Shown: in pieces, positions 1 through 64,000 of the stretch
Layout: each line of letters starts with the position of its first letter
Position numbering within the stretch: the stretch's first letter is position 1
Source: Desulfomarina profundi
GTDB taxonomy: Bacteria > Desulfobacterota > Desulfobulbia > Desulfobulbales > Desulfocapsaceae
DNA length: 64,000 bases
Direction of reading: 5' to 3'
NCBI RefSeq assembly: GCF_019703855.1
Contig: NZ_AP024086.1
Coordinates: forward strand, 2,190,501 to 2,254,500
Program-made: the position numbers and the translations under genes
The notes under the pieces: model-generated
Databases searched by the model: none
Told to the model about the DNA's origin: nothing
The model's input: the letters and a program-made list of their open reading frames with translations, nothing else

Positions 1-230
1 TGAAGTGGCCCCCCATTTTTAAACCACTACCAAGTCTATTTAAGTTAATACTGTACAGCCCAGTTTTGCCTATGACTGTCGAAAACAGGTTCTCGTAATA
101 ATGCCATGCTCTGCGGGAATGCTCGCAAAAAGTACTTCCAGATGAGCAAAATCAAGTGGGTTGCCATTGCTATGCCGGAGAGATTTTTCACCGACAGGGG
201 ACTCTGTTTTCCGGGATACTGATTTCCTGA

Positions 231-308
231 TCAGCCGAACCGCCCTGGTACGTGATCCGTATGCGGGGGGGGGTGTGGGAGGGCTCTTCAGCAATGGGGA
301 GTTCTATC
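231..308 (+). ncRNA. Group II intron 3' end (domain V-VI) remnant
   Basis: The plus strand can fold like the last two domains of a bacterial group II intron. A domain V-like hairpin has the arms GTACG and CGTAT around a short loop, above a GC-rich lower stem (ACCGCC with a G-run). It is followed by GTGTGGGAGG, a domain VI-like stem, and the ending CTATCCCGATT, which resembles the class C ending CTACCCGATT with its bulged branch-point A. No reverse transcriptase frame survives upstream within the window, so this is either the tail of an intron extending beyond the left edge or a degenerate relic. It ends right at the 3' end of the convergent FkbM gene. The assignment rests on pattern recognition alone. 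Confidence 0.45.
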
Positions 309-312
309 CCGA

Positions 313-1080
313 TTAGGCTTTTTCATCCTCCTTTGGGATAAAGAACGTATTGGGAGCACAATTATCTGTCAATTTGTTATCTAAAGGATCAAACGCAAAA
401 TAACCTGCGGAATGAAATAAATGTAGAATTTGGCGTGACACGTCGCTTCCAACTTCAACATAGAATTTTGGGCGAATATTATTTATTATGTTTGTTGCTC
501 CCTGTAGCACCATATGTTCAGCCCCTTCAACATCTATTTTTATAAAGTCAGGTGGCGGAAATGTATTTAATAAAGTATCCAGCGTGAGGGTAGGAACATA
601 CTGTTTTTCTCTAACACCTCCCATCTGTGACCGCCCACCCGCCTCTTCTAGTGCATTACTTGCACGCCCTCTTGCCGCCACCATAAAGGAAGCAACCGAA
701 TTATCATTTGAAATTGCAACGGGTAAGACACTGATAGTGTTATTGGAGTATTCCTTAAACATAGCGGTTTTTCTTAGAATATTGGCTAACCATATATCCG
801 CTTCAATAGATACCACCGTGCCCTTATTAGCAACGGATGAAGCAGCAAAAGTGAATACACCAACATTTGCACCGACATCCCATACGTTACTATTTTCAAT
901 TAAATATTTTTCAGCAATATTGATGAGGTCTTGATCGAAGACACCAGACCCGAATTTCAAGTACTTTAACTGAGCATCGGGTGATACAAGAAGGGGGACA
1001 GACTTTCCATCTACGGTTATCCTCCGCTTAATTACTTTTCCTCTGCTAAGTCGTTCAACGATTGTTCTTAGAATATTCAT
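313..1080 (-). CDS. FkbM family SAM-dependent methyltransferase
   Basis: A 255-residue protein of usual size for the FkbM family, which O-methylates sugars and other small metabolites using S-adenosylmethionine. The SAM-binding loop VWDVGANVGVFTF is at residues 66-78, followed by the acidic SIEAD at 91-95. The family signature DFIKIDVEGAE is at 178-188. The ATG is preceded by AAGG at a suitable distance. It stands alone on the minus strand, next to an intron relic and upstream of a transposon module, so it may sit in a laterally acquired patch. The substrate cannot be read from sequence, though FkbM enzymes are often found near polysaccharide or glycan genes. Confidence 0.85.
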   Translation of the reverse strand: MNILRTIVERLSRGKVIKRRITVDGKSVPLLVSPDAQLKYLKFGSGVFDQDLINIAEKYLIENSNVWDVGANVGVFTFAASSVANKGTVVSIEADIWLANILRKTAMFKEYSNNTISVLPVAISNDNSVASFMVAARGRASNALEEAGGRSQMGGVREKQYVPTLTLDTLLNTFPPPDFIKIDVEGAEHMVLQGATNIINNIRPKFYVEVGSDVSRQILHLFHSAGYFAFDPLDNKLTDNCAPNTFFIPKEDEKA

Positions 1081-2254
1081 ACTACCTTTTGAATCCGCTT
1101 TTGAAGCCTAACGAGTCTGTAGGATAAGTATCCCGGTATTGCAAGCATCTGCTGTTTTTTGATTTTATCAAATTAATGCTAGTAAATATAATTCTGTTAT
1201 TTCACCTACATATAAGCATATACCGTTTAAGCCTCCAAAACGACCTTATTTTGTATTTTACAGTGATATCAGCAACATATATCACTTATTGTTAAAGTTA
1301 AGGTGTCTATAGGATATATTATAACACTCCCCCCACAATTATCATTGTAAAATCAAGCAGTACAAGAGGCAAATTTACTTTTTCTGCAACTTGAACGAGC
1401 CTGTAGAAAAACCATCTAAAATACTGCAATTTTCACAGGCTATAAATTAAAAAAAAATATCATTTTTTTACCGGAATAGAACAAAAAACCGGAATGGTTA
1501 TTTCCGAAATATCATCAAAAATCGATATTATTGCTTGATTTCTCTTCCGTTTATATTCCCGGACACTGTTTCCTGACAATTTACACGAAACCTGTTCCAT
1601 ATGCATGCACCTTTTTCAGGTTATGGATTATACAAAACAGGTTCCATTGGATGTTTACCTTCTTTTTGGATCTCAGGGTAAATCTGTCCAGGCCAATTAT
1701 TGAGCGGATATGGGCAAATGGTGGTTCACCGATTGCCTAAGCGCATGGAATAGATGGCTCTGCCAGCGGCAGAATCGATCTTTCTTTTCATCTTCTCGGC
1801 ATGATTGTTTCTCTTTTTCTTGTCCATACATTATGTAAAATAGGCGACCTGTCGTGTTTTGGTTCTATCGAGGGATAGCGGCGGCGTTTCGATTTCAGTT
1901 TACAGGGGGTACAGGATGACCGCGGGGTGTCTGAAACCGGACTGAATGGTGTCCTTTGGTGAAAATATTGGCACCACTTCTCTAAACCCGGACGGTTATG
2001 ATTACAGTCAGCCCGAGAATGGTAAGATGTCTTATTTTGGTTCGGGATGGCGACCAAATCGCAGTAAGTTAAGCAGCAGGGAGACTGGAGTAACAGAAGA
2101 CAAAAGCAGCAGCGTACGTAACGTTTGTCAAAACAATCTGCTAAAAAAGATCACTGATCTGGATTATTTCGTTCTTTCGATCTGGCGAGGTAGTTTTTTA
2201 TGACAAACGTAGACCATATAGATGTTAGCTATACTTACTGATTATGAGCCGAAG
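1081..2254. other. Gene-poor region left of the transposition module
   Basis: About 1.2 kb without a convincing gene. The first 450 bases are AT-rich and hold the upstream region of the FkbM gene. An inverted repeat (AGCCTGT near 1394 and ACAGGCT near 1435, each beside runs of A or T) could form a hairpin. The short open frames on both strands match no family I recognise and have no ribosome binding sites. The stretch may include decayed mobile-element sequence, but nothing specific can be named. Confidence 0.5.
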
Positions 2255-2372
2255 CACGATTAATGATGGAACGTTTTTCGAGTTATTTGATGTTTGGTGC
2301 CGTAGTAGATATACAACCCCTCGGCTGCGCCTCTGGTTCGTAGGTTTTTTAAGGCATGGGGGAAGCTCGGGC

Positions 2373-2422
2373 TTAGAAAAAAAGGTGGGGAGCCCGAAGA
2401 CTCCCCGGACGGTTTTTTCTAA
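2373..2422. terminator. Strong hairpin downstream of transposition genes
   Basis: An inverted repeat pairs TTAGAAAAAA with TTTTTTCTAA and, further in, GGGGAG with CTCCCC around a short loop. It lies about 110 bases past the stop of the AAA+ ATPase gene. A T-rich arm follows the GC stem in either direction, so it could terminate the transposon operon. It could also be part of the element's end structure. Confidence 0.45.
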
Positions 2423-2530
2423 TCCGTCGCTCCCATCTGGCTATCCCTTGGCGGGTTGCTCCTCAGCAGAGCCCGCCTCCGTTTCGCCAGACCTTTGTAC
2501 CTGCCAAAAGCAGGAGTGACTTTTGTTAAT

Positions 2531-3361
2531 TTAACGTGATCTTTTTTTTTGTGGTGTGGGGGAATACATTTCCAGAAAGAGTTGTTCATCAAGCTGAGTA
2601 AGCTCACGTTGCGCTGCGGTGGTAAGCAGTTCTGCTGCCATGACATTGAGCAGTCTCAAATTGCCGGCACTATGTTCCACAAGTGCCGACATAAGTGGTT
2701 TTGTCATTAACTGAGGTGCTCCGGCTTGTTTCAGACAATACTCCAGATAATTTCTCAGTTCTTTTTTGTCATATGGTGAAAGTATTCTTCTAAACCTGAT
2801 ACGACTACCCAGAGCAAGAAGATTATTGCTCCGAAAACGTTCAGGAAGAGTGAGATCCCCGCAAAGAATAACAGTTAGTAAACATTCTGAATCAAACTGA
2901 GCACTCCCCATCAACCGCAATTCATTGAGGTTACAGGTCACCATTTCCTGAGCCTCGTCAATCAGGAGTATTGGTCTGAACAAAGTTGATGTAATATGCT
3001 GTCGCCACCTTTCCCGGAGAGCTTTAAATCCACCGTATCTGTTGGATGGGGTAAGATTGACACCAAAGAGATCCCCCATCTCACGGTAAAAGTCTGCAAT
3101 ACTTGATTGAGGTCTTTCCATAACACCAACCACGACGTTTTCCAACCGTTCAAGTTTATGGGAAAGATATTGAAGATTTTTTGATTTACCAAGCCCGGGT
3201 TCTCCGGCCATGAGTGCGAATCCGCCATCCATGACCAGATTTTCAATTTGAAAGAGGAAGGTATCTATTCCCGGTGCCGGCCATAAAGAGTGTACTGGGA
3301 TGTTGGGAAGAAACGGATTCCATTTCAGACCGAACAGTGCAAGAAGACGCTTATTATTCAT
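2531..3361 (-). CDS. AAA+ ATPase of transposition module (TnsC/TniB/ExeA-like)
   Basis: A roughly 276-residue ATPase expected to choose target DNA and activate the transposase. Walker A is GEPGLGKSK (about residues 53-61) and Walker B is ILLIDEAQEM (about 131-140), the LIDEAQ form typical of TnsC, TniB and ExeA-like ATPases. The chosen ATG (MNNKRLLALFG) lies inside the last codons of the upstream transposase gene (8-nt overlap), so the two are probably translationally coupled. The frame stays open further upstream, but that stretch only mirrors transposase sequence. The C terminus is short and basic (KKRSR). The role is inferred from the operon; the target preference is unknown. Confidence 0.8.
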   Translation of the reverse strand: MNNKRLLALFGLKWNPFLPNIPVHSLWPAPGIDTFLFQIENLVMDGGFALMAGEPGLGKSKNLQYLSHKLERLENVVVGVMERPQSSIADFYREMGDLFGVNLTPSNRYGGFKALRERWRQHITSTLFRPILLIDEAQEMVTCNLNELRLMGSAQFDSECLLTVILCGDLTLPERFRSNNLLALGSRIRFRRILSPYDKKELRNYLEYCLKQAGAPQLMTKPLMSALVEHSAGNLRLLNVMAAELLTTAAQRELTQLDEQLFLEMYSPTPQKKRSR

Positions 3362-4799
3362 GGTCTGCCTCCATTGGAATAAAGGCAGGAGGGAGTCCGG
3401 TGGCTGCATAATCAGCCAGTAATTTACGCAATAGCGGTGGATAGGGGTCTGTGTCGATATCAGCTTCAGGCAAGGCCACAAGAGGAGCCAGTGTTCTTCG
3501 CAATCCGTCACTGTTTTTGATCTTGTCCTGAGGGTAAATTTTCGCAAGCAAAGTTGAATCTCTCTCGTCTACCAGCCAGGCGTGGCAAAGATTCCAGCTT
3601 TGATATCGTACATATAGTCGGTCAAAGTGGCGGAACCTGGATGGAACTTCAAATCGAACACCTTTGATCTGTAAAGTAGAGTCACTTTTTCGCTGGGCAC
3701 GATTTTCCTGAACAGTAAAAGAAAAAACCATCTTTTCACGCTCAGGAGCAGGGCGTGCACCATCTGGTCCCGCCAGCATTTTCTCCACAGGGGAACAGTT
3801 GATCTCCTGGTGGCGTTTTCGGTTATACTCCATCTCCGACCAGGCCTGTGTGGCATAATTCAACGTCTCAAGCGTCAAGGGTTCTACCCGTGACAGCATG
3901 GACATCAGCCGTCCTTCCAACTGTCCCCAGAAGGATTCCTGTTTGCCATTTTGATAAGGACTATACGGCAATGTCCGGTCGTGTTTTATGCTCAAGCCCA
4001 GTAGGCCATTTGTTGTTTCGCGGGCGATCATTGCCGCACCATTATCCGTCATTAAACTGCGGGGTAATCCCCGTTTCATAAAGGCCTGCAACATACCATG
4101 ATGCAACACTTCCGCTGTTTCCTGATAATACCACTGGATATGGCAACATAATCGGGAACAGTCATCAAGTATGCAGAGTGCTATCGGAGTATGCCATTCT
4201 CCGTTACTATCAGCTACCCGTAGTTTGCCCTTATGGAAATCCAGATGCCAAAGTCCGTGGACATGGGACGCCTCGTAACTTCTTACTTCCATCTGTTCAA
4301 GATGTTCTTCTGCCTTGTATTGTCCTTTGGTTTTGTTACGGGGTGACCGCTTCTTGTACCACCCTCTTTCTTTCATGCGTCGGCGAACACTGGCATAAGA
4401 TGGAGGTTTACTCAGCTCTGGCTTTTCTTCAATTAATGCCAGAAGATTGTCTGTATGGAGCCGATAACTCCAATGGGGAAAGCTGCAATACTGTTTCCCG
4501 AGTTCGATCAGCATCTGCGCAGAAAGAGCTGTTTTCTTCCCGAGATCTGAACGGGGTTTTCGTTCCATATCTCCCACAGGATCGTTACCGTTCAACGCTT
4601 TGTAGTACCAACGCTCAATGGTGGAAGCACCAAAGGTAACAAACCCATCTTTGCATGGGTGCTGATACCGTCGGCTCGCAAGTATTTTAAGTTTTCTGCC
4701 AAGTTCTCCCGGCTCGGGAGGACTGGCAAGCAGTCCTCCTATGATGGAAAAACGGAGTTGTGCCCAGGAATGCAGGCGGGACTCGCTATTCTTGTTCAT
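3354..4799 (-). CDS. DDE transposase / integrase core (rve) protein
   Basis: A 481-residue protein with an N-terminal helical DNA-binding region, an integrase catalytic core and a C-terminal beta-rich domain. The acidic triad is visible: Asp in WHLDFH (about 187), Asp in LMTDNGAA (about 252) and Glu in NGKQESFWG (about 288). This is the DD(35)E spacing of retroviral integrases and IS3/IS481/Mu-type transposases. The start at MNKNSESRLH is preferred over an upstream in-frame ATG because AGGAG sits just before it. It lies between the zinc-finger gene and the ATPase gene in one operon. It should cut and join the element's ends, under control of the ATPase. Confidence 0.88.
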   Translation of the reverse strand: MNKNSESRLHSWAQLRFSIIGGLLASPPEPGELGRKLKILASRRYQHPCKDGFVTFGASTIERWYYKALNGNDPVGDMERKPRSDLGKKTALSAQMLIELGKQYCSFPHWSYRLHTDNLLALIEEKPELSKPPSYASVRRRMKERGWYKKRSPRNKTKGQYKAEEHLEQMEVRSYEASHVHGLWHLDFHKGKLRVADSNGEWHTPIALCILDDCSRLCCHIQWYYQETAEVLHHGMLQAFMKRGLPRSLMTDNGAAMIARETTNGLLGLSIKHDRTLPYSPYQNGKQESFWGQLEGRLMSMLSRVEPLTLETLNYATQAWSEMEYNRKRHQEINCSPVEKMLAGPDGARPAPEREKMVFSFTVQENRAQRKSDSTLQIKGVRFEVPSRFRHFDRLYVRYQSWNLCHAWLVDERDSTLLAKIYPQDKIKNSDGLRRTLAPLVALPEADIDTDPYPPLLRKLLADYAATGLPPAFIPMEADHE

Positions 4800-4903
4800 G
4801 ATATGGCTCCTGTCTGGTTTTTGAGCATAGTCTGCTCGTTTTTGGACAAAAACCAATTTACAGGGAGAGGACAAAAGAAGAAGTCCCCAACTTTTGCGGG
4901 GAG

Positions 4904-5473
4904 TTACTGCTCCATCACTGTTCCTGTCGCCAGCAGTACGAGACAATTGAGAATTGCGTTTGAGGAGGATTTTTTGGTTTCGAGATAATGACCCACCAAA
5001 GATCCAGGCAAAGTGTGATTTGTAACAGCAGGATGAATAGAACCACGTATTGTTTGCCAGAGTTGACTTTTAGGGAAAATCTCACGAAAATACGTCAACC
5101 ACTTGCTGATTGTTTTCCTGTCTGCTCCAAGCATTTTTGACACCATGTTTTTACTGTATTCCTGTGGTTTGCTTTGGTTTAGTGTGGTTACAATCAATAT
5201 AACTACTCTGAAATACACCCGCCGATCCATGAATAGAGTCGATTTCGGTAAGGTTCTACGACGACAATTCTCTTTACTGCAACAGAGACTGAACCGTACA
5301 GAGTACTCTTCAGGAAGATCAGGCCCACCGCGTGGCTGACGTTGGTAATTGGAATAATGCTGAGGGCTACCACAATAGGGACAACCGGCTTTATGCTGCT
5401 GATCAGCCAAATCTATGTCTATATGGTGAAGAAGCTTAAAAAGGTTGGTGCTTTGAAGTAATTCTGGTATCAT
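4904..5473 (-). CDS. Zinc-finger/HTH protein of transposition module
   Basis: A 189-residue protein heading the transposition operon. It has a four-cysteine cluster (CPYC at 31-34; Cys64/65 and Cys70) that looks like a zinc ribbon. It is followed by a basic segment and a helix-turn-helix-like stretch (MVSKMLGADRKTISKWL, about 110-126). Its position before the transposase suggests a DNA-binding accessory or end-recognition factor. It might play the part that TnsD/TniQ-type zinc proteins play elsewhere, but the sequence does not look like TniQ to me. The catalytic residues of a TnsA-type endonuclease are not evident. The function is inferred from motif and context only. Confidence 0.65.
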   Translation of the reverse strand: MIPELLQSTNLFKLLHHIDIDLADQQHKAGCPYCGSPQHYSNYQRQPRGGPDLPEEYSVRFSLCCSKENCRRRTLPKSTLFMDRRVYFRVVILIVTTLNQSKPQEYSKNMVSKMLGADRKTISKWLTYFREIFPKSQLWQTIRGSIHPAVTNHTLPGSLVGHYLETKKSSSNAILNCLVLLATGTVMEQ

Positions 5474-5476
5474 TTT

Positions 5477-5540
5477 CCTGCCTTAGTGTTTTAGGCAGGA
5501 ACCCTCTCGGGGTATTTGCGCGATACGTGAGGGGGTTCCT
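5477..5540. repeat. Tandem inverted repeats upstream of transposition operon
   Basis: Two adjacent hairpins lie directly upstream of the zinc-finger gene start. The first is CCTGCC (5477-5482) with GGCAGG (5494-5499); the second is AGGAACCC (5498-5505) with GGGTTCCT (5533-5540). Their position between the first gene and the presumed transposon end makes them candidates for an operator, attenuator or transposase-binding site. Confidence 0.45.
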
Positions 5541-5881
5541 TACCTTTCCATCACTTATCTTGCACATTTTAACTCTATTTTCCATCATTTATTTTGGCCA
5601 CTCTCAATTGTGAATGATCTCTATATTTGATGGGTTGATTTTCACGATCACTGATGGCATTTCCTTCAATATAACGAATAGTTTTTCCGCTTTGACGGTT
5701 GGAACCATCCCGTTGCGCACTTTTATCAGTAAAGGGTGATGTGTTTTTTCTGCTGTAGCTCAAGACACTTTTTAATTTTAATTGGTTTTTCTGGAAAAAA
5801 CAGGCAATATGCTGCATCATTGATTATTCTTTCAGCTTGTCTTCTTTTACCCGCTCACGAAACATCAGGTATACTTGATTC
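5541..5881. other. Right flank of the transposition module
   Basis: This stretch lies between the transposition operon and the DUF2868 gene. It contains two copies of TCCATCAyTTAT (about 5550 and 5583), the proposed right-end binding sites. The rest is AT-rich with no convincing gene. An open frame of about 80 codons on the minus strand has no ribosome binding site or recognisable family. The 3' part must hold the promoter of the DUF2868-GTPase pair. Confidence 0.4.
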
Positions 5882-7435
5882 ATGAAACTGCGTTGGAATT
5901 ACAAGGACATCATAGATCTCGCATATTTTCAAAACAGGGATGCAGATGCGGAACCGGATAAACTCCACCAAAGAGACAGGGAAATATACAGAGAGGCATT
6001 TAAAGATGATTCCTCCCTGACAGATGATCAAATCATAAAAACGTGGCTGAGAAAAAGAACAGCAGATGAATTTCCTGACGAAACAAATAGAAGTCCCGGA
6101 AGATTATTCTCTGATGCCCACATTCTTGCCCGCACTCTCATTATTATTGCTGGTGTTGTATCAGGTATGGGGGCCGGTCTTTCTTTCTTTCATTATTCCG
6201 GTACGACACCGATCAATGTTTTTCAATTTCTCCTTGTTTTCGTCTTTTCCCAGATCCTGCTCACCTGTTTTCTTATAAGCTCGCTGTTTATCAGAAAAAT
6301 CCGCAGTAAAAAAGGAGCACCTTCATTTTATCGATTCTTTTTTGGTCGTCTGCTGAAAAAAGGAGCAGATCTCCTTGCCAGACAGTGGAGTCGCCATCTT
6401 CCAGGCAAAAAACGCTTGAGTTTCAGTCATGCTCTGGGCATTGTCACCTCCCAGGGTAAACTGTACGGTTCGCTGTTCTACTGGATCTTTTTCAACCTGG
6501 CCCAGATCTTCGCCCTGTCTTTTAACAGCGGCCTTCTTGCCGCCACCCTGCTGAAGATCAGTACAAACGATCTGGCCTTCGGCTGGCAGTCCACTCTACA
6601 GTTCAGCGCGGCATCGCTCCATAAACTCATCAGTCTCCTCGCCCTTCCCTGGTCATGGTTTGTTCCGCCTTCCCTTGCATACCCTTCTCTTGAACAGATT
6701 GAAGGCAGCCGGATTCTCCTGAAAGAGGGGATCTACATGCTGGCAACTGAAAACCTGGTTTCCTGGTGGCCTTTTCTTATCTTCTGTCTGCTTTTTTATG
6801 GTCTGTTTTTCAGACTGCTCTGTTATCTTGCCGGGAAAATCATGGAAAAAAGAGTTCTCAACAGGAACCCGTGGCGGTCTGCAGCCAGCCAGAGAACCGT
6901 ACAGAGAATGACCACACCGCTCTTTTCCACCCAGGCCGGGCCCGAACGGAAAAAACTCGAGGAAGAAAATCATGGACTTGTCAGTTCCGCGCCATCGGAC
7001 AACAGCCGTACATATCCCCAGACAGTTCTGGTGGCCGATGATATAGCACCGCTTTTTCCTGAAACGAAAATACAAAACCTTTTGAGAAAGCACGGATTTA
7101 CTCCACGACGGACCACAGTTTTTATGGCGGATTATGATACGGACCTGAAAATAGTGCAGGAACTGAGTGAGAAAAACCGGGACAGTCAAACGGGACTCTT
7201 TCTCCTCGTGGAGGGTTGGATGGTTCCCCTGACCGATTTCCTCACCTATCTTCAAGAATTACGAAAATCATTACCCCGGGAGACAATTATAACTGTAGGT
7301 CTTGTCGGCCGTCCCTCAGGTACTGCATTTTCCCCCGTAACCGAAAATGAGTATGCCATATGGCATAAAAAAATCAACGCCCTGGGCGATCCCTTTCTCC
7401 AGCTCCTCGCCCTCACTCCGGAGAAAGAAAAATGA
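5882..7435 (+). CDS. DUF2868 membrane protein
   Basis: A 517-residue protein matching what I know of the DUF2868 family. It has a soluble charged N terminus and several hydrophobic helices: about 80-104 (ILARTLIIIAGVVSGMGAGL), 112-137, 200-225 and 290-310. A C-terminal soluble domain includes VLVADDIAPLFP and FLLVEGWMVPLTDFL, and ends with a glycine-rich TVGLVGRPSG stretch. It overlaps the following DUF3482 GTPase gene by four bases (ATGA), so the two are translationally coupled and probably act together at the inner membrane. This gene pair recurs in Proteobacteria. Its function is not established to my knowledge, so no biochemical role is assigned. Confidence 0.8.
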   Translation: MKLRWNYKDIIDLAYFQNRDADAEPDKLHQRDREIYREAFKDDSSLTDDQIIKTWLRKRTADEFPDETNRSPGRLFSDAHILARTLIIIAGVVSGMGAGLSFFHYSGTTPINVFQFLLVFVFSQILLTCFLISSLFIRKIRSKKGAPSFYRFFFGRLLKKGADLLARQWSRHLPGKKRLSFSHALGIVTSQGKLYGSLFYWIFFNLAQIFALSFNSGLLAATLLKISTNDLAFGWQSTLQFSAASLHKLISLLALPWSWFVPPSLAYPSLEQIEGSRILLKEGIYMLATENLVSWWPFLIFCLLFYGLFFRLLCYLAGKIMEKRVLNRNPWRSAASQRTVQRMTTPLFSTQAGPERKKLEEENHGLVSSAPSDNSRTYPQTVLVADDIAPLFPETKIQNLLRKHGFTPRRTTVFMADYDTDLKIVQELSEKNRDSQTGLFLLVEGWMVPLTDFLTYLQELRKSLPRETIITVGLVGRPSGTAFSPVTENEYAIWHKKINALGDPFLQLLALTPEKEK

Positions 7436-8868
7436 AAACAACCGTTCCTGAATTTGCCATTCTCGGCCATCCGAACGAAGGAAAATCCTCGGTTCTCTCC
7501 ACCCTGGCTGAAGACGATTCCGTTCGGATCAGTTCCACCCCCGGAGAAACGACAGAGTGCCGCACATTTCCGGTTTCCATTGACGGCCACGAAATCCTCC
7601 GTTTCACCGACACACCCGGTTTCCAGAACCCGGCCCGTGTTCTGAGTCACTTTAAAAAACTGAAAAAAAACGGCAGTGAGCTTCTCATGGAGTTCAGATC
7701 AATTGCAGAAAATATCCCCGAACTTCATGACGACCTTGAACTTCTCACCCCGGTTGAGCGTGGAGCAGGTATCATATACGTGGTTGACGGTTCCCGCCCT
7801 TTACGTAATGTAGATAAAATGGAAATGGAGATCCTCCGCCTTACCGGTAAACCCCGCATGGCCATTATCAACTGCAAGGACGATAATTTTGATTTTCTGG
7901 ATGACTGGAAAATGGAATTCAGGAAAAACTTTAATTCCAACCAGCTTTTTAATGCCCACAGGGCCACCTACGCGGAACGTATCCGGTTGCTCGAAGCATT
8001 GAAATCCATCGACCAGGACTGGTATGAGCCCCTTTCTCGGGTTGTCGACGCCTTCAAAAGCGAATGGAGGGCACGCAACAGCCAGAGTGCCGATATCATC
8101 ATCGACCTTCTGGTCGGCTGTCTTACCCTGAAACTGACCGGTACCATCGGTTCCAGCTCTGATGAACAACGTGTACGGGAAAAACTCTTTACCAGGTACA
8201 AAAAAAAGCTTGAAAAAAAGGAACGGACAGCCCAGGAACAGATCCGGGCTCTCTTTAAACATAATATTTTCAATTATCAGCTCCCTTCCCACTCCCTGCT
8301 GCGGGAAAATATTCTGGATGAAAAAAACTGGCAGCTCCTGGGCCTGACACCGAAACAGGTGATCATTGCAGGAGGACTGGGAGGAGCCACCCTGGGGGCA
8401 ACACTGGATATTGCGACCCTTGGCCATTCCCTGGGATTGTTCACCGCAATCGGTGGTGTGGCCGGTGCACTGGGGGCCATGTTCAGTGGAGAAAACCTCT
8501 CGGGACAGGCGGAAATCCTCGGCATTCCCCTTGGCGGAGAGACTGTGCAGGTGGGACCGGCAAAAAACATTGAAATGCTGTTTGTCCTCCTCAACAGAGC
8601 CCTGCTGCACTACCGGCACATCATCAACTGGGCCCACGGCAGGCGTGATTACCCTGAATCAATTTCCATTGAAGAAACAAACAGGAATTACACAAAGGAC
8701 TGGTCCGCCTCCCGGTTAAAAACATGCCAGGGATTTTTCCAGCAACTCAAGGATAATGGGGAACCTGATTCCGAAAAGCGAGAAGCGTTTAGAATCATCA
8801 TCCTGGAGAGCCTGGAGGAAATCTCCAGAGAAAGCCGGAACGGCCAAACCAGCCTGGCAAAAACTTGA
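7432..8868 (+). CDS. DUF3482 GTPase, Era/dynamin-like P-loop protein
   Basis: A 478-residue GTPase. The G1 loop GHPNEGKSS is at residues 12-20, a switch threonine is near 40-41, G3 DTPG is at 60-63 and the G4-like NCKD is at 147-150. This is the layout of Era/TrmE-type GTPases. After the G domain come charged helices and then a long glycine/alanine-rich hydrophobic stretch (about 310-350, VIIAGGLGGATLGATLD onward) that could insert into membrane. The C terminus is a helical DUF3482 region. The start codon overlaps the stop of the DUF2868 gene. A membrane-remodelling or membrane-signalling role is an inference from the G domain plus the hydrophobic insert and the membrane partner. Confidence 0.85.
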   Translation: MKTTVPEFAILGHPNEGKSSVLSTLAEDDSVRISSTPGETTECRTFPVSIDGHEILRFTDTPGFQNPARVLSHFKKLKKNGSELLMEFRSIAENIPELHDDLELLTPVERGAGIIYVVDGSRPLRNVDKMEMEILRLTGKPRMAIINCKDDNFDFLDDWKMEFRKNFNSNQLFNAHRATYAERIRLLEALKSIDQDWYEPLSRVVDAFKSEWRARNSQSADIIIDLLVGCLTLKLTGTIGSSSDEQRVREKLFTRYKKKLEKKERTAQEQIRALFKHNIFNYQLPSHSLLRENILDEKNWQLLGLTPKQVIIAGGLGGATLGATLDIATLGHSLGLFTAIGGVAGALGAMFSGENLSGQAEILGIPLGGETVQVGPAKNIEMLFVLLNRALLHYRHIINWAHGRRDYPESISIEETNRNYTKDWSASRLKTCQGFFQQLKDNGEPDSEKREAFRIIILESLEEISRESRNGQTSLAKT

Positions 8869-8902
8869 TCCACATGTCCTGTGCGGATTAAAACAATGAA
8901 AC

Positions 8903-10708
8903 CTACAGAGGGTTTTTTACGCCCCTCAGAAAACCCGCCAGGTAATTTACACCAAGAAAACCGACTGTAAGGGCAGCACCACTCAGCAGAACCAGTGCGG
9001 CCTTCTCAAACCCCATGGAAAACATGAAACAGCCCGATGACGCCAACCAGGGAAAAAGCAATGCGGCAAAAAAATATTTCCTTACGTTCCCGGTGGGTTC
9101 CCCCGGTCCCAGGGCATGCCTGCGACATTTCTCCCGGTGCCCGGTATCCGGATTTTTTGTTCTGTAATTATATTTTCCGAGAATAATTATCTCAAAAAGA
9201 GACTGAATAACCGTTTTATTCCTGAAATAAGCGGAATGGGATCCCCCCGGATCAGGAAAATAAAGACTGGAAACATGGACATTATCGACCCTGTGTCGGA
9301 TCCGTTTTCGATTGGTCGGAGACTGGAGAGCACCACTGATAATGTCCCCTTCATCCCAAAAATTAACCCAGTGAATATAGGGCGTTCCAAAACGGGAAAA
9401 GGGGACTTCGCCAATATCTCCACGCAGCTCTTCCACAACCCGTTTGTAGCGGTGATACCTGCTTTTGTAACTTTCAAAAAAATACTGGATTTTATCGATG
9501 GGACTTGCCAGAGTAACAAAATGACTGATTTTAATCAGTTCTGTCGGCCCGGTTATGGGGTCATGTGAATTCCGGGCTCTGTTATTTCGAGTGACATGAA
9601 GCAGGGTATCATGGGCAACTGTCGTTCCCAGGCTGTGACTGACAATTACTACCCGCCTGCAAGCCTCCTGTGCCAGAACATGGTTAATAACAGTTGTGCC
9701 CAGCTCAATAACCCTGTTACGCTGTTCATGTTTTTTATCCGTTTCCTCGTAGGTCGCCCACGACTCCACATCACCCATATAATCAGTCAGAAATCCTTTT
9801 AACCCCAGAAAAGAAAACAATGATACAGCAAGACCTGCAGCAGTTTTCCAGGAAGGGTTCCACCTGGTGATAAAAGTATGTAAAAGAGGATGCTGATCTC
9901 CTGAAAAGAGAGGCAAACCTGCAAAAAACTGTAAAAACAGAAAAATCAGGAAAACACTCAGTAACGCGCTGAAAACCAGGGCAAGGGCAAGAGTCAGCAG
10001 GTAGAAGCCATTGAGCAACTCTCTGAGCTGGTATTGCTTCAACCACATACGTGCCAGGGCAACAGACTGAACTTTCCGAACTCTTCCGCCCTCCTTTTCG
10101 TCTTCAATAAACGAAATAAAATCCTTGAATGTCCCCTCCGGGAACCGTTCGATTATATGCGGTTTTTCGAAATCATCGTACAATTTCACCAGCCTTTCAA
10201 AATCTGCCTCCTCAACGCCATCAGGCCATTTTTCCCGAACATCCAGCAGATCGATCAGCACAGCCCTGCGTAACCGTTGTCGCTCACGCCACGGTGAAAA
10301 AAAAGTATGCCATGGACGCAAAACCTGACTGAACATCCATTTCAGTACTCGCTTAACCGAGCGATTTCCTGCCATAACCGGGGCCCAGTAAACTTCGTAA
10401 AAGCGCACAGGATTCTTCTCGCCCCACTCTCCATCTTTTTTGGGATCATATTCCGCTTCAATATAGGCGATTGTTTTTTCCCGACTCCCGACCAAAGGTT
10501 CCAGTTTTGGTACTATTCCACGGAGTAACCCTTTTCCCCCACCCTTCCCTCCATCCCGGTCGGAATGGGTCAGAAATTTATCAATTGCGTCCACAAGTCG
10601 GCTCAGTTCTTCATACCGCCTCTGGGAACCCATGCCATGAAAATAAATAACAGCTGTGTACCCATCATCTTTTTCAGATTCTGAACTACTCCCGCTGAAT
10701 TCTGTCAT
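8903..10708 (-). CDS. Membrane-anchored alpha/beta hydrolase-like protein
   Basis: A 601-residue protein with a serine hydrolase skeleton split by membrane helices. The early strand and oxyanion region is YFHGMGSQ (about 22-29). A hydrophobic segment follows at about 235-270 and another near 290-310. The nucleophile elbow VIVSHSLGTT is at about 352-361 (Ser in SHSLG). Candidate acid and histidine residues lie in FWDEGD and GGSHSAYF. The C terminus has two more hydrophobic helices. A GAGGAG ribosome site precedes the ATG. It converges on the DUF2868-GTPase pair with only 34 bases between stops. The substrate is unknown; a lipase/esterase or PGAP1-like activity is possible. Confidence 0.72.
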   Translation of the reverse strand: MTEFSGSSSESEKDDGYTAVIYFHGMGSQRRYEELSRLVDAIDKFLTHSDRDGGKGGGKGLLRGIVPKLEPLVGSREKTIAYIEAEYDPKKDGEWGEKNPVRFYEVYWAPVMAGNRSVKRVLKWMFSQVLRPWHTFFSPWRERQRLRRAVLIDLLDVREKWPDGVEEADFERLVKLYDDFEKPHIIERFPEGTFKDFISFIEDEKEGGRVRKVQSVALARMWLKQYQLRELLNGFYLLTLALALVFSALLSVFLIFLFLQFFAGLPLFSGDQHPLLHTFITRWNPSWKTAAGLAVSLFSFLGLKGFLTDYMGDVESWATYEETDKKHEQRNRVIELGTTVINHVLAQEACRRVVIVSHSLGTTVAHDTLLHVTRNNRARNSHDPITGPTELIKISHFVTLASPIDKIQYFFESYKSRYHRYKRVVEELRGDIGEVPFSRFGTPYIHWVNFWDEGDIISGALQSPTNRKRIRHRVDNVHVSSLYFPDPGGSHSAYFRNKTVIQSLFEIIILGKYNYRTKNPDTGHREKCRRHALGPGEPTGNVRKYFFAALLFPWLASSGCFMFSMGFEKAALVLLSGAALTVGFLGVNYLAGFLRGVKNPL

Positions 10709-10905
10709 TATAAGGCTCCTCTTTTGATTTCATTAAAATCGCCTATCAAATTAACAGAACAGTACAATGACGGTGAAAAATTGTCAATCAGCCGAAAAGA
10801 TTGTCACTGGACACGATCCTGAAAGATACCTATAATCAATGATAAGGAAAGATAAGGAAAGGTTCCGGTTTATCCCGGCACCTTTTCACTTGGAAAGTGT
10901 CTGTT

Positions 10906-10985
10906 TAGCCCGCATTTCTCATGAACTGATGAAAAATGCGGGTTAGAAATGAGATTTTTTGTTCGAGTTCAGGTAAGCGCAGACC
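10906..10985. repeat. Palindromic repeat family C, copy 1
   Basis: CCCGCATTT (10909-10917) and AAATGCGGG (10934-10942) form a 9-bp perfect stem, followed by AGAAATGAGATT, TTTGTTCGAG and AGGTAAGCGCAGAC. The arm TTAGCCCGCATTTCTCATGA recurs at both ends of the larger element at 45213-45455. The AGAAATGAGATT plus TTTGTTCGAG tail recurs near 32610. It lies in the 313-base gap between the hydrolase and the pRiA4b-type gene, and no gene is seen in the rest of that gap. Confidence 0.6.
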
Positions 10986-11021
10986 CTGAGGAGCATAAAA
11001 ATAAAAAGCAGGAGGAATACG

Positions 11022-11639
11022 ATGGCCAAAGTAATAACCGGTGTTTTTCCGGAAAAGGAAGAAAAAAAAGAGGAGAACAAACCTGTTCCCGGTTATATAC
11101 TTGAAATTTCCATAATGTTTTCAGACCCCCTGATCTGGCGCCGCGTAGCCGTACCCGGCTCCATAACCCTGGCAACCCTGCACAGGGTCATTCAACTGGC
11201 CATGGGATGGAGTGACTCCCATGTTCACCAGTTTCTCATCGGAAAAATCAGCTATGAACCGACATTGGGGACAGCGGGAATTGCAGAAAGCAAACGTTTT
11301 GATGAACGCAATTTCAAGCTCCATACTCTGGAGGAAGACATGGGTTTCATGTTCACCTACCTCTATGACGCCGGGGAAGGCTGGGAGCATGATATTCGAC
11401 TGGAAGAAGTCATGCCCGCCGACCAGAATTTTAAATACCCGGTACTGCTCTCGGGAGAACAGGCCTGTCCACCGGAAATTGTCGCTGACATCCATGAATA
11501 CCAGTCTCTGATCGAGGCCGCTGAAAAACAGTCCGATACCAGCTACAGAGAACTGTCTGAGCTTTCAGGAACTGCTCATTTTGACCCCGCTTTTTTTGAT
11601 CTGGAAATGGCAAAGCAGCGACTGGCCGATTTAACCTGA
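11022..11639 (+). CDS. Plasmid pRiA4b ORF-3 family protein
   Basis: A 205-residue protein of the pRiA4b ORF-3 family. Recognisable family features are PLIWRRVAVPGSITLATLH (about 37-55) followed by VIQLAMGWSDSHVHQF, the conserved YLYDAGEGWEHDI (about 112-124) and the terminal HFDPAFFDLE. A perfect AGGAGG precedes the ATG. The family is common on plasmids and in bacterial chromosomes, with no firmly established biochemical role that I can cite. It appears monocistronic, divergent from the hydrolase and convergent with the DUF748 gene (41 bases between stops). Confidence 0.88.
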   Translation: MAKVITGVFPEKEEKKEENKPVPGYILEISIMFSDPLIWRRVAVPGSITLATLHRVIQLAMGWSDSHVHQFLIGKISYEPTLGTAGIAESKRFDERNFKLHTLEEDMGFMFTYLYDAGEGWEHDIRLEEVMPADQNFKYPVLLSGEQACPPEIVADIHEYQSLIEAAEKQSDTSYRELSELSGTAHFDPAFFDLEMAKQRLADLT

Positions 11640-11680
11640 TTTTCCAGATCCCTGAATCCGCGACCGGGCCAGGGATCTGA

Positions 11681-14557
11681 TCAAAGCTGCAACAACACTT
11701 TGGGAACAGCTTCCCGGCCCGTATCTATTTTGGTGTCACAGATCAGCAGACGGCTTTTCTCCACGCCAAAAGTCTTCACCAGGTAATCCTGTACTGCTGT
11801 TGCCCGCTGTTCTCCAAGGGCAAGCAGCTTTTCCCGGTCCTGTTCTGCCACCTCGATACTCTCTTTTTTCTCGGAGGCAATCACTTCAGGGGAAAGAAAT
11901 TCCCTGGAGGCGACAACCGGACAGAGCTGCAGATCTGTTTTCGGCCGATCCTTGAGTATCTGGCCGATTCTTTTCAGGTAATCGGCATGCTCAGGAGTAA
12001 GAGTAATTTCCTGCAGTTCGAAATTCACCGGTGGCAGTTCAACCTGCATCATTTTTTCCCCGACCTTCATCCCCACATAGGCGAGAGCTGCGTACGGTCC
12101 GAGGGAATAGACCAGGTACGAGGACGCGGCGGGAACAATGGCCTTTCCCAGGGCCGTTACAAGAATATCGGAAATGCCCACATCAAGATCAGAAAGGGGG
12201 CCCTCTATGGGAATATCCAGAGAAATATTATCCTTGCTGTCCCGGAGCATGGCAAGAGCTGCATCCAGGGGAATGGGCAGTTCATTATCCAGCTCAGTGG
12301 CCAGTTCTTCAGAGATTCTTTCTGTTTCCAGCTTTTTCAGAAGGATATCATTCTGCATATTCAGAATCTCATCGGCCAGACCCAGCTTTGTTTTCAATTG
12401 CAGCTGACCGCCGGCCAGAGCCGTTCCCACAGACTGAACAGTATAGGACGACAGTTTAGTCAAAGGATAATTCTTCAGTTCTATATCAAGATCCAGTGCA
12501 GGAGAGGGTTTGAACGGGAAAAGTTCACCCTTGACACTGAGGGGAGCCCGTCCTTCAAACTCTCCCTGCAACACCAGAGTCGTCTTCTGTTCTGGTCGGG
12601 TGGAATCAAGGCGGCCCAGTTCCAGCTTCGACAGCACCAGTTCACTGGTAAACGGTACGGCAAGGGTATTATCCGTAAATGACAGTCGATTTTTTCCGAT
12701 CAGTTCGAGTTTTCCGAGTATAAAGGGATATGGTTCATCACTCTTGTCGACACCTGCAGCTTCTCCTGTATTCCCTTCAGTTTCCTGAGGAGCTTGACGC
12801 ATTGCCTGCAACTGTCGGTTTATATTCAGCTCGCCTTTTTTATCAAGATTGATTGTTGCAAGAAGATTTTCAAGGCTCAGGGTTTCACCACTCACACCAC
12901 TGTCCTGCGCCCATGCAGGGGAGGAAAGATTACCTTTCTCCAAACTGACAGCGTCAAGAAAAACAAGGCCGTCCAGAAAAATATTCCGGCTTGAAAAACC
13001 GGTTTTCTCCAGGTCACCCATGATACCGGTTACACGTATTTCCCCGGCTTTTACCAGGGTTCGGCCATTGATCGTTGATTGAACAACAGGTTGGAGCACA
13101 GACAGTTCTTCCGCCTTCAGGGACTTAAAGTCCACATTTTCCACCTGATGCAGCTTGACTTCCGCGACACTGATATCCAGAGGCATTTCACCCTGAACAG
13201 ATGTTGAAAAATCCGTCATTGCCAGGCTGCCAATTGTCAGTTTTCTCCCATCAGAACCACCAAGATCATCAATGGTAACATTTTCAAAAGCGACCATTGG
13301 TGTCTGCCCCTTACCATCAAACAGAGAGAAACCGTCAAGAACAATCTGACCGTCAAAGGCAGCAGGCAGTTTTTTATTACTATCGGCCGTAGTATAATCA
13401 ACCTTGCCCCGCCACTGCAGACTGTCATTGGATATCTTCAGGGAAGGCAGCAGGCAATCCGTAGCCTGGAGGTGAATTGAAGCATCACTTTCAACCCGGA
13501 CATCATCCCCGATCCTGATTTTGCTCTTACCCTCGATACCGATTTTTTTCTCCTGCAGCCTGAACTCTCCATCCGGCAACTGAAAAGAAAAATTTTCAGA
13601 AGCAAGTAACCCGTCCAGATCAACAGCCATATCTCCCTCTGCGGGCCCTGCATAATGCGTTTTTCCCCGCCAGTTCAGTTGTCCGCCCTGCACGGAAAAA
13701 GCACTGTTACCGACTACGGGGTCAGTGACTGTTATTGTGCCGTCATAATCAACAAGGACATCATCACCGGCAGTGAGATGCAGCTTGCCATTCACTCCCA
13801 CCTTACCGGAAATGGATTGCAGAGCATCAGCGAGCAGGAGTGACAGGTTATCAAGATCAAACTCCTTCACATGAACATCCCCACTGATTTCAAGCTGTGG
13901 TGCCACCTTCAGGGTATCAAGCTTTATTTCAATACCGGCACCATTTAAGCTTCCGGTTAAAACAAATTTCCCGGCCCTCTCTCCCGTATGGGTGGTAAAT
14001 TTTTTCAGTTCCGCATGATCAATGAAGAAATCCACCTTGTACTGAGCCGTTTTCAGTTTGAGGCGACATTTTGATAAAACAACCCTGTCGGCAAGCACTC
14101 CCCAGGAAGTTGAGTCAGGCAATTCTGTTTTCGGCTTAACCTCCTGTCGCTCGTCCCCTGCCACGGTATATGAACCAAAACGCCAACGACCGTCCTTATA
14201 CTGTTCAAGGTCAAGAACAAGGTTTTCGTACTTTGCACTTTCAATACGGAAATCACGTTGAAACAGGGCTTGAATACCAATATCAAGAGTAATATCAGAA
14301 TGGGAAAGAAGAGATTTTCCACCTCGTCGCACATCCAGCTTTCCTAATGTCACTCGCCCGGTAAACGGATTGAACCAGAGACTTTCTATTTTTGCGGAAT
14401 CCGCTCCATTTTCTTCCAGCCAGGAAATAAGGTAGTATTTGACACCAAAGGGAAGGAGAAGGAAAAAAAGGCAAATCAGTATTACTGCTCCTCCTGTCAC
14501 TTTAACCCACCTTCTTCTCAAAAACGATTTCCTGTCTGTCTGGACTGTTGAGGTCAT
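11681..14557 (-). CDS. DUF748 (AsmA/TamB-like) envelope protein
   Basis: A 958-residue protein with one N-terminal membrane anchor (about 18-38) and a long periplasmic body of repeated beta-strand units. It matches the DUF748 family, related to AsmA/YhdP-type proteins thought to bridge lipids between inner and outer membranes. Family traits visible include ESLWFNPFTGRVTLGKLDV near residue 44 and, late in the chain, the FELQEITLTPEHADYLKRIGQ region. The last 90 residues (KLLALGEQRATAVQDYL) resemble the OmpA-like C-terminal extension often joined to DUF748. It stands alone on the minus strand, downstream of pdxH. Lipid transport is inferred from family kinship only. Confidence 0.8.
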   Translation of the reverse strand: MTSTVQTDRKSFLRRRWVKVTGGAVILICLFFLLLPFGVKYYLISWLEENGADSAKIESLWFNPFTGRVTLGKLDVRRGGKSLLSHSDITLDIGIQALFQRDFRIESAKYENLVLDLEQYKDGRWRFGSYTVAGDERQEVKPKTELPDSTSWGVLADRVVLSKCRLKLKTAQYKVDFFIDHAELKKFTTHTGERAGKFVLTGSLNGAGIEIKLDTLKVAPQLEISGDVHVKEFDLDNLSLLLADALQSISGKVGVNGKLHLTAGDDVLVDYDGTITVTDPVVGNSAFSVQGGQLNWRGKTHYAGPAEGDMAVDLDGLLASENFSFQLPDGEFRLQEKKIGIEGKSKIRIGDDVRVESDASIHLQATDCLLPSLKISNDSLQWRGKVDYTTADSNKKLPAAFDGQIVLDGFSLFDGKGQTPMVAFENVTIDDLGGSDGRKLTIGSLAMTDFSTSVQGEMPLDISVAEVKLHQVENVDFKSLKAEELSVLQPVVQSTINGRTLVKAGEIRVTGIMGDLEKTGFSSRNIFLDGLVFLDAVSLEKGNLSSPAWAQDSGVSGETLSLENLLATINLDKKGELNINRQLQAMRQAPQETEGNTGEAAGVDKSDEPYPFILGKLELIGKNRLSFTDNTLAVPFTSELVLSKLELGRLDSTRPEQKTTLVLQGEFEGRAPLSVKGELFPFKPSPALDLDIELKNYPLTKLSSYTVQSVGTALAGGQLQLKTKLGLADEILNMQNDILLKKLETERISEELATELDNELPIPLDAALAMLRDSKDNISLDIPIEGPLSDLDVGISDILVTALGKAIVPAASSYLVYSLGPYAALAYVGMKVGEKMMQVELPPVNFELQEITLTPEHADYLKRIGQILKDRPKTDLQLCPVVASREFLSPEVIASEKKESIEVAEQDREKLLALGEQRATAVQDYLVKTFGVEKSRLLICDTKIDTGREAVPKVLLQL

Positions 14558-14674
14558 AAAGAGTACCTGGTATTTATCTTAAAATCGCAGTGTGGAACAT
14601 TGTACAGCTGCAATCGGATATTCATTTGCCTGTTGCGGCTGAGCCATTTGGCCCGGCCATGCCGATTTACCGGG

Positions 14675-15309
14675 TTATGGCGCCAGTCGTTCTACCGACC
14701 AACTCTCATCCTCTTTTGTATAGAGGAACCTGTCATGGAGGCGGCTTTTCCGCCCCTGCCAGAATTCAATTTCTGTGGGTTCAACCCGGTATCCCCCCAG
14801 AAGGACGGAAGGGGTACCTTACCCTCCCCTATTTTTGTCTTCATCTCCTGGAATTTCTGTAACAGAATCTGCCGGGAGGAGAGTCTGTGGCTCTGGCTGG
14901 ACACCCAGGCGGCCAGCTGGCTCTCCTTTGGTCTGGTCATAAAATATTTTGCAGATTCGGCGGTGGATATTTTTTGCGCGCAACCGTTAATAATAACCTG
15001 CCGTTCAAGCTCCAACCAGACAAACAGCAGGCTGACACGGTTGTTATCCTTTATTTCAGCAGCCTTTCTACTGCCGAAATTTGTAAAAAAAACAAATCCG
15101 TTCTCATCATAGTATTTCAGGAGAACCGTTCTCTGGCTCGGTTGCCCATTGCTGCCGACCGTTGCCAGGATCATGGCGGTTGGATCCGGAACATGGGTTG
15201 TCCGGGCCTGGTCGAACCAGAGAGAAAACTGCTTTACCGGGTCTTTAGCGAGATCTGTCCGGGACATCCCCCCTTTCAGATACTCGCGACGAAACTGACT
15301 TATATCCAC
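14675..15309 (-). CDS. pdxH: Pyridoxine/pyridoxamine 5'-phosphate oxidase (one-base frameshift)
   Basis: PdxH uses FMN and oxygen to make pyridoxal 5'-phosphate from its reduced forms. FMN-contact motifs [18 protein letters not shown] and SRKAAEI and the [12 protein letters not shown] segment are clear. Near 14796 the frame breaks in a run of six G: as written the protein ends in unrelated sequence at 14692. One extra G restores [18 protein letters not shown] and then HDRFLY and [10 protein letters not shown], the canonical C terminus, stopping at 14675. The start is GTG with AAGGAG upstream. A deletion in a homopolymer is more likely a sequence error than a true mutation. An oxygen-using oxidase in an apparently anaerobic lineage is notable but not unusual. 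Confidence 0.9.
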
Positions 15310-15375
15310 TTCTGCTGCTCCTTTTAATCTTTTAAAATATATCTTATTTCTGGTCTTGCCGTTCTGTCAGGAATA

Positions 15376-16278
15376 TCAGGCAATTCCTTCCAGTTTCCAG
15401 TTTTCTGTGCCGACCGGTCTGGCCCACGTCCATTTTTCTTCGAACTTTACCGGCTCGGTCATGGATCCCTCAACCAGTTCACCACTCCTGTCATCCACCG
15501 TGTAATCAAGCAGATTGGCGGAAAAAAGAACGGTCACAAAATCTTCCATTCCATCACTGCCCGCTTCCACAATTTTCACGTTTCTGATAGCTATACTTTC
15601 AAGCTTGTTGATATGTCCTTTACGTCGCATTTCGGCAAAATGATCCTCATACTCCCGGGCCAACTGCTCACCAAGCAGATGTCTGTAGGAGTCCAGATCT
15701 CTCCGCATCCATCCCGCCTGTACCTTGAAGAAAACATCGGAAGCAATTTCGAGAAAATGATCCGGATCAAACGACCTGTCATGTTCTCTGATCTGGGCAA
15801 TACCTTCCGCCACCGGATCCGCCATCTCCGGAACAGGTGGCACTCCGGCTGCTGTACCCGACTCTCCCCCGAAAAAATTACCTGGTCCTCCCTGGCCACC
15901 AAAACCACTCCGAGTCGAATAACTGTTCTCACGTGGCCTGTTCATCCTTCTGAAAAGATACCATGCGCCACCGGCCAGTAAAAGAAGGGGCAGGATACCC
16001 ATTCCCGTTCCGCCCATGCCGAACATTGAACCGAACAGCATGCCTCCCAGGGCACCTCCGAGGAGTCCTCCAGCCATACCGCGGCGAAACGACCCGTTGC
16101 TCTGTTTGTTCAGACGCTGGGTCGATCGGGTTGGTGCTTTTCTCGGTGCCATTCTGAAGGTTCGTCCGCCCATTCGGGAGCGGGCATCCGCATAGTTGGC
16201 GTTTATACCACCTTCAATCAGGGAGAAGGCAATAATCAGCATAACAAACGGAGCCATCTTTTTTACAAAAGTCATCAT
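15376..16278 (-). CDS. Tim44-like domain protein
   Basis: A 300-residue exported or membrane protein. It has an N-terminal signal/anchor (about 8-25), then a basic, glycine-rich linker (GGLLGGALGGMLFG) and a hydrophobic helix GILPLLLLAGGAWYLF (about 94-109). A second linker leads to a C-terminal Tim44-like domain (about 160-300), which in mitochondria has a membrane-associated cone fold. Bacterial relatives are widespread and poorly characterised. Recognisable residues include FFKVQAGWMRRDLDSYRHLL and the terminal EEKWTWARPVGTENWKLEGI. It may share a transcript with pdxH downstream (66-base gap). A role in envelope or membrane-protein biology is only an inference. Confidence 0.78.
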   Translation of the reverse strand: MMTFVKKMAPFVMLIIAFSLIEGGINANYADARSRMGGRTFRMAPRKAPTRSTQRLNKQSNGSFRRGMAGGLLGGALGGMLFGSMFGMGGTGMGILPLLLLAGGAWYLFRRMNRPRENSYSTRSGFGGQGGPGNFFGGESGTAAGVPPVPEMADPVAEGIAQIREHDRSFDPDHFLEIASDVFFKVQAGWMRRDLDSYRHLLGEQLAREYEDHFAEMRRKGHINKLESIAIRNVKIVEAGSDGMEDFVTVLFSANLLDYTVDDRSGELVEGSMTEPVKFEEKWTWARPVGTENWKLEGIA

Positions 16279-16879
16279 AATTTCAATCCATATTTAAAAT
16301 GTTATTTTCCGTCCCACGATGATGAGGTTGGAGATAAAAAAAAATTACTTTTCCCGCAGAAGAATGTAAGAACTCCGGCATATAATTACCACCTCAATCC
16401 TGCAGTTTTTCCTGCATAAATCTGTTCATGTCTGGTATAAGGATATCTTGAAAAATCAGACATTTCTTTCAAAACCAGGAAAGAGTCAAATCAAAAATCT
16501 TAACATATAGTTGATATACAGGCATTTTTTATTTCTCCCTGACGCAGAAACCGGGCGAAATGACAATTTCTCAAAGTAGACGCGAGGTGCAGCTGAAACC
16601 ATGTATCATCAACGTTTTAATTCATACCTAAATCCTGCAATTGGCAAGTTTTTCGGAGATGCGAGGCATCAAGGGCGTCGACGTATTAACATTCTTCAAG
16701 CCCTTGATAACGAGGCAGATTCGATAAAATTGCCAATCCCGTAGGGCGAGGGAATAAAGAAAAAACAATCTCACTCCGATAGTGGATAGTACAACCCTTA
16801 CTGCGATATGATAATTATCTGTTTATACAGTATAAATGCTTTTTATTTATTCCCAAAGTGCAGGATTAGGTCATAATCA
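16279..16879. other. Intergenic region with long hairpin and AT-rich palindrome
   Basis: A 600-base gap between divergent genes. It contains the long imperfect palindrome at 16639-16738, listed separately. Nearer the radical SAM gene there is a short perfect inverted repeat, TTTATACAGTATAAA (16822-16836), well placed to be an operator. No gene is evident. Confidence 0.5.
16639..16738. repeat. Long imperfect palindromic repeat element
   Basis: Two arms of about 45 bases face each other around a short AT-rich loop (about TATTAACATTC). The left arm reads ATTGGCAAG, TTTTTCGGA, GAGGC, ATCAAGGGC. The right arm, reverse-complemented, reads ATTGGCAAT, TTTATCGAA, CTGCCTCG, ATCAAGGGC. The outermost ATTGGCAA (16640-16647) and TTGCCAAT (16730-16737) match perfectly. 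Such a structure could be a repetitive extragenic palindrome, a miniature element or a structured RNA. Confidence 0.6.
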
Positions 16880-18406
16880 ATGCTTATTCTCCACCCTCCG
16901 GGGGCAAAACCGTGTGAACCGCCGGCATCCCTCCCTTATCTTGCGGCAACTCTGAGGCGGCATGACATTCCCTGCCAGGTCATTGATATGAATATCGAAG
17001 GACTCTATTTTCTCCTGGAAAACCTGTCTCCAACCCATGATACCTGGAGCCGACGAGCTCTTAAAAACAGGGAAAAAAATCTGAGGGACATCTGCTCACC
17101 TGCTCTTTATTCAAACAAAGACAGATATGCCCGGGCCGTCTATGATGTCAATCGTCTGCTGGAAAATGAGGGAAAACGTTTGGGGCTGCAGTTATCCCTG
17201 ACAAATTACGTGGATCACGAGCTTTCACCATTAAAAAGTGATGACCTGCGGAGGGCGGCGCGCTACTACAGTAAAAATATCTATTTCCCCTACTTCAGTG
17301 CGAGACTGAACGAACTGATCGACCACCGTTATCCCGAAACCGTCGGTATTTCCCTTAATTATCTCAGTCAGGCCCTTTGCGCCTTTGCCATCATTGGCTA
17401 TTTAAGGGAAAAATATCCCGAAACGAAAATCATCCTGGGAGGCGGTCTGGTAACCACATGGCTGAGCAATCCCGGCTGGAAAAACCCTTTTGGTACCCTG
17501 GTTGATTCCCTTGTCTACGGAAAAGGAGAGGAGCCGCTTTTGCGACTGCTGAACAAATCCCCATCAGCAGGTCATGTTCGCCCTGTTTTCGATGACCTGC
17601 TGACACACGGCTACCTCTCCCCCGGTTTTATCCTGCCCTATACAACATCCAGAGGCTGTTTCTGGAAAAAATGCACCTTTTGCCCCGAAACAAGCGAAAA
17701 CAATCCATACAGTCACATCCCCCCAACTGCAACGGTCCACGACCTGAAACATCTGGTTGAAGAAACATCCCCTGTTCTCATTCATTTTCTTGACAATGCA
17801 CTCAGTTCCTCCACTCTGAAGGTATTGGCAGAAAATCCGCCGAATGCATCCTGGTACGGATTTGCCCGTTTTGACAACCTGTTAGCTGAAAAAGAATTCT
17901 GTTTTAAACTCAGGGAAGCAGGATGCGTCATGCTGAAACTCGGTCTGGAATCAGGGAACCAGGGAGTTCTGGATAAAATGAAGAAGGGTATTGACCTGGA
18001 TCTGGCAGCAAAGATTCTGGAAAACCTGAAAATTGCAGGCATCTCCACTTACATATACCTGCTTTTCGGTACTCCTGCGGAGAATCGATCAGGCGCTGAG
18101 GATACTTTAACTTTTGTCAGTACCCATGGGGAATGCATCTCCTTTCTCAACCTTGCAATTTTCAATCTGCCTGTCTGCAGTATGGAAACAGCCCACCTCG
18201 AACTGTCTGATTTCTATGAAGGCGATCTTTCCCTGTACAGAAATTTTACCCATCCGCAGGGGTGGAATCGCCGGGAAGTGCGTCAGTTTCTCGATACAAA
18301 ATTTAAACGGTGCAGAGAAATTGCCGAAATTCTAAAAAAGGAACCTCCGTTTTTCACCTCGAACCACGCACCTTTTTTTCGGAAATTTTCTAAGGTGCCT
18401 TTGTGA
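16880..18406 (+). CDS. B12-binding-type radical SAM protein
   Basis: A 508-residue radical SAM enzyme. The N-terminal third (PPGAKPCEPPASLPYLAATL, then VGISLNYLSQALCAFAI and KIILGGGLVTTW) resembles the cobalamin-binding Rossmann domain of B12-dependent radical SAM proteins, without an evident DxHxxG base. The iron-sulfur cluster motif is Cys260, Cys265 and Cys268 in RGCFWKKCTFC, a CX4CX2C spacing instead of the usual CX3CX2C. Downstream, KLGLESGNQGVLDKMKKGID and YLLFGTPAENRSGAEDTL are typical SAM-barrel motifs. It begins a co-directional run with EamA, glycosyltransferase and methyltransferase genes (12-base gap to the next), suggesting modification or synthesis of a secreted metabolite or glycan. 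The substrate is unknown. Confidence 0.8.
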   Translation: MLILHPPGAKPCEPPASLPYLAATLRRHDIPCQVIDMNIEGLYFLLENLSPTHDTWSRRALKNREKNLRDICSPALYSNKDRYARAVYDVNRLLENEGKRLGLQLSLTNYVDHELSPLKSDDLRRAARYYSKNIYFPYFSARLNELIDHRYPETVGISLNYLSQALCAFAIIGYLREKYPETKIILGGGLVTTWLSNPGWKNPFGTLVDSLVYGKGEEPLLRLLNKSPSAGHVRPVFDDLLTHGYLSPGFILPYTTSRGCFWKKCTFCPETSENNPYSHIPPTATVHDLKHLVEETSPVLIHFLDNALSSSTLKVLAENPPNASWYGFARFDNLLAEKEFCFKLREAGCVMLKLGLESGNQGVLDKMKKGIDLDLAAKILENLKIAGISTYIYLLFGTPAENRSGAEDTLTFVSTHGECISFLNLAIFNLPVCSMETAHLELSDFYEGDLSLYRNFTHPQGWNRREVRQFLDTKFKRCREIAEILKKEPPFFTSNHAPFFRKFSKVPL

Positions 18407-18418
18407 ATATATAAAACC

Positions 18419-19279
18419 ATGTCAAAAAACATTAACGGTGTAATCGCTGCCATTCTGGCTGCTCTCTTCATGGGTACCATGGGTATCTTTTCCAGAAAAT
18501 CGGGACAAGGTGCAGAAACTGTGGCATTTTTCAGACTTTTTTTCGGAGCGGCTTTTCTTTTCTTCTTTATCTGTATTTCAGGAAGATTGGGAAAAATACT
18601 GAAAAAGCCGAAATGGAATGTTGTTTTCAGTGGAGTCATGCTGGCAGGACTTATTATTTTTTACACAAGGGCCATGAACCTGACCACTCTGGCAAACGCT
18701 GTTATGCTACTTTACCTTGCCCCTCTTGCCGCCTCCATTTTTGCCCACTTTTTCCTGAAGGAGCGCCTGAACAGAATCTCAATCACTCTTATTCTGCTTT
18801 CACTTTTCGGCTTTGCAATGATGATGGAATTCAGGATCGATTTTTCTGCAGGATCAGATCATCTCGCGGGACTGGTTTCGGGCCTGTTTTCCATGTTCTG
18901 CTATGCCACATTTATTATCATCAACCGGACAATAGACAGACAAACAGACGTCTTTGCCAGTTCATTCTACCAGATGACAGCAGGAGCAGGATGCCTTTTA
19001 CCATTTTTTCTTTTTTCTCTACCGGCCGGTTTTGATCCGCAGTGGTTCTGGCTTGTCGGTGCAGGTTTTTTCCCTGGTTTTCTCGGCATTTTACTGGCTG
19101 TGATCGCCCTGAAAAAGCTGAACGCAACAACCTTTTCCACCCTGGCATATCTCGAACCTATCAGCGTGGTCATGTATGGCTGGTTCTTCTTTGACGAAGC
19201 ATTATCTCTTTTGCAGATCGCTGGCTGCCTGCTCATACTCTCGAGCAGCATTGTCAAAACCAGGACAATGTCCGCATGA
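18419..19279 (+). CDS. DMT superfamily EamA transporter
   Basis: A 286-residue inner-membrane protein with ten predicted transmembrane helices arranged as two EamA repeats, the normal size for drug/metabolite exporters. The first repeat opens with IAAILAALFMGTMGIFSRK. The second includes GLVSGLFSMFCYATFII and TLAYLEPISVVMYGWFFFDE, the typical closing helix pair with a conserved acidic end. It starts 12 bases after the radical SAM gene, so co-transcription is likely and the exported compound may be that enzyme's product. Direction and substrate cannot be determined from sequence. Confidence 0.88.
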   Translation: MSKNINGVIAAILAALFMGTMGIFSRKSGQGAETVAFFRLFFGAAFLFFFICISGRLGKILKKPKWNVVFSGVMLAGLIIFYTRAMNLTTLANAVMLLYLAPLAASIFAHFFLKERLNRISITLILLSLFGFAMMMEFRIDFSAGSDHLAGLVSGLFSMFCYATFIIINRTIDRQTDVFASSFYQMTAGAGCLLPFFLFSLPAGFDPQWFWLVGAGFFPGFLGILLAVIALKKLNATTFSTLAYLEPISVVMYGWFFFDEALSLLQIAGCLLILSSSIVKTRTMSA

Positions 19280-19429
19280 TTCTTTCTATTGGCGGAATAA
19301 ACAGGAGTATGATACATATTTGAGCAAATTTGATCTGAAAATCCTACCATGGAAAGTGTTTCTGCCACAGTTGGGATTTTTATTGCCTGTTTGTCAGAAG
19401 CATACACAGACCAGACCCCGGGAGTTTTC

Positions 19430-20461
19430 ATGCGCATACTTCATGTGGCGAATTTCAATACACATAAATATGGCACAGACCTCTACTCAACCGACAGAAA
19501 AATCTCCGCAGGCCTCGTCCGAAACGGTCATTTTGTCTATGATTTCAGTTACCGGGATGTCTGCAGAAACGAATCTTTTTTCAGGACGACAAAACTCGGC
19601 ACCGGCTCTGTCAATCAAAAACTGCTGAAAGCATGCAGCCAAATAAATCCACACCTTCTGCTCCTTGGACATTCCGAACTTATTACCTCTGAAACCCTGA
19701 AAAAGGTGAAAAAATCCCATCCATCCATAAAAATCGGCCTGTGGTATGTGGATGCCCTCTTTCATCGTGAAAAAACAGAACATCTCTTTCACCGACTGCA
19801 GTTTATCGATATGGTCTTTGCCACAACTTCGGGCAGATACCTGAGGGAGTATTCCAGTGGCACTACCAGTGCTGCATTTATCCCCAATATGGTTGACCCG
19901 GCTGTTGAATCGTATACCGTTTTTCGCAACACCACCTGCGACTATGATTTTATTTTCTGCGGTCGTGACTCCAACGATCCGGAGCGACGGACTTTTATGG
20001 AGGAACTCCAGCTTGAAACCGGTAAAACAATGCGCTCAGCGTTTTTCGGCTGCCTGGGCAACGGACCTGTTACCGGCCATGATTACCTTGCCCTTCTTTC
20101 ACGCTCAAGGATGGCCCTGAATATAAGTCGGAGAAATGACGTTCGTCTTTACTCCTCCGACCGGATCGCTCAACTGACAGGCAATGGCCTGCTCACCTTC
20201 TGTCCACGGATCCCGGCAATGGAACTTCTCTATAATGAAAAGGAACTTGTCTATTTTTCAACTTCGGAGGAACTTCTTGCCCGCATTAAATATTTTCACA
20301 GCCATCCTGACGAAGCTGAAAAAAGAGCTGAAAAAGGTTGGCGCAGGGCTCACCGGTCTTTCAACACCACCAGGGTAACCGCCTATATGATTGAAAGATT
20401 ATTTGACCAACCGCTATCCAGCGATTATGAATGGCAGGACGAGTTTTATACATCATCCTGA
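19430..20461 (+). CDS. CgeB-like glycosyltransferase (GT-B fold)
   Basis: About 343 residues from the preferred ATG at MRILHVANFNTHKYG, which has GGGAG in front; the frame is open 27 codons further upstream without support. The N terminus and the C-terminal segment resemble the CgeB/DUF3880 group of GT-B glycosyltransferases: SRMALNISRRNDVRLYSSDRI, then LTGNGLLTFCPRIPAMELLY and FSTSEELLARI. These correspond to the nucleotide-sugar binding half. No signal peptide is seen, so it is likely cytoplasmic. The following methyltransferase-like gene overlaps its 3' end by 31 bases. Donor and acceptor are unknown. Confidence 0.75.
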   Translation: MRILHVANFNTHKYGTDLYSTDRKISAGLVRNGHFVYDFSYRDVCRNESFFRTTKLGTGSVNQKLLKACSQINPHLLLLGHSELITSETLKKVKKSHPSIKIGLWYVDALFHREKTEHLFHRLQFIDMVFATTSGRYLREYSSGTTSAAFIPNMVDPAVESYTVFRNTTCDYDFIFCGRDSNDPERRTFMEELQLETGKTMRSAFFGCLGNGPVTGHDYLALLSRSRMALNISRRNDVRLYSSDRIAQLTGNGLLTFCPRIPAMELLYNEKELVYFSTSEELLARIKYFHSHPDEAEKRAEKGWRRAHRSFNTTRVTAYMIERLFDQPLSSDYEWQDEFYTSS

Positions 20462-21090
20462 ACCCTGCACTGCAAGAGAACAACAATACCGTGAAAATTC
20501 CCCTGAGACTTCTGGACTGGCACAAAGTAAAAAAAACAGGCAGAGGCTATACCCGGAGAGAACTGAGCGCTGTGAACTTTCTGCTGAAGGCTGATATAAT
20601 CTCTCCTGTCCGCTCCTTTCTCAATGTCGGTTTCCATGATTACCAGGACAGAAGAAACCGCTGGTGGATTGATATCTGCAGGGCCAATTCGATTGACTGG
20701 CACATCCTTGAGCTCTTTCCCGCCAACGTGGAAAATTTTCTCAGCCATGCTCCTCCCAAAGACCATCACAGGATTACGCAGGGTGATATCAGGGACGTGG
20801 CCGCGCTTTTCAAACAGCCTTTTGATGTGATTTTTCACTGGCATGGGCCGGAGCATCTGGCCAAGGAGGATTATCTCTCAATTCTTCCCGATCTTGCAGG
20901 CAGAACCGAAACCCTCCTTCTACTCGGCTGTCCGAACGGTCATGAGGAACAGGGTATGGCTTATGGAAACCCATACGAGGAACATGTCTCTTTCTGGACA
21001 GTTGAAGAATTCCATCAACTCGGCTTTGTAACAGATATTGTCTCGGACAAGAAACCCGGCCATATCAGTGCGGCAAAATTTCTTCGCTGA
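20431..21090 (+). CDS. Putative SAM-dependent methyltransferase
   Basis: A 219-residue protein whose middle resembles a class I methyltransferase: a first strand and loop in SFLNVGFHDYQD, an acidic end of strand two in WHILELFPANVENF, and QGDIRDVAALFKQPFDVIFHWHGPEHL, where the usual motif is DVI..D..EHL. The glycine loop is degenerate, so it may bind a different ligand or be divergent. It overlaps the upstream glycosyltransferase by 31 bases and is followed after 28 bases by a GT4 glycosyltransferase, so a sugar or glycolipid methylation step is plausible. The identification is tentative. Confidence 0.6.
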   Translation: MAGRVLYIILNPALQENNNTVKIPLRLLDWHKVKKTGRGYTRRELSAVNFLLKADIISPVRSFLNVGFHDYQDRRNRWWIDICRANSIDWHILELFPANVENFLSHAPPKDHHRITQGDIRDVAALFKQPFDVIFHWHGPEHLAKEDYLSILPDLAGRTETLLLLGCPNGHEEQGMAYGNPYEEHVSFWTVEEFHQLGFVTDIVSDKKPGHISAAKFLR

Positions 21091-21118
21091 CCGTTTATTC
21101 TGAAAGTATAGAAAAAAC

Positions 21119-22208
21119 ATGAATATTCTTATGATATCTATGGATTATCCCCCAACTCCAGGGGGTATTTCCGCCCATGTCCAGGAATTGTCAAGGGCTC
21201 TGGCCCTCCAGGGTAACAAGGTCAGTGTCATTACCCGCAAAAGAAAAAATGATCAGGAACACTCCAAAGATGGTGATATCGATATTTTTCGTGTACCTCT
21301 TACCTTTGCGGCACTTGTCTACGGCCTGCAGATCAGGAAATTCACCAGGAATCTGCTTGACAGAATCAGGCCGGATATCATCCACATTCATGGCATGCTC
21401 CCCTGGAATGGTACAATATAAAGCATATCCCCCTGGCCTATACCAATCACACTTCCGGCTACCTGAAGCGGATAAAAAAGGGGGCTTCCGTAGAATGGCC
21501 ATGTTGAAAAGACATTTTGGGAAAGTAGATCTTTTCCTTGCCCCAAGCCGGGAACTCCTGGAAATCCCCTTTCCCATCCGGGCGGAAAAAACCTTTATTC
21601 CCAACGGTGTTGACGGAAGTAAATTCCATTTCAACGAGGAGAAAAAAAGACTTATTCGTAAAAAACTCGGCATTGGTGAAAAGGAGACGGTGGCCATTGT
21701 CACCAGGCGGCTGGTCGATAAAAATGGCGTTATACATCTTGCCAGGGCTTCTGAATTTCTTGATAATGCTGTCCGTTTTCTTGTGATAGGAGCAGGCCCT
21801 GAGCGAAAGAAGGTGGAGGATGAATTCAGAAAACATTGCGGTGACAGGACAATCTTCACCGGCAATAAAAGTCATGAAGAGATTATTGATTTCTACAGTG
21901 CTGCCGATTTTTCCATCCTGCCGTCATTAATGGAAGCCACTTCAATCAGCGGGCTCGAGGCTATGGCCGCAGGCCTGCCCCTCATCGGTACGGACGTGGG
22001 CGGAATACCAGAGCTGATTGAAAATGGCCAGAACGGTTTTCTCTGCAAACCGGCCGACCCACAGGATCTGGCCGGAAAAATCCACCAGCTCCTCGGGAAA
22101 GATCTGAAAAAATTAGGAGAACAATCAAGAAAACGGGTAGAAACCTCGTTTGACTGGTCAAGAATCGCCCAGCGGACCCGCGAAGCTTATGGGATACTCT
22201 TTTATTGA
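21119..22208 (+). CDS. GT4 family glycosyltransferase (two one-base frameshifts)
   Basis: A GT-B glycosyltransferase of family 4. The N-terminal half has MDYPPTPGGISAHVQELSRA and PDIIHIHGMLPWNG. The C-terminal half has FIPNGVDGSKF, TRRLVDKNGVIHL, LVIGAGPERKKVEDEF, SAADFSILPSLMEATSISGL (the donor-binding EX7E region) and EAMAAGLPLIGTDVGGIPEL. The coding sequence is broken at about 21419 and again in a run of five G near 21482. The middle piece, HIPLAYTNHTSGYLKRIKKG, is in a third frame. One extra base at each point gives a continuous protein of about 363 residues. Both breaks are missing bases, as elsewhere in this window, so assembly error is likelier than decay. It is the last gene of the cassette. 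Confidence 0.8.
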
Positions 22209-22262
22209 CCCCTGGATTTCCCTCCCCCGCAGGAAAAGAAAATCCGGGTTCAACAGATTATC

Positions 22263-22697
22263 TCAAGGTGTGGAATACTCCACCAGTTCTATGGCAAACG
22301 TCAGATCCTGCCCGGCAAGAGGCGGGTTGGCATCGAGAGTGATATTCTCTTCAGTAATCTCCGCCACGACAACACGGACTATCTCTCCATTTGCACCACC
22401 CATCTCAAGACGCATGCCCACCTCTGGATTCAGATCCGGCGGAACCTGATCCATGGGAACAACCATCACCATCTCGTCCCTGCGCTGCCCATAGGCTTTA
22501 TCCACAGGGATTTCAACTATTTTAGACTCCCCTGTGGTCATGCCGACCAGGGCCTCATCAAATCCCTGGATGACCTGGCCACTGCCCACAACAAATTCCA
22601 GTGGCTCTCTGCCTTCAGAACTGTCGAAAACAGTACCGTCCGCAAGCGTCCCTTTGTAGTGAACCCTTACATTATCACCTTTTTTCACCTCAGTCAT
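22263..22697 (-). CDS. FKBP-type peptidyl-prolyl cis-trans isomerase (SlyD-like)
   Basis: A 144-residue FKBP-fold isomerase that speeds proline isomerisation during folding. Typical motifs are VRVHYKGTLADGTVFDSSEGREPLEF (read in parts), VIQGFDEALVGM and an AYGQRR segment before an insert-in-flap domain (MVMVVPMDQVPPDL). The C terminus closes with FAIELVEY. The length and flap insertion match SlyD-type cytoplasmic FKBPs, but the long histidine-rich metal-binding tail of E. coli SlyD is absent. A strong GGAGGAG site precedes the ATG. It is monocistronic and converges on the glycosyltransferase cassette. Confidence 0.92.
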   Translation of the reverse strand: MTEVKKGDNVRVHYKGTLADGTVFDSSEGREPLEFVVGSGQVIQGFDEALVGMTTGESKIVEIPVDKAYGQRRDEMVMVVPMDQVPPDLNPEVGMRLEMGGANGEIVRVVVAEITEENITLDANPPLAGQDLTFAIELVEYSTP

Positions 22698-22752
22698 TTC
22701 CTGCTCCTCCGGACAATACTGTTCTTACTGCCCTTTCAATATTATTGTTAGT

Positions 22753-22896
22753 CTGAATCCGTGACGGTAAAGAAAAAATACTTTCCAATTACGCACAAAA
22801 ATCATCCTGATAAGTAACTGGTCACAGGATTTTGTAACTCTGTGTTTTCATCCGCATTAAACCTGTAAGTGCTCAAGAAAACAATCACGGATTGAG
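22753..22896. repeat. Inverted-repeat element family B, copy 1
   Basis: CTGAATCCGTGA (22753-22764) faces TCACGGATTGAG (22885-22896), a 12-bp inverted repeat with one mismatch, enclosing about 120 bases. The same terminal sequence bounds a shorter element at 38290-38352. It lies between the FKBP gene start and the 3' end of the chemoreceptor gene. It may be a miniature mobile element or a structured regulatory site. Confidence 0.55.
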
Positions 22897-22940
22897 GATC
22901 ATACTCTTTTTTGGAAATAACTGTCAGAAAAAAATAAAAC

Positions 22941-25103
22941 CTATACCTTGAAACTGCCCACAAGCCGGTGAAAACCTCTCGCCAGTTTTTTGAGGGCACC
23001 AGCACTTTCACTCACATTCGTGGCATTTTTATTCAATTCCATGCTGGCCTGGTTCACCTCGGCAATTTCTCTGGCCACCTCTTCAGATACTGTTGTGCTC
23101 TGACTGATATTCTCATTGATTTCCTGGATTCCCTGGAGAATCTGGTCAACATTCCTCGATATTTCACCAGCAGTAACGGACTGCTCCTCAACGGCTGTGG
23201 CAATGGTGTTGACAATTTCACTGTTCTCACTGATCACGTTACTGATCACGTTAATCTCGCCTACAGTGGCAGATGTCGAATTTTGAATTCCAAGAACCCT
23301 TTCCTTAACCTGCTGCGTCGCAACAGAGGTCTGCTGGGCTAGCTCCTTGATTTCACTTGCAACTACAGCAAAACCCTTTCCGGCTTCTCCCGCTCTTGCC
23401 GCCTCAATGGTGGCATTCAAGGCAAGCAGGTCAACCTGATCGGATATTTCCGATATTGTCGCCAGAACATTATCTATATCGTGGGCTGCTTCGCCAAGTT
23501 CATCGACCCTGGAGGAAGCAGAAGCTGCCTGGCCAACTGCTTTTTCAGTGATGGAACGGGCTTTTTCAGATGTCTGGGCAATCTCATTAATCGTGGAAGT
23601 CATCTCCCCCACCGAGGACGCCACCATATCAACAGCGGATGCAGTTTCATTCATTGAGCCGGCGACAGCGGACATATTTGCAGACATCTCTTCCACCGCT
23701 GCGGCTACATTGTTTGATTTATCTGACGTTTCATTTACACGGGCTGCCATGGTTTCCGCTATGGTGGCCAGTTCCTCTGACGAACTATCCAACCTCCCTG
23801 AGTCATTTGATATTTTTTTAATTATATCCTGCAATTTTGTCACAAATACATTAAACCAGTTGGCCATTTCTTCAAGTTCGTCCCCGGTTTTCACGTCCAG
23901 TCGTGAAGTCAGATCCCCTTCCCCTTCAGCAATATCCTGAAGCATACGACTCATGTTCCTAATGGGATCGGATATTTTTCCGGCAATGAACACCAGGATA
24001 AAAGCTACGACAACCAATAGAACCAGAGAAACAACCAAAATGGATGTTCTTTGTTTGCTCACCGCTAACCGCACCACATTTTCCTGCCTGGCCATGGCAT
24101 CATCAATATCATCGATATAAACTCCGGTCCCGACAATCCAGTTCCACTTGGGGAAAAGTTTCACAAAGGACAGTTTTGCAACAGGCTTGTCCTTGCCCGG
24201 TTTGGCCCAGAGATAATCAACAAAACCTTCTCCTTTTTCCCGACAGACCCTGATCATCTCCGCAAACAGTTTTTTGCCGTTTGGATCTTTGAAGTCGAGC
24301 ATATTCTTTCCGTTCAGGGAAGGTTTGATGGGATGCATGACAATGGCACCGCTCATGTCCACAATAAAAAAATAATCCTTGCCTTCCGGCCCGAACCTGA
24401 GATTCGATATCTGGCGTTTTGCTTCATTTTTAAACTGTTCTTCAGCGGTTTCAAGATAAACACCGGTTCCTATTACCCATCCCCAGGGTTTGAATTGTCG
24501 TATATAGGATAATTTCGCTACCGGTTTTTCCTTTCCCGGCTTGGGCCATTTATAGCTGACAAAGCCCTCACCTTTTTTCTTTGCCACACTAACCATTTCC
24601 ATAAAAAGTTTTTTACCGGTAGGGTCTTTAAAACCGGAAAGATCTTTTCCATCAAGGGCCGGTTTTATGGGATGCATGACCATTACCGCCTGCAGGTCAT
24701 TGATCCATAGATAGTTTCCTCCCGCGTAACGCATGGTTTTGATAATCCGTTTAGCCTCTTCCTTTTTCTGGAAGTCCGTCAAATCTTCCCGATTATATAC
24801 TCCCTCAACCGAGGTATAAGCCAGATTGACAATTGACTGCAGCTGCTGTTTATAGGCAACTGCAACCTGTTCAGGATCACTGGCAGCCCTATATTGTGAA
24901 GCAAGAATTTCAAAAGTATTTCTTACAAGATCTTTAAGTTTTTCATTCTTGTCTTCCATCATAATGGAATGAATATTCTTCAGACTTTGATCCCCCTGTG
25001 ATTGCAGGGAGCGCAACCCGAGAAACAGGAAGACAAGACCAAACATGACAAAAAAAGGCAGGATGAAAATAAGTATTTTTTTTCGTATTGACATAAATTC
25101 CAC
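22941..25103 (-). CDS. Methyl-accepting chemotaxis protein with tandem Cache domains
   Basis: A 720-residue chemoreceptor (ATG at 25103 or a second ATG three codons on, MSIRKKIL). TM1 is at about 10-30. The periplasmic part holds two similar Cache units, each with a VMHPIKP(A/S)L(D/N)GK motif, an FKDP(T/N)GKKLF motif and an ending like [11 protein letters not shown]2 is at about 355-378 ([19 protein letters not shown]), followed by HAMP. The cytoplasmic hairpin carries the signature [20 protein letters not shown] and [20 protein letters not shown]. The ligand is probably a small organic molecule, as is usual for this Cache pair, but it cannot be named. No C-terminal pentapeptide for CheR tethering is evident. 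Confidence 0.93.
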
Positions 25104-25458
25104 TCCGGCTTAGTTGATGTCAATTCATAATTATTCCGCTCAAAGCTAATGAATAATTACCTCAAAACAGGGAGTTCAAATCCACCCCATACTTTAGTTG
25201 TACATGTAAAAAAACAGCGAAGTAAAGGAAAAAAAATGACTGCTGATTCTCGCTAACACTCATTTTACCCAATCACTTCTTTTTCCTTTTTCTTTTTTAC
25301 ACCACTGATATAGTGTCACTGAAATAAATGGTATTAGAAGTATTTTTCAAATCATACCAAGCCCTATAGATAAAAATATTAAAAAAACCTTAAGTCAGGT
25401 TGCTCCTGAGCAGCTATTTTGAACCTAACCTCACAGAAACTCCATTATTCTCACTCGA
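25104..25458. other. Divergent intergenic region, no gene seen
   Basis: 355 AT-rich bases between the divergent chemoreceptor and flavoprotein genes. They must hold both promoters. No RNA gene, repeat family member or open frame with a ribosome site was recognised. Confidence 0.5.
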
Positions 25459-26709
25459 ATGACACAAAAAAAAATAATCATAACAGGGGGCGGAGCTGCC
25501 GGAATGATGGCTGCAGGCCGGGCATCAGAAAAAGGTGCAAGGGTAGTTCTGCTGGAAAAAATGGCTCGCACCGGACGTAAGATTGGTATCAGTGGCAAGG
25601 GCAGATGCAACCTGACAAACAGCGCTGAACTTACCGATTTTCTAAGTCATTTTGGGAAAAATGGCAGATTTCTGCGACAGTGCTTCAATCACTTTTTTAC
25701 CAATGACCTCACTTCCTTTTTTGAGGAGAGAGGATTGTCACTCGTACGGGAAAGAGGAGGACGTATCTTTCCAAAGAGTGGTCGAGCACTTGACGTTGTG
25801 AAAATCCTTAATGAATGGCTGGTAAATGGTAAGGTTGAAATACAACTCAACTCTCCTGTTTCAAAACTTCTTACCAAAAACGGACATATTTCGGGCGTTG
25901 TCTGCAGGGGAAAAACGATTCCCTGCAAAGCGGTCATTCTTGCAACCGGGGGAAAATCGTACCCCCGTACGGGATCAACCGGCGACGGCTATCGTCTTGC
26001 ATCATCACTTGGTCATACCCTGACTCCAATTCGGCCGGCCCTGGTTCCCCTTGTACCGGAAAAAAAAGACCTCCTTACCCTGGCCGGCCTTACCTTGAAA
26101 AACGTCAATATCCGTCTGATCGTAAATGGCAGACGCAGAAAAACTGGTTTCGGGGAACTCTCCTTTACGGACAGCGGAATAAGCGGGCCGGTTCCTTTGT
26201 CAATGAGCGGGTTCATTGTTGACTCCCTGAGACAGGGAGACAAGATCAGTATGGCAATAGACCTGAAACCTGCCCTGGATGACAGACAACTGGCAAAAAG
26301 ATTAATTCGTGATTTTGAGAAGAGAAGAGGTGAACCGATATCAAGCATTCTGCGAGGACTGCTCCCCAGGCAACTGGTGGATTTGTGCCTTGAAACGTGT
26401 GGTATTTCTCCAGATATAGATACACACACCTTTCCCGCGGCAAAAAGAAAGAAACTGACTGCCTGGTTAAAAAACTTTCAGTTTGCACTTACCGGATACC
26501 GGGATTTTGATGAAGCCATTGTTACGGCTGGCGGTGTAAAACTGGCTGAAGTTGATCCCCGCACGATGGAGTCGAAACTGGTCAAAGGGCTGTTTATTGC
26601 CGGAGAACTCTTGGATATCCAGGCAGATACTGGTGGATTCAACCTTCAGGCTGCTTTCTCTACCGGCTGGTTAGCCGGAACAGAGGCTGCTCATGCTCTA
26701 AAAAAGTGA
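25459..26709 (+). CDS. HI0933/YhiN (BaiN-like) family FAD-dependent oxidoreductase
   Basis: A 416-residue flavoprotein of the HI0933 family. The N-terminal dinucleotide-binding loop is IITGGGAAGMMAAGRAS with the acidic LLEKM at the end of strand two. The family hallmark RKIGISGKGRCNLTNS is at about 40-55. The middle contains ATGGKSYPRTGSTGDGYRLA. The C terminus contains EAIVTAGGVKLAEVDPRTMES and LFIAGELLDIQADTGGFNLQ, the FAD-closing motif. Length and motif order match full-length members. The physiological substrate is unclear; some relatives reduce steroid-like enones. The 3' end overlaps the convergent protease gene by 12 bases. Confidence 0.93.
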   Translation: MTQKKIIITGGGAAGMMAAGRASEKGARVVLLEKMARTGRKIGISGKGRCNLTNSAELTDFLSHFGKNGRFLRQCFNHFFTNDLTSFFEERGLSLVRERGGRIFPKSGRALDVVKILNEWLVNGKVEIQLNSPVSKLLTKNGHISGVVCRGKTIPCKAVILATGGKSYPRTGSTGDGYRLASSLGHTLTPIRPALVPLVPEKKDLLTLAGLTLKNVNIRLIVNGRRRKTGFGELSFTDSGISGPVPLSMSGFIVDSLRQGDKISMAIDLKPALDDRQLAKRLIRDFEKRRGEPISSILRGLLPRQLVDLCLETCGISPDIDTHTFPAAKRKKLTAWLKNFQFALTGYRDFDEAIVTAGGVKLAEVDPRTMESKLVKGLFIAGELLDIQADTGGFNLQAAFSTGWLAGTEAAHALKK

Positions 26710-27827
26710 TGAGGAAAATTCCTCATACACTTTCTCGATAGGGATGGCAAAGCCAATACCCTCTGTTCCGCGGAGAATCATTGTATTGACCCCGTAAACA
26801 AAGCCATTCTCATCAATCAGCGGCCCCCCGCTGTTTCCCGGATTTATTGCCGCGTCAGTCTGCAGAAAAATCTGGCCGTCTTTTCGTTTCCTGTATCCGG
26901 AAAACACTCCCGATGTAACAGTATGCCGCAATCCCACAGGACTGCCAATAGTATAAACCTTCTCCCCTGGTGCAAAAGTTTTCCGACAGGAGGTCGTGGC
27001 AGGAAGGTTGTTTTTTCAGAGAACAGTGCAATAAGTGCCAGGTCGTAATTATCGCTGACCAGATAATAGTTCGGTGTCTTCTTTTCTCCACTTGCAAAGA
27101 CTATCTTGATATCCGAGGCAGAAATCTCCCGTTCGAGTTTTCTTAACTGCTCTTCGCTCTTTTTCTGTACAGGAATCAGACTGTTCAGTTTCTTCTCACG
27201 AACTTCCAGTATCAGTGCGAGTTGTTTTTTAGTCGGCCCCTCACCATATCTGCGCAGTCTTTTTCTGGTTTCCTCCAGCTTCTGCTTTTCCAGATCAATA
27301 AGTTTTCGTGCCGTTTCAACCTTTTCCCGGAATTCGGCAATTTTTTTCTCACTGACCTTCACCACATGACGATTGGTAACGATATACTGATCATTCACAA
27401 AAAAACCGGACCCTGTTCCCCAGGGTGTCTCAATGGACACAGTTGCATTCCTGGCAATTTCGACAGCATTCTCCTTAAAAGCAAGATTTTTATGCTCCTG
27501 CGGAAATGCGGTCGCTTTTCCTGGTGATGGTTTTACAGATTCAGTTTGGATATATTCCTTCTGTTGTGCTGCTACAGGAATCTGTGTTCTTTCAGGAGTC
27601 TTGTTTTTTACGAAAAAATAATAACCCGCTGCACCAACAATAACCGCCAGTAGAAATAACTGGAGAACGATTGATCTTGTCTTTGATCTTTTTTCAACTT
27701 TACTTCTTGCGGCCGCTTCCGCCTCTTTTTTTCTTTTTCGAACAATTTCATACCGGGCAAATATCAGACCACACTTCTCGCATTCACGGGTATTTCTCTG
27801 TTCATGATCACATTTTGGGCAGCGCAT
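26698..27827 (-). CDS. S1C (DegP-like) serine protease with zinc ribbon and coiled-coil insert (frameshift)
   Basis: A trypsin-fold protease with all three catalytic residues: His in VTNRHVV, Asp in DNYDLALI and Ser in GNSGGPLID. The N terminus is a cytoplasmic four-cysteine zinc ribbon (CPKC then CEKC), followed by a basic stretch and one membrane helix (about 51-70). Between the His and Asp is a charged insert of about 80 residues predicted to form a coiled coil, unusual for the family. No PDZ domain follows. The reading frame breaks near 26985: one extra base in CCACGACC restores the path into FAPGEKVYTIGSPVGLRHTV and the serine motif. The protease domain is expected outside the membrane. 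Confidence 0.82.
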
Positions 27828-27982
27828 AGTTCATCTCTTTGTTTCAAGGTGGCCTATAATTGATTCCGGCACGAAATGCTTTTCACTCCACGTCACCAGT
27901 ATGTTATACTTAATTGAAAGGCTGTCGACATCAGAAAAATACAAAATCACTCCAATCCTGCTTTTCAATAATCAGTGGAAAA

Positions 27983-28399
27983 ATGACATTGCAGATCACA
28001 CCATCGTTATCCCTGGCAGACCACGAGATTGAAATAACACCGATTCGTGCCCAGGGACCCGGTGGACAGAACGTCAACAAGGTATCAAGCGCAGTCCATC
28101 TCCGCTTTGATATAAAAAAATCTTCTCTGCCCGAAGAGTGCAAATCCCGCCTCCTTAAACTGCGGGACCGGCGTCTGACCAGGGATGGTATGCTTGTCAT
28201 CAAGGCTCAGCAGTTTCGCAGCCGTGAAAAAAACAGGGAAGAGGCCCTGCAGCGCCTGGCAGACATCATTCGCCGGACAATGGTTACCCGGAAAAAGAGA
28301 AGACCGACCCGTCCCTCCGCGACCGCCAGGAAAAAACGGGTGGACAGTAAAATCAAACGATCCAGGCTGAAAAATCTCCGAAAAAAGGTGACGGAATAA
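27983..28399 (+). CDS. arfB: Aminoacyl-tRNA hydrolase ArfB (YaeJ), ribosome rescue
   Basis: A 138-residue class I release-factor-like protein that enters stalled ribosomes lacking a stop codon and hydrolyses the peptidyl-tRNA. The catalytic GGQ lies in RAQGPGGQNVNKVSSAVHLRF. The chain lacks the codon-recognition domains of true release factors and ends in the basic tail (KKRVDSKIKRSRLKNLRKK) that ArfB inserts into the mRNA channel. The ATG before TLQITPSLSL is preferred because homology begins there; an earlier in-frame ATG at 27914 has no support. Its stop lies five bases before a copy of the family A miniature element. Confidence 0.93.
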   Translation: MTLQITPSLSLADHEIEITPIRAQGPGGQNVNKVSSAVHLRFDIKKSSLPEECKSRLLKLRDRRLTRDGMLVIKAQQFRSREKNREEALQRLADIIRRTMVTRKKRRPTRPSATARKKRVDSKIKRSRLKNLRKKVTE

Positions 28400-28400
28400 T

Positions 28401-28562
28401 GATGATCTCGTAAAAAGTCGTTCAACGTTCTCAGATGGACTCTGGAAAAACTTCGATATACAAGGCGTGGCGGTGTCGTGTAAGCGCAGGCGTACATAGA
28501 GTACGTCGAGCATTACACGATCACCCCACAACGCAGTAGATCGGAGTTTTTACGAGTCCATC
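28401..28562 (+). repeat. Miniature inverted-repeat element family A, copy 1
   Basis: An element of about 160 bases beginning GATCTCGTAAAAAGTCG and ending TTTTTACGAGTCCATC, so its ends are inverted repeats around CTCGTAAAAA. Inside, GTGTAAGCGCAGGCGTAC and GTACGTCGAGCATTACAC form a second dyad. AATAAT occurs immediately on each side (28395-28400 and 28563-28568), consistent with a target duplication. It encodes nothing evident. The same element lies at 30464-30625 (inverted) and 32432-32595 (same orientation). It fills about half of the 320-base gap between arfB and the helicase gene. Confidence 0.85.
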
Positions 28563-28719
28563 AATAATAAATTTAAAACCATTGCTCTTTTATCGATTTA
28601 TTGTTATTCTGTGTTGTTCAACATATACAAGTATCCTGCCGGTCAGCCTTTCTCTGACAGAGTTTTCCTCCAGCGTACTTCATTTACAATAACAACGTCA
28701 TATAACAGGATACTTCCCC

Positions 28720-30461
28720 ATGCATTTATCATCTGACACACCTGCACTCCGTTCATTTTCAGATATGGAGCTGCCGGCTCCTCTTATAAAAAGTCTCGAT
28801 GAATCGGGCTATACCAGTCCCACACCAATTCAAAACGAGATGATTCCCAATATGATTGCCGGCAGAGATGTTATCGGCCAGGCCCAGACGGGAACCGGCA
28901 AAACAGCCGCATTTGCCCTGCCCCTCCTTGCCGGGCTCCCCGGGGAAATCAAAAATCTCCCCGTGTCCTGGTTCTTACTCCCACCAGGGAACTGGCAATA
29001 CAGGTGGCTGAATCATTTAAAAAATACGGGAAGCATCTCAAAAACATAAAAGTCTGTCCCATTTTCGGTGGGCAGGATTATACTATTCAGACCAGGCAGC
29101 TCCGTAAAGGAGTGCAGATTGTCGTCGGCACTCCCGGAAGAATCATGGACCATATCCGCAGAAAAACTCTTGACCTCTCCATGCTGACCAACCTGGTTCT
29201 CGATGAAGCTGATGAAATGCTCAAGATGGGTTTTATTGATGATATTGAATGGATTCTTCAACAGACACCGTCTGAAAAACAGGTGGCTCTGTTCTCCGCC
29301 ACCATGCCTCACTCCATTCGTCGTATCGCCCAGAAATATCTGACTGATCCCGTTGAGATTACAATTAAAACAAAAACAATCAGTGCCAGGACCATTAATC
29401 AACGCTATCTCATCACCAGAAGTTTCTCGCAGAAATTTGATGCCCTTTCCAAAATCCTTGAAGCTGAAGATTCTGACGGCATTCTCATTTTTGTCCGCAC
29501 AAGGGTACAGACAGTAGAACTTGCAGAAAAACTTTCCCGGCTCGGTTACGGATGCAGTGCCCTGAACGGTGATATCCAGCAGAACCAGAGGACAAGAACT
29601 GTGGAACAGCTCAAGTCCGGAAAAATTGATATTCTCATTGCCACAGATGTGGCTGCCAGGGGGTTGGATGTTGAGCGGATCAGCCATGTGATCAACTTTG
29701 ATGTACCCTTTGACGCCGAAGCCTATATCCACCGTATCGGCAGAACGGGCAGAGCCGGACGCAAAGGTAAAGCCATTCTCTTTATCACTCCGAGGGAACG
29801 TTCCATGCTGAAAACCATTGAGAGGTTGAGCAGACAGAAAATAGAAGAAATGAAACTGCCCACTGTTCGAGCCATCAACCTGAGGCGGGTCGAAAACTTC
29901 AAAAAAGGAATAAGCAAAGCCCTGCAGACAGATATCTCTTTTTATCGGGAACTCATCAGGGAATTCAGTGAAGAAACTGATGCTTCTCCAGAAGATATTG
30001 CAGCCGCTCTGGCTTCTCTTGCCCAGGGTGGAAAACCACTGCTGCTCAAGGAGAACAGTCTTCCGGCAAAAAGAAAAAAGCAGAGGAAACAGACGGAGCC
30101 GGCTCAACATCCTCCCGAACAGGGTATGGAACGATACCGGATAGAAGTGGGCAGTGAGCATGGAGTCAAGCCTGGTAATATCGTCGGTGCCATTGCAGGG
30201 GAAGCGGATATTGACAGTCGACATATCGGCCGTATCACTATTTTCGATTCCTTCAGTACAGTCGATCTTCCCGAGGGAATGCCCCGTGACATCTACAGAT
30301 TGCTGCAGAAAGTATGGGTCAACAACAGGCCATTGAAGATTAAAAGAACTGCCGGTAAAAGCAGTGACTCCGTTCCAACACAGAAAAACGGTCGGCGAAG
30401 AAAACGATTTACCGGTAAAAAACGGCATAATAGAAACGTTTCACTGTCTGCACAGCTATAG
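28720..30461 (+). CDS. DeaD-like DEAD-box RNA helicase (frameshift)
   Basis: An ATP-dependent RNA helicase of about 580 residues. The Q motif is SPTPIQNEMIP and motif I is AQTGTGKTAA. After the frame break come the VLTPTRELAIQVAESF region, GGQDY, TPGRIMDH, VLDEADEML, SATM, ATDVAARGLD and HRIGRTGRAG. The C-terminal part (YRIEVGSEHGVKPGNIVGAI to WVNNRPLKI) matches the DbpA-type RNA-binding domain found in DeaD/CsdA and DbpA. One base is missing near 28964, in or next to a CCCC run; restoring it joins the two parts exactly. Its stop codon is the insertion point of a family A element. Cold adaptation or ribosome assembly is the usual role. Confidence 0.88.
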
Positions 30462-30463
30462 CT

Positions 30464-30625
30464 GATGGACTCGTAAAAACTCCGATCTACTGCGTTGTGG
30501 GGTGATCGTGTAATGCTCGACGTACCATATGTACGCCTGCGCTTACACGACACCGCCACGCTTTGTATATCGAAGTTTTTCCAGAGTCCATCTGGGAACG
30601 TTGAACGACTTTTTACGGGATCATC
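30464..30625 (-). repeat. Miniature inverted-repeat element family A, copy 2
   Basis: The same element as copy 1 in opposite orientation, with a few substitutions (for example CCATATG in place of CTCTATG at the centre). TAGCTGAT flanks it directly on both sides (30459-30466 and 30627-30634), a good 8-bp target-site duplication. The left duplication contains the stop codon of the helicase gene, so insertion occurred at that stop codon. Confidence 0.88.
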
Positions 30626-30660
30626 ATAGCTGATAGTTGGAATTTCTCTGGTAGAGATCA

Positions 30661-31494
30661 TTGCTTAAACATACATTTCTACATATTCCCGGTATCGGGG
30701 CCAAAACGGAGAAAAGACTCTGGGAAGCCGGTATCACATCATGGACTGAAATGTCAGGGCCTATACCTTTTCGTCTACCGGCAGCAGCCAGGTTTGATCT
30801 TGAAGGAACACTTGAACAATCCCGCCTGGCCCTGCCCGTCAATCCCCACTTTTTCACAGCCAGGCTCCCTGCCGCCGAAGTGTGGCGCATCTTCCCTCAT
30901 TACCGTCATAAAACCGTTTATCTTGACATTGAAACAACCGGCCTGGGGGAGGGCTCAGAAATCACAACCATTGCCCTCTATGACGGTCAGAAAATACTGA
31001 CCTATGTAAACGGAAAAAACCTTGATGATTTTGTTGATGACATAACAAACTACCAGGTCATTGTCAGTTACAATGGCCGGACATTTGATATCCCGTTTCT
31101 GGAAAAGTTTTTTAAAATCAAGCTGGACCATGCCCAGATTGATCTGAGGTACGTTCTTGCCCGTCTCGGTCTGAAAGGCGGATTGAAGGGATGCGAGAAA
31201 CAACTTGGAATGAACAGGGGCGAACTGGATGGTGTTGACGGCTATTTTGCCGTCCTTCTCTGGCAGCAATACATCAAGTATAATGACACAGGCGCCCTTG
31301 AGACATTGTTGGCATACAATATCAGTGATACGGTCAACCTGGAGCGACTGGCTGTTGAAGCATATAACAGAAATATTGCCGTAACACCTTTTGCAGAAGA
31401 ACTCACTCTGCCGCTTCCCGTACTGCCACGATTGGAAGTTCAACCTGACAGAGCCTGTGTCAAAAAGATCAGACGGATACTTACAGGTCGATAA
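30661..31494 (+). CDS. RNase H-like (DEDD) exonuclease domain protein
   Basis: A 277-residue protein with an N-terminal helix-hairpin-helix (FLHIPGIGAKTEKRLWEAGI, about 6-25) and a ribonuclease H-like exonuclease domain. The metal-binding motifs are DIETTG (about 91-96), NGRTFDIPFL (about 138-147) and a late Asp in AYNISDTVNLERL, as expected for DEDD nucleases of the YprB type. The start is TTG, chosen because the HhH motif begins almost at once and no ATG precedes it. The substrate, structured DNA or RNA, is unknown. The 3' end overlaps the convergent metallo-hydrolase gene by 14 bases. Confidence 0.8.
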   Translation: MLKHTFLHIPGIGAKTEKRLWEAGITSWTEMSGPIPFRLPAAARFDLEGTLEQSRLALPVNPHFFTARLPAAEVWRIFPHYRHKTVYLDIETTGLGEGSEITTIALYDGQKILTYVNGKNLDDFVDDITNYQVIVSYNGRTFDIPFLEKFFKIKLDHAQIDLRYVLARLGLKGGLKGCEKQLGMNRGELDGVDGYFAVLLWQQYIKYNDTGALETLLAYNISDTVNLERLAVEAYNRNIAVTPFAEELTLPLPVLPRLEVQPDRACVKKIRRILTGR

Positions 31495-32397
31495 TCATAC
31501 CCTCTCGGGCAAGAAAGATTTCCGTTTCACCATATTTGCCGGATTGACAGTATTCCTGCGCAAACTCATCCAGCTGGACATCTGTCCGATCCGGATCATG
31601 GTGAAACAGTGCCAGTTGTTTCACTCCAGCCCTGTTGGCGGCACCGATTGCATATTCGATGGATGTATGTCCCCAGTTGATCCTGCTACTGTACTCTTCC
31701 TGTGTATATTGAGCATCATGAATTAGTAGATCAGCTCCAGCAAAGAACTGTTCCAGTGCCAGATTCTGTTCAACCGCCACTTCTTCTCCCTCCTGGGCCA
31801 TGGCCTCATCGTAGAAAGGATCCTCAGGATCGGTGGCAAACAGATTTCTGAAAGGTTCGGTATCATAACACGTGCAAACAACTTTTCCCTCATATTCGAA
31901 CCGGTATCCGAGAGCTGAAATAGGGTGGTTAAGAAGTTTTGTCGCAAGGTGTAACCCTCCCCGAGATCAATTGAGGGATCTTCCTTCAGTCTGATATATT
32001 CGATATTTGACGACAATTCTCCAAGGTTGACGGGAAAATAGCGATACTTCATCTGGCCGCCCACCACGTCTTCAAGGGGATCATCTTCAAAAGTCACAGG
32101 ACCATAAACCTTTATCTCGGTTGTTGGTATGTAGATCGGAGTGAAAAACGGATAACCCATGATATGATCCCAATGGGTATGGGAAAGAAATATCTCCGCC
32201 TTGATGGCTCCTTTGGGGAGATCATTTGCCATCAGCTCATTTCCGAGCATACGAATCCCTGAACCGGCATCAATAATAATGATTCTGTCATCAGAACCCA
32301 CTCGCAGCTCAATACAGGCAGTATTGCCACCATATTTTCCGGTTTCCGGTCCCGGACTGGGAATGGATCCGCGAACGCCCCAGAATCGTATTCTCAT
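31481..32397 (-). CDS. Metallo-beta-lactamase-fold hydrolase (frameshift)
   Basis: An MBL-fold protein of about 305 residues. It opens with MRIRFWGVRGSIPSPGPETG and GGNTACIEL, typical of the PhnP/RNase Z-like sub-family. The metal motif is SHTHWDHIMGYPFF (HxHxDH form, with Thr in the second position). Late ligands fit LLIHDAQYT, GHTSIEYA and LFHHDPDRTD. The frame breaks near 31935: one extra base restores KLLNHPISALGYRFEYEGK and KVVCTCYDTEP, leading into the second half. CAGGGGG precedes the ATG. The substrate may be a cyclic nucleotide or phosphodiester, but this cannot be settled here. Confidence 0.85.
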
Positions 32398-32431
32398 GGT
32401 TTACCCCCTGGTTTTTGTCTGAATCAACCAA

Positions 32432-32595
32432 CATGATCTCGTAAAAAGTCGTTCAACGTTCTCAGATGGACTCTGAAAAAAAACTTCGATATACAAGGCG
32501 TGGCGGTGTCGTGTAAGCGCAGGCGTACATAGAGTACGTCGAGCATTACACGATCACCCCACAACGCAGTAGATCGGAGTTTTTACGAGTCCATC
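32432..32595 (+). repeat. Miniature inverted-repeat element family A, copy 3
   Basis: Nearly identical to copy 1, apart from two or three extra A in the run after GGACTCTG. ATCAACCAA flanks it on both sides (32423-32431 and 32593-32601), giving an 8-9 bp target duplication. It sits 35 bases upstream of the metallo-hydrolase start, where it may disturb or supply its promoter, and just past the true end of the HDOD gene. A related tail AGAAATGAGATT plus TTTTGTTCGAG follows at 32612, resembling family C. Confidence 0.88.
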
Positions 32596-32641
32596 AACCA
32601 ATATTCGTCCAGAAATGAGATTGTTTTGTTCGAGGTCAAAA

Positions 32642-33501
32642 TCAAATCTGTAGAAACAGCTCAGCCTTGTGAATTTCTTCATCCACGTATCCGCCAATGG
32701 AACCGAAATCACCAGGGCTGAGATCAACAAAACGTAACAGACGATGAATTTCCTCTTCCTCCGGGAAAGGATCCCCGCATAACCGTGTTCAAGGATATTG
32801 GTATAACAGTTGCCAAGGGCAATCATGGCAACCTGTACACCAATCTCTCCCTCCAGGCTGTCAATATTGTGATGGGAAGTGATACACTTGGTGATGACTG
32901 TGTTCAATTTCCATTTCTCGGCAATCATCAGGCCAACTTCCTGGTGATCAATGCCGAGAATTTCCCTTTCCACAGTAATCAGTGGCCTCTGTTCCCTTTT
33001 GGCGACACCAAGCACTTCGATATATTCATCACCAAAGGGAACCTTGCCCAGGTCATGGAGCAGACCTGCCAGAAACAGTTCCTCCCGCTCCATGGGCGAA
33101 TATCCTTTTTTTTCACCAAGGAGTTTGGCACTCACTCCCGCACCAATGGAATGGGCCCAGAACTTTGTTGTGGGAAGTGCCTTGGATTTTTTTACGCCGG
33201 AGACAGTACGGATAATCGCCGTGGAAAGAGCAATATTTTTCACCGTATTCATACCCAGCATGGTGATGGCCCGGGTAAGTGAGGTGACCTTGTTGACAAG
33301 GGAATAGTAGGCGGAATTGATCAGTTTCAGAACCTGACCGGTAAGGACGGGATCAAGGGATATGACCTTATTGAGCTCGTTTGGGGACGCATCGGTTCTG
33401 CTGCAGATCTCCATGACCTTTCCCACGGTTGTAGAAAGGCTGGGCATTCTCCGGATAAATTTTTCGATATCCGCTCTCTGTTTTTCCTTACTGAGTCCCA
33501 T
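32642..33501 (-). CDS. HDOD domain signalling protein (frameshift near C terminus)
   Basis: About 287 residues. The N-terminal region (RMPSLSTTVGKVMEICSRTD, then LNKVISLDPVLTGQVLKLIN) and the HD-like core (AHSIGAGVSAKLL, LAGLLHDLGKVPFG, IDHQEVG) match HDOD signal-output domains. HLLHDLG-type residues are partly kept here. The start at MGLSKEKQ has AAGGAA before it. Near 32770 one base is missing in a GGGG run. As written, the frame runs on into the family A element to 32554. With one extra base it continues DPFPEEEEIHRLLRF and ends EEIHKAELFLQI at 32642, a sensible C terminus. The partner and output are unknown. Confidence 0.82.
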
Positions 33502-33633
33502 GATTTCCTTCAAATAATCAAAATGTTACAAAAAATGACATAAACAGTCAGCCATAGCACATTGTATCGAAAGAAGTTCATCTGGTCAAGAAACCTGGCA
33601 TACACTGTCCGGAAATGATTTTCTTTTTATTCA

Positions 33634-34394
33634 TCATGGGCTGCTGCAGAAACTGACCGTTGCTTCATAGGAAAGCCGACCACCGAAAATATCCAGACTA
33701 CTGCCAACCGTCACATCAATCCGGTTCTCCCCCACGTCCCTGATCACCTGTAAGTCCGACAGGTTTCTTACACCTCCTGCGTAAGTTGTGGGTATCGGAG
33801 ACCATTCACCCAGTTTTCGCACAAGTTCAGTTTCAATTCCGCTGCATTTTCCTTCAACATCGGCAGCATGAACCAGAAATTCGTCACACTGTGCAGCCAG
33901 CCTTTCCAGAAGTTCAGGCGTTATCATTTCATCCGTGAACTTCTGCCACCTGTCGGTGACAATATAAAAATCCTCGCCTTGTTTTCTACAACTCAGATCA
34001 AGGACCAGTCGTCTTCTGCCCACGGCTTTCACCAACTTCTGCAATCGCTCTTCATCAATTTTTCCATCAGAAAAAACATACGAGGTAACAATAACATGAG
34101 AGGCACCACAATCCAGCCACAGGGCGGCATTGTCCGCAGTAATACCACCTCCTATCTGCATTCCACCAGGCCATGCTGAAAGTGCCGCACGAGCGGCATC
34201 GTCATTTCCCGGGCCCAGCTTGATAATATGCCCCCCCTGAGACTATCACGCTGATAAAGCTTTGCGAACCATGCAGGGGACTGTTTCGCCGTAAAATTCG
34301 TGGTCAATCCATCGGGTTGATCATCATTCAAAGTGCTCCCGACAATCTGTTTCACTTTTCCTTCATGGAGATCAATACAGGGTCTGAATTTCAT
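33634..34394 (-). CDS. hisA: Eukaryote-type HisA isomerase (frameshift)
   Basis: Phosphoribosylformimino-5-aminoimidazole carboxamide ribotide isomerase, fourth step of histidine synthesis. The sequence follows the plant/fungal HIS6 form rather than common bacterial His[66 protein letters not shown] and [11 protein letters not shown], then [12 protein letters not shown] and [13 protein letters not shown]. The frame breaks in a run of seven G near 34232. One extra G gives [19 protein letters not shown] and joins both parts. AGGAAGG precedes the chosen ATG. No other his genes are adjacent. The gene may have spread laterally. Confidence 0.88.
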
Positions 34395-34410
34395 TTTGCC
34401 TTCCTCAAAA

Positions 34411-34446
34411 AAAAGGCGGGATACCCCGGAGAGTATCCCGCCTTTT
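34411..34446 (-). terminator. Rho-independent terminator
   Basis: AAAAGGCGGGATAC and GTATCCCGCCTTTT form a perfect 14-bp stem with a loop of eight bases. On the minus strand it is followed by a run of T. It lies between the stop of the RecA-like ATPase gene (34484) and the hisA start, so it ends the upstream transcript and isolates hisA. Confidence 0.9.
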
Positions 34447-34483
34447 GCAATCAATCCCTTGCGTACAGACAGGGAAAAAACAA

Positions 34484-35179
34484 TCAACCTTTTTTTATCA
34501 ACATGGAAGACGGGTCGAGACTCAAGGTAGCTCCCGCGTCAACAGCACTGGAATCACTTTTCAGGATATCAAGCTTCATTTCGTCCCCTTCAGGCTTGAT
34601 CAGAAGAACCGTATCAAAGAGAGTTGCCACATCATGACACGGTGCAGGTACACCATCCTCGCTGACCCGGTCATCACTCCGGTGACAGACAGCAGAAAAC
34701 CATATCATTTTCAGGCCACGATCATCCATGAAGTTCCGCAATTCTTCCAGGGAGGTCTTTTGGTTTCCTTCAAAATCATAACCGTCAATAATCAGACATT
34801 CCGGCTTGAAAATATCCTGTTGCACCAGGTCATCAAAGCGTTCTTCCAGAATGGCTTTACTGAAAGCGCTCTCCTTAAATGTCATGATCATTCTGTTTTT
34901 GGAAATTCCAGGAATCATATCCAGTTTTTCCCCATCGGTAAGAAGTGAAAGAATGTCGTCATACCAGACCCTTGTTTTCTCGACGCCCTCCCCGATGGAA
35001 ACATGCAGCACCTTGTTGCCCTGAAGCATGCAGTCAAGAGCAAGCTGTACCAGAATAGCCGTTTTTCCAAGACCGGCCCTGGCCATCACCAACCCCATGC
35101 TGCGAATCCCGCTCCCCGCCTTTTCGTCCAGACCGAGAGCCCGAAGTGGATTGTTAACTTTTACCTCGTTGTTTCCCAT
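34484..35179 (-). CDS. RecA/KaiC-like P-loop ATPase
   Basis: A 231-residue cytoplasmic protein with a RecA-type core. Walker A is [11 protein letters not shown] (about 33-43) and the Walker B-like strand is [11 protein letters not shown] (about 123-133). A final strand [13 protein letters not shown] follows. It lacks the DNA-binding loops of RecA and the duplicated ATPase of KaiC, so it resembles single-domain RAD55/KaiC-like signalling ATPases. It lies downstream of fusA on the same strand (113-base gap) and ends at a strong terminator. I recognise the fold but not the biological role. Confidence 0.65.
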
Positions 35180-35292
35180 GGCAGTTCACCCTTTTTTAAA
35201 ATCCTCATTTGCCAACATTTTCATGCAGCCAACAGTCTGCTGTCATTATTGAAGCAGGACTGTACTATTTTTAGTATTAACGAACAATATTA

Positions 35293-37377
35293 TCAAGCGT
35301 TCTTCTTCTCTTCCTGATAGGCCTTGATCAATTCTTCACTGACACTTTTCGGTACAGGCTTGAAGGTGGCAAACTCCATGGTGAATTCCGCCTTCCCCTG
35401 GGTAAGAGAACGAAGCGTTGTGGAATAACCGAACATTTCTGACAAAGGTACTTCAGCTTCAATTACTGTGTAGTTGCCTTCTTCAGAAGTACCGATAATC
35501 ATACCACGGCGTTGGTTAATACTGCCCATGATGGCACCCTGAAATTCCGACGGCCCTTCCACTGCAACCTTCATAATTGGTTCCATGATCATGGGCTTGG
35601 CCTTGAGATAACCTTCCTTGAAGGCTCCCACGGCCGCAAGCTGAAAAGCCACATCCGAGGAATCGACCGCATGATATGCACCATCATTGATGACACAACG
35701 CACACCGGTAATTGCCGCCCCACAGAGTGAACCTTTGGCAAGGCTCTTCTGAAAACCCTTGTCACAGGATCCGATAAATTCCCGCGGAATAACACCTCCC
35801 ACGATATTATCTACAAATTCATATTCACCCTCTTCCAGGGGTTCCATATAGCCGGCAACGCGACCAAACTGTCCTGAGCCACCAGTCTGTTTCTTGTGAG
35901 TATAATTGAACTCGGCACGACGGGAAATAGTTTCCCGGTAGGCAACCTGGGGTGCACCCACTTCAACAACAGCGTTGTACTCCCGCTTCATCCGTTCAAT
36001 ATATACTTCCAGATGCAACTCACCCATACCGGAAACAATGGTTTCGCCGGTTTCATGGTCCACATAGGTCCTGAAAGTGGGATCTTCCTTGGTAAACCTG
36101 TTGAGAGCCTTGGACATATTGACCTGTGCCTTGTTATCCACAGGTATAACCGCCAGGGAAATTACCGGCTCAGGAATATGCATGGAAGTCATGGAACAGG
36201 AAATTTCATCCGAAGTAAAGGTATCCCCGGAAGCACAGTCAATACCAAAAAGGGCCACGATATCTCCGGAACCACATGATTCGATCTCCTCCATCTCGTC
36301 TGAGTGCATTCGACAGAGTCTGCCTATTTTCACTTTTTTACCAGTCCTACTATTGTATACGGTATCACCCTTTTTTAACTGCCCCTGGTAAGTCCGGACA
36401 TAGGTCAACTGCCCATAACGCCCGTCTTCCAGTTTAAATGCCAGCATGATCAGCGGATCTTCCGGATCATTGCTTACCGGAAATTCCTTTTCATCGTTCT
36501 TCAGATCAAGGGCCATATTCTCAACTTCCGTGGGACAAGGCAGGTATTGAGCGACAGCATCCAGCAGGGTCTGCACTCCCTTGTTCTTATAAGCGGATCC
36601 TATAAAAACGGGAGTGAATTCCAGATCCAGGGTTCCTTTACGTACCGCATCATGAATAAGCTGGGTATCTATTTCACCCTCTTCCAGCAGTGCTTCCATC
36701 AGTTCATCGGAAAACATGGAGATCTCTTCAAGAAGGGCTTCACGCCTTTCCTGAGCCTCTTCCAGCATATCCGCGGGGATCTCATCTTCACGAATAATTT
36801 CACCATTCTCCCCTTCATAATAGACGGCTTTCATGGTAACGAGGTCTACAGCACCTACCAGATCATTTTCCAGACCGATGGGCATCTGCATCATGTGAGC
36901 ATTAAGTTCAAGCTTATCCCGAAGCTGTTCCGTCACCTTTTCGGGATTCGCTCCCGTTCGGTCACATTTATTAATGAAGGCGATTCTCGGAACATTATAC
37001 CTGGTCATCTGCCTGTTTACAGTAATTGACTGGGACTGAACTCCACCCACCGAGCAGAGAACCAGGATGGCACCATCCAGAACCCTGAGAGCCCGCTCCA
37101 CCTCCACCGTAAAATCAACGTGGCCGGGAGTGTCAATGATGTTGATATTTATATCCTTCCAGGTACAGTATGTTGCTGCTGACTGGATCGTGATTCCACG
37201 TTCCTTTTCCAGTTCCATGGAATCCATTTTTGCACCGACACCATCCTTCCCACGAACCTCATGAATCGCATGAATCCTGTTAGTATAAAACAGAATACGC
37301 TCGGTCAAAGTAGTCTTTCCCGAATCAATATGGGCACTGATACCAATATTTCTTACTTTTGATAAATCCTTACTCAT
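35293..37377 (-). CDS. fusA: Elongation factor G
   Basis: A full-length 694-residue EF-G, which translocates tRNA and mRNA through the ribosome using GTP. G1 is [14 protein letters not shown], the switch region [14 protein letters not shown]3 DTPGHVDF and G4 NKCDRTG. Domain IV includes [20 protein letters not shown], and the chain ends with domain V and a lysine-rich tail. The switch I loop reads [18 protein letters not shown], with Lys-Met-Asp-Ser where most bacterial EF-G has an ...TDWM... sequence; this resembles the EF-G2/mitochondrial type. It is not in a str operon here (no rpsL, rpsG or tuf nearby), which fits a paralogue. Confidence 0.93.
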
Positions 37378-37771
37378 GGCTGCTGTCCTCTACAACGTTG
37401 CCAACCGGATATGAGCCGGCCTCGCTTCAATAAGCTATGGGAATAAATAAAAAATAAGGAGTCACAGCATTCTGCAACTCCTCATTCTACTCACAACATC
37501 ATGCCACTATAAACAACAAATGACATGGAAATATCACCTAGTAACCGCTCAGTATAAACATATTTTGCAAAAAAAGCTATAATTTTTTTTTCATGAATTG
37601 TATTTCCCTTAACTGGATTTCAATTCAACTCGTTCTGTGGAACCAAATCAATTATTATGGTTTCTGCCTGTTACACTACCCAGGTACAATCATAATCCTG
37701 AATCACTCACGGATCCAACCTGTCCGCCCGAGTTCCTCAGGAAAAATAAATATCCTGCACAGGAGAAAAAA
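37378..37771. other. Divergent intergenic region between fusA and thioesterase
   Basis: About 390 bases carrying the promoters of two divergent genes. A short hairpin AGGAGT/ACTCCT lies near 37460-37484 in the fusA leader. No further gene or RNA was recognised. Confidence 0.45.
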
Positions 37772-38220
37772 ATGAAAGAAATTGCTTTCCAGGATCTATA
37801 CCCGGAAGATTACACAAACTGTTATGGATGCGGTCGTAACAATCCTGCCGGCCTCCATCTGAAAAGTTACTGGGACGGAGAAGAAAGTGTCTGTCGCCAC
37901 ACCCCTGCCCCCAGTACACTGGTGGGGTTCCAGGTTTTCTGTACGGAGGAATGATTGCCTCTCTGATGGACTGTCATGGTGCAGGGACAGCAGCAGCAGC
38001 CAAAGCAAGGGAAAGCGGTGAGCCTGTTTCCCGTTTTGTAACAGCTTCCCTGAAAATTGATTTCCTCAAACCTACCCCCATTGGAGTCGAACTGGAAATA
38101 CGTGGGAAAGCTGTAGAAATTAAAGGAAGAAAAGTAATTGTCGACCTTCGCCTTCTGGCCGGGAACACCCTCTGTGCCACAGGTACAACAGTTATGGTTG
38201 AAATACCCGGGAAAAAATAA
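37772..38220 (+). CDS. PaaI-type hotdog thioesterase (frameshift)
   Basis: A thioesterase of about 149 residues with the hotdog fold. The N terminus NCYGCGRNNPAGLHLKSYWD is typical of one PaaI sub-group. After the break, LYGGMIASLMDCHGAGTAAA holds the catalytic Gly-Gly and Asp of the 4-hydroxybenzoyl/PaaI type. It is followed by RFVTASLKIDFLKPTPIG and a final strand TTVMVEIPG. One C is missing from a CCCCC run near 37914; restoring it joins PQYTGGVPGFLYGG. A strong AGGAG precedes the ATG. The acyl-CoA substrate is unknown. It is separated from the TRAP operon by a family B repeat. Confidence 0.85.
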
Positions 38221-38289
38221 ATGGTTCATCTCCGGCCAGGAATTGACCTGTACCAAATAATACTTTATTGTCAAAGAATTGCAGTATTT

Positions 38290-38352
38290 CTGAATCCGTG
38301 AGAGTTCAGTGGTAAGTGATTTTATAAATTTACAAAACTACCACGGATTCAG
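38290..38352. repeat. Inverted-repeat element family B, copy 2
   Basis: A perfect 11-bp inverted repeat, CTGAATCCGTG (38290-38300) and CACGGATTCAG (38342-38352), with an inner dyad GTGGTA / TACCAC-like pair. The same terminal sequence bounds the element at 22753-22896. It ends about 38 bases before the TRAP binding-protein start, where it could act as a leader hairpin or operator. Confidence 0.55.
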
Positions 38353-38390
38353 GATAGAGCCAGTCAACCATATCAAAATGTGGAGGTATT

Positions 38391-39419
38391 ATGAAAAACC
38401 GATTACTGCTGTTTCCCGTTCTGTCACTGGTAATATTGTCCCTTTCCATGGTCACTGCAGCTGAAGCTGCCTATAAGAAAGAGTATAAAATGAGCGTGGT
38501 GGTCGGCCCCAAGCTTCCCTGGGGTGCCGGAGCCACGAAATTCACCGAACTTGTCCGGGAAAAAACTGGTGGACGGATCAATATAAAAGTCTACACGTCC
38601 TCCTCGCTCATGGCCGGTAAACAGACCAATGAATTCCTCATACATCGTCAGGGCGTGGCCGATTTCTGTTTCGCCTCCACCATCAACTGGTCAACCACCA
38701 TAAAACCGCTCAATCTCTTTAACCTGCCATTCTTTTTCCCTGATTATAAAGCTCTGGATGCTGTTACCCAGGGGGAAACAGGAAAGAAAATAGCCCTCCT
38801 TCTCAAGAAAAAAGGAGTGACTCTTCTCGCCTGGGGAGAAAACGGTTTCAGGGAAATAACCAACTCAAAACATGCCATTACAAAACCTGAAGACATGAAA
38901 GGACTCAAGATCAGGGTTGTAGGTACACCACTTTTCATTGATACCATGAAAGCCCTCGGAGCAAATCCGGTCAACATGAACTGGGGTGACGCCCAGGTGG
39001 CTTTCCAACAGGGAGTGGTTGACGGTCAGGAAAATCCGGTGGTGGGCGTGGAAATACCCGTTAAAATATGGCAGTTTCATAAATATGCGACCATCTGGCA
39101 CTATGTTATTGATCCACTGATGCTCACCGTCAACAATAAAGTCATGGAAAGTTTTTCTGCCGAAGACCAGAAAATCATACAGGAAGCAGCTCTGGAAGCA
39201 GCCGGCGAGCAGCTGACAACAGTTCGTAAGGGACTTATCGCACCTGATCTTTCCGCGTTGAAAATTCTTGAGAACAACGGTATGAAAGTCACAGTGCTTG
39301 ACCAGGCCATGCGCAACAGTTTTAAGTCAAAAACACTCGGTGTTTACCAGAAATGGGTACCGAAAATTGGGGAGGAACTGGTAAAGAGTGCTGAACAGGC
39401 CATTGCCGCCACAAGATAA
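38391..39419 (+). CDS. TRAP transporter substrate-binding protein (DctP family)
   Basis: A 342-residue periplasmic solute receptor. A clear signal peptide (about 1-26, cleavage after AEAA) precedes the mature domain. DctP-family motifs are GPKLPWGAGATKFTELVREKTGG, LMAGKQTNEFLIHRQGVADF, GLKIRVVGTPLFIDTMKALG and the hallmark QVAFQQGVVDGQENPVVGV with a conserved Arg (KIRVVG) for carboxylate binding. GGAGG precedes the ATG. It is the first gene of a complete TRAP operon. The ligand is likely an organic acid, but which one cannot be told. Confidence 0.93.
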   Translation: MKNRLLLFPVLSLVILSLSMVTAAEAAYKKEYKMSVVVGPKLPWGAGATKFTELVREKTGGRINIKVYTSSSLMAGKQTNEFLIHRQGVADFCFASTINWSTTIKPLNLFNLPFFFPDYKALDAVTQGETGKKIALLLKKKGVTLLAWGENGFREITNSKHAITKPEDMKGLKIRVVGTPLFIDTMKALGANPVNMNWGDAQVAFQQGVVDGQENPVVGVEIPVKIWQFHKYATIWHYVIDPLMLTVNNKVMESFSAEDQKIIQEAALEAAGEQLTTVRKGLIAPDLSALKILENNGMKVTVLDQAMRNSFKSKTLGVYQKWVPKIGEELVKSAEQAIAATR

Positions 39420-39428
39420 AAAACCTTG

Positions 39429-39899
39429 ATGGTATTTCGCTGGTTAGCCGACCACCTGGAAGAACTGCTCGGTGCGACACTCCTGACCCTGATGGCCATC
39501 CTGGCACTTGCCAATGTGGTCACCCGGTATATTTTTCATTTCCCGCTGGCCTTTACAGAAGAAATTGAGGTAAACGCCCTCGTCTGGCTCACGCTCTTCG
39601 GCACCTCGATGGCCTTCAGGAGACGTCATCACCTGAGAATGCTGTTCTTTCAGGACAGGTTGCCTGACAAGATGAAAACAGTGCTCAATCTTGGCATCAG
39701 CCTCCTGGGGGCTTCTCTCTTCATCACCCTTGGCTACCTGGGTTACCTGCAGATCCTGGAAGAGAAAATTCTGGAGATCACCTCGGAATCACTGGACTTG
39801 CCCCAGTGGATCTACACACTCTGTATTCCCATTGGTTGCGCACTCATTGTCTTTCGTATTCTCCAGGCGGCAGTCGTCGAACTGAAGGAGAAAAATTGA
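39429..39899 (+). CDS. TRAP transporter small permease (DctQ family)
   Basis: A 156-residue inner-membrane protein with four hydrophobic helices (about 13-33, 45-65, 85-107, 128-148), the standard DctQ layout. NVVTRYIFHFPLAFTEEIEVNALVWLTLFGTSMAFRRRHH, read in parts, includes the RY.F..PL.WTEE-like consensus and the A.R...H motif. The ATG is used; a TTG one codon upstream is in frame. It begins 10 bases after the binding-protein gene and ends one base before the large permease gene. Together with that protein it forms the sodium-driven membrane complex. Confidence 0.92.
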   Translation: MVFRWLADHLEELLGATLLTLMAILALANVVTRYIFHFPLAFTEEIEVNALVWLTLFGTSMAFRRRHHLRMLFFQDRLPDKMKTVLNLGISLLGASLFITLGYLGYLQILEEKILEITSESLDLPQWIYTLCIPIGCALIVFRILQAAVVELKEKN

Positions 39900-39900
39900 T

Positions 39901-41184
39901 ATGGGTGTTCTCCTTTTTCTCCTTTTTTTTATCCTCCTTCTTGCCGGCACACCCATTGCCATAGCATTTGGCATCCCCAGTTTTCTTCTTATCTGGTATG
40001 GAGACCTGGGGGTTCCGGTTATCGCTCCCAATTTCTTTGCCGGTATCGCTAAATTTCCCCTACTTGCCATCCCTCTTTTTGTGCTGGCCGGCTATATCCT
40101 TGAGCGTTGCGGCATATCCGGGCGCATTATTCATTTTGCCAATCTGCTGGTGGGAAGACGGCGGGGAGGTCTGGCCATCGTGGCCATAGGTGTCTGCGTT
40201 TTTTTCGGTGGTGTTTCAGGATCGGGTCCTGCCGACTCTGCCGCAATTGGAGCTATTCTCATTCCCGCCATGTATGCACAGGGATACAGCCGTGGCTACA
40301 GTGCCGCACTTATAGCAGCAGCAGGCTCAACCGCCATAATTGTCCCGCCATCCATTGCCCTTATAATCTATGGTGCCATTACATCCACTTCGGTTCCGGC
40401 ACTTTTTGCCGCAGGTGCTGTTCCCGGCTTTCTGGCCGGGATATCGCTGCTTCTCCCGGCCATTCTTATCGCCAGAAAAGAGGGTTATGGCTCCCCACGG
40501 GAGGGGGAACAGGATAAGACATCTCTTCTGACAGCCTTCCGGGAAGCTTTCTGGGGACTGCTGGCCCCGATAATCATCCTCGGCGGACTCTATGGAGGAA
40601 TTTTTACACCGACGGAAGCGGCTGTCGTTGCGGTTTTCTACAGCCTGCTCCTGGGGACTGTAATCTACAGGAGCCTCACATTAAAAACCATTTATACGAT
40701 TCTCGTTGACGCCAGTGAAACTTCAGCTGTCGTCATGCTGATTGTCGCCTTTGCCGGCCTTTTTTCCTGGGCTGGGTCGACCATCGGTATTCTCGACAGC
40801 CTCGCTGTAAATCTCATGGCTGTCTCCGATAACCAGTGGATCGTCCTGCTAGTCATCAACCTGCTTATATTCATCGGTGGGATGCTGATTGATGCCATCA
40901 GTATTTTCTATATTTTTCTCCCTATCTTCATGCCGATAATTCAGCACTTCGGCTGGGATCCTGTCTGGTTCGGAGTGGTAATGACATTGAATCTTGCCAT
41001 CGGCCAGTTCACCCCACCAGTAGCCGTCAATCTCTATGTGACCACCCAACTTGCCGATATTCGGCTGGAAGAAACATTCAGGGCTGTATGGCCGATGGTA
41101 CTGGCAATGGCAGCCGCACTTGTAGTTGTAGCACTGTTCCCTTCACTTTCCCTGGTTATTCCAGACTTCTTCGGCCTTATGTAA
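39901..41184 (+). CDS. TRAP transporter large permease (DctM family)
   Basis: A 427-residue membrane protein with about twelve transmembrane helices, the normal size for DctM. Family motifs are GTPIAIAFGIPSFLLIW, KFPLLAIPLFVLAGYILERCGI, FGGVSGSGPADSAAIGAILIPAM, GSTAIIVPPSIALIIYGA, GIFTPTEAAVVAVFYSLLLG and FTPPVAVNLYVT. It directly follows the small permease and ends the operon. It provides the translocation path with elevator-type scaffold helices. Confidence 0.95.
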   Translation: MGVLLFLLFFILLLAGTPIAIAFGIPSFLLIWYGDLGVPVIAPNFFAGIAKFPLLAIPLFVLAGYILERCGISGRIIHFANLLVGRRRGGLAIVAIGVCVFFGGVSGSGPADSAAIGAILIPAMYAQGYSRGYSAALIAAAGSTAIIVPPSIALIIYGAITSTSVPALFAAGAVPGFLAGISLLLPAILIARKEGYGSPREGEQDKTSLLTAFREAFWGLLAPIIILGGLYGGIFTPTEAAVVAVFYSLLLGTVIYRSLTLKTIYTILVDASETSAVVMLIVAFAGLFSWAGSTIGILDSLAVNLMAVSDNQWIVLLVINLLIFIGGMLIDAISIFYIFLPIFMPIIQHFGWDPVWFGVVMTLNLAIGQFTPPVAVNLYVTTQLADIRLEETFRAVWPMVLAMAAALVVVALFPSLSLVIPDFFGLM

Positions 41185-41290
41185 GTAATCAGCCGGTATT
41201 TCCCATGATTCACAAAATGTGAGGTCAATAAGACAATGGATATACTGTTAAAATACATAATATGGCTGGTTCGGTAAAAATTCAGTATCA

Positions 41291-42769
41291 TCACTGTTCC
41301 AAATTTTCTTCAATCACCAGATTTCCGAGTGTTTTCTGCCGTCTTTTTTTCTGTTCCATAAGCAACCGATATGCAGTGTAATATTTTGCTATATTACTGA
41401 CATACTGGACGGTTTCCCGACCTATTCTCCGGGCGGCCACCACCTCAACATTATTGAACCAGATATTTGGGTCAAAACCCATTTTTTCGGCATCCCTACG
41501 CATTTTCACTACTTTTGCAGGCCCTGCATTATACGACGCGAACGCAAACAACCCTTTGTTCAGTTCATCAATACCCGGTTCATTAAAATAGCGATCAACC
41601 ACAAACCTGAGATATTTGACTCCAGCATGAATATTTGGATCAATTTTATCTATCCCGGGAATATTCACGTTTTTATCTTTTGCTGTAGAGGGAAGGACCT
41701 GCATAACGCCGATGGCCCCCGCCTGGCTCCTTTTCGATTGATCTATTTTCGATTCCTGATATGCCAGGGCAACCAGCATCAACCAGTCAAATCTGTAAGT
41801 TTCGCCATACTTTTTGAACAGATCAATTGTCGATTCGAAACGTTTACGTTCCTCTCCCTGAAGATGGTTTTTTACATATTTCACACTTTTCAGATAACGT
41901 TTGAAAATTATATTGCCCAGCAACGTGCCTTTTTTACTGCTCTTCACAAAGGCATTAACCATTTTCTTCAATTCCGGATTGTTTTTTCGTATCGCCCAAC
42001 CTATTTTCCCTCCGGTACTGACCGCCACATTCTGGTGTACCATCAGTTTTGTAAATATCTGTTTCCAGAAAACAGCCTTATGACTGTCAACAATTATGAT
42101 GGGTAAAAGATCGACATTAACCATCTCAAGCAGATCTTCATCTTCCAGGTAATCAGAAACTTCACTGATTCTTACAAGTTCCCTTCCCTCTGTTTTAAAC
42201 TGCCGGTTCAGACGAAGCAGGCTCTGATAATAACTGCTTGACCTGCGAACATGGACTTCCCGACCACTGAGATCAGCAAGAGAATGAACCCCCGATACGG
42301 AAGGGGCAGTAACAACAATTTCGTTAATGTTTTTTCCAAATGGATCAGAAAAATCCACATGTTTCAAACGCTCCGGCGTAATTGTCAGATTTCCTGCCGC
42401 AATATCTCCACGCCCTCGCACAAGATCAGGAATCAGACGATCTCTTGCTGTCGGAATAATAAGAATATGTACTTTAAGATTTCTCGTTTTCAGGCGGTCA
42501 TTGACCAGCTTTTCAAAATGTTTCATCAGGTCATATGTGATGCCCCGCTGGGTTGCTCCATCTAAAAAATAAAACGTTTTATTGTACGGAACCAGAGCCC
42601 GGATCACCCTTCTTTCCACCATCTCGTTGAAATCATTGGTGGACAACTCTTTTAAACCATTCTTGATTCCTTCCGCAAATTTTTCAGCGCCCCTGGCATC
42701 TTTCATATTTCCTGCCAACGCTGACAACAGAATTGTAACCACAACAACTGATTTGAATACCATTTTCAT
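41291..42769 (-). CDS. MltF-like membrane-bound lytic transglycosylase
   Basis: A 492-residue periplasmic or outer-membrane enzyme that cleaves peptidoglycan between MurNAc and GlcNAc. A signal peptide (about 1-27) leads into a solute-binding-like domain (GITYDLMKHFEKLVNDRLK, LVRGRGDIAAGNLTITPERL, VDFSDPFGKNINEIVV). This is followed by an SLT domain: LVALAYQESKIDQ with the catalytic Glu, then GAIGVMQVLPSTAKD and GVKYLRFVVDRYF, and finally FASYNAGPAKV. The order matches MltF. Its signal looks like a plain signal peptide; a lipobox is not clear. It is monocistronic and divergent from the hemerythrin chemoreceptor. Confidence 0.9.
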   Translation of the reverse strand: MKMVFKSVVVVTILLSALAGNMKDARGAEKFAEGIKNGLKELSTNDFNEMVERRVIRALVPYNKTFYFLDGATQRGITYDLMKHFEKLVNDRLKTRNLKVHILIIPTARDRLIPDLVRGRGDIAAGNLTITPERLKHVDFSDPFGKNINEIVVTAPSVSGVHSLADLSGREVHVRRSSSYYQSLLRLNRQFKTEGRELVRISEVSDYLEDEDLLEMVNVDLLPIIIVDSHKAVFWKQIFTKLMVHQNVAVSTGGKIGWAIRKNNPELKKMVNAFVKSSKKGTLLGNIIFKRYLKSVKYVKNHLQGEERKRFESTIDLFKKYGETYRFDWLMLVALAYQESKIDQSKRSQAGAIGVMQVLPSTAKDKNVNIPGIDKIDPNIHAGVKYLRFVVDRYFNEPGIDELNKGLFAFASYNAGPAKVVKMRRDAEKMGFDPNIWFNNVEVVAARRIGRETVQYVSNIAKYYTAYRLLMEQKKRRQKTLGNLVIEENLEQ

Positions 42770-43044
42770 ATCCGTTTTTTCCTCCTGTTGGCCAGGTATG
42801 ATTTAAAGGTGACTTTAAAGAGATCCTTTTACACTATACATGTTTTTTTGAATTTTTGATTACTCATGAAACTCAGCCATATTCAAAATGTGCCAGCTTT
42901 ATCAGGCAAAATTTCGTACGTATTCAGAAAATAATCAAAAAAAATTTGAATCCTTCAGCCCGGAACGATAGACTTTAATAAACCTGACATTTTCATTCAG
43001 GTTCACAAACCAAATTACTATCCCATCGGACGGAGGAAACAGGT

Positions 43045-45183
43045 ATGCGCTGGCGTAATATGTCACTAATGGCAAAACTTGGTATCGGATTCGGAACAGT
43101 TCTCCTGTTAATGTCTGTAATCAGTATTTTCAGCTGGCGCGGCTTTGCGAACCTCGAAAACCAGGTCAACCGGACAGAATATTTCAACAGTTTAAGCCAG
43201 CTGATGCTCCAGAAGGAGGTAGACCACCTGAAATGGCAGGCCATGGTTGCAGATTTTCTGATACATCCAGAACAAACTACACTGAGTGTTGAAACAGATG
43301 ATCATAAGTGCAAACTCGGCAACTGGCTTTACGGTGAAGAAAGAAAAAAAGCGGAAAAGATAATACCTGAACTGGGCCAATTAATCACTCAGCTTGAAAC
43401 AGCGCATTCCACTCTACATGGTTCTGCACGCTCCATCAAGCAACTAGACCATTCCGGAAATGAAAAGAGTAACGACTATCAACAAAAAGTTTTAAAAATA
43501 TACAGTAACGAAACCCTTCCTGCCCTGGAAACAGTACAGACCATCATGGGAAAAATTCGTGAAAAAATCGAAAAACGGGCTTTTCAGGAAGACGAAACGT
43601 TAAAAAACAATTCAAAATTCAAGGCCAGACTTATCCCTATTCTCGCTGTTATTGCCATTATTATAGGATCTCTTTTTAATTTTTTTATTGGCAGAAACAT
43701 TTCATCCTTTCTCAAACAGGCTGTTTCCCTGGCATCGCACATGGCTGACGGGAACCTGACCGAGCGCCTCTCCATCAGGCAGACCGATGAGATCGGACAA
43801 CTGGCAAAAGCCCTGAATAATATGGCGGACAAAATCAGCGCCATGGTCCAGTCCATAACCAATGAAATGCATCATCTTGCTGCCTCTGCAAATGAAATGA
43901 GTATGATTTCCGATGGACTGGCGAGCAGTGCCAGTGAAACAGCAGAGCAGTCAAACAGTGTGGCTGCATCAACCGACCAGATGAGTTCCAATATGAACTC
44001 CGTGGCTGCAGCCAGTGAGGAGGCCGCAACAAATGTCAATATAGTTGCTACGGCAGCGGAAGAGGTGACCAGAACAGGTAAACAGATTGCAGAACGGACC
44101 GTTGAGGCGCGTAAGGTGACCTCCAATGCCGTCACCCTGGCAGCAAGCTCTACAGACAAAGTTGACCTGCTGGGCAATGCCGCACTTGAAATCAGTAAAG
44201 TCACTGAAGTCATTACAGAGATTTCCGAGCAGACCAATCTGCTGGCCCTCAATGCGACAATTGAGGCGGCAAGAGCGGGTGAGGCAGGTAAGGGCTTTGC
44301 TGTGGTGGCCAACGAGATCAAAGAGCTGGCCAGACAGACGGCTGACGCTACAGGAGAGATCAGAAATAAGATTGAATCAATCCAGAACTCCACAAATGAA
44401 ACCATTACTGAAATCAAGCAGATTTCCGAAGTTATCAATAAAGTAGAGAATATTGTAACCGATATCGATACAGCCGTTGATGAGCAAAGTGCCACTAACA
44501 GTGAAATCGCCGACAATATCATGCAGGCGGCCCAGGGAATTGCCGAAGTCAATGAAAACGTGGCCCAGGTGTCGGCCGCAGCTGACAATATTGCAAAAGA
44601 TATCGCAGGAGTCAGCAACGTTTCTGGAGAACTGGTTCAGACCAGTAACAGGGTAAAGCAGAGTGCCGGTGATCTTACGGGAATATCTCTGGAATTACAG
44701 AACCATGTGAGTCAATTCAAGATACCTGACCAGACTGAACAGAATGGGGCAACTCATGATTTGGCTGCCAACACACCTGACCTTATCCCCTGGAGCCAGA
44801 GCCTTTCCGTGGGGCTGAACTATATCGACAACCAGCATAAGGTATTAATTAAACTCATAAATGATCTGCACAGGGCGATGAAAACCGGTAAAAGCACATC
44901 CACTTCCGGTGCCATCCTCGACCAGCTCATCGAATATACAGAAACTCATTTCAGCAATGAGGAAAGACTTTTCAAAAAATTCAAGTACCCTGAATATGAA
45001 AATCATAAAAAAGTCCATGCCAGTCTTGTCAGCCAGGTAAAAGATCTCAAGGGCCAGTTTATGGCAGGAGACGGAACCCTTTCAGTGGAGTTGATGGAGT
45101 TTCTCCAGAGTTGGCTGAAGGACCACATCCTGAAAGTGGACAAGAGGTATGTACCTTTTCTCAGGGAAAACGGTATTACCTGA
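43045..45183 (+). CDS. Chemotaxis receptor with CZB-like sensor and C-terminal hemerythrin domain
   Basis: A 712-residue chemoreceptor. TM1 is at about 10-30. The periplasmic part carries a CZB-like pattern: [19 protein letters not shown], then [15 protein letters not shown] and a late AHSTLHGSA, with His and Cys zinc-ligand candidates. TM2 is at about 193-213, followed by HAMP. The signalling hairpin has [20 protein letters not shown] and [15 protein letters not shown]. The last 130 residues are a bacteriohemerythrin: [39 protein letters not shown] and [13 protein letters not shown] supply the His/Glu/Asp di-iron ligands. This matches the DcrH-type oxygen receptors of sulfate reducers. GGAGG precedes the ATG. 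Confidence 0.93.
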
Positions 45184-45212
45184 GAAATCTTTCCAGGGTT
45201 GACCTGCGATCC

Positions 45213-45455
45213 TAACCCGCATTTCTCATGAACATTGTGTCAATTTTGAGAATAATTATGGAACATAAACAATGAGACAATTATCAGTGACCCAGAAAAA
45301 TTTACACAATGTTCACCAGAGGTCAGTCCAGGCGACGCCATCTTCTGCAGTATTTCGGCAGTAAATATAGATCACTATAATTCACTGCCAGGTAAGCGAA
45401 GACTCCGGGAACTTTGAACCTGACGCCGCCTGAACTCATGAGAAATCCGGGCTAA
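45213..45455. repeat. Palindromic repeat family C, copy 2 (miniature element)
   Basis: TAACCCGCATTTCTCATGA at the left end faces TCATGAGAAATCCGGGCTA at the right end, an inverted repeat of about 18 bases with two mismatches, enclosing about 205 bases. Inside, AACATTGTGT and ACACAATGTT form a nested dyad, and GGTAAGCGAAGAC recurs from copy 1. It fills the gap between the chemoreceptor and the small HTH gene. It looks like a non-autonomous mobile element; flanking direct repeats are not obvious. Confidence 0.65.
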
Positions 45456-45461
45456 AAAGTA

Positions 45462-45709
45462 TCATGCGGGAATAACCAGGGTCTTTCCTTCAAGGATTAT
45501 TTTACCGGCATCTTTTAATGCCTTCATTGCCCGTGTAATACTGACTCGATGCGAACCAGTGAGAAAACTTAAATCTTCATGGGTCAGGGGGAACTGGATA
45601 ACCAGTCCTTTTGACTCCCTGGCTCCATGTTCCTTAGCAACATTGCAGAGTACTCGTACAGGCGATCTTCAATATTTGTGACAGTCAGGTTCCCGGTAAT
45701 GCTTCTCAT
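45462..45709 (-). CDS. Crp/Fnr-type HTH-only protein (frameshift)
   Basis: Repaired, this is a protein of about 82 residues consisting of the tail of a dimer helix and a Crp/Fnr winged helix-turn-helix. It runs NIEDRLYE, LCNVAKEHGARESKGLVIQF, PLTHEDLSFLTGSHRVSITR, AMKALKDAGKII and LEGKTLVIPA. No cyclic-nucleotide-binding or iron-sulfur sensor domain can precede it, because the upstream DNA is the PLP-lyase gene. Its ATG overlaps that gene's TGA stop (ATGA), so the two are translationally coupled. One base is missing near 45654 (GAGTACTC); a one-base addition gives the full HTH. It may be a stand-alone DNA-binding regulator of its partner, or the surviving end of a decayed Crp gene. Confidence 0.65.
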
Positions 45710-46926
45710 GACAGAAGTATTTTTTGCACAGCCCGTTTCATCTGGCCGAGACGGGCTTCAAGGGGACCGGTATAACCAATTGCAACCCGTAAAAGCCCTG
45801 GAGACAAACCCATCCGGAGCTGCTCTTCCATATCGATTTCTGAAGAAGTGGAAGAACCCGAGCAGCTTATCAGAGTGTCAAAATAACCAAGAGAAACAGC
45901 TATCAGGCCAAATTGTTCCTCGTTCTGGAGAATTTCCATAAGCAACTCAGCTTTTTCACGGGAACCGCAGTCAATGGCAAGTATTCCACCGTAACCATAG
46001 GTATCATTTTTTATTTTTTCGGCTAATTTATGTTGAGGATGACTGGGGAGACCTGGATAAAAGACTTTGACCCCGATTTCCTGAAGCATCTCTGCCATGG
46101 CCATGGCCCTTCTGCTGTGCTCCCTCATGCGAAGAGGAAGATGTGGCATTCTCTGTATAATATCAAAAGCCACTCGAGGATCCATGGTGGGGCCCAGCAA
46201 CATGACACGCCCCGTGTGCAAATCCATCAGTTCCTGGATAAAACTCTTTTCCGCGCAGACAGCTCCTGCAATGAGATCACTGGCGCCATTTATATATTTT
46301 GTCAAAGAATAGACCACAACATCAGCTCCTAAATGACAAGGTGTAACAATCAATGGCGAGAAGGTATTATCCACTACCAACTTAATCCCTTTTTGTTTGG
46401 TCAAGGTTGAAAGAGCCGGGATATCGGCAAGTTTCAGGGTGGGATTACCAAAAGTTTCCGCGAAGATAATTCGAGTCTGTGGTGTAACTGCTTTCCTGAC
46501 AGCATCCATATCAGTGATATCCACAAACGTTGTTGAAATATTCATCTGGGGCAACAGGGATTTGAGCAATGCATGTGTTCCCCCGTAAACTGTCTCGCTG
46601 GATACGATATGATCACCTCCCTTGCAGATCTGGAGAATCGCGCAGGAAATTGCAGACATGCCACTGCCCGTACAGATGGCTGATTCAGTTCCCTCCATTG
46701 CGGCCAGATAGCGTGAGAGAACGTCTACAGTGGGATTAAAATGTCTACTGTAAAGAAAACAGCCGTCCTTTTCCGGGCCTTTAAGTCCCTCGAATATTTC
46801 CGGCATGGTGCCGGGATGCAATACAGTGAATGTAGCCGAGCGTGAAATGGAAGGTGCAACACCTCCATGCTCTCCAAATTCCCGCCGAGCCTGCAACATT
46901 GCCTCTTCAGGGTTGTATGTCGTCAT
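45706..46926 (-). CDS. Cys/Met metabolism PLP-dependent enzyme (methionine gamma-lyase-like)
   Basis: A 406-residue fold-type I PLP enzyme of the trans-sulfuration family, which includes cystathionine gamma-synthase, cystathionine lyases and methionine gamma-lyase. Visible motifs are GGVAPSISRSATF, YSRHFNPTVDVLSRYLAAMEG, the phosphate loop TGSGMSAISCAIL, VDNTFSPLI, and the PLP lysine in YSLTKYINGASDLIAG. The C-terminal LLRVAIGYTGPLEA replaces the usual R.S.G.E. tail. Which sulfur amino acid it uses is not certain. AAGGAGAGG precedes the ATG. The stop overlaps the start of a small Crp-like HTH gene. Confidence 0.88.
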   Translation of the reverse strand: MTTYNPEEAMLQARREFGEHGGVAPSISRSATFTVLHPGTMPEIFEGLKGPEKDGCFLYSRHFNPTVDVLSRYLAAMEGTESAICTGSGMSAISCAILQICKGGDHIVSSETVYGGTHALLKSLLPQMNISTTFVDITDMDAVRKAVTPQTRIIFAETFGNPTLKLADIPALSTLTKQKGIKLVVDNTFSPLIVTPCHLGADVVVYSLTKYINGASDLIAGAVCAEKSFIQELMDLHTGRVMLLGPTMDPRVAFDIIQRMPHLPLRMREHSRRAMAMAEMLQEIGVKVFYPGLPSHPQHKLAEKIKNDTYGYGGILAIDCGSREKAELLMEILQNEEQFGLIAVSLGYFDTLISCSGSSTSSEIDMEEQLRMGLSPGLLRVAIGYTGPLEARLGQMKRAVQKILLS

Positions 46927-47197
46927 GATACCTCTCCTTATTTATTGCGCATAACAAACTGAAATCACAAAAATTATATATGATGTTTTTCTGAGCAGTT
47001 CAGTACTGGAATTTTCATAACCTGTCTGAATTTGAGCATGATACTTTCATTTCAACACCAAGCAACCTATCTTCTTTCCTCCCCCCATTCAAGGAATTTA
47101 AACTGCTTCATAAAAAAGAAGACAATGACAAAATCACAGTACATCAGCGAGATGCAGTTTCTAACCATTCTTATAAGACCAGAATAATAATCACTTG
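46927..47197. other. Divergent intergenic region upstream of efflux operon
   Basis: AT-rich stretch between the lyase and TetR-family regulator genes; with the operator it forms a gap of about 330 bases. It should hold the promoters of both. No riboswitch fold for S-adenosylmethionine or related ligands was recognised ahead of the lyase gene. Confidence 0.4.
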
Positions 47198-47221
47198 ATT
47201 AAATCATTCGAATGATTTAAT
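47198..47221. promoter_or_regulatory. Perfect palindromic operator for the TetR-family regulator
   Basis: A 24-base perfect palindrome with half-site ATTAAATCATTC mirrored about its centre, located 36 bases upstream of the TetR-family start. Size, symmetry and position fit a TetR operator for autorepression and control of the efflux operon behind it. No second copy was seen elsewhere in the window. Confidence 0.78.
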
Positions 47222-47257
47222 TATTGCCATATATCACGATCCAAAAGGAAAACAAGT

Positions 47258-47923
47258 ATGAACCGGCAAAATCACAAAAAAGAAAAAAATGCAAGAGACC
47301 GGCTGCTTGAAGCAGCAATTGATGTTTTCGGCAGGGATGGTTTTGAAGCAGCCACCACGAGAAGCATAACCAGTAAAGCGGGCGTCAATATCGCTGCCAT
47401 CCCCTATTATTTTGACAGCAAAGAAGGATTGTACAAGGCCGTTGTGACCCATATTGTCGAAACAATTCAAACCCAGGTTGCTGATATGGTGCACACAGCT
47501 ACCGCCATGCAGTTTACCGGTGATTCAGGAAAACAGAAAGCCCTAACCACATTGCTGACCCTGATTGAAAAAATGATCATGTTTGCTGTGGGATCGGCGG
47601 AAAGCCGGCGATTTTCACGAATTATATTTCGGGAACAGATGTATCCGACCGCTTCCTATGACATTATTTACAAGGGATATATGGAACCCATCCTGGATAC
47701 CCTTGCCACCCTGATCACGGTTATCACCGAAAATCCCTCACGACGGACAGCTCAATTGAGGGCCATGGCCATCATCGGTCAAGTCCTCATCTTTCGGGTT
47801 GCCCGGGAAACCATAGTTCGCTCTCTGGATATGCAGGGATACGACTCTTCGGAAACTGAAGATATCTGCAGGATTATCCTTGAACATACCCGCAAAACGC
47901 TTACACACCTCACAGAGCAATAA
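47258..47923 (+). CDS. TetR/AcrR family regulator (CecR/YbiH type)
   Basis: A 221-residue repressor. The N-terminal HTH reads RLLEAAIDVFGRDGFEAATTR, SITSKAGVNIAAIPYYF, DSKEGLYKAVV. The C-terminal domain (MIMFAVGSAESRRFSRIIFREQMYPT and YMEPILDTLATLI) matches the CecR (DUF1956) type. In E. coli, cecR lies next to ybhGFSR and controls that exporter. The same order follows here (regulator, adaptor, ATPase, two permeases), with an outer-membrane gene inserted three bases downstream. A palindromic operator lies just upstream. The inducer may be an antibiotic or other toxic small molecule. Confidence 0.92.
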   Translation: MNRQNHKKEKNARDRLLEAAIDVFGRDGFEAATTRSITSKAGVNIAAIPYYFDSKEGLYKAVVTHIVETIQTQVADMVHTATAMQFTGDSGKQKALTTLLTLIEKMIMFAVGSAESRRFSRIIFREQMYPTASYDIIYKGYMEPILDTLATLITVITENPSRRTAQLRAMAIIGQVLIFRVARETIVRSLDMQGYDSSETEDICRIILEHTRKTLTHLTEQ

Positions 47924-47926
47924 AAA

Positions 47927-49431
47927 ATGAAATTATGCGATACAGGTTATGAAAAAAAACCCGAAATAAAAAAAATCGGAATAGTTCTCTTTATGCTTCT
48001 GCTGACCACCTTGTCTGCGAGCTGCTCGGTGAAACACGATTTTCAACCGTCAGGTATGACAGCCCTCGTGCCGGAAAAATGGCATGCTCCCGGTAATACA
48101 TCGACGGACTTTGACACTACTCATCCACCAGACACACAGTGGTGGCAGCAGTTCCATGACGATCAGCTGACCAACCTGATAACCAGACTTACAACCTCAA
48201 ATCTTACACTGAAAAAAGCACGGGAACGAATAGTTGAACTGAGTGCCCGCCAGGGAGTCATCGGTGCCAAAGCCAGGTTAAACCTTGAAGCAGCCCTGGG
48301 CTACAGCCATCTCAAAACTGGTGACAGATTTATCTCCGCCCAGGGGGTCCCCCCCGGAAAAAGCATTGACCTGTATTCCGCTGGTGCTGTGGCCGGATGG
48401 GAACTTGATCTCTGGGGTCGAACTGCCAGACTCCTTGAGGCCGGAGAAGAAAATATCCGTGCTGGATATGCAGATTATCACTCCTTTATGGTGTCTCTTT
48501 CTGCGGAGCTGACCATGGCCTATATCGAAGCACGAACTCAGCAGGCACTGCTCAAAAAGATACGGAAAAAAATCCAACTGCAACAACAACTTCTTGCTCT
48601 TGCCAAAACCCGATTCCAAACAGGCAACAGCTCAAAGCTGGACATTATTCAAATCGAGCAACTCCTGGCCGGAACCCGTGCAAGCCTGTCTGCCCCACAA
48701 CAACAACTCATTACAAGCCAGCACCACTTGGGACTCCTCCTTGCCTCCTCAAGGGAAGTAATACTCAAGGCAGATCCCCCCCCGATCTGCCTGCTATGAT
48801 CGGAATCGGCTTGCCGATTGATCTCATAAAAAGAAGACCTGATATCCGCAGGGCACTGCACAACTACCAGGCTGCTGTCGCCAGAACGGATGCAGCCGAA
48901 GCGGAACAATTCCCGACACTGACACTCCTCGGAACTCTCACCCTGTCGAGTGACAGCCTTGATGGCGTGTTGAACAACAATGCGTTTTTCTACTCTCTTG
49001 GACCACAACTGCGTATTCCACTGCTTACGGGAAACCGAATTAAAAGTACCATTGCTGTCCGCGCTTCTAAAACGGAACAGGCCCGGCTTGAACTGGAACA
49101 GCAGATTCTCTCGGCACTATCAGAAGTTGAGAATGGTTGCGCCAGGGTAATTTACAGCAAAAAGAGAGTCGATGAACTTCTTCAGAAGCAGCAATACGTC
49201 AACAAAGACGTACTCCTGGCAGAAGAACTCTATCACTCCGGCCTTGGGAATAATTCCAGGGTTCTCAACAGGAAACTGCAACTTATTTCCCTTCAGGAAT
49301 CACTGCTTCAGGCAAGAAAACAGGCACTTTTTGATATTGTTTTTCTCTATCGAGCTCTCGGAGGAGGTTGGGAAAATGAGCTGCAGCTTCAACAGATTAA
49401 TCAATCGAATCAGAAAGGCGGAGAATCATGA
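47927..49431 (+). CDS. TolC/NodT-type outer-membrane efflux lipoprotein (frameshift)
   Basis: An outer-membrane channel of about 501 residues. The lipobox LSASCS (about 30-35) ends the signal peptide. The mature part has the NodT/OprM start WWQQFHDDQLTNLITRL and two OEP repeats: LYSAGAVAGWELDLWGR in the first, and RRPDIRRALHNYQAAVARTDAAEA then LGPQLRIPLLTG in the second. The frame breaks in a run of eight C near 48788; one extra C gives DPPPDLPAMIGIGLPIDLI and joins both halves. It overlaps the adaptor gene by four bases. It gives the ABC exporter a path across the outer membrane, a part not found in the E. coli ybhGFSR operon. Confidence 0.88.
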
Positions 49432-50431
49432 AGAAAGGATTTTTTTTAAAAATACTCGTCCTGCTCCTGATTGCAGGGGAGGATTTTACAGTTTTCAAAC
49501 ATACAACAGTGCCCGGCAGCCTGATGACTCCGGCCCGCTGAAAATATTTGGAACTATCGAGATCCGGGACGCAGCTCTTGCCTTTAACGAGCAGGAACGC
49601 ATTCAGGATATTATGGTCGAGGAGGGAGAACAGGTAATAAAAGGTCAGACCCTGGCCCGTCTTCAAACGGATCGCCTGGAGGCCGGACTTGCCGAACTCA
49701 AAGCTAAAACAGCAGCACAACTCCAACTGGTAACCAGGCTCAAAACAGGAAACCGTCCCGAAGAAATTGAGCAGGCCCGCGCCGAAGTCAAAGCAGCAGC
49801 GGCCAAAGTAAAAAATACCCGCCAGATCATTACCCGCCTGGAAAAAACATCAAAAAGTGGTGCCACCAGTATTCAGGATAAGGAAAATGCTCAATCAGAG
49901 CTCCAAATCCAGGAAGCACAGCTTGAGGTTCGAAAAAAATCGCTTGATCTCGCCCTTCAGGGTCCCAGGAAAGAAGATATTGCAGCAGCTGAGCAACAGT
50001 TAAAGGCCCTGCAAGCCAAAGTTTCGCTTTTCAATATTCGATTGCAGGATATGATTCTTACTGCTCCATCTCCTGGCATTATACAAAACCGAATCCTCGA
50101 GGTCGGAGAAATGGCCGGACCTGGAAAACCCGTTTTTATCCTGGCACTCAACGACCCTAAATGGGTGCGGGCCTATATTCCGGAACCGCAGCTCAACCTT
50201 ATCAATCTCGGCATGAAGGTCCGGGTTTTCAGTGACTCCTTCCCCGGTCGCCCCGTCGAAGGATGGGTTGGTTTTCTCTCACCCGTCGCCGAATTTACTC
50301 CAAGAACAGTACAGACAGAAGATCTGCGCACGAAACTGGTGTATGAGGTCAGAATCTTCGTTAAAGACAGGGAAAACCGACTGCGACTCGGTATGCCGGT
50401 GACCGTTGTTATCAGCAAAAAGACAGACTGA
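49428..50431 (+). CDS. ybhG: HlyD/YbhG-type periplasmic adaptor (frameshift)
   Basis: A membrane-fusion protein of about 334 residues. It starts MKKGFFLKILVLLLIAG, an N-terminal anchor. One G is missing from GGGG near 49480; with it the chain continues GGGFYSFQTYNSARQPDDSG. The lipoyl/barrel part has GTIEIRDAALAFNEQERIQDIMVEEGEQVIKGQTLARLQT, read in parts. A long coiled-coil hairpin follows (AELKAKTAAQLQ to LQAKVSLFNIRLQD). The second barrel half has LTAPSPGIIQNRILEVGEMAGPG, and the end has LRLGMPVTVVISKK. It links the ABC transporter to the outer-membrane channel encoded just upstream. Confidence 0.88.
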
Positions 50432-50452
50432 AAAGAAGTCACAGGTTTTTTT

Positions 50453-52228
50453 ATGCAGAAAATAACGACTGAAATTTCCCCGGAAAACAAGCCTGTCCTG
50501 TTCGCCGAAGAAATCTCAAAAACCTTCGTGGGGAAGAAAAAAGTTACAACCGAGGCACTACAGAACATTTCCCTGCACTGCATGAAAGGCAGGGTCACCG
50601 GACTGGTGGGAGCGGACGGCGCCGGAAAGACGACTCTTCTCAGAATTGCAGCCGGCCTGCTGATACCGTCGTCGGGAGAGATGAAAATCTTCGGTCGTGA
50701 CAGCATGAAGGACAGTCTTGAAATCCAAAGTCGTATAGGCTACATGCCGCAGAAATTTGGACTCTACCAGGATCTGACTGTACAGGAAAATTTGAATCTT
50801 TACGCCGATCTACAGGGTGTTCCAGGACCAGAACGCCCAGGGCGTTACAAGCGACTTCTGGCAATGACTGATCTGACGGACTATACCAAACGACGGGCGG
50901 GCGATCTTTCCGGTGGAATGAAGCAGAAGCTTGGACTTGCCTGCGCCCTGATCAAATCCCCCGAGCTGCTTCTTCTGGATGAACCGACCGTTGGTGTTGA
51001 CCCCATATCCCGCAGGGAATTGTGGAAAATTATCTATGAACTGGTGGAAAAAAATTCCATTTCTGTACTCGTCTCTACCGCCTATCTCGATGAAGCAGAA
51101 CAATGTGACCATATCATTGTCCTCCACCAGGGAAAACTTCTGGCAGAGGGAACCCCCGATCTTTTCATCAATACCATGAAAGGAAGGGTTTTTATCGTAA
51201 TTCCTACTGAGACGACAACACTTCGAAACAGCTTTACCGGACTTGCAGATAACCCGGGAATTCTTGATGCCACAATCCGTTCGGGTCATATCAGAATAGT
51301 AATGGAAAAGAAAAAGGATTTAGCCCCCACTGCTGTTTCTCCCGAAATATATGGAGAAAAACGTTCCACTGAACCGACCTTCGAAGATGCCTTTATGGCC
51401 CTTATTCCTCGATCACCTACCTCATTTCAGAGTGAAAAGAGGCAGAAAAACTCAAAAACAACACATTACAGTGAGCGACATCCAGTTTTTGTAGAAAATC
51501 TCTGTAAACTTTTTGGCACTTTTAAGGCTGTAAAAAACTTAAGTTTTTCTGTTGAAAGAGGGGAAATTTTTGGTTTACTGGGCCCTAATGGCGCCGGGAA
51601 AAGCACCACTTTTCGTATGCTTTGCGGGCTCCTTCCCGCAAGCTCCGGCACGATCCTCGTTGCAGGGCATAATTTAAGAAAATCAAGGGCAAAAGCCAGG
51701 ATTCATCTCGGCTACATGGCCCAACAGTTTTCCATGTACGGTCAACTGAGTTCGCACGAAAATCTGCTTTTTTTCGGAAAAGCATACGGTCTTTCAGGTC
51801 GACACCTGAAAAAACGCATAGACTGGGCTTTTCATGAATTTGAACTCGACCAGTGGCGGGACAGACCTGCCTTTTCACTTCCCGGTGGCTATAAACAACG
51901 ACTGGCAATGGCAGCAGCCCTTCTACACGAGCCTGAAATTCTGTTTCTCGACGAACCCACATCAGGAGTAGATCCTTTTGCCCGTCGAGAATTCTGGTTA
52001 CGAATCAACGGCTTTGCAGAACAGGGTGTTACCGTCGTTGTAACCACCCATTTTATGGAAGAAGCCGAGTATTGCGACCGTATGCTTATCATGAGTGAAG
52101 GAAAAACTCTGGCCGTAGGCAGCCCCGCCGACATCAGAAACCTGGCAAAATCTCCTCAAAACAACCAACCAACCATGGATGATGCCTTTATAGAACTGGC
52201 CGAAAGAGCCCGGGAGAACAGGGTATGA
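50453..52228 (+). CDS. ybhF: ABC exporter ATPase with two fused nucleotide-binding domains (YbhF-like)
   Basis: A 591-residue protein containing two ABC ATPase domains in tandem, as in E. coli YbhF. Domain 1 has Walker A GADGAGKTTL, signature LSGGMKQKL and Walker B LLLLDEPTVGVDP. Domain 2 has GPNGAGKSTT, an altered signature LPGGYKQRL and Walker B ILFLDEPTSGVDP, followed by a switch His (TTHFM). In domain 1 the position of the switch His carries Tyr (STAYLDEAE). The linker contains a DAFMALIPRS helix repeated as DAFIELAERA at the end. The stop overlaps the first permease start by four bases. Confidence 0.93.
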   Translation: MQKITTEISPENKPVLFAEEISKTFVGKKKVTTEALQNISLHCMKGRVTGLVGADGAGKTTLLRIAAGLLIPSSGEMKIFGRDSMKDSLEIQSRIGYMPQKFGLYQDLTVQENLNLYADLQGVPGPERPGRYKRLLAMTDLTDYTKRRAGDLSGGMKQKLGLACALIKSPELLLLDEPTVGVDPISRRELWKIIYELVEKNSISVLVSTAYLDEAEQCDHIIVLHQGKLLAEGTPDLFINTMKGRVFIVIPTETTTLRNSFTGLADNPGILDATIRSGHIRIVMEKKKDLAPTAVSPEIYGEKRSTEPTFEDAFMALIPRSPTSFQSEKRQKNSKTTHYSERHPVFVENLCKLFGTFKAVKNLSFSVERGEIFGLLGPNGAGKSTTFRMLCGLLPASSGTILVAGHNLRKSRAKARIHLGYMAQQFSMYGQLSSHENLLFFGKAYGLSGRHLKKRIDWAFHEFELDQWRDRPAFSLPGGYKQRLAMAAALLHEPEILFLDEPTSGVDPFARREFWLRINGFAEQGVTVVVTTHFMEEAEYCDRMLIMSEGKTLAVGSPADIRNLAKSPQNNQPTMDDAFIELAERARENRV

Positions 52229-53347
52229 AATTGTCCCTACTACGGCTGCGCGGCATCCTGATAAAAGAAATTCTCCAGATTATCAGGGACCCCAGCAGTA
52301 TTGCCCTGGCCCTGGTCATGCCTCTCGTCCTGCTTTTCCTGTTCGGATACGGAGTCAACCTGGATGCAGAACACATCCCCGTCGCGTTCCTTTCCAAGGA
52401 CCGGGGAAACATCAGCAGGGACCTTATGGCACGCTTTTCCCTTTCTCCCCACTTTCAACTGCATTCCGTTGAATCTTCAGGGGTTGCGGAAAAACTTCTC
52501 ATGGAGAAAAAAGTGGATGCTATTATCATTTTGCAGGATAATTTTGTTTCCCACTTATTGAGCACAGGCACAGCTCCGGTTCAATTGATAGTTAACGGTG
52601 TTGATGCCAATCGTGCCCGTCTCATTGAAGGGTATGTGAAGAGCCTGATGGCAGGCTGGGCACAGATGCGGTCATACAGCGAACAGATCCAGACTATCCC
52701 GCCGATTTCAGTAACCTTTCGAATCTGGTTTAATGAGGGTGCTGAAAGCAGAAATTTTCTTATCCCGGCCTGATTACCCTTATCATGACTCTGATAGGCA
52801 TTCTACTGACAGCTCTCGTCATTGCGAGGGAATGGGAAAGAGGTACCATGGAGGCAATGCTGGTTACCCCCCTGCGGCGTGGAGAATTTCTTCTGGGGAA
52901 AATTCTGCCGTATTATCTTCTGGGAATGTTTGGTGTCATCTTATCCGTCGGTGTTGCCGTAACACTTTTTCATGTTCCGTTTCGAGGTTCTATCCCGCGC
53001 TACTGGTATTGAGTTCGCTCTTTATGCTGGCCTCCCTTGGATTTGGTCTGTTACTGTCGGCTGCCATTCGTATCCAGTTTGTTGCGGCCCAGATATCTAT
53101 CGTGGCCGGATTCCTGCCGGCATTTTTTCTCTCCGGACTGCTTTTTGATCTTGGAAGTGCCCCGACTGTCATCCGGCTGGTCAGTTACCTTGTGCCCGCC
53201 CGTTACTTCGTCACTATCAGCCATACCCTGTTTATGGCAGGAGATATCAAGTCGGTCCTCGTACCCAACGGACTTGTTCTGGCCGCCATGGCAGTCGTTT
53301 TTCTTTCTCTTTCCTATCGAAAAATCCCCAAAAGGCTGGAGAGATAA
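52225..53347 (+). CDS. ybhS: ABC-2 type permease (YbhS-like), two frameshifts
   Basis: An inner-membrane subunit of about 374 residues. It begins with the amphipathic LRGILIKEILQIIRDPSSIALALVMP and TM1, then a large periplasmic domain (IPVAFLSKDRGNISRDLMARF to VTFRIWFNEGAESRNFLIPG). A five-helix core follows (LIGILLTALVIAREWERGTMEAMLVTPLRRGEFLLGKILPYY, read in parts). The frame breaks near 52769 and again near 52994, each time at a short run of C. One extra base at each gives FLIPGLITLIMTL and GSIPALLVLSSLFM. The repaired length equals that of its partner YbhR. Both breaks are missing bases. Confidence 0.85.
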
Positions 53348-54468
53348 TGAACAGTTTTCACAGAATTCTAGCCCTGATAATAAAGGAGTTTTCCACAATC
53401 CTGAAAGACCCGAAGAGCCGTTTTGTCATTATTGGCCCACCCCTGATTCAATTTTTTCTCTTTGGTTACGCGGCAACATATGATCTGAAAAATGTACCCT
53501 ACGCCGTCTTTGATGAGTCCCGCTCGACTCTCTCCCGACAGTTACTGACCAAAGTTGAAAGCTCCGGGATATTTCGCTTAACCGATTACCTGGGTAACCA
53601 AGAGCAGATGACCGGAAGCATTAACAGTGAAAAGGCCAGGCTTGCCATCCATATCGGCTCCGGATTTGAAAAAAATATACGATCAGCACGACCCGTTCAG
53701 GTGCAGGTCATCGCCGATGGTCGAAATCCCAATGTAGCCCTGATCGCCCTTGGCTATTTCAATACCATTATCGAGCAGTTCAACCGGGAGCTTGTTCTTC
53801 AGGGGATCGTGAGACAGAACAGCCCTGCCATCCGCCTGGTGGAACGTTCCTGGTTCAACAGCAACCTGCGCAGCAGATGGTTTATCGTCTCGTCTCTTGG
53901 CGGTATTATCAGCATGGTGGTGGTGATGATTCTAACAAGCCTTTCTGTTGCCCGGGAGCGGGAATTCGGAACCTTTGACCAGCTTCTGGTAGCCCCGTTT
54001 TCACCTGGAGAAATCCTGCTCGGCAAATCGGTGCCGCCAATCGTTTTCGGTCTTTTCAATGCCCTGCTTTTTGCTGTGGGTGCGGTTTACTGGTTTTCTA
54101 TTCCGTTTCGGGGCACAATAAGTGCTCTTGTTACCATCCTGCTCTGTTTTATTGTAACAATCGTCGGCGTTGGCTTGCTTGTTTCCTCCCTTTCCACAAC
54201 CATGCAGCAGGGGCTCCTCGGTTCCTTTCTTTTTATCATGCCTGCGGTAACCCTGTCCGGATTCGCCACCCCCGTCGAAAACATGCCGCTCTGGCTGCAA
54301 CGGGCCGATATGCTCAATCCGGCCCGCTATATTATCGCTGCCCTGAGAAATATTTTCCTCGAAGGAGCAGACCTCTCCATGATCTGGCCTTTTCTCTGGC
54401 CTCTCATGATAATTGCCGCAGTGACCCTGCCCCTGGCAGCCCTGTTATTTCGATACCGCTCAGGATAG
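53347..54468 (+). CDS. ybhR: ABC-2 type permease (YbhR-like)
   Basis: An intact 373-residue permease, homologous in layout to the preceding gene. The N-terminal RILALIIKEFSTILKDPKSRFVIIGPPLIQFFLFGYAAT includes TM1. A periplasmic domain follows (RPVQVQVIADGRNPNVALIALGYFNTII). Then come ISMVVVMILTSLSVAREREFGTFDQLLVAPFSP, the coupling region, and further helices ending FLEGADLSMIWPFLWPLM. Its ATG shares a base with the previous stop (TAATG). With YbhS it forms the membrane pore of the exporter. It ends the operon. Confidence 0.93.
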   Translation: MNSFHRILALIIKEFSTILKDPKSRFVIIGPPLIQFFLFGYAATYDLKNVPYAVFDESRSTLSRQLLTKVESSGIFRLTDYLGNQEQMTGSINSEKARLAIHIGSGFEKNIRSARPVQVQVIADGRNPNVALIALGYFNTIIEQFNRELVLQGIVRQNSPAIRLVERSWFNSNLRSRWFIVSSLGGIISMVVVMILTSLSVAREREFGTFDQLLVAPFSPGEILLGKSVPPIVFGLFNALLFAVGAVYWFSIPFRGTISALVTILLCFIVTIVGVGLLVSSLSTTMQQGLLGSFLFIMPAVTLSGFATPVENMPLWLQRADMLNPARYIIAALRNIFLEGADLSMIWPFLWPLMIIAAVTLPLAALLFRYRSG

Positions 54469-54709
54469 TTCCCAAGAGTACAGCAACCTGGCCTACACCT
54501 TAACAATGCTGTTTTCTATCCGTTTTTAAAAAAGAATAGTCTGATCATGCTATGAAATAGTGGACACTCAGTTAAGCCATTGTTAAAAATATGGCCGGAG
54601 GAAAAATTGATATCAACATTCTTTTTCCATCAAAAAGCTTTCTCCCTGTAGGAACAAGACTGCTCCTTGATTTTCTGCAGGAAAACATTCGCCTTCGCTT
54701 GGAGTAAAC

Positions 54710-55414
54710 ATGACATTATGTAATGGTCCCATACTCATTGTTGAAGATGACCCTAATACCTCGACACTGATTGCCACCTATCTGCTCAGAGAAGGCTTCT
54801 CGATTCTGGCAGCTTTTGATGGTGAACAGGCCCTGGAAAAGGCCAGAGAGCATCAGCCGGGATTTGTCATACTGGATATCATGCTACCAAAAATCGATGG
54901 CTGGGAAATCTGCCGGCAGTTGAGAGAAGTCTCTGATGTGCCGATTCTTATCCTCTCTGCCAGGGAAGAAGAGATGGACCGGGTTTTCGGCCTTTCAATT
55001 GGCGCGGATGATTATGTTGTCAAACCTTTCAGCCCGAGAGAACTCGTTGAAAGAGTAAAGGCAATACTCAGACGTACCAACACCGGCATTTCAGAGAAAA
55101 AAAGGCGATTATCCCATGGTGGATTGGTGGTTGATCCCGAGAGATACACGGTTACCCTGGATAATATTCCTGTTAAACTGACTACCTCTGAATATAAGCT
55201 TCTCCATACCTTTATGTCCTCTCCCGGCAGAGTTTTTTCAAGAAATGAGCTCCTTGCCAGATTTTACGAACACGGTGAAACAGTCATGGAGCGGGTCATT
55301 GATGTGCATATAGGTAATCTCAGGCAGAAAATCGAGGAAAACCCCTCAAAGCCACATTACATCCTGACCGTGCGTGGGTTTGGTTATCGTTTTGCTGATG
55401 GGGAGAATGACTGA
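54710..55414 (+). CDS. OmpR family response regulator (BaeR-like)
   Basis: A 234-residue two-component regulator. The receiver domain has acidic DDPN near the start, the phosphorylated Asp in FVILDIMLPKIDGWEICRQL, the switch Ser in ILSAREEE and the Lys in VVKPFSP. The C-terminal winged helix contains LTTSEYKLLHTFMSSPGRVFSR and VIDVHIGNLRQKIEENP, ending GFGYRF. TTGGAG precedes the ATG. The adjacent kinase overlaps its stop by one base (TGATG). It lies 240 bases behind the efflux operon on the same strand, so control of envelope stress or efflux is plausible but unproven. Confidence 0.94.
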   Translation: MTLCNGPILIVEDDPNTSTLIATYLLREGFSILAAFDGEQALEKAREHQPGFVILDIMLPKIDGWEICRQLREVSDVPILILSAREEEMDRVFGLSIGADDYVVKPFSPRELVERVKAILRRTNTGISEKKRRLSHGGLVVDPERYTVTLDNIPVKLTTSEYKLLHTFMSSPGRVFSRNELLARFYEHGETVMERVIDVHIGNLRQKIEENPSKPHYILTVRGFGYRFADGEND

Positions 55415-56481
55415 TGAAAAACCGCCTTCTCTGGAAACTGCTGCTGACAAATGCCTTCCCGGTTATTGGCGTTATTTTTCTAATAGTCTGGCTGGCCATT
55501 GATAAACTGGCCGCCAGATACTTCATGGCCCTGATGAAAACCTACAATATTCCCACTGAAGAAACCCACAGGATGTTTCTCACATCAATTCACCAGTATC
55601 TCTGGTGGGCGGGGGCGGTGGCCCTGGGGCTGGCCGTTATCCTCAGTTACCTGTTGACACGAAAAGTATTAAAACCCCTTTCTGAAATGACGGATATCAC
55701 AAGGGAAATTGCAGCCGGAAATTATTCCCTGCGAACAGACATCATAACAGGAGACGAGGTGGGTGAGCTTGGCGCAGCTTTTAACAAGATGGCCGACAGC
55801 CTGGAAAGAATTGAACAACTGCGAAAGAAAATGGTTGCAGACGTGGCCCACGAACTCCGCACTCCGTTGACGAATCTACGGGGATACCTCGAAGCTTTAA
55901 ACGATAAAATAGTACCACCGACACCTGAACTGTTCCAGATGCTCCAGCAGGAAAATCTCCGACTGGTTCACCTGGTTGACAATCTGCAGCAGTTATCGCG
56001 GGCAGATGCAGCAAAAGTTCATCTCAATCTTGAAAATGTCACACTTTCTGAACTCATTTTGCAGGTTATGCATCTTTTCTCACTTCATTTTCAGAAAAAA
56101 AATATTGCAGTGAAGACACGGTTCGCCGGACACGAGGCAACGATCAATGCAGACAGGGACAAGCTGCTCCAGGCAATCAGAAATCTTGTTGAAAATTGCT
56201 GGAAATACACCCCTGATGGCGGCGAGGTGGTTATTTCCACATTTACAGTACCCACAGGATTGAAGGCGAATTTTCAAAACAGTGGTCCTGAAATATCCGA
56301 AAAAGATCTCCCCTTTATTTTTGAGAGATTTTTCCGTGTGGACAAATCCCGTTCCAGAGATGGTGGTGGCGCGGGAATTGGCCTTGCCATCACCAAAGAA
56401 CTTATTAAAGCCCACGGTGGTGATATCGGTGCAGCAAGCACTGGAGGAAAAACAGACATCTGGTTCTTCCTGCCCCGCTGA
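55414..56481 (+). CDS. Sensor histidine kinase (BaeS-like)
   Basis: A 355-residue membrane kinase. TM1 is at about 8-30 and TM2 at about 58-80. The periplasmic loop between them is very short (about 28 residues), suggesting it senses the membrane rather than a soluble ligand. HAMP follows (RKVLKPLSEMTDITREIAAGNYSLR), then the HisKA box with the phospho-His in VAHELRTPLTNLRGYLEAL. The ATP-binding domain has RNLVENCWKYTPDGGE, LPFIFERFFRVDKSRSR and GGGAGIGLAITKELIKAHGG. It is co-transcribed with the preceding response regulator. Confidence 0.94.
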   Translation: MKNRLLWKLLLTNAFPVIGVIFLIVWLAIDKLAARYFMALMKTYNIPTEETHRMFLTSIHQYLWWAGAVALGLAVILSYLLTRKVLKPLSEMTDITREIAAGNYSLRTDIITGDEVGELGAAFNKMADSLERIEQLRKKMVADVAHELRTPLTNLRGYLEALNDKIVPPTPELFQMLQQENLRLVHLVDNLQQLSRADAAKVHLNLENVTLSELILQVMHLFSLHFQKKNIAVKTRFAGHEATINADRDKLLQAIRNLVENCWKYTPDGGEVVISTFTVPTGLKANFQNSGPEISEKDLPFIFERFFRVDKSRSRDGGGAGIGLAITKELIKAHGGDIGAASTGGKTDIWFFLPR

Positions 56482-56605
56482 TTTCAGCTTTCTCTTCATT
56501 AAACAATCCAGATCCATTATTTTACCTGTTTTTCCTCTTTTATACTTATATTTTAAACTGATGCCCGGCTTGAGAAAAACACGCCCATTAAACAAAGGAT
56601 CAATT

Positions 56606-57075
56606 ATGAAACATTGTCTAATATTGCTTCTTACAATACTGTCTCTTGCTTCTTTTACACCGGCAGCAGAAAAAAACAGTCAGTTAAATATAGACAGCAG
56701 CGGACTGGCCATCCAGGGATATGACCCGGTCAGCTATTTTTCAAACGAACCGCAGCCCGGCAGAAGCGAATTTGAAACAGTTCTCAACGGTACACGCTAT
56801 AGGTTCATAAACCGGCAAAACAAGGATCTTTTTGAAAAACGTCCGGAAAACTATCTTCCGGCGTATGGGGGATGGTGTGCCTGGGCAATGCTGGACGGGA
56901 ACAAGGTCAGTATCGATCCGAAAACATATATAATACTAAATGGAACTAACTATCTTTTTTACAACGGGTTCTGGGGAACACTCTGAAAAAATGGAATTCG
57001 CTGGCCCGGGAAAAGGGTGAAAGGTCCCTTATAAAAAAAGCTGATTCGAGCTGGAAAGAGCTCATGTCACAATAG
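56606..57075 (+). CDS. Secreted YHS-domain protein (frameshift)
   Basis: A small exported protein of about 156 residues. A signal peptide (about 1-21) is followed by a YHS-type domain: AIQGYDPVSYFSNEPQPG, then TRYRFINRQNKDLFEKRPENYLPAYGGWCAWAM and TYIILNGTNYLFYN. As written it stops at 56986 after GFWGTL. One extra base in the GGGG near 56969 extends it through NTLKKWNSLAREKGE and KKADSSWKELMSQ, a C terminus typical of this group. AAAGGAT precedes the ATG. YHS domains are thought to bind metal. The role here is unknown, and it may be co-transcribed with the BaeSR-like pair. Confidence 0.8.
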
Positions 57076-57105
57076 AACTCCTGATTACCTGTGGAACTCA
57101 GCCAG

Positions 57106-57155
57106 ATTGGAGATGTGCCTGCTTTTCAGGCTTGTCTGCGGTCAGAAATCACTGA
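57106..57155. repeat. Dispersed 50-bp repeat family D, copy 1
   Basis: Starting ATTGGAGATGTGCC and ending GGTCAGAAATCACTGA, it contains the small hairpin GCCTG-CTTTT-CAGGC. It recurs at 62522-62571 with about three mismatches. A weaker relative (CTCAGCCA, then ATGTGCCAGC) lies near 42874. It falls in the 386-base gap between the YHS gene and the binding lipoprotein; no gene was seen in the rest of that gap. Confidence 0.6.
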
Positions 57156-57461
57156 TTTCAGTTACTCAATCACCCGGCTGTAGTTGAACCGTATAACAAG
57201 CCTCTATAAATACAATCATAGAACTACATGGTGAACGGCCGTAAGAGATGTTGATTCGGGAAAAGTGTGCTGATCGGTAACTGCAAGATTCCTTGTGCCA
57301 TCGACTCGGACATCAGACTGCTCGACAAGAACGATTTTTTCTTGATATAGGGTACTTGCTTCATATATACTTTAACAAATGGCGAACTTTCCGTCTGATT
57401 TTAACTGCGTTTTTTACAGCCTGCCTTATCCCAACCTTTACCCCTTACTTTTTAATTCCCC

Positions 57462-58724
57462 ATGCTGAAACACTATACCGTTATTTTTTTCTCCTGCGTT
57501 GCTACCTTGTGTCTTTCTGCCATGCTTACCGGATGCAGTTCACCTGAGCCAAAGGTCGTCTGTACCGACAGCATTGGCTGTGTTGCCATACCTCCTGACG
57601 CTCCCCTGAAAATTGGGGTTCTCCAGGCTTTGAGTGGAGATGTCGCCCCGCTGGGGGTGGCGCAAATTAGGGGGCTGGAGCTTGCCCTTGAGCGTAGGGG
57701 AGGTTTGGTGCTTGGGCACCCTGTTGCTCTGCAGGTTGAGGATACCGGCTGCACGGCAGAGGGAGGCGCCAATGCTGCCCTGAAGGTGATTGCAGATCCC
57801 GATACCGTTGCGATTTTCGGCACAACCTGTTCCGGAGCAGCGGTTACAGGATCAAAAGCAATGTCTGATGCGGGCCTGAGTATGATTTCAGGGAATAATT
57901 CAGCGCCTTTTCTAACCGCTATCGCGGGGAAGGCAGCGCCAAGCTGGCAAAAAGGGTATTTTCGTACTGCTCCCAATGAGGAAAATGCCGGCAGGATCGC
58001 AGCTGAGTATGCCTACAGTCAGCTGGGGATGCGTAGAGCAGCTACCATCAATGATAACGATATTTATACCAGGGGATTGACAGAAGGTTTTAAAAAAGCC
58101 TTTCTTGAGTTTGGCGGTGAGGTTGTACTGGCTACCTCTATTAACAAGGGCGATACGCAGATGGTACCGGTACTGACTGCAGTGGCTCACGCTCGGGCCG
58201 ACCTGCTTTTTTTCCCGTTGTTTCAACCTGAAGGTAACCATATTTTGCAACAGGCACGCTCGATTCCCGAATTAGCAGAGACCGTGCTGATCAGTGGTGG
58301 AGCTTTGATTGAACAGACTTTCATTGATGCTGTGGGAAAGGATGCTGTCGGTATGTACTTTGTTGGCCCTGCGAGTCCTTTCGGGCAAGCTGTTGATAAG
58401 CTTGCCGGGCTGTATGAGGGAAAATACAATGAAAAACCCACTGTCAGTTATTATCTCAGTGCCTATGATGCAGCAAATCTTCTTTTCTCAGCCATTGAGC
58501 AAGCTCAAGCAACACAAAAAGACGGCACTCTGCTTATCGGGCGACAGAAACTGCGTGATGTTCTGTATTCAGGTAAACCCATTAAAGGAGTGACCGGCAC
58601 CCTGTCCTGTGATGAGTTTGGTGACTGCGCCCAACCTTCCTTTCGGGTTCTTCGCCTTGACGACCCTGCTCTCGGGGTTCAGGGATTGGAGGAAAATGCG
58701 GTTTTCACCGGAACATCAAAGTAG
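57462..58724 (+). CDS. LivJ-type periplasmic binding lipoprotein
   Basis: A 420-residue lipoprotein: the signal peptide ends at the lipobox LTGCSS (about 22-27). The mature protein is a type 1 periplasmic binding protein of the branched-chain amino acid receptor class. Motifs are KIGVLQALSGDVAPLGVAQIRGLELALERRGG, VEDTGCTAEGGANAALKVIAD, FGTTCSGAAVTG, YFRTAPNEENAGRIAAEYAY and VSYYLSAYDAANLLFSAIEQA. No ABC permease or ATPase lies nearby. The next gene, 29 bases on, is a hybrid histidine kinase, so this protein probably presents a ligand to the kinase's periplasmic domain instead of to a transporter. No ribosome site is obvious. Confidence 0.88.
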   Translation: MLKHYTVIFFSCVATLCLSAMLTGCSSPEPKVVCTDSIGCVAIPPDAPLKIGVLQALSGDVAPLGVAQIRGLELALERRGGLVLGHPVALQVEDTGCTAEGGANAALKVIADPDTVAIFGTTCSGAAVTGSKAMSDAGLSMISGNNSAPFLTAIAGKAAPSWQKGYFRTAPNEENAGRIAAEYAYSQLGMRRAATINDNDIYTRGLTEGFKKAFLEFGGEVVLATSINKGDTQMVPVLTAVAHARADLLFFPLFQPEGNHILQQARSIPELAETVLISGGALIEQTFIDAVGKDAVGMYFVGPASPFGQAVDKLAGLYEGKYNEKPTVSYYLSAYDAANLLFSAIEQAQATQKDGTLLIGRQKLRDVLYSGKPIKGVTGTLSCDEFGDCAQPSFRVLRLDDPALGVQGLEENAVFTGTSK

Positions 58725-58753
58725 TATTTCATATCTAATGAAAGGCGCTGTGC

Positions 58754-61700
58754 ATGAAGACTGACTTTTCAAGATGGAACAGGCTGGGAATCAACAGTAA
58801 GTTCGGTGTTTCCTTTTCCCTGCTGTTTCTTCTGATTCTTCTGGTAGCAGCAACCGCCTATATCTCATTTTATATTATTCGTAACGCAGAAGAGGATATC
58901 CGCACCAGCGCTGATATTGAGCGCATGGTTCTTGAAATGGGTCGGGGCATGGAGAGGGCACACCGGTTATTGGGTGATTTTTTTATCCATTACCCCCGGC
59001 GTGGCCTGCAAAGGGCCCATGAAGAGTTTGCCCAGCCCTCTGTCCGGGAGATTTCAAAAGTTATTTCCATCAGTAACGACCTGAAGCAGATCCTTGCCCA
59101 GTCACCCTTGCGCAGTATCTCAAATATAAACACTGTAGATATAAACCTTTACCTGGCTTCGGCCAGGCGTTTTGCTGACATTTCCATTGAATTTGTTGAG
59201 TTGATATCCAGACGGGCGGCTCCTGAAAGAGGGCTTGAGGCACAGTTGTTCTCAGTTGCCGCAGATATTTCCTCTAGGCTCAAAGAATTGCCTGAGCTGC
59301 AGGCGCTGCATACGGAAGCCGCAACTTTCTATAGAGATTATCTGCTGACCCGGCATCGTTATCTCATGCAGTCGATGTTTAATACGCAGGATTTGTTGCG
59401 TGATGCGCTCGAAAAGGATAACAGATTACAGCCGGAAGAAAAAAAAGAAATTTTTACCCTGCTTTCCTCCTGCCGAAAGCTGGCAGATGAACTGTTGAGG
59501 GTTGATAGCGCTATTGAGGGAAAAGTAAGGGATTTTTCACTGCAGGAGCAAACCGTAACCCCCATCTCCAATGAACTGGTTGAGTCGGCCAAATCGGAGG
59601 TGATCCAGGCACAGACGCGCATAGACAAGGTGTTTCGGCTGGCCGGAATAGCCATCCTGACTATTGCATTGCTGGGAATTATAGTCATGCTGACCATTGC
59701 CCGGATACTGCATTACTCGATTACGGGCAATATCCTCAGGTTAACAGCTTCGGCACTGGAGCTTGGCAAAGGAAATTTGAATGCACGGGCAGTTAAAGAA
59801 AGTGAGGATGAATTAGGTCAACTTGCAGATATATTTAATACCATGGCATCACGGCTGCAGGATCTGGTTGAGAACCTGGACAGTAAAGTCAGGCAACGCA
59901 CTGCAGAACTGGCCGAGAGTGAATCACGTTTCCGCAATCTGGTCAATGATCTTCCCCGGATTGCCGTACAGGGCTATGATGAACAGCAGACAGTCATCTA
60001 CTGGAATCAGGCCTGCACACTTTTATACGGATACACTGAAGAGGAGGCGCTGGGCAGGAAGCTGGAAGATCTGATCATCCCTGACTGTATGAAGGAAGAG
60101 GTGCGTAACTCTATTCGTAACTGGCATGAGAACAATGTGCCCATCCCACCCGGGGAGATTATTCAACGGCATAAAAACGGAAGCAAGGTACCTGTCTATT
60201 CCTCCCATGTTATGCTCATTGGAAAAGATGGTAGGAAAATAATGTACTGTGTTGATCTTTCTCTTGCCGATCTCAAGCAGGCACAGGCAGGTAAAGAGAA
60301 AAGCGAGACATTTTACCGTCAGTTGTTTTATCATTCCACAAGCGGTGTTGCCGTATATGAGACTGTTGACGACGGCATGGATTTTATCTTTACAGATTTT
60401 AATCCGGCAGCGGAACAGATTGAAGGCATAACCCGTGAGGAACTGTTAGGTCGAAGGGTAACAGAGGTCTTTCCGGCCGTGGACAAAGTAGGGATCCTGG
60501 AGGTTTTTCGCAGGGTATGGCGAACCGGACAACCTGCCCATCATCCGATTATTTTTTATAAAGATAATCGTCTGGAGGGGTGGCGGGAAAATCAAGTATA
60601 TAAGCTTCCTTCAGGAGAGGTGGTGGCTATCTATGAGGATGTAACCGAAAAGAAACAGATAGAACAGGAAAAACAGGCTGCCGAGGAAGGCCTGCAACGG
60701 GCCAAAAAAATGGAGGCCATCGGTCTTATGGCAGGCGGAGTGGCCCATGACCTGAATAATATCCTCTCGGGCATTATCGGATACCCTGATCTTATTCTTC
60801 TCCATCTGCCCGAAAACAGTAAGCTGCGCGCCCCTGTAAAGGCGATTCAAGAGGCCGGAGAGCGGGCAGCGACCGTGGTTGCCGATCTGCTCACGGTGGC
60901 CAGAGGTGTGGCCGGAGTAAGGAGCGCTGCCGATGTCAATACCCTGATCTCGGAATATTTTGATTCTCCAGAATGCCGACAGCTGCGTTCTCTGTACCCT
61001 TATATTCAGTTTTTTAAGGAACTTGCAGACGATTTGCCCAATATCTCCTGTTCACCTGTTCACATTAAAAAATGTATTATGAATCTGGTGACCAATGCTG
61101 CAGAGGCCATGGAGGCCTCAGGCAGTATAACTCTGCGAACACAGGTTTTTATTCCAGGGGAGCAGTGGTGCAGAGAAAATGGAGTAGAACAGAAAAAGTA
61201 TGTAGAGCTGGCGGTGAGTGATACCGGAACCGGTATCCCGGCGGAATGTATAAACCATATCTTTGAGCCCTTTTACACCAAAAAGGAGATGGGACGTAGC
61301 GGCACCGGCCTGGGTTTGACTGTGGTCTGGAATACCGTTCAGGAGCATAGCGGTGTCGTGACCGTATCCTCGAATGAGCAGGGGACAGTTTTCAAACTCT
61401 ATTTTCCCGTGACCGACCAGGTTGCTGGCGAGAAGAAATCAACGGAGTTAAAGGTGACCAGGGGGCATGGTGAAACAGTGCTGGTGGTAGATGATGAACC
61501 CCAGCTTCGTGAAATCGCTGTATCCATGCTTGAAGAGCTTGGCTATGATGTTACCAGTGTAAATTCTGGGGAAGAGGCTGTTACTTATCTGCAGGAGAGA
61601 GCGGTTGATCTGGTATTGCTGGATATGCTGATGAAGCCCGGTATCAACGGGAGACAGACCTATGAAAAAATTCTCCGGATTCACCCGGGACAAAAGGCTG

Positions 61701-61831
61701 TCGTGGTCAGCGGTTTTGCAGAGAACAGTGAGATCCGATCCACCCTGAAGCTTGGCGCTGGGGGCTTTGTCAATAAACCGTATTCCATGGAGGAGTTAGG
61801 TCTGGCAGTTCAGAAGTGTTTGCATGAATAA
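58754..61831 (+). CDS. Hybrid sensor histidine kinase (HAMP-PAS-PAS-HisKA-HATPase-REC)
   Basis: A 1025-residue membrane kinase. TM1 is at about 19-41. A large helical periplasmic sensor of about 260 residues runs to TM2 at about 300-322, then HAMP. Two PAS domains follow (FRNLVNDLPRIAVQGYDEQQ near 397, and FYHSTSGVAVYETVDDG near 530). The HisKA box is LMAGGVAHDLNNILSGIIGY. The ATP domain has NLVTNAAEAMEASG, SDTGTGIPAECINHIFEPFY and GRSGTGLGLTVVW. The receiver at the end has VLVVDDEPQ, Asp in LVLLDMLMKPGINGRQ, VVSGF and VNKPYS. It follows a binding lipoprotein by 29 bases. No separate output regulator is adjacent, so the output is unknown. Confidence 0.93.
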   Translation: MKTDFSRWNRLGINSKFGVSFSLLFLLILLVAATAYISFYIIRNAEEDIRTSADIERMVLEMGRGMERAHRLLGDFFIHYPRRGLQRAHEEFAQPSVREISKVISISNDLKQILAQSPLRSISNINTVDINLYLASARRFADISIEFVELISRRAAPERGLEAQLFSVAADISSRLKELPELQALHTEAATFYRDYLLTRHRYLMQSMFNTQDLLRDALEKDNRLQPEEKKEIFTLLSSCRKLADELLRVDSAIEGKVRDFSLQEQTVTPISNELVESAKSEVIQAQTRIDKVFRLAGIAILTIALLGIIVMLTIARILHYSITGNILRLTASALELGKGNLNARAVKESEDELGQLADIFNTMASRLQDLVENLDSKVRQRTAELAESESRFRNLVNDLPRIAVQGYDEQQTVIYWNQACTLLYGYTEEEALGRKLEDLIIPDCMKEEVRNSIRNWHENNVPIPPGEIIQRHKNGSKVPVYSSHVMLIGKDGRKIMYCVDLSLADLKQAQAGKEKSETFYRQLFYHSTSGVAVYETVDDGMDFIFTDFNPAAEQIEGITREELLGRRVTEVFPAVDKVGILEVFRRVWRTGQPAHHPIIFYKDNRLEGWRENQVYKLPSGEVVAIYEDVTEKKQIEQEKQAAEEGLQRAKKMEAIGLMAGGVAHDLNNILSGIIGYPDLILLHLPENSKLRAPVKAIQEAGERAATVVADLLTVARGVAGVRSAADVNTLISEYFDSPECRQLRSLYPYIQFFKELADDLPNISCSPVHIKKCIMNLVTNAAEAMEASGSITLRTQVFIPGEQWCRENGVEQKKYVELAVSDTGTGIPAECINHIFEPFYTKKEMGRSGTGLGLTVVWNTVQEHSGVVTVSSNEQGTVFKLYFPVTDQVAGEKKSTELKVTRGHGETVLVVDDEPQLREIAVSMLEELGYDVTSVNSGEEAVTYLQERAVDLVLLDMLMKPGINGRQTYEKILRIHPGQKAVVVSGFAENSEIRSTLKLGAGGFVNKPYSMEELGLAVQKCLHE

Positions 61832-62339
61832 CCGATATCTGTTTTCTCTACTTTGAGATTCCGGCTATTCTATAACCTGATAATACCGCTGGCCATCACA
61901 AGCCCTGCAGAGAAATTTTTACATCCTTTTCAATACCCCGACAGTTCTGTACCCAGTCTCCGCACTGGTCACACTGTACCTTGTGCATGGAACGGGGAGG
62001 CCATAGAATTTCTACCGGTCATTGCCCTTGGGATCATCGATCCCAATTAATTCCAGACCAAGCTTGGACATCCGTATCCCTATCACCTGACAGGGGTAGA
62101 TATGCCATGAATTTTGTTGGAAATGTTCATCTCGCTTCATACGGCTCTTGTCATTCAACCTTGCAAGCATGCTCTATTCCGGTGGGCCAATAAGTGTCTG
62201 TTCCTTCTTCTGAAGGTATTGACTCTCTTTGCTGCCTGGATCAACGTTCTGACCTTTTTATATTTGTGCAACGCCCAGCGACTTAGCTTCTTATCAAAGT
62301 GAAACAAGAGGTTGGCTATCCCACTACTCTTTACAATAA

Positions 62340-62477
62340 CCGCATAGGGTCGTTTGATTCCAGCTTCTGGCAGCCGAAACCGAGAGGCCTACTCTCATCT
62401 TTAATACAGCACGAATGACTTTCGTCATTCTTCATGACACACGAGCGTAGCGAAAACTCCGACAACCCACTATGCGG
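62340..62477. repeat. Inverted-repeat-bounded segment with inner hairpin
   Basis: Perfect 8-bp inverted repeats CCGCATAG and CTATGCGG enclose 122 bases that contain a 7-bp perfect stem (GAATGAC / GTCATTC) with a 4-base loop. It could be a miniature element or a terminator-like structure. No second copy was found in the window. Confidence 0.35.
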
Positions 62478-62521
62478 GAAGTCGCGACCGTGCGAATATG
62501 CTGTGCTCCGGATCACTTACA

Positions 62522-62571
62522 ATTGGAGATGTGCCTACTTTTCAGGCCTGTCTACGGTCAGAAATCACTGA
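62522..62571. repeat. Dispersed 50-bp repeat family D, copy 2
   Basis: Same orientation as the copy at 57106-57155, with about three substitutions, including changes in the hairpin (GCCTA-CTTTT-CAGGC). It lies about 110 bases upstream of the msrAB start. Confidence 0.6.
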
Positions 62572-62681
62572 AAACCCCCAATCAACAGACACTCCTCTTA
62601 TTTTCTTTATGAAATCTTTACAATTCCTTTATCCAGATTTCATATGAAGTGTTTATCATTTCCAAAAAGAGGAGGATTATC

Positions 62682-63758
62682 ATGAAAAAATTATCAGCAG
62701 TTTTTCTTTGCCTGGCATTATTTTCTGTTCTGGTGGTTGAAGCAAAAAAAAGACCGGGACCCACGAACGAAACACACCAACCTGCCATGGGCAAAGTATT
62801 GACAAAAAAAGCTCTGTTTGCCGGGGGATGCTTTTGGTGCATGGAAAAACCTTTTGAAAAACTTGATGGAGTAATTTCCGTTATTTCTGGTTATGCGAGC
62901 GGAACAACCACAAACCCGACGTACAGTAATTATGTAAAGGGTGGCCATATAGAAGTTGTGGAAATTTCATATGACCCGAAAATCATCTCATACAGAGAGT
63001 TACTTGACGTATACTGGAGGCAGATCAATCCCACTGATCCTGGAGGACAGTTTGTCGACAGGGGCCATGCCTATACAACCGCTATTTTTTACTTCAACGA
63101 AAAGCAACACCGCCTGGCTGCTGCATCAAAAAAAGCATTGGACGAAACGGGAATTTTTAGGAAACCGATTGTAACCCCCATTCTTCCGGCCCCAACCTTC
63201 TTTGCTGCGGAAGAGTATCATCAGGACTATTACAAAAAGAATCCTATACGGTACAGGTATTATCGCTCCAGATCCGGAAGAGATGATTATCTGAAAGCCA
63301 CCTGGAAAAACCCTGTAAAAAAGGTTCTTTTCAGCAAAAAGGACTTAAAGAAAAGACTGACCCCTCTTCAATATAAGGTTACCCAACAGGAAGGGACAGA
63401 ACCCCCTTTCAACAATAAATACTGGGATAATAAACGACCCGGCATCTATGTCGACCTGATTTCCGGCGAACCCCTTTTCAGTTCTCTTGATAAATTCAAA
63501 TCCGGCACAGGATGGCCTAGTTTTTCCCGTCCCCTTGTTAAAAATAATATCGTGGAAAAAGAAGATCGACGACTTTTTTCAGTCAGAACAGAAGTTCGCA
63601 GTAAAAAAGGTAACTCCCATCTTGGCCATGTATTCAAAGACGGGCCACCACCTTCCGGCCTGCGTTACTGCCTGAATTCTGCTGCACTACGCTTTATTCC
63701 TGCAGACCGGTTAGAAAAAGAAGGATATGGGAAATTTGCAAAACTGTTTGATTTTTAA
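62682..63758 (+). CDS. msrAB: Secreted MsrA-MsrB fusion, methionine sulfoxide reductase
   Basis: A 358-residue bifunctional repair enzyme reducing both S- and R-methionine sulfoxide. The start is the ATG after GAGGAGG. A signal peptide (about 1-22) indicates export to the periplasm. The MsrA part has the catalytic Cys in [14 protein letters not shown], followed by [20 protein letters not shown] and [11 protein letters not shown]. The MsrB part has [45 protein letters not shown] and the catalytic Cys in [13 protein letters not shown]. The two CxxC zinc pairs of many MsrB proteins are absent. It protects envelope proteins against oxidation, in keeping with an anaerobe meeting oxygen. No electron donor gene is adjacent. 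Confidence 0.94.
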
Positions 63759-64000
63759 CAGGTTTTTCTCAAATTCCGCTTACCGGCTACAGTGTATTTT
63801 CAACCTCCACATTCGAGAATTCCCTCCGGTTATATGGTTTTTCCGGTTTTTTTTCCGGTTTTCCAAAAAAATCTTATACTGAGGGGCTGCAAAGAAATCG
63901 CTGTGATAGCTAATATTCTCTTTTATTATCATTATGTTATATGTTTTTTCAGTCTTAAAATATAAATGGCTCCCTTATTGCATACCACAATGTAGCACCA
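63759..64000. other. Downstream AT-rich region to window edge
   Basis: 242 bases after msrAB. Repeated CCGGTTTT-type runs occur near 63825-63865 (TCCGG, TTTTTCCGG, TTTTTTTTCCGG). They contain no gene and no clear terminator hairpin. Confidence 0.4.

Follow-up and report, generated by a model that had tools for sequence, protein, structure and literature searches.

A 162-bp miniature element dispersed in the Desulfomarina profundi genome and its candidate partner insertion sequence in related bacteria

Three element copies around a helicase gene

The window analysed here, a stretch of 64,000 nucleotides from the Desulfomarina profundi genome in which gene names were assigned by eye, contains a helicase gene that looks frame-shifted near its start, as its coding sequence is divided between two ORFs that overlap (28720-29049 and 29004-30461). 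Three near-identical elements were located in this region (28401-28562, + strand; 30464-30625, - strand; 32432-32595, + strand), in agreement with an earlier note on this DNA, which had described three elements of about 160 bp. The element is 162 bp in length, extends from GATGATCTCGTAAAAAGTC to GAGTTTTTACGAGTCCATC, carries the inverted ends GATGnnCTCGTAAAAA and encompasses no transposase gene.

Copy 1 (162 bp) is bounded by a left terminal inverted repeat, GATGATCTCGTAAAAAGTC, at 28401-28419 (+ strand) and by a right terminal inverted repeat at 28544-28562, which reads GATGGACTCGTAAAAACTC on the - strand, while a long hairpin module (GATGGACTC...GAGTCCATC) occupies positions 28434-28562 of the + strand. 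The hexamer AATAAT, previously proposed to flank this copy, was shown to be an exact 6-bp duplication on both sides (28395-28400 and 28563-28568), the left one containing the stop codon TAA (28397-28399) of ORF 27914-28399. Copy 2 (162 bp) is inverted, and is flanked by ATAGCT at 30458-30463 and 30626-30631. The helicase gene ends with TAG (30459-30461), a stop codon that falls within the duplicated hexamer, and copy 2 starts 2 bp past it. Copy 3 (164 bp) has a 2-bp insertion and a C instead of a G as its first base, and is flanked by AACCAA at 32426-32431 and 32596-32601.

The inner dyad ascribed to these elements was borne out by folding, with a minimum free energy of -71.5 kcal/mol (z -8.25) that was equalled by none of 200 shuffled sequences. 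No Rfam family matched any of the three elements above its gathering score, and the terminator scan revealed no terminator-like site within them. In the whole window, the Rfam search recognized only a group II intron (62285-62396).

Copies and insertion sites across the genome

To locate element ends, the whole genome was searched with 19-base left-end and right-end patterns, allowing up to three mismatches. The left-end pattern was found at 60 places and the right-end pattern at 110 (left ends included), far above the 0-3 places per strand obtained with reversed control patterns, which upholds the earlier description of the ends as inverted repeats. Apart from L053, these genome-wide patterns exposed no second element type among the matches listed, from which a diverged pair of ends may have escaped. 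Two places were dismissed as elements, one being a chance match in a gene (4021619) and the other a single end alone (1628678).

The earlier note had regarded a lack of further copies in the genome as evidence against its reading; 58 full-length copies were identified in this single-contig genome, each differing from the consensus at 0-5 positions (mean 2.07). Comparison of these 58 copies fixed the boundary of the element, and the flanking direct repeats, formerly given as 8-9 bp, proved to be 6 bp in all three window copies and 6-7 bp in general: the claimed repeats TAGCTGAT and ATCAACCAA are too long because one side of each takes in element bases. An exact duplication of 5-7 bp is retained at 53 of the 58 copies (6 bp, n=42; 7 bp, n=10; 5 bp, n=1) and has the form A...T in 48 of these 53 cases, while a clean duplication is absent at the other five copies.

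Insertions of the element are mostly intergenic, with an enrichment at stop codons and a palindromic preference at the insertion site. One copy (L055) interrupts the loop of a hairpin resembling a terminator, but insertion into hairpin loops was unsupported when 53 sites were compared: stem lengths gave p=0.058, and folding energy pointed in the opposite direction. Empty counterparts, which the earlier note had suggested seeking and whose absence from relatives it had counted against its reading, were found in two forms. Uninterrupted copies of a second repeat represent, by eye, paralogous empty sites for three insertions (L022, L024 and L036), and the helicase-exonuclease pair lacks the element in all three relatives whose fetched locus included the two genes, this orthologous counterpart being based on gene order only. 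Recent non-autonomous transposition, as originally proposed, is thus supported by the 58 near-identical copies, their duplications, the empty counterparts and an insertion sequence (IS) present in relatives.

A probable partner IS in relatives and alternative sources of mobility

A transposase with matching ends, which the earlier note had proposed to look for together with an 8-9 bp duplication, was identified in relatives but not among the transposase families searched in the host's own genome, and the associated duplication is again mostly 6-7 bp. The autonomous IS of Desulfofustis sp. PB-SRB1 (G018) measures 1,931 bp, has the ends GATGAAGTCGTAAAAAGTC / GATGAGCTCGTAAAAACC and encodes a 614-aa transposase with the Pfam domains DUF772, DDE_Tnp_1_6 and DDE_Tnp_1; a PDB sequence search with this protein returned no relative. 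A 620-aa frame in the same genome was reached via weak hits of a search for ISNCY-type transposases.

In total, 46 loci homologous to the partner transposase were collected from relatives. Among loci with enough sequence, the left end was present with up to two mismatches at 38 of 41, the right end at 33 of 39 and both at 29 of 34 (37/41, 28/39 and 23/34, respectively, with up to one mismatch), as compared with 0/41, 0/39 and 0/34 for the reversed end pattern. Exact duplications flank the IS at 20 of the 46 loci (6 bp, n=15; 7 bp, n=4; 8 bp, n=1), 18 of which have the A...T form, and a clean duplication is absent at two of the three IS copies of G018 (L196 and L197). At two loci the IS and the miniature element (MITE) are arranged in tandem with one hexamer at all three junctions, namely AATTTT-IS-AATTTT-MITE-AATTTT (L199) and AACCTT-IS-AACCTT-MITE-AACCTT (L218). 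The shared ends, the shared duplication length and motif, the empty counterparts and these tandems at one target are accordingly shown.

Element matches were obtained in 25 of the 58 genomes searched, among which a full-length transposase homologue was found only in G018 and a contig-end scrap in G025, many of these assemblies being fragmented. G018 and a second genome, G051, contain 251 and 196 exact end sequences, respectively. In viral contigs, six stretches with the pattern were detected, one of which is a true element (L113). The ~1.9-kb partner IS occurs mainly in Desulfobacterota.

No homologue of the partner transposase was detected in the D. profundi genome at E ≤ 1e-3. The search for other resident transposases, which covered part of the transposase families, yielded 18 DDE_Tnp_1 matches; the 18 fetched loci contain no end-like sequence with fewer than two mismatches, and these genes were rejected as partners, the ends with two to three mismatches not being paired around them. 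ISNCY-type transposases were likewise discarded, as no matching end pair was present at L155-L157 and L160, and end pairs ~1 kb apart in genome G043 enclose ordinary genes between separate MITEs rather than an IS.

We consider it highly probable (roughly 0.9) that the three elements represent a 162-bp MITE for which the DDE transposase of the ~1.9-kb IS acts in trans. The transposase would bind the GATGnnnTCGTAAAAAG ends, excise or copy the MITE and insert it at AT-rich targets of the form Y-AWNNWT-R, where the two strands would be cut with a stagger of 6 bp, or sometimes 7 bp; gap repair would then generate the A-N4/5-T duplication. Since the host's own genome has no detectable homologue, the transposase may have been lost from this host or supplied from outside, and we infer movement in this host from the relatives. 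The hairpin module, which would exceed the needs of the IS, is probably carried by a long-lived non-autonomous lineage.

Mobilization by a resident IS of the NF033578 type (IS5_1) was also weighed, as this IS is present in three near-identical copies, encodes a 505-aa transposase, has loosely similar ends (GATTGCCCTTAAAAAGTC / GAGTATCCTCAAAAAGTCATC) and is flanked by 6-bp duplications at two of its three copies (TAGAAA and TAATTA, by eye). Its target, however, follows T....A, as opposed to A....T for the MITE, its ends are several positions and an indel apart from those of the MITE, and G018 and G051, with their 251 and 196 exact ends, contain no match to it; as the Desulfofustis-type IS fits the MITE better in ends, target and duplication, we regard a role for the resident IS as improbable. 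An origin as REP/RAYT-like palindromes, in which the hairpin would be the substrate of an HUH transposase working on single strands, would account for the long hairpin, the many copies and the intergenic sites. REP/RAYT systems are not known to make a target duplication, however, and neither target duplications nor a DDE-type IS partner are expected of HUH transposition, whereas exact 6-7 bp duplications flank 52 of the 58 copies and the IS with the same ends carries a predicted DDE-type transposase, which renders this origin very improbable.

The hairpin module and comparison with known systems

The hairpin layout is common to nine families of the host's order: inner arms differ strongly between genomes, yet pairing within each element is kept. 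The tip (RTAC-N3..6-GTAY) and the outer arms were found in 30 of 32 elements, a find rate rather than an independent measure, because tip and arm were the search criteria of the script. Strict in-register counts of inner-stem pairs were nearly equal for own and swapped partners (9.4 versus 8.1 of 18; 29 elements), presumably because the stems are bulged, and the difference is visible only in gapped pairing energies. The module was not seen in six folded IS ends (of the 46 loci), save for the adjacent MITE in L199.

Judging from the sequences compared, this apparently order-wide layout with a variable, complementary stem is the unexpected finding. One account, to which we assign slightly less than even odds, holds that the layout is not selected and that template-switching in replication keeps correcting the palindrome, the module being plain cargo. 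Such correction would likewise produce divergent inner arms with retained within-element pairing, and the folded IS ends agree with it; on its own, it leaves the recurring outer arms and tip unexplained, bearing in mind that these were search criteria. We more doubtfully entertain the view that the hairpin is functional and under selection in a non-autonomous lineage extending across the order, with tip and outer arms conserved and an inner stem that changes fast yet stays complementary, as if its sequence were pressed to change (e.g. in evading a sequence-recognising host defence) or acted as a tag of identity. Hairpins with changing stems offer a natural series for asking whether MITE hairpins do anything. 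More broadly, a MITE superfamily that is abundant in sulfate-reducing bacteria is linked here to an IS family that can be defined and whose target signature is A...T over 6-7 bp, and one genome harbours 58 copies of a miniature element without a detectable partner transposase.

Literature searches, with most subscription papers and ISfinder outside their scope, retrieved no paper on this MITE or IS. Among NCBIfam models, the partner transposase matches NF033551 best (IS1182-type; E 4.9e-39), yet its 134.5 bits fall short of the curated cut-off of 270, and membership of the IS1182 family is not indicated by this score. The D. profundi genome has an IS1182-like IS of its own, which at 264 bits is also below this cut-off and has different ends and CGTT-type junctions.

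Bacterial MITEs, as characterized in a review, are elements of <500 bp with terminal inverted repeats, flanking duplications, intergenic locations and a stable stem-loop, and are presumed to rely on an IS that mobilizes them in trans (PMC10969869). The present element resembles them in size, inverted ends, duplications, intergenic sites and stem-loop; it is short, has no transposase gene, and is accompanied by empty sites and, in relatives only, by a matching IS. Chunjie of Geobacter uraniireducens, as described by the same review, is likewise a MITE with dozens of copies in a former deltaproteobacterium (Chunjie-1 and 37 others with conserved ends, 178-235 bp; PMC10969869). Unlike bacterial MITEs in that general description, the D. 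profundi element resides in a genome without a detected partner IS, and carries a variable-stem hairpin that recurs over an order (PMC10969869).

Element copies and their target duplications

The three elements of about 160 bp that the earlier note had described from the sequence alone were confirmed as copies of a single 162-bp MITE, located in the window at 28401-28562 (copy 1, plus strand), 30464-30625 (copy 2, minus strand) and 32432-32595 (copy 3, plus strand), and flanked by exact 6-bp repeats of AATAAT (as noted before), ATAGCT and AACCAA, respectively. The own genome (GCF_019703855.1) is a single contig of 4,307,339 bases, in which the window occupies 2190501-2254500, and a first search of it with the element gave at least 40 matches, 40 of its 67 candidates having been scored. 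With the left-end pattern, 60 places were observed, including a lone end (1628678) and a remnant (975654, in L042; L numbers denote stretches fetched around copies, transposase genes or neighbour genes), and the right-end pattern further revealed a copy that is truncated (L059) and an element that shares the ends but is shorter (L053). The whole-genome search proposed in the earlier note yielded 58 full-length copies, which were extracted with 40-bp flanks; their 162-bp consensus starts with GATGATCTCGTAAAAAGTCG and ends with CGGAGTTTTTACGAGTCCATC. Individual copies differ from the consensus at 0-5 positions (mean 2.07), with 39 of 166 alignment columns being variable, and because of this small divergence the burst is considered recent. 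The shorter element (L053 4933-5019) has an interior resembling a second dispersed repeat, CAGTAAATAATAGTGACCTATATTTACTG, and represents another passenger of the MITE ends.

Target duplications were 6 bp long in 42 of the 58 copies, 7 bp in ten and 5 bp in one, with none or only 2 bp duplicated in the remaining five. The previously suggested length of 8-9 bp was not supported, as the longer strings take in bases of the element itself. A duplication starting with A and ending with T was observed in 48 of 53 cases, the exceptions being AACCAA (window copy 3), ACAGTA (L007), AAATAA (L060), CTTTAT (L035) and a run of A (L026). Since these five are flanked left and right by identical bases, the element boundary was placed at G...C and the duplication taken as 6 rather than 4 bp. 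Among the 43 copies with an exact 6-base repeat (the 42 with a 6-bp duplication plus L026), the target site was found to be the palindromic Y-AWNNWT-R, with A at position 1 in 42, A or T at position 5 in all 43 and T at position 6 in 39. Targeting of hairpin loops, tested over 53 sites, was not borne out; in a single case among these sites (L055, around 2001-2162) the MITE interrupts a 16-bp terminator-like hairpin precisely at its loop.

Gene context and empty sites

Based on crude ORF calls (at least 100 aa), 47 of 58 insertions were intergenic, compared with 255 of 1160 random A....T sites from the same neighbourhoods, and 14 of 58 were located between -6 and +12 of a stop codon, compared with 22 of 1160. 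In the window's own ORF list, the stop-codon position previously noted for one copy applies to two of the three. This bias may reflect purifying selection together with AT-rich sites rather than targeting. The HDOD-like ORF (by eye; 32554-33513, minus strand) enters copy 3, its last residues and stop codon being element-derived. Two neighbouring genes, also assigned by eye, are each represented by two overlapping frames: a DEAD-box helicase (28720-30461; frames 28720-29049 and 29004-30461), which looks as if frame-shifted near its start, as in a pseudogene or by assembly error, and a metallo-hydrolase-like gene (31481-32397, minus strand; frames 31481-31801 and 31723-32397).

The second dispersed repeat, CAGTAAATAATAGTGACCTATATTTACTG, contains an inner palindrome, was identified at window position 45361 (minus strand) and in L022, L023, L024, L034, L035, L036, L048, L050, L051 and L059, and served as the landing site for three MITE copies. 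Compared by eye, L022, L024 and L036 hold a version broken by the element and, for example, L023 and L035 an intact one, in which the bases repeated on either side of the insertion occur once. The empty sites sought following the earlier note were found as paralogous sites, and in three relatives by gene order only. The exonuclease-like gene adjoining copy 2 is present in 10 of 24 genomes, own included, and lies next to the helicase in three relatives (L242, L244 and L249), none of which carries an element end; in the remaining relatives the pair was not seen within the fetched stretch. These empty loci represent gene-order evidence, their intergenic bases not being alignable.

A hairpin layout across the order

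Element matches were obtained in 9 of the 15 sampled families of the order (Desulfobulbales, by the lineage of G018, Desulfofustis sp. PB-SRB1). In ten genomes picked for having such matches, exact GATGNNNTCGTAAAAA counts were 266 (G003), 251 (G018), 196 (G051), 82 (G043), 73 (G007), 33 (G037), 21 (G014), 14 (G032), 13 (G021) and 8 (G054), with 0-1 per genome for the reversed pattern used as control. Exact 6-7 bp duplications were recognized by eye in at least 6 of 28 relative loci (L068, L069, L070, L071, L073 and L075) and not in L064, L072 and L076, these being the loci scored. Several interiors share the same ends (G043 elements, the L053 element and a G003 element at L149 4719-4845).

In relatives, the element runs from a left end through a spacer to an inner end that is degenerate (GATGGCTAAG or GATGGACTC) and an outer arm (AAAAGTTCGATATACAAGGCGT), followed by an inner stem of ~20 bp, the tip RTAC-NNNNN-GTAY and a second arm merging into the right end. 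The layout script, which kept the best-folding centre per element, was applied to 32 elements (one from the window, those at 27 among the 28 relative loci, and those of L113, L199, L149 and L150; L085 was excluded as its element looks deleted), and recovered this layout in 30, with all nine families represented and with tip and arm serving as search criteria; L076 and L082 did not yield it. After removal of L069 (anchor wrongly set), 29 elements were compared, revealing 43-47% identity of inner arms from one element to another versus 74% for the 5' anchor, a value biased upward as the anchor was pattern-chosen. Mean pairing energy was -21.9 kcal/mol for own arms versus -10.0 for swapped arms, with 0 of 10,000 permutations as good, and -22.5 versus -8.9 with one representative for each of seven stem classes (3 of 20,000), permutations that ignore relatedness of elements. 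Strict in-register pairing differed little (9.4 own versus 8.1 swapped of 18). The inner stem is variable but complementary, and may be kept so by selection or by template-switching.

A partner insertion sequence in relatives

A transposase gene with matching ends, which the earlier note had proposed to look for, was found in relatives, where the duplication is mostly 6-7 bp, and not at the DDE_Tnp_1 loci of the own genome. In G018, a 614-aa transposase lies between ends GATGAAGTCGTAAAAAGTC and GATGAGCTCGTAAAAACC of a 1,931-bp IS, one of three copies of which has a 6-bp A...T duplication. A homologue in G010 (51% identical) is preceded by an end of this kind, its other end being lost at the contig edge. 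Scanning genome_contigs (84,980 species) with two peptide patterns only returned 77 stretches, 46 of them encoding a homologue; 41 of these hosts are labelled Desulfobacterota or deltaproteobacteria, cultivated hosts including Desulfosarcina widdelii, D. alkanivorans, Desulfatitalea alkaliphila and Desulfobulbus alkaliphilus, and the other five carry the labels Thiosymbion, Pseudomonadota, Bacteroidales, Gammaproteobacteria and Mariprofundaceae. At loci with enough sequence, MITE-type ends (at most two mismatches) were present on the left in 38 of 41, on the right in 33 of 39 and on both sides in 29 of 34, compared with 0/41, 0/39 and 0/34 for the reversed pattern. Exact duplications at 20 loci comprised 15 of 6 bp, four of 7 bp and one of 8 bp, with A...T in 18. 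A Microvirga plasmid homologue (37% identical) has similar ends, three mismatches from the pattern on each side.

IS and MITE were also observed at one target, in the order AATTTT-IS (1,887 bp)-AATTTT-hairpin MITE (198 bp)-AATTTT in L199 and AACCTT-IS (1,900 bp)-AACCTT-another MITE (133 bp)-AACCTT in L218. These tandems are most simply read as insertion of the second element, by the same machinery, into the target copy regenerated next to the first. Folding of six IS right ends (of 46 loci) showed the hairpin module in L199 alone, where it belongs to the adjacent MITE. None was detected by a motif scan across L195-L240, a weak scan that also failed to recover the L199 module.

Among 58 genomes searched, 25 had element matches and three had transposase matches (G018, full length; G010, 51% identical and without an element match; G025, a scrap). 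In the own genome (one contig, 95.6% estimated completeness), no homologue was detected at E <= 1e-3, and loci of the 18 DDE_Tnp_1 matches had no pair of matching ends. The transposase may have been lost, be too diverged or have come transiently from outside. Other resident elements include three IS1182-like ISs in direct tandem (L096, L098 and L101; genome 2473760-2481274), spaced 1,851 bp, with a 529-aa open frame and CGTT at the junctions; an IS5_1-type IS (L106-L108 / L116, L132, L141) with ends loosely like those of the MITE and 6-bp T....A duplications in two of three copies; and, at window 62285-62396 (minus strand), a group II intron by Rfam (RF01999, 45.2 bits).

The earlier interpretation of non-autonomous transposition is upheld, now with a target duplication of 6-7 bp, a partner IS known from relatives and, as an additional feature, an unexplained hairpin. 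The partner transposase is closest to IS1182 among NCBIfam families, yet its score of 134.5 bits is below the cut-off of 270, and the IS was for this reason not filed under that family. The element is a new member of the MITEs, set apart by the order-wide hairpin layout with its variable stem and by the fact that no resident partner was detected.
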